A DNA stretch of 12,506 nt from Candidatus Fermentibacterales bacterium (lineage in GTDB: Bacteria; Fermentibacterota; Fermentibacteria; Fermentibacterales; JAFGKQ01). The position numbers and the translations under genes were made by a program. The DNA is taken from NCBI GenBank assembly GCA_016928495.1, contig JAFGKQ010000192.1, forward strand, positions 1-12,506, read 5' to 3'. Below are positions 1 through 12,506 of the stretch, one piece after another (position 1 is the first letter of the stretch; each line of letters opens with the position of its first letter). The notes under the pieces were generated by a model. The model saw nothing but the letters and a program-made list of their open reading frames with translations, did no database searches and was not told the DNA's origin.

Positions 1-540
1 GGCGCAGCTCAGGGGGAACTCGACGATGCGCTCCGTGGGCCGGTGGACGGACAGCGGGGCGTCCGGAATGCCGTAGTCCGGATGGAACCCGATGGGGAAC
101 ATCGACGAGTCGTACTCGATCCCCAGGTCGGCCATCACGTCCAGGGCCCAGCGAGTGCTGTCCACCAGGGTGAAGGAGGGTGCCCTGAATCCGATTATCT
201 CGCGATCCGGGCCCAGTTTCGTCACCTCGAGAGCCCGGCCGAGGTCATCGGCGAACGACTCGGGGGTCATGTGCGTGAGGAGGGTGTGGGAATAGCCGTG
301 TGTCGCGATCTCGTGGCCCTGCCGCTCGATCTCGTCTACCAGCTCCGGCACCCTTTCGGCGATCCAGCCGAGAACGAAGAAGGTGGCCTTCGTACCGTGC
401 GTGGCGAGGACCTCGAGGATGCTCTTCGTGCTGCCGGTTACCCGGAGCTCGCAGGAATCCCAGGCGCTCCTGCCGATGGCCTCGGTTATGTTGTTGGCGC
501 AGAACCAGTCCTCTAGATCAATGGAAAGGGCATTGATCAA
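1..540 (-). CDS. Polysaccharide deacetylase (NodB domain), 3' end outside window
   Basis: The first 180 codons of a NodB-fold polysaccharide deacetylase (carbohydrate esterase 4), a family that removes N-acetyl groups from cell-wall or exopolysaccharide sugars using a metal ion. Motif 1 is SIDLEDWF at residues 6-13, with metal-site Asp8 and the Asp/Glu pair after it. Motif 2 is HGYSH at 81-85 (HxxxH). Motif 3 is FRAPSF at 118-123. The opening INALSIDLEDWF matches the subfamily often linked to exopolysaccharide/exosortase loci. The start is TTG at 540: GGAGG lies five bases upstream, and the ATG overlapping that site is out of frame and stops at once. No signal peptide is visible, so a cytoplasmic or otherwise exported location is open. 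The family usually runs near 280 residues, so about a third is missing beyond base 1. Family call is firm; substrate unknown. Confidence 0.9.
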   Translation of the reverse strand, partial: MINALSIDLEDWFCANNITEAIGRSAWDSCELRVTGSTKSILEVLATHGTKATFFVLGWIAERVPELVDEIERQGHEIATHGYSHTLLTHMTPESFADDLGRALEVTKLGPDREIIGFRAPSFTLVDSTRWALDVMADLGIEYDSSMFPIGFHPDYGIPDAPLSVHRPTERIVEFPLSCA

Positions 541-570
541 GGCATCCTCCCGGAGCAAAAGCCGGGATAG

Positions 571-600
571 ACGATACTCGTGCCGGTACGGCGCGGTCAA
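571..600 (-). promoter_or_regulatory. Likely sigma70-type promoter for the deacetylase
   Basis: Read on the minus strand, TTGACC (595-600) matches the -35 consensus at five of six bases. It is followed after 18 bases by TATCGT (571-576), four of six to the -10 consensus. Transcription would begin around 564, leaving a leader of about 24 bases before the TTG start. The rest of the 541-752 divergent spacer holds only a lone GATAAT (715-720) on the plus strand as a possible -10 for the macrodomain gene, without a clear -35. The organism's sigma-factor preferences are unknown. Confidence 0.4.
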
Positions 601-752
601 CGAGTTCTCTGCCTGAGAGGCCACTCGCTGTCGCCGTGTCTTTACCGGAGAAGGCCGAAGGCTCATCGTACACGGGGCGCATCCGGAACGGGCGGCCGCA
701 ATGCCGGCCCAGTCGATAATCGGGCGAGTGTGACCCGGGAGGCCGCAACAGG

Positions 753-1271
753 ATGACCGTTGGGGTGAAAGCAGTTCTCGCCGACATCACGAAGCTCGAA
801 ATCGATGCCATAGTGAACGCCGCCAACGAGACACTGGCGCCTGGCGGAGGCGTGTGCGGAGCGATTCACAGGGCTGCGGGACCGGAGCTTGCGAAGGCCT
901 GTGCCAGGCTCTCGCCCTGTCCCACGGGCCAGGCCAGGCTCACTCCCGGCTTCGGTCTTCCCGCCGGGTTCGTTATCCATGCCGTTGGCCCCATGTGGCG
1001 GGGAGGAGGATCGGGCGAGCCAGGCCTCCTCGCGTCGGCCTATCGGCACTCGCTGCGCATCGCCCGCGATGAGGGCTTCGAGAACATCGCCTTCCCTGCG
1101 ATCAGCACCGGCATCTACGGCTATCCACTGGCCGAAGCGACCAGGGTCGCAGTAGGGACCGTGCGGGATGAGCTCGCGAGATGCCCCGGTATCCTGCGCG
1201 TTGACTTCGCCTGCTTCTCGGAGCAGGTGCTCGAGGCCTACCGCTCGGAGGGAGTGACTGATGAGGACTGA
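753..1271 (+). CDS. Macrodomain protein, probable O-acetyl-ADP-ribose / ADP-ribosyl hydrolase
   Basis: A 172-residue single macrodomain of the MacroD/YmdB type, which binds ADP-ribose and usually hydrolyses O-acetyl-ADP-ribose or removes ADP-ribose from acidic residues. Visible motifs are DAIVNAANETL at 18-28 (Asp18 for adenine, Asn22/Asn25 at the distal ribose), the glycine loop GGGVCGAIHRAAG at 31-43, HAVGP at 76-80, and the phosphate loop PAISTGIYGYP at 115-125. Length is typical of the stand-alone form. The ATG at 753 follows GGGAGG at a somewhat long distance. The gene overlaps the next one by 11 bases, so the two are probably co-translated. Family is certain; the actual substrate (metabolite, protein or nucleic-acid ADP-ribose) cannot be told from sequence. 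Confidence 0.95.
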   Translation: MTVGVKAVLADITKLEIDAIVNAANETLAPGGGVCGAIHRAAGPELAKACARLSPCPTGQARLTPGFGLPAGFVIHAVGPMWRGGGSGEPGLLASAYRHSLRIARDEGFENIAFPAISTGIYGYPLAEATRVAVGTVRDELARCPGILRVDFACFSEQVLEAYRSEGVTDED

Positions 1272-2307
1272 GGTGAGGAGAGAGGGCGGCAAGGTCTGGC
1301 TGGAGGGAATCAGCGGCTTCAGTCCCGCCGACTGCGCGAGCAGCGTCCACGGCGCTCAGGCGAGGATGCTCCGGGCACTCGGGGATCCACTGTCCTACGA
1401 GGACCTGGTCTGCTACGGCGGCTTTGCCTTCCGCGTGTGCGTCCACGAGAGGATGTGCCCCAGCGCCGCCCACCCGGCGTGCGGGTTCGACTGCATAGGA
1501 AGCGGCCTCCGCGCGATACCATGGAGAGGGAAGGTCTTCGAGATCCCGCCCGCCGGACGGGGGATGGACGACAGGGAGAGCTTCGAGGCCGAGGCGTACT
1601 CGGCAGTCAGGGACAGCATAGACCGGGGCGTTCCCGTGCAGTACACCGCCGAGGAGGACGGCCTGATCATCGGCTATGCCGACGAGGGACGGCGCTGGTG
1701 GTGTCTTCATCCCTATCACGAATGGGGCGAGAAGGCCTTCTGGCACGATGAGGCGGACGGCTTCTCCGGAGGCAAGTGGCCATGGATGATCGGGATCTGG
1801 ACGGACCCCGTACCGGAGAAGGAGCGCGTACCCGCGAGGGACCTCACCCTCGCTGCCCTGCAGCAGGCCGTAGAAATGTGGAAGGCGGGGAAGCGTGATG
1901 AGTACTACCTGGGCGACGCGGCCTACGGCCACTGGCTGGCGTGGCTGGAGGGCGTCGACTCCGGTGCGGTGGAGGACCCTTCAGCGGGCATGCGGGGCAA
2001 CGGCTGGTGCTTCGATGTTCTCACGAGCAGCAGGAGGATCGCCGGCGAATGGCTGGGGAGAAAGGCCGCCGGAATCGGCGGCGACGCCGGCCGATACCTG
2101 GGGAGCGCGGCGGAGTGCTACCGCAGGATCTCGGAGATCTGCTCCGAGAGCCTCAGGTGCTCCTGGGACCTTGCCCCCGGTCCGGAAAGGGCCGGGGAGT
2201 GGGACAGCGAGCTGCGAAGGCAGCAGATGTCGCGCCTGGAGTCATCGAGAAGGCTCGACGGGGGAGCGATCGACGCGATCGCAGCAGCCCTTCGGGTGCT
2301 TCGCTGA
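1261..2307 (+). CDS. Unknown 348-aa protein resembling the BtrH_N/DUF4872 (C39-peptidase-like fold) group
   Basis: A soluble protein without signal peptide or membrane helix. The layout resembles proteins annotated with BtrH N-terminal or DUF4872-like domains: an opening LEGISG (14-19), a cysteine at 25 within a helix, then SYEDLVCYGGFAFRVC (45-60), a Cys/His-rich stretch (HERMCPSAAHPACGFDC, 62-78), a GVPVQY segment (123-128) leading to GYADEGRRWW (138-147), and a helical C-terminal half in which AYGHWLAWL (221-229) and RRIAGEWL (258-265) are recognisable. In that group the N-terminal part has a papain/C39-like fold; whether Cys25 and a histidine form a working catalytic pair here is unproven. 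The ATG lies inside the end of the macrodomain gene (11-base overlap). The family link is from remembered patterns, so function stays open: peptidase, acyltransferase or non-enzymatic. Confidence 0.55.
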   Translation: MRTEVRREGGKVWLEGISGFSPADCASSVHGAQARMLRALGDPLSYEDLVCYGGFAFRVCVHERMCPSAAHPACGFDCIGSGLRAIPWRGKVFEIPPAGRGMDDRESFEAEAYSAVRDSIDRGVPVQYTAEEDGLIIGYADEGRRWWCLHPYHEWGEKAFWHDEADGFSGGKWPWMIGIWTDPVPEKERVPARDLTLAALQQAVEMWKAGKRDEYYLGDAAYGHWLAWLEGVDSGAVEDPSAGMRGNGWCFDVLTSSRRIAGEWLGRKAAGIGGDAGRYLGSAAECYRRISEICSESLRCSWDLAPGPERAGEWDSELRRQQMSRLESSRRLDGGAIDAIAAALRVLR

Positions 2308-2338
2308 CCGGACCCGTGCCTCAGGCCCTCGGGTCAGC
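2303..2338. terminator. Inverted repeat between convergent genes, possible bidirectional terminator
   Basis: The 13-base gap between two convergent stop codons sits inside nested complementary arms: GCTGACC (2303-2309) with GGTCAGC (2332-2338), and alternatively GACCCG (2311-2316) with CGGGTC (2330-2335), the latter enclosing a further GCCT/AGGC. No T-run follows on either strand, so this would not be a textbook intrinsic terminator. Placement across both gene ends is what supports it. Confidence 0.35.
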
Positions 2339-3556
2339 CACCCTTCCGATGAACAGGATCGAGCCCGTGAGGTCATCCATGACCAGGAACAGGAAGGGCT
2401 TGTCCACCCTGAACACGAAAGGCTGATGGGGCTGTGCGCTGGTGGTCATGTTCATGACCACGGCGGTCGCGGCCGCAGCCTCCGTGCCCGTCTCGTCCAC
2501 CTTCACGAACGCCTTGTGGATGACGGCGCTCACGAAGAGGTCCCTGCCTCCGGTGAACCCGCTGAAGTCCGCCAGCGCCTCGTCGAAGGCGTCCGTCATC
2601 CCCAGTGATATGAGGGCGTCATTGAGCATGAAGCCGGTCGAGAACTCGAACGAAGGCATGCTCAGTACCGTCTCGACGGGGCAGAGGCTGGAAAAGACAG
2701 CCTCCAGGGTCTCCCGGTCGAGTCCCTCCTCGAAGCCTGAAAGGTCTCCGTCCGGCAGGATGATCAGCATGCTGCTCAGAGCATCGGAGTAGGGAAGCCG
2801 GATGGCGGAGCATCCCGGGCCGCGGCCGGCACTGAAGGTATGGGTCTGGTGCATCATGGGGACCCTGACGATCGTGCCGTCGAGCAGCGTGAAGTCCTCT
2901 TCGCGCGTGACCCCCTCGTCGAACTCGCTCAGCCAGGTCCCCTTGAAGTAGATCGCATTCGTCAGGACGACCCTGGTAAGGCCGGTTATGGTCCCGGGGG
3001 CCAGGAGATCCTGTATCCTGTTGCTGGTCCTCTCACTGACCCACTCGTTGATAGTCAGTCTCTGAGTCTCCGGATCGTTGATGAAGTCGACGTTCCTGGC
3101 TTCGGCTCCATACTGCTCGACCACGATGTCGACGTAGTCGTCGAGTAGCCGGAAGCTCCTCTCCACCCAGATGGCATTGGCAACCTCGAGGATGAGCGGT
3201 TCCGCGTCCTCGTCTGCCAGCGCTGCCCTGTAGTCCGCGTCCATCCTGTCCAGAAGAGCATGGAAACAGGGGTGCAGGGACAGGTGGGGTAGCCTGAAGT
3301 GCAGGACATCGGCCATCTGTTCCTCTGTTCCGCCCCTGGCTCCTGCGTAGGTCATCCCCAGAGCCGACGAGATGCTGAACGGGGAGAAGAAGAGGTTCCC
3401 GTCGGATGCCTCGGCCGAGAGCAGCCCGAACATGTCCAGAGCGAACTCCGTGTTGCCGTCGACCAGGGCAGGCAGATCCTCCGCGGGGCTCGTCACGGAA
3501 GCCAGAGCAGGCTGGAGCAGAGCAGCCGCAAGAGCGATAATGGGCAGAAGTCTCAT
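2321..3556 (-). CDS. Serpin-family protease inhibitor with signal peptide
   Basis: A complete 411-residue serpin, a suicide inhibitor that traps serine or cysteine proteases. Residues 1-20 (MRLLPIIALAAALLQPALAS) form a Sec signal peptide, so it acts outside the cytoplasm. Core landmarks are NLFFSPFSISSALGMTYAGA (54-73), NAIYFKGTW (200-208), the hinge ETGTEAAAATAVVM (355-368) and the serpin signature FRVDKPFLFLV (382-392). The hinge has Gly at P15, Thr at P14, small residues at P12-P9 and Thr at P8, the pattern of inhibitory serpins. Counting 17 residues from Glu355 puts P1 near Thr371, but the distal loop is about five residues longer than in alpha-1-antitrypsin, so the scissile bond is uncertain. 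The start at 3556 is chosen over an in-frame upstream ATG because GGGAGGAGG precedes it and the signal peptide begins there. Confidence 0.95.
   Translation of the reverse strand: MRLLPIIALAAALLQPALASVTSPAEDLPALVDGNTEFALDMFGLLSAEASDGNLFFSPFSISSALGMTYAGARGGTEEQMADVLHFRLPHLSLHPCFHALLDRMDADYRAALADEDAEPLILEVANAIWVERSFRLLDDYVDIVVEQYGAEARNVDFINDPETQRLTINEWVSERTSNRIQDLLAPGTITGLTRVVLTNAIYFKGTWLSEFDEGVTREEDFTLLDGTIVRVPMMHQTHTFSAGRGPGCSAIRLPYSDALSSMLIILPDGDLSGFEEGLDRETLEAVFSSLCPVETVLSMPSFEFSTGFMLNDALISLGMTDAFDEALADFSGFTGGRDLFVSAVIHKAFVKVDETGTEAAAATAVVMNMTTSAQPHQPFVFRVDKPFLFLVMDDLTGSILFIGRVADPRA
2484..2546. repeat. Serpin paralogue repeat; second copy at 3820-3882
   Basis: These 63 bases and 3820-3882 align without gaps at 58 of 63 positions. 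They encode the stretch leading into the serpin reactive-loop hinge of each paralogue. Flanking coding sequence is also alike but more diverged, so the hinge-coding segment is either under stronger constraint or was evened out by gene conversion. Confidence 0.8.
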
Positions 3557-3659
3557 CTTCTTCCTCCTCCTCCCGTCATGTCGATAGGGAAACCCGGGGC
3601 CTCCCGCAGTCCTTACCGGATGCCGGCCCATGCTATTCCCGTCGGGCTGGCCAGGACCC

Positions 3660-4910
3660 TCAGATGGACGGATCGGCTACCCGGCCCATGAACAGTATGG
3701 AGCCGGTGAGGTCGTCCATCACGAGGAACAGGAACGGCCTGTCGAAGCTGACCTCTATGACAGGTGGCGGCGGCGCAGCAGCCAGCGCCATGACGACGGC
3801 CGTAGCGGCCGCGGCCTCGGTGCCCGTCTCGTCCACCTTCACGAATGCCTTGTGGATCACGGCGCTGATGTAGAGGTCCCTGTGTCCGGTGAATCCCGTG
3901 AAGTCCGCCAGGTCCGAGTCGAAGGCGTTCGTCATCCCCATCCCCTCGAGCGTCTCCTTGAGCGAGAAGGAGCTCGTGAACTCGAATGACGGTACCGCCA
4001 GGCTGATCCTCTCGTTGCGAAGGTCCTGGCCTATCGTCCGGAGATCCTCCGGGTCCAGGCTCCCCTCGAGTTCACCGATTTCCCCGTCGGGAAGAAGCAG
4101 CAGCATGCTGCTCTGGCCGTCCGAGTAGGGCAGCGAGACCGCCGTGCAGCCACAGCCCCGGTAGTAGGGGAAGCTCTCCGTCTGGTGCATCATCGGAACC
4201 TCGATGACGAAGCCGTCGGGAAGGGTGAACTCGTCGCTCCACGTGGAGTACTCGTCGAACTGGCTCATCCATGATGCCTTGAAGTAGACCGCATTCGTCA
4301 GCACCACCCTGGTGTCCGTGGTGATGGTACCGGGCGCGAGCAGGTCGCGTATCCTGTCCCTCGTCCGCCCGGCGACCCAGTCGTTGATAAGGATCCTCTG
4401 GGACTCCGGGTCGGCCCTGAAGTCGACGTTCCTGGCCTCCGCACCGTATTCCCGCTCCACCAGATCGACGTATTCATCGAGAAGGGGGAACGAGGACTGG
4501 ACCCAGATCGCATTCGCCACCTCCAGCGTGAGTGGCTCGGCATCCTGCGCGTACCGGGACGCCCTGTGCTCCGGATCGAGCTTCTGCCCCAGCTCGGCGA
4601 AAGAGGCGTGGAGGCTGGCCTGCGGCAGAGAGAAGCCGAGGACCTCCGTCATCTGGGACTCGGTCTCTCCCCTGGCCCCAGCCCAGGTCATGCCGAGAGC
4701 GCAGGACACGCTGTAGGGCGAGAAGAACAGGTTCTCGGCAGGACTCTCGGCGCAGAGTCTCTCGAACAGGGCAAGCGCGAAGCCCGTGTTCCCTTCCACG
4801 AGGGCCGGCAGGTCAGGAGCGGCCCCTTCCTGCTGCGGTTGCGGCTCCGAGTCGCAGGAGCCCTGGAACTGCATGACCGTCGCCAGCACCATTGTCAGGA
4901 TGGTCCTCAT
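3660..4910 (-). CDS. Second serpin, possible lipoprotein
   Basis: A 416-residue serpin paralogous to the one 103 bases downstream, in the same orientation and probably co-transcribed ahead of it. The N-terminus is a short hydrophobic leader ending in QFQGSC (14-19). Cys19 could be a lipidated cysteine followed by Asp20, but the -3 residue is Gln rather than Leu, so the lipobox is imperfect. A low-complexity EPQPQQEG linker follows. Serpin landmarks are NLFFSPYSVSCALGM (60-74), NAVYFKASW (206-214), hinge ETGTEAAAATAVVM (361-374, identical to the partner) and signature VSFDRPFLFLV (387-397). After the hinge the loop is ALAAAPPPPVIE, which puts P1 near Ala377 by spacing. Small residues there would suit an elastase-like target, an inference only. 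The ATG at 4910 has GGGAGGAG upstream. Confidence 0.95.
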   Translation of the reverse strand: MRTILTMVLATVMQFQGSCDSEPQPQQEGAAPDLPALVEGNTGFALALFERLCAESPAENLFFSPYSVSCALGMTWAGARGETESQMTEVLGFSLPQASLHASFAELGQKLDPEHRASRYAQDAEPLTLEVANAIWVQSSFPLLDEYVDLVEREYGAEARNVDFRADPESQRILINDWVAGRTRDRIRDLLAPGTITTDTRVVLTNAVYFKASWMSQFDEYSTWSDEFTLPDGFVIEVPMMHQTESFPYYRGCGCTAVSLPYSDGQSSMLLLLPDGEIGELEGSLDPEDLRTIGQDLRNERISLAVPSFEFTSSFSLKETLEGMGMTNAFDSDLADFTGFTGHRDLYISAVIHKAFVKVDETGTEAAAATAVVMALAAAPPPPVIEVSFDRPFLFLVMDDLTGSILFMGRVADPSI

Positions 4911-4943
4911 GGTTGTCTCCTCCCGTTCCCTTGCCGGTCCCGA

Positions 4944-4973
4944 TTAGCCTAAGCTACCTCTTCGGCCTATACT
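4944..4973 (+). promoter_or_regulatory. Possible promoter for the 5017-onward gene run
   Basis: In the 106-base divergent spacer, TATACT (4968-4973) is a good -10 match. TTAGCC (4944-4949), 18 bases upstream, is only a weak -35. The first gene starts 44 bases downstream. The same spacer must also carry the minus-strand serpin promoter; there, only loose TA-rich matches are visible. Confidence 0.35.
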
Positions 4974-5016
4974 CGGGGAGAGCCGAGGACATTCCCACGC
5001 TGGCACCGGGAGCGAC

Positions 5017-5232
5017 ATGGATGCCGGACACTCAGCAACACGGGAACAGGTCCGCCCGATACCGGAGCTGATGGCGCACCTTGCCGGGAAGCCCGAGGAC
5101 CAGTGGCTCGAGAAGGACAGGATGGGGATGGAGCTTCTCCGGCGGGAGCTGGCTATTCGCCTCCTGGAAGAGCTCCGGCGCCGTTTTCCGGGAGTGCAGA
5201 GAAGCGATGCTGCCGCGGGAGGGAGGGCATGA
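5017..5232 (+). CDS. Small unknown protein, 71 aa, coupled to hemerythrin-like gene
   Basis: No family is recognised. The protein is charged and predicted helical, with a likely amphipathic segment over LEKDRMGMELLRRELAIRLLEELRRRF cut here as residues 31-57, and no signal peptide or membrane helix. Support for it being a gene is positional. The ATG follows GGGAG at normal distance, it is the first reading frame after a promoter-like element, and its TGA overlaps the next gene's ATG in an ATGA junction, the same arrangement used twice more in this run. Helices of this type often serve as partner-binding or dimerisation elements, but nothing specific can be claimed. Confidence 0.6.
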   Translation: MDAGHSATREQVRPIPELMAHLAGKPEDQWLEKDRMGMELLRRELAIRLLEELRRRFPGVQRSDAAAGGRA

Positions 5233-5774
5233 TGCAGGCTCGCGGACCTTTGATGATAGAGCACAGGCTGATCGAGAGGATGATCTCGATAGTAAGGGAG
5301 GCGATTGCGCGGATCGACGGGGAGGGATCCATCGAGCCCGGGCTGGTGGAAACCGCTGTCGACTTCATCCGCACCTACGCCGACAGGACCCACCACGGCA
5401 AGGAGGAGGATATCCTCTTCAGGGAGCTGGACAAGCGGCCGCTGTCCGAGAGGGACAGACGTGTCATGCGGGAGCTGATCGAGGAGCATGCCTTCGGGAG
5501 GGAGACGGTCAGGGCTCTGGTCGAGGCCAACGCTCGCTACAGGGAGGGCGATGCCTCGGCACTCCGGGACATCTCGCGCCATCTCGGGACGCTCACGAGC
5601 TTCTACCCGAGGCATATCGAGAAGGAGGACAAGGACTTCTTTCCTGCATCCCGGGCCTATCTCACGCAGGAGGAGGACCAGGCGATGCTGCGGGAGTTCA
5701 TGGCGTTCGACCAGAGGATGATCCACGAGAAGTACGAGTCCCTGGTAGAGCGGCTGGAGAGTGACAGGCCCTGA
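5229..5774 (+). CDS. Hemerythrin-like HHE cation-binding protein
   Basis: A 181-residue four-helix HHE-domain protein, the family that holds a di-iron centre and binds oxygen, nitric oxide or iron in the cytoplasm, or handles iron in repair of iron-sulfur centres. Candidate ligands fall in the expected order: His12 in MIEHRLIE, His55/His56 with Glu59/Glu60 in THHGKEED, His87 in IEEHAF, His129 with Glu133 in HIEKED. The length is typical of the DUF-type stand-alone HHE proteins. The start is the ATG at 5229, overlapping the preceding stop by four bases; a second ATG follows directly, and GGGAGGGAGGGC precedes both. A longer in-frame upstream extension back to 5103 is rejected because it reads through the small upstream gene and looks non-coding. 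Role inferred as stress-related; the precise ligand is unknown. Confidence 0.9.
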   Translation: MMQARGPLMIEHRLIERMISIVREAIARIDGEGSIEPGLVETAVDFIRTYADRTHHGKEEDILFRELDKRPLSERDRRVMRELIEEHAFGRETVRALVEANARYREGDASALRDISRHLGTLTSFYPRHIEKEDKDFFPASRAYLTQEEDQAMLREFMAFDQRMIHEKYESLVERLESDRP

Positions 5775-5786
5775 CGGGGAGGCATC

Positions 5787-6527
5787 GTGGACATCCCCCG
5801 CCAGTTGAAGAGGGTCGCGGAGAGCTTCGCAGAGGGACTCCGCTCCGTGCTGGGAGACCGGCTGTGCGCCGCCTGGCTGCATGGCGCTGCCGTCCTGCCG
5901 GGCGACGTCCCCACCGGCGATATCGATTTCCATGTCCTGCTCGCGTCGCCGCTGGGCGAGGGCGAGAGACGCATGCTCGAGCAGCTCCATGATCGCCTGT
6001 GCTCGGACTACCCGCCGCTCGGCTGCGGTATGGACGGCTACTACGTACTACTCGACGATGCCCGGGGCTCCAGCCCGCCCCGAAGCCAGATGTGGCGGAG
6101 GGCGACGGACCATTCCTGGGCCCTTCACCGGGCTCACCTTCTTGCCGGGAGAGGCATTACGCTTCACGGCCCGGAGCCGTCGGAGATCATCGTTCCGCCG
6201 GCCTGGTCGGAGCTCGAGGAAGCTCTGGAATCGGAGATGGCCTACGTGCTGGACCATCTGAGCGAGTATCCCGATTACTGCGTGCTCCAGTTGTGCAGGA
6301 TCGTCATGAGCCACGAGTCACGGGATGTCGTAATCTCCAAGTCCGAAGCCGCCGAATGGGCAGTATCGGCGCTCCCGGAGTTCTCCTCGCTCGTTCTGAC
6401 GGCCAGAAGAGCCTACCCCGGGAGGGCCATGCCGAAGCAGCGGGATATGATGCTCGAGGGCCTTCCGTTGCTCGTCCGTGTCGCCAGAGGGCGCATAGCA
6501 CGAGCCGGGTCCGGAGCCGGGCGATGA
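5787..6527 (+). CDS. AadA-like aminoglycoside nucleotidyltransferase-family protein (DUF4111)
   Basis: A 246-residue protein with a nucleotidyltransferase N-terminal domain and the helical C-terminal domain seen in AadA/ANT(3'')(9) enzymes, which adenylylate streptomycin or spectinomycin. The nucleotide site is HGAAVLPGDVPTGDIDFHV (32-50), with metal-site Asp45 and Asp47. The C-terminal domain shows CVLQLCRIVMS (165-175), KSEAAEWAV (185-193) and LTARRAY (204-210), close to AadA's equivalents. Two oddities: the usual Gly-Ser before the aspartates is Gly33-Ala34, and I see no match to the AadA segment carrying the catalytic-base glutamate. A true resistance role is therefore doubtful; it may act on another substrate or be inactive. 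Starts with GTG after GGGGAGG, 12 bases past the hemerythrin stop, so operonic. Confidence 0.85.
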   Translation: MDIPRQLKRVAESFAEGLRSVLGDRLCAAWLHGAAVLPGDVPTGDIDFHVLLASPLGEGERRMLEQLHDRLCSDYPPLGCGMDGYYVLLDDARGSSPPRSQMWRRATDHSWALHRAHLLAGRGITLHGPEPSEIIVPPAWSELEEALESEMAYVLDHLSEYPDYCVLQLCRIVMSHESRDVVISKSEAAEWAVSALPEFSSLVLTARRAYPGRAMPKQRDMMLEGLPLLVRVARGRIARAGSGAGR

Positions 6528-6916
6528 GGCTCCTGCTGCCTTACGCGGCAGGCTGGCTGGGCATGGCGGTGCTCGCGGTTCTCAACGGGGTGGTCCGGGA
6601 GAAGACCTATGGTCGCCGCATGGGCGAGCTGAGGGCGCACCAGCTCTCCACCCTGATCATCATCGCTCTGTTCGCTGCATACGTATGGGGTCTTACCGGC
6701 ATGTTCCCGCTGGGCACATCGGGCCAGGCGATGCTGGTCGGCGGCATCTGGGTACTGATGACCGTCCTTTTCGAGCTCCTGTTCGGTCACTGCGTCGTCG
6801 GTCACCCCTGGAAGAGGCTGCTCATGGACTACAACCTGCTCCGGGGCCGCCTGTGGTCGCTGGTACTCGCCTGGACGGCTCTCGCTCCACTCGTCTGCTT
6901 CCTGGTCAGGGCATGA
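6524..6916 (+). CDS. Four-helix membrane protein, unknown function
   Basis: A 130-residue integral membrane protein with hydrophobic segments at about 3-22, 43-62, 67-88 and 110-128. Conserved-looking polar features are GRRMGELRAHQ (30-40) ahead of helix 2 and GHCVVGHPWKRLLMDYNLLRG (88-108) between helices 3 and 4. The latter combines His, Arg and Asp at the membrane face, which could be a binding or catalytic surface. I recall similar small membrane proteins in other bacteria but no named family. It is locked into the run by ATGA overlaps at both ends, with the nucleotidyltransferase before it and the methyltransferase-like membrane protein after it. A longer reading in the same frame back to 5999 only shadows the nucleotidyltransferase. 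Confidence 0.75.
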   Translation: MRLLLPYAAGWLGMAVLAVLNGVVREKTYGRRMGELRAHQLSTLIIIALFAAYVWGLTGMFPLGTSGQAMLVGGIWVLMTVLFELLFGHCVVGHPWKRLLMDYNLLRGRLWSLVLAWTALAPLVCFLVRA

Positions 6917-7356
6917 GGAGAGTGCTCCCGCCCGACTGGTTCCTGGTCGCGGTGCTGCTCTCGGTGATCCTACACCTGGTCGTGCCCCTGAAACGGGTCC
7001 TGAGCTTCCCCTGGTGTGCCGCGGGGCTTGTTCCCGTCGCCGCCGGGGTGTGGCTGAACCTGGCTGCTGACCGGGCCTTCAAGCGTTCGGGAACCGTCGT
7101 CAGCCCCTTCGAGACGCCGTTCCGACTGGTCACGGGGGGTGTCTTCCGGATCTCGCGGCACCCCATGTACCTCGGCATGGTCCTGATCCTGCTCGGAGTG
7201 GCCCTTCTCCTCGGCTCGGTCACACCGTTCGCGGTCCCCGTCATGTTCGGCCTGCTGGTGGAGAGGCTGTTCGTGGGGCAGGAGGAGCAGACGCTGCAGC
7301 GGCAGTTCGCAGACGACTACCTTCGCTATCGGCGCCGGGTGCGGAAGTGGATATGA
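6913..7356 (+). CDS. Isoprenylcysteine carboxyl methyltransferase-family membrane protein
   Basis: A 147-residue multi-span protein of the ICMT/PEMT fold group, membrane enzymes that methylate small or lipid-linked substrates with S-adenosylmethionine. The diagnostic region is at the C-terminal half: GGVFRISRHPMYLGM (75-89), a hydrophobic helix to about 101, VERLFVGQEE (116-125), and the closing FADDYLRYRRRVRKW (132-146), matching the family's RHPxY...EE...Y..Y...V..W pattern. Two hydrophobic helices precede it (about 9-26 and 34-52). Bacteria lack prenylated Ras-type substrates, so the real acceptor is unknown (lipid, quinone precursor or peptide are possible). Its ATG overlaps the stop of the preceding membrane-protein gene as ATGA, so the two are likely made together. 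Confidence 0.85.
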   Translation: MRRVLPPDWFLVAVLLSVILHLVVPLKRVLSFPWCAAGLVPVAAGVWLNLAADRAFKRSGTVVSPFETPFRLVTGGVFRISRHPMYLGMVLILLGVALLLGSVTPFAVPVMFGLLVERLFVGQEEQTLQRQFADDYLRYRRRVRKWI

Positions 7357-7375
7357 TCTCGCGGGCATCGATGCC

Positions 7376-8074
7376 GTGGCCGAGTACTACGACGCCAGGG
7401 CGCCGTTGTACGATGCGACGGCCGGCTATGACGATCCCGTTGCGGAGGAGCTCCGCGCTCCCATGAAAGAGAGGTTCCGGAGGCTCCTCGAGGACAGGAA
7501 GGTGCTGGAGATCGCCTGCGGAACGGGCTACTGGACGGAGGTGATCGCACAGACCGCCGGATCGGTACTGACAACGGACGTCAACCCGTCCATGATGGCT
7601 ATTGCTTCCGAGAGGCTGCATGGTTTCCCCAACTTCGAGTTGATGGTCGCAGAAGCCTATGTGCTCGAAGGCGTTTCCGGAGGTTTCGATGCAGCCTTCG
7701 CACACTGGTGGTGATCTCACATGCCACGAAGGAGGGTCCCTGACTTGCTTGTGGCCCTGCACGCCACGCTCGAGCCCGGAGCGCTGATCCTGCTCCCGGA
7801 CCGGACCGCCGGTGCGGACCCGCAGGCGAGCAGGCGACTGGACACCTTCGGAGATACCCCGGAACGCAGGACGATTCCGGACGGACGTGTTTTCGAGGTC
7901 GTGAAGGACTTCCCCGCGGAGGACGGTATCAGCGGGGTGCTGGCAGACCATGCGCTCGATGCACACTGGAAGGTGTATCCTGACGAGCACACCTGGCAGT
8001 TGACCTGCAGGTTCTCGAGGGGCCGATCCGGGAGGTCGCCATGGCGGCTGTCTGATGAGGATCGACGGGGGTAA
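7376..8074 (+). pseudogene. SAM-dependent methyltransferase interrupted by one in-frame TGA
   Basis: Read through, this is one class I methyltransferase of about 232 positions. The first part has AEYYDARAPLYD (2-13), SAM motif I VLEIACGTGYWT (43-54), acidic Asp68 in LTTDVNPSM, and FDAAFAHWW (104-112), then TGA at 7712-7714. The same frame continues as SHMPRRRVPDLL and LEPGALILLPDR, the usual post-motif and beta-strand-5 region, through DGRVFEVVKDFP to a TAA at 8072. The upstream and downstream parts are both clearly homologous to one family, and no frame change is needed. From memory, relatives have another Trp just before Ser-His, so TGG to TGA is the simplest change. The ATG at 7721 has no ribosome site, so separate translation of the second half is unlikely. 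The GTG start at 7376 also lacks a clear Shine-Dalgarno, which fits decay. Alternatives: sequencing error or recoding. Confidence 0.75.
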
Positions 8075-8108
8075 GAAGGGGGCTCCGCAAACGCTAGGGA
8101 GGCGCAGG

Positions 8109-8531
8109 ATGAAGATGCTTCGTGAGCTCAGGGAGTTCGCCATGCGTGGCAACGTCATGGACATGGCGATCGGGATCGTGATCGGGGCGGCGTTCGGGAA
8201 GATCGTCAGTTCAATGGTGAACGACGTGATCATGCCGCCGATCGGGCTCCTGCTCGGCAACGTAGACTTCTCGCAGCTATCCGTGACGCTCAGGGCAGCG
8301 ACCGGGTCGGCTGAGGCAGTGACCCTGAACTACGGCATGTTCGTGGGCACCATACTCGATTTCGTGATCGTGGCCTTCGCCATCTTCGCGGTCGTGAAAC
8401 AGATGAACCGCATGAGGAGAAAGCGGGAGGAAGCTCCGGCAGCGCCTTCGACGAAGGAGTGCCCGAGGTGCCTCACCGCCATTCCGCTTAAGGCCACTCG
8501 CTGCCCCAACTGCACCTCGGAGCTCCAGTAG
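8109..8531 (+). CDS. mscL: Large-conductance mechanosensitive channel
   Basis: A 140-residue MscL, the pentameric inner-membrane channel that opens under membrane tension to release solutes on hypo-osmotic shock. The N-terminal amphipathic helix (2-13, [17 protein letters not shown]) leads into TM1 at about 16-44, with its glycine/alanine packing face ([14 protein letters not shown]). TM2 is about 76-97 ([22 protein letters not shown]). The cytoplasmic tail is charged and ends in a small CPRC...CPNC zinc-ribbon-like element (Cys118, 121, 132, 135), a known variant of the MscL C-terminus in several phyla. The ATG at 8109 follows GGGAGG at good spacing; an in-frame ATG at 8055 is rejected because the family starts at MKMLRE-like sequence. 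Confidence 0.97.
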
Positions 8532-8535
8532 CGGA

Positions 8536-8850
8536 GTGACCTCGATCCCGGACGAGCGAACCGCTGCCCTCCGGCAGCTCGAGAAGCTGCTCCACGCAAT
8601 AGGGAGCGCCAACGACGCGGAGGACCACGGGTACATCCGGGAGGCCGAGCGCATAAGGAGAGAGTCCTGCGAGGCCATTCTCGCGCTCCTCGACGAGCAC
8701 GCGTTCGTCCCGGAGGTCCTTCCGGGGATTCGACTGGAGGTCGAGACCGGGGACATGCTGTGGTTCCGCTGGAGCAGCTTCCTGGCCCGGGTCGAGAGGC
8801 TCCTGGAACAACGTGGGATACACGAGCGACATGGAGGTGAGCTTGGCTGA
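8536..8850 (+). CDS. Small unknown protein, about 104 aa
   Basis: No family recognised. The translation is acidic and helical without membrane segments: an N-terminal helix (RTAALRQLEKLLHAIG), a second with IREAERIRRESCEAILALLDEH, then VPEVLPGIRLEVETGDMLWFRWSSFLARVERLLEQ, which looks like genuine coding sequence (third-position GC bias, hydrophobic periodicity). It fits exactly between mscL (4-base gap) and trmO, whose start it overlaps by eight bases. The weak point is the start: GTG at 8536 is too close to its GGAG to use it, so translation may couple to mscL termination or start elsewhere. Could be a lineage-specific small protein. Confidence 0.55.
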   Translation: MTSIPDERTAALRQLEKLLHAIGSANDAEDHGYIREAERIRRESCEAILALLDEHAFVPEVLPGIRLEVETGDMLWFRWSSFLARVERLLEQRGIHERHGGELG

Positions 8851-9343
8851 CAGGTTGCGGCCATCGAGAATCGGGTTCAAGGCAATTGGCGTCATCCATA
8901 CCCCGTTCGACCGCCTCGAGGGCATGCCCATCCAGCCCGCGGGAGCGGCCGGCGTCGAGGGCAGGGTCGAGGTCTTCCCGAGGTACGGGCCCGGGCTGAG
9001 GGACCTCGACGGCTTCTCTCACGTCATCCTGATCTATCATCTTCACATGAGCCGCGGATACGACCTCGAGGTCGTCCCGTACATGGACACGGAGCTTCGA
9101 GGGTTGTTCTCCACGAGAGCGCCCCGAAGACCGAATCCGATCGGGCTGTCGATCGTCGAGCTGAGCCGGGTGGACGGCTGCGCTCTCCATGTCAGGAACG
9201 TGGACATGCTCGACGGGACTCCTCTCCTGGACATCAAGCCCTACGTGCCCGGGTTCGACGAGGCAGGCGGTGTGCGTACGGGCTGGCTCGAGAAGACGGC
9301 AAGAAGAGCGAGCCGTCAGTGCTCCGACGGCAGGTTCGCATGA
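8843..9343 (+). CDS. trmO: tRNA (adenine37-N6)-methyltransferase TrmO/TsaA family
   Basis: A 166-residue TrmO (YaeB, UPF0066), which uses S-adenosylmethionine to N6-methylate t6A at position 37 of threonine tRNA. Landmarks, numbered from the TTG start: IGVIHTPF (15-22), DGFSHVILIYHLHMS (56-70), the highly conserved LRGLFSTRAPRRPNPIGLSIVEL (85-107) and LDGTPLLDIKPYVP (123-136). The beta-barrel domain is complete; E. coli TrmO carries an extra C-terminal domain that is absent here, as in many short homologues. The TTG at 8843 is preferred because GGAGG sits five bases before it; in-frame ATG at 8831 and GTG at 8813 are possible but lack such a site. Overlaps the preceding gene by eight bases. 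Confidence 0.93.
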   Translation: MADRLRPSRIGFKAIGVIHTPFDRLEGMPIQPAGAAGVEGRVEVFPRYGPGLRDLDGFSHVILIYHLHMSRGYDLEVVPYMDTELRGLFSTRAPRRPNPIGLSIVELSRVDGCALHVRNVDMLDGTPLLDIKPYVPGFDEAGGVRTGWLEKTARRASRQCSDGRFA

Positions 9344-9392
9344 CCGCCAACGGGAAACTCGCCCACGCAGGAACGGGAGGATGGCCAGGACC

Positions 9393-10100
9393 ATGAACCG
9401 GTCGAAAGACGAGAGAATGCCGAGGTGCGCGCACTGCGCGGAGAAGCTCAGGGCCTGTGTCGATCCCGGCGGCACCGGTCCGTCGTGGTGCCCTACCCTC
9501 AACCTCGCGGACCTGGTCGATGAGGCGCTCGAGCAATACGGCTCCGATGCGGTCTCGGCGCTGGCGCTTGCCGCCTCGGTGCAGGAGGGCGAATGCTACG
9601 CCGATCGGACCGGTCCGGAACCGGCGCCGCGCCCCGTGAAGCCCAGAGCGCTCGAGATTTGCGAGTTCGCAGCAAAGCTCGGCATGAAGCGCATCGGAGT
9701 AGCATTCTGCACGGGGTTGTTCGAGGAGGCGCGGATCTTCAGCAGAGTGCTCGAGAGCCGGGGCTTCGAGGTGGTCTCAGTGGCCTGCAAGGCCGGCCGC
9801 TTGCCAAAGGAAACCATCGGCGTCAGAGACGATCAGAAGATCAGGCCCGGTTGCTTCGAGTCGATGTGCAGTCCGATAGCTCAGGCCATGATCCTGGATC
9901 GCTTCGGATCGGAGCTGAACGTGCTGATCGGGCTCTGCGTAGGTCACGACTCGCTGTTCTTCCGGTTCAGTCGCGCTCCCGTCACCGTGCTGGTGGCGAA
10001 GGACAGGGTGACCGGCCACAACCCTGCAGCCGCGCTCTACACTGCGCATAGCTACTACCGCAACGTGCTCTCCGGACCCGAGGCGAAGCCCTCGCACTGA
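9393..10100 (+). CDS. DUF1847 cysteine-rich metal-binding protein
   Basis: A roughly 235-residue cytoplasmic protein of family DUF1847, annotated elsewhere only as metal-binding and frequent in anaerobes. The N-terminus carries a cysteine cluster (numbered from 9393): Cys12, Cys15, Cys22, Cys33. The core shows RIGVAFCTGLFEEARI (100-115), VSVACKAG (128-135), CFESMCSPIAQA (154-165) and the signature LIGLCVGHDSLFF (178-190), then APVTVLVAKDRVTGHNPAAALY (195-216). Conserved Cys106, 132, 154, 159, 182 and His185 are candidate ligands for a cluster or metal. Start is ambiguous: GGGAGG abuts the ATG at 9381, is 12 bases from the ATG at 9393, and a third ATG at 9417 begins right at the cysteine motif. 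About 50 bases separate it from trmO. Biochemical function unknown for the family. Confidence 0.88.
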   Translation: MNRSKDERMPRCAHCAEKLRACVDPGGTGPSWCPTLNLADLVDEALEQYGSDAVSALALAASVQEGECYADRTGPEPAPRPVKPRALEICEFAAKLGMKRIGVAFCTGLFEEARIFSRVLESRGFEVVSVACKAGRLPKETIGVRDDQKIRPGCFESMCSPIAQAMILDRFGSELNVLIGLCVGHDSLFFRFSRAPVTVLVAKDRVTGHNPAAALYTAHSYYRNVLSGPEAKPSH

Positions 10101-10107
10101 GCTTCGC
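10083..10107. terminator. Hairpin over the DUF1847 stop codon, possible terminator
   Basis: GCGAAGC (10083-10089) and GCTTCGC (10101-10107) are perfect seven-base complementary arms around an 11-base loop that contains the end of the DUF1847 gene. The convergent Lrp-type gene ends 31 bases further on, so the hairpin could serve both strands. No T-run follows. Confidence 0.3.
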
Positions 10108-10131
10108 GCCCCGGGAACAGGTGGTACTCCG

Positions 10132-10371
10132 TCAGCTTCCTATGTTGAAGGCGAAGCAGGTGATCGTCGAGGTTATGAAGTCCGTCTTGCGGATCTTGTA
10201 GATGTCCTGCTTGAGGGTCTCGAGGTTCTCGTCCTCCACGTAGCAGATGATGTCGTACATCCCTGTCACGACACCGGAGTGCTTCAGGCACTCCATCTGG
10301 TGGAGCTTGCTCTGCACGGCCAGCTCCGTGCCAGCCTGCACACTGATCAGAAGATAGGCGCCCTGTGCCAT
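10132..10371 (-). CDS. Stand-alone Lrp/AsnC ligand-binding (RAM) domain protein
   Basis: A 79-residue protein that is just the amino-acid-sensing RAM/SAM domain of Lrp/AsnC regulators, with no DNA-binding helix-turn-helix. The pattern YLLISVQAG (6-14), a helix (TELAVQSKL), HSGVVTGMYDIICYVE (31-46, with the family's G-x-YD) and a second helix before IRKTDFITSTITCFAF (60-75) is characteristic. Such mini-proteins form dimers and higher rings, may bind amino acids, and can mix with full-length Lrp proteins; examples are common in archaea and some bacteria. The ATG at 10371 follows GGGAGGGAC. It lies 122 bases downstream of another minus-strand gene; the spacer holds only a GC-rich inverted repeat. 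Confidence 0.92.
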   Translation of the reverse strand: MAQGAYLLISVQAGTELAVQSKLHQMECLKHSGVVTGMYDIICYVEDENLETLKQDIYKIRKTDFITSTITCFAFNIGS

Positions 10372-10461
10372 GTCCCTCCCTTCCCGGGTTCCTCGGCGGG
10401 CGGCAGGTCACGCGCAACTCGATCGATGGAATCAAGGAATACCCGGGTTGCCTGTCAATGA

Positions 10462-10504
10462 GCGCGCCGGCAGCCCGTCACCCGCCGGCTGGCTCAGGGC
10501 GCGC
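10462..10504. repeat. GC-rich inverted repeat at the end of the exported-protein gene
   Basis: Outer arms GCGCGCC (10462-10468) and GGCGCGC (10498-10504) are perfectly complementary over seven bases. Inner arms CAGCC (10471-10475) and GGCTG (10487-10491) add a nested pairing. It spans the TGA of the minus-strand gene ending at 10494 and could act as a terminator or mRNA 3' end protector. No T-run; in DNA this GC-rich, chance pairing is possible. Confidence 0.25.
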
Positions 10505-11021
10505 CTGCCGCGTTCAGGGCAAGTGTCAGGAACTCCTCCAGGGCTGACGCTTCGAGCCCGGCTGCCTCGAGTCCAGAAGGCTCCAGCCTCTCGTAGAGCT
10601 CGCGGGCGACGACGCCGCTGCGGGGATCGGTGGAATAGAGGCTGAGCACCCTGCCTCCGGCGGAGATCTCGTAGTCGTAGACCAGGTCCCCAAGGGCAAG
10701 ATCGTGCGCTGGCGTGTCCTCCGGGTCTTCGTCCGGGCTCAGCGTCACCGAGCGCGGGTCCCCGCTCCCGAAGGCGGCTTCTCCCGCGACGAGGTCTACG
10801 GGCAGTGCGAGCACGAAGCCATCTCGTGACAGGAACAGCACCGCGGGGCTCCTTCTGACGGGGTTGCCCTCGATGTAGACGGAGAACCGCCTCCACAGCC
10901 CCTGGGGCTCATCGCCCGAAAGCGTGGAGAGGTGCTCGCTCAGGAGCCCTGTCCTCTCGCCTTCCCTTGGATCGCCTGCGAAACCGGGCAGGGCGATCAC
11001 CAGAACCAGGACAAGCTGCAT
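10494..11021 (-). CDS. Small exported protein, unknown family
   Basis: A 175-residue protein with an N-terminal hydrophobic stretch MQLVLVLVIALPGFAGD that looks like a Sec signal peptide with cleavage near Gly16-Asp17. The mature part has an aromatic/charged region (GLWRRFSVYIEGN), a beta-rich middle (AVLFLSRDGFVLALPVDLVAG), an acidic stretch (SPDEDPEDTP) and a leucine-rich C-terminal helix (LEAAGLEASALEEFLTLAL). No catalytic motif or named family is recognised. The ATG at 11021 has AGAGG upstream but gives a signal peptide with no basic n-region; a GTG at 11063 would add an Arg/Lys-rich n-region and has GGGAG about 11 bases ahead, so the true start could be there. It is divergent from the TIR gene, sharing a spacer of about 76-118 bases. 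Confidence 0.65.
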   Translation of the reverse strand: MQLVLVLVIALPGFAGDPREGERTGLLSEHLSTLSGDEPQGLWRRFSVYIEGNPVRRSPAVLFLSRDGFVLALPVDLVAGEAAFGSGDPRSVTLSPDEDPEDTPAHDLALGDLVYDYEISAGGRVLSLYSTDPRSGVVARELYERLEPSGLEAAGLEASALEEFLTLALNAAGAP

Positions 11022-11139
11022 GATGCCTCTGGAGTGCCGTCGCGCTTTCGCGGATTCCGTCACGATTCGATACGCTCCCGCATTGGTGGAGCATGGATAA
11101 TGTAGTAGAGTCTGCTCGACCAGCCTGGGAGGGAACTGC

Positions 11140-12506
11140 ATGCAGGGCACGAGTCCCGGGGCAGGACACATCTTCATCAGCCACTCCACGAGGGACATGG
11201 ACAGCTCCCTCAGGGTCTGCGCCCACCTCGAGACCAGCGGGCTCCGGTGCTGGATGGCTCCGAGGGACATCAGGCCCGGTTCGGACTGGGCCGAGGCGAT
11301 CATGATGGGTATCGCCGATGCCAGGGCGATGATCCTACTCCTGACCTCCAGCTCGAACCAGTCGGCCCAGGTTCGCAGGGAGGTCGAGCATGCGGTGAAC
11401 GCCGGCGTTCCCATCATCCCCGTAGTACTGGAGGGGGCCGAGCCCTCGATGGCCCTGAGGTACTACATCAGCGCTCATCAGTGGATGGAGGCGCCCGAAG
11501 GGCTCACGGATGCCTTCCTGGGCACTCTGGCCGGAAGCCTGAGGGAGCCGGCATCGAGGACTGCGGAGGCGCCGGTCCCGCCGGAGGCTGCCTCTGCCCC
11601 CCGGCAGCCAGCAGCACCGGTGCCTGCCGGGTCCCCCGGGGCGTCGAATCAGCAGGGAGCAGGAAGCAGGCGCCGGGCCTCGAGGCTCCCGAGGATCGTG
11701 CTCATCGTGGCAGTGATGGTCGTCATCGTGTTTGCTCTGCTCTTCATCAGGAAGGTGTCGGAGGTCAGGAGAGGCCTCGGTCTGGCGAACCGGCAGGCCG
11801 AGAGCGGAGACTGGCCGGCAGCCCTGAGGACGCTGGAGGAGATGGAGGGCAACCGTGCCGCGGACTCCCTCAGACAACGGCTGCTGCTGCAGGGCATCAG
11901 CGAGAGCCACAGAATGGCCCTGGACGCTCCCCGCCAGGAGGGCGAGGCTGCCCGCCGCAGATGGGCCGCGCTTCTGGCACTGCTCCAGGAGTACGCCAGC
12001 GACTACGGGCTCGATGGAGAGCAGGAACTGGAGCTGACCTGGACCCTCGGGGAGGCTCTCTCTGCTCTCGGTGCCCACTCGGATGCGGGCGATGTCTACA
12101 TGGAGATCGTCTGGAACGATGATCTCGAGCACGCCCGGGAGCAGGCCTGCGTCATGGCCTGCCGGTCCTACCAGAGAGCTTTCGATCAGGAGGAGGGGAT
12201 CGACTCCGCCGAGGTGCGGGCATTGCAGCTCGAGGCGCTCGAGATACTCGCGGAGGAGCATCCGGAGAGCGAGCACATCCTGCCGCTTGCCATGGATGCG
12301 GCCCGGCAGTGCCTGGCAACCGGGTTCCCGGACGATGCGCTCCGTCTGGCCATCCCGCTCTACGAGTCGAGCCCGGAGCCCGTGATACGGTCAGAGGCGG
12401 CACTGATAGCCTCTCTCGCGCTCGAGGCGCTCGGGGACGGTGAAAGAGCCGCGGAATGGCTTCTCAGGGCCCAGCTGGAGCAGGAACAGGACCCCGGGCA
12501 GACAGA
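11140..12506 (+). CDS. TIR domain protein with one membrane helix and helical-repeat region, 3' end outside window
   Basis: 455 codons are open to the window edge with no stop. Residues 9-120 are a TIR domain: HIFISHSTRD (10-19), RCWMAPRDIRPGSDW with the BB loop (36-50), MILLLTSSSNQS (64-75), VRREVEHAVNAGVPIIPVVLE (78-98) and YYISAHQWMEAP (108-119). Aligning the VRREV helix with SARM1 puts Glu81 at the catalytic glutamate, so NAD-cleaving activity is possible. A Pro/Ala/Gly-rich linker (about 136-176) leads to one membrane helix (185-204) flanked by basic residues on both sides, so its topology is unclear. From about 212 on there are TPR-like helical repeats (SGDWPAALRTLEEME, ALGAHSDAGDVYMEIV, TGFPDDALRLAIPLYES, EALGDGERAAEWLLRAQ). 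GGGAGG precedes the ATG by seven bases. A GATAAT (11096-11101) in the divergent spacer may be its -10. It may sense or scaffold through the repeats and signal through TIR; no partner effector is visible. Confidence 0.9.
   Translation, partial: MQGTSPGAGHIFISHSTRDMDSSLRVCAHLETSGLRCWMAPRDIRPGSDWAEAIMMGIADARAMILLLTSSSNQSAQVRREVEHAVNAGVPIIPVVLEGAEPSMALRYYISAHQWMEAPEGLTDAFLGTLAGSLREPASRTAEAPVPPEAASAPRQPAAPVPAGSPGASNQQGAGSRRRASRLPRIVLIVAVMVVIVFALLFIRKVSEVRRGLGLANRQAESGDWPAALRTLEEMEGNRAADSLRQRLLLQGISESHRMALDAPRQEGEAARRRWAALLALLQEYASDYGLDGEQELELTWTLGEALSALGAHSDAGDVYMEIVWNDDLEHAREQACVMACRSYQRAFDQEEGIDSAEVRALQLEALEILAEEHPESEHILPLAMDAARQCLATGFPDDALRLAIPLYESSPEPVIRSEAALIASLALEALGDGERAAEWLLRAQLEQEQDPGQT

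Follow-up and report, generated by a model that had tools for sequence, protein, structure and literature searches.

A tandem pair of predicted exported, inhibitory-type serpins in a Candidatus Fermentibacterales bacterium

Two intact open reading frames, serpin A upstream and serpin B downstream, lie head to tail on the minus strand of the window, the whole 12,506-nucleotide stretch of Candidatus Fermentibacterales DNA that we analyzed (contig JAFGKQ010000192.1), and sequence evidence supports their assignment as a paralogous pair of inhibitory-type serpins. The best reading of the pair is as predicted anti-proteases of the periplasm or cell surface, and comparison with related loci suggests that, as a bacterial tandem of inhibitory-type serpins, it is ordinary. 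A preliminary description of this DNA as holding two neighbouring exported serpins with the same hinge and different loops proved correct: both frames are open, PF00079 is matched at full length, and signal sequences can be read by inspection.

Serpin A (3660..4910, minus strand; 416 aa) matched the Pfam Serpin profile PF00079 with an E value of 7e-113 and chloropin (8gxv) with an E value of 1e-78, and a GGAGG ribosome site is located immediately 5' of its ATG. Serpin B (2321..3556, minus strand; 411 aa) matched PF00079 with an E value of 6e-112. As a mechanical open reading frame, B spans 2321-3631 (436 aa), but its true start is very probably the ATG at 3556, because GGGAGGAGGAGGAAGAAG lies directly 5' of that ATG and a clean signal peptide, MRLLPIIALAAALLQPALA, opens there; 103 bases then separate the stop of A from the likely start of B. 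Both proteins cover positions 2-370 of the 370 in the profile (E about 1e-112), that is, the full-length domain of the serpin superfamily (PF00079, MEROPS I4). Aligned with each other, they are 59% identical over the full protein and 64% identical in the body, and they are the sole serpins found in their own genome bin (2.3 Mb, 81% complete). AlphaFold2 models of A and B were confident (pLDDT 86 and 91, respectively), the hinge appeared as a strand in both, and serpin structures made up the best 50 structural matches throughout, those of miropin being among the matches to B. Many of the top matches were loop-inserted (latent or cleaved) serpin forms, which agrees with a predicted insertable loop and is no proof of activity. 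A pattern scan for promoters and terminators around the pair yielded none, an uninformative result, as only 0.4 promoters and 1.3 terminators were expected by chance.

The hinge, ETGTEAAAATAVVM (P17 to P4), is encoded at 3789..3830 in A and at 2453..2494 in B (both minus strand), and its 14 residues are the same in both copies, as stated at the outset. Inhibitory serpins have the hinge consensus ExGTEAAAA at P17-P9 (PMC8233489; likewise PMC10090351), and A and B both carry this pattern with its small residues. The position x is Thr in both; the papers list E/K/R there, and Thr, Ala and Ser were common at that position among the 128 related prokaryotic serpins, extracted from fetched loci, that served as our comparison set for hinge and loop. 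In this set, GTEAAAAT was present in 100 of the 128 proteins, the exact hinge core GTEAAAATAVVM in 40, and the whole 14-mer in six serpins besides A and B. These frequencies indicate that the identical hinge is the family consensus and is uninformative on recent duplication. A shared hinge as the mark of recent duplication or gene conversion was rejected, given the silent codon differences between A and B within ETGTEAAAATAVVM and the occurrence of the same residues in other serpins.

Signal sequences were judged by eye. That of B (MRLLPIIALAAALLQPALA; 3500..3556, minus strand) contains no Cys and ends in ALA|S, a signal peptidase I type of site in which a hydrophobic core is followed by A-x-A (LLPIIALAAALLQPALA|S, by inspection). 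In the signal sequence of A (MRTILTMVLATVMQFQGSC19; 4854..4910, minus strand), a hydrophobic stretch leads up to Cys19, but the residues just before it, Q-G-S, do not form a standard lipobox: with Gln at -3, QGSC strictly misses the pattern [LVI][ASTVI][GAS]C. Several relatives show good lipoboxes (LASC, VAAC and VSGC), and the lipoprotein-making enzymes Lgt and LspA are encoded in the same genome. Lipidation of A at Cys19 is possible, but the lipobox is poor.

The bait loop, taken from P3, is ALAAAPPPPVIEVSF in A (3744..3788, minus strand) and NMTTSAQPHQPFVFRV in B (2405..2452, minus strand). The residues that follow the hinge differ, as previously described (ALAAAPPPPVIE in A versus NMTTSAQPHQPF in B), and the loop of B is one residue longer. 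We counted the P1 register from the hinge and anchored it on the alignment with chloropin, whose published P1-P1' is Arg-Ser (PMC10090351). This register gives, by position, Ala-Ala at P1-P1' for A and Thr-Thr for B; Thr is the commonest residue at positional P1 (52 of the 128 related serpins). This assignment may be wrong, because cleavage of siropins 1 and 2 from Eubacterium siraeum occurs at P3-P2 and P6-P5, which lie two to five bonds upstream of where it would be expected (PMC5127057). Small, uncharged P1 residues would point to one broad elastase/subtilisin-like class of target rather than two. The two protease classes proposed in the preliminary description are accordingly not implied by the positional Ala and Thr; siropins with different loops share both of their targets (PMC5127057).

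On this basis, A and B probably constitute a suicide-inhibitor pair that would act in the periplasm or at the surface to protect the envelope. After export, a target protease would cut the exposed loop, by position at Ala-Ala in A and at Thr-Thr in B; the small-residue hinge would allow the loop to enter the central sheet, and in this move the protease, held covalently, would be carried across and distorted. The most likely beneficiaries would be envelope proteins, shielded from broad-specificity elastase-like or subtilisin-like serine proteases, the cell's own or those of neighbours. Within this scheme, we infer that the proteins inhibit proteases, which class they target and that their role is protective; the targets could also be cysteine proteases or proteases from other organisms. 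Self-protection, like the guard against secreted serine proteases that miropin is proposed to provide (PMC4404884), is possible by analogy, because the organism's own genome encodes subtilases with apparent export signals (three matches, at least two with such signals). One of these subtilases (L138, C187) appears to carry a signal peptide, and its C-terminal stretch (YPNPASDVV...IYFLRA) resembles type IX secretion sorting domains; two subtilases are encoded near each other on its contig.

Three characterized bacterial systems frame this proposal. Miropin, from Tannerella forsythia, is like B a bacterial serpin, and its structures were matched by the model of B; unlike B, to which it is 31% identical in the structural alignment, it comes from a host-associated pathogen. 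Thr serves as an active-site residue in miropin. Chloropin (Chlorobium limicola, PDB 8gxv), the closest solved serpin by sequence, resembles A and B in having the exact GTEAAAATAVVM hinge and in being exported, and it forms covalent complexes with proteases (PMC10090351); it differs in being a single gene as studied and in having Arg-Ser at P1-P1' where A and B have Ala-Ala and Thr-Thr by position. Siropins 1 and 2 are 63% identical, with RCLs that are 48% identical, one intracellular and the other extracellular, and both inhibit neutrophil elastase and proteinase 3 (PMC5127057). They resemble A and B in that a single bacterium carries two paralogues that share about 60% identity but differ in their loops and predicted locations; in the siropins inhibition is demonstrated, whereas in A and B it is predicted.

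Serpins are common in Candidatus Fermentibacterota, the host phylum, and 32 of 41 other genomes of the same order carry one. In a phylogenetic tree, A and B fall inside a Fermentibacterota clade with full support. With the loop columns removed, B grouped with the lone serpin of a relative (G005; support 92/83, not a starred branch), suggesting that B may be closer to that protein than to A; forcing A and B together cost 2.4 log units and was not rejected (AU p 0.19). A local duplication giving A and B is thus neither established nor excluded by the tree, and in any case the duplication is old, given the 64% body identity. A conserved neighbourhood was tried and rejected: the hemerythrin-like gene adjoining A was present in only 2 of 41 genomes searched, this one included, and the genes immediately flanking the closest singleton serpin (L135) are different ones.

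Several other genes are encoded in the window. A partial polysaccharide deacetylase at 1-666 (minus strand) is XrtA-system-like (TIGR03006, E 7e-59, below the cut-off on this fragment), and an open reading frame of 348 aa at 1261-2307 (plus strand) had no match in Pfam or NCBIfam. The methyltransferase gene at 7376-8074 (plus strand) has an in-frame TGA at 7712-7714 (HWW*SHMPRRR) with the frame open on either side, which reflects either disruption of the gene or a mistake in the assembly. At 11140-12504 (plus strand), a gene running off the end encodes a protein that opens with a TIR domain (PF13676, E 1e-22; ThsB_TIR matched weakly) and continues through a hydrophobic stretch into a long C-terminal part; the start of the gene is overlapped on the opposite strand by an open reading frame of 307 aa with no Pfam match (10494-11417, minus strand), the true start of which is probably further downstream.

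When the loops are aligned outward from the hinge, none of the 6 residues at P3-P3' is shared by A and B. When 189 serpin pairs with 60-68% body identity were compared, 31 likewise shared none, and other tandem serpin pairs share 0 to 2 of the 6 positions. At the codon level, pN was 0.505 in the loop versus a mean of 0.274 in equally short windows of the body, with 13 of 315 body windows as high, so that the faster change of the loop than of the rest of the protein, a check set out in advance, holds for these 14 codons of a single pair. Loop pS was 0.58, and loop dN was 0.84 versus a dS of 1.12. Positive selection on the loop was tried as an explanation and gave no signal, dN/dS being below 1 in a test that 14 codons and one pair make weak. 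The excess of loop change between A and B therefore appears ordinary for serpins and within the silent rate.

It is quite plausible, if just short of an even chance, that the two copies are redundant, their loops having drifted under relaxed constraint while retaining the same broad targets, so that the gain would be in dose or in location, one perhaps tethered to the membrane and the other soluble. Loop substitution within the silent rate, the different N-termini (Cys19 in A, ALA|S in B) and the shared targets of the siropins (PMC5127057) are consistent with such a pair. Close orthologues, however, keep the loop better (a mean of 4.4-4.8 of 6 positions at P3-P3' for 75-95% body identity), which argues that the loop is not generally unconstrained.

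Duplication followed by adaptive retargeting, in which selection drove the loops apart for two protease classes, would account for both the absence of shared loop residues next to a body that is 64% identical and the raised loop pN, but is unlikely: pairs of similar body identity often enough share no loop residue, dN does not exceed dS, both positional P1 residues are small and uncharged, and the grouping of B with a relative's lone serpin leaves local duplication unproven. What stands of this earlier reading is a paralogous pair of inhibitory-type serpins that bear export signals and whose loops have diverged beyond the body; the hinge turned out to be consensus, the loop changes below the silent rate, and local duplication is unestablished. 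Its fuller form, a lineage-specific duplication after which selection split one broad inhibitor into two targets and two envelope sites, one lipid-tethered and one soluble, is improbable. That one copy is a non-inhibitory carrier, chaperone or decoy serpin, as the composition of the B loop, which stands apart (NMTTSAQPHQPF), and its extra residue might suggest, is very improbable, as the hinge is usually broken in non-inhibitory serpins but is canonical in both A and B, and both retain the residues invariant across 30-32 aligned serpins.

Adjacent paralogues had been thought unusual, which was not borne out by the loci of other species: 11 of 80 contained two or three serpins within a single fetched segment, at most about 13 kb long, in a sample that was fetched with the A/B pair as query, is biased to its close relatives, and has contig ends that hide some neighbours. 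These multi-serpin loci, in which the loops are mostly different, belong to Dehalococcoidia, Zixibacteria, Phycisphaeraceae, Anaerolineaceae, Myxococcales and a Hermodarchaeota archaeon. The serpins of other Fermentibacterota genomes showed no further serpin next to them, and the tandem layout has so far been found only here within the phylum. The tandem pairs of Dehalococcoidia (L047, L050, L052, L054 and L055) are like A and B in their head-to-tail order, 61-65% body identity, kept hinge and different loops. Unlike A and B, they are conserved in five genomes, and the two copies form distinct clades with strong support, one having Lys and the other Thr at positional P1, making them, as judged from sequence, a stronger case for split specificity.

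The role of serpins in many prokaryotes has been called enigmatic (PMC8233489), and the text of that survey does not name Fermentibacterota; our literature search for serpins with Fermentibacter found nothing. To the question of what serpins do for free-living bacteria, A and B add one example, from a phylum unnamed in the survey. The pair also serves as a caution, in that serpin pairs by default combine one hinge with different loops, a combination that does not in itself indicate retargeting. Split specificity would be better examined in the Dehalococcoidia pairs, whose Lys and Thr baits are kept in five genomes.
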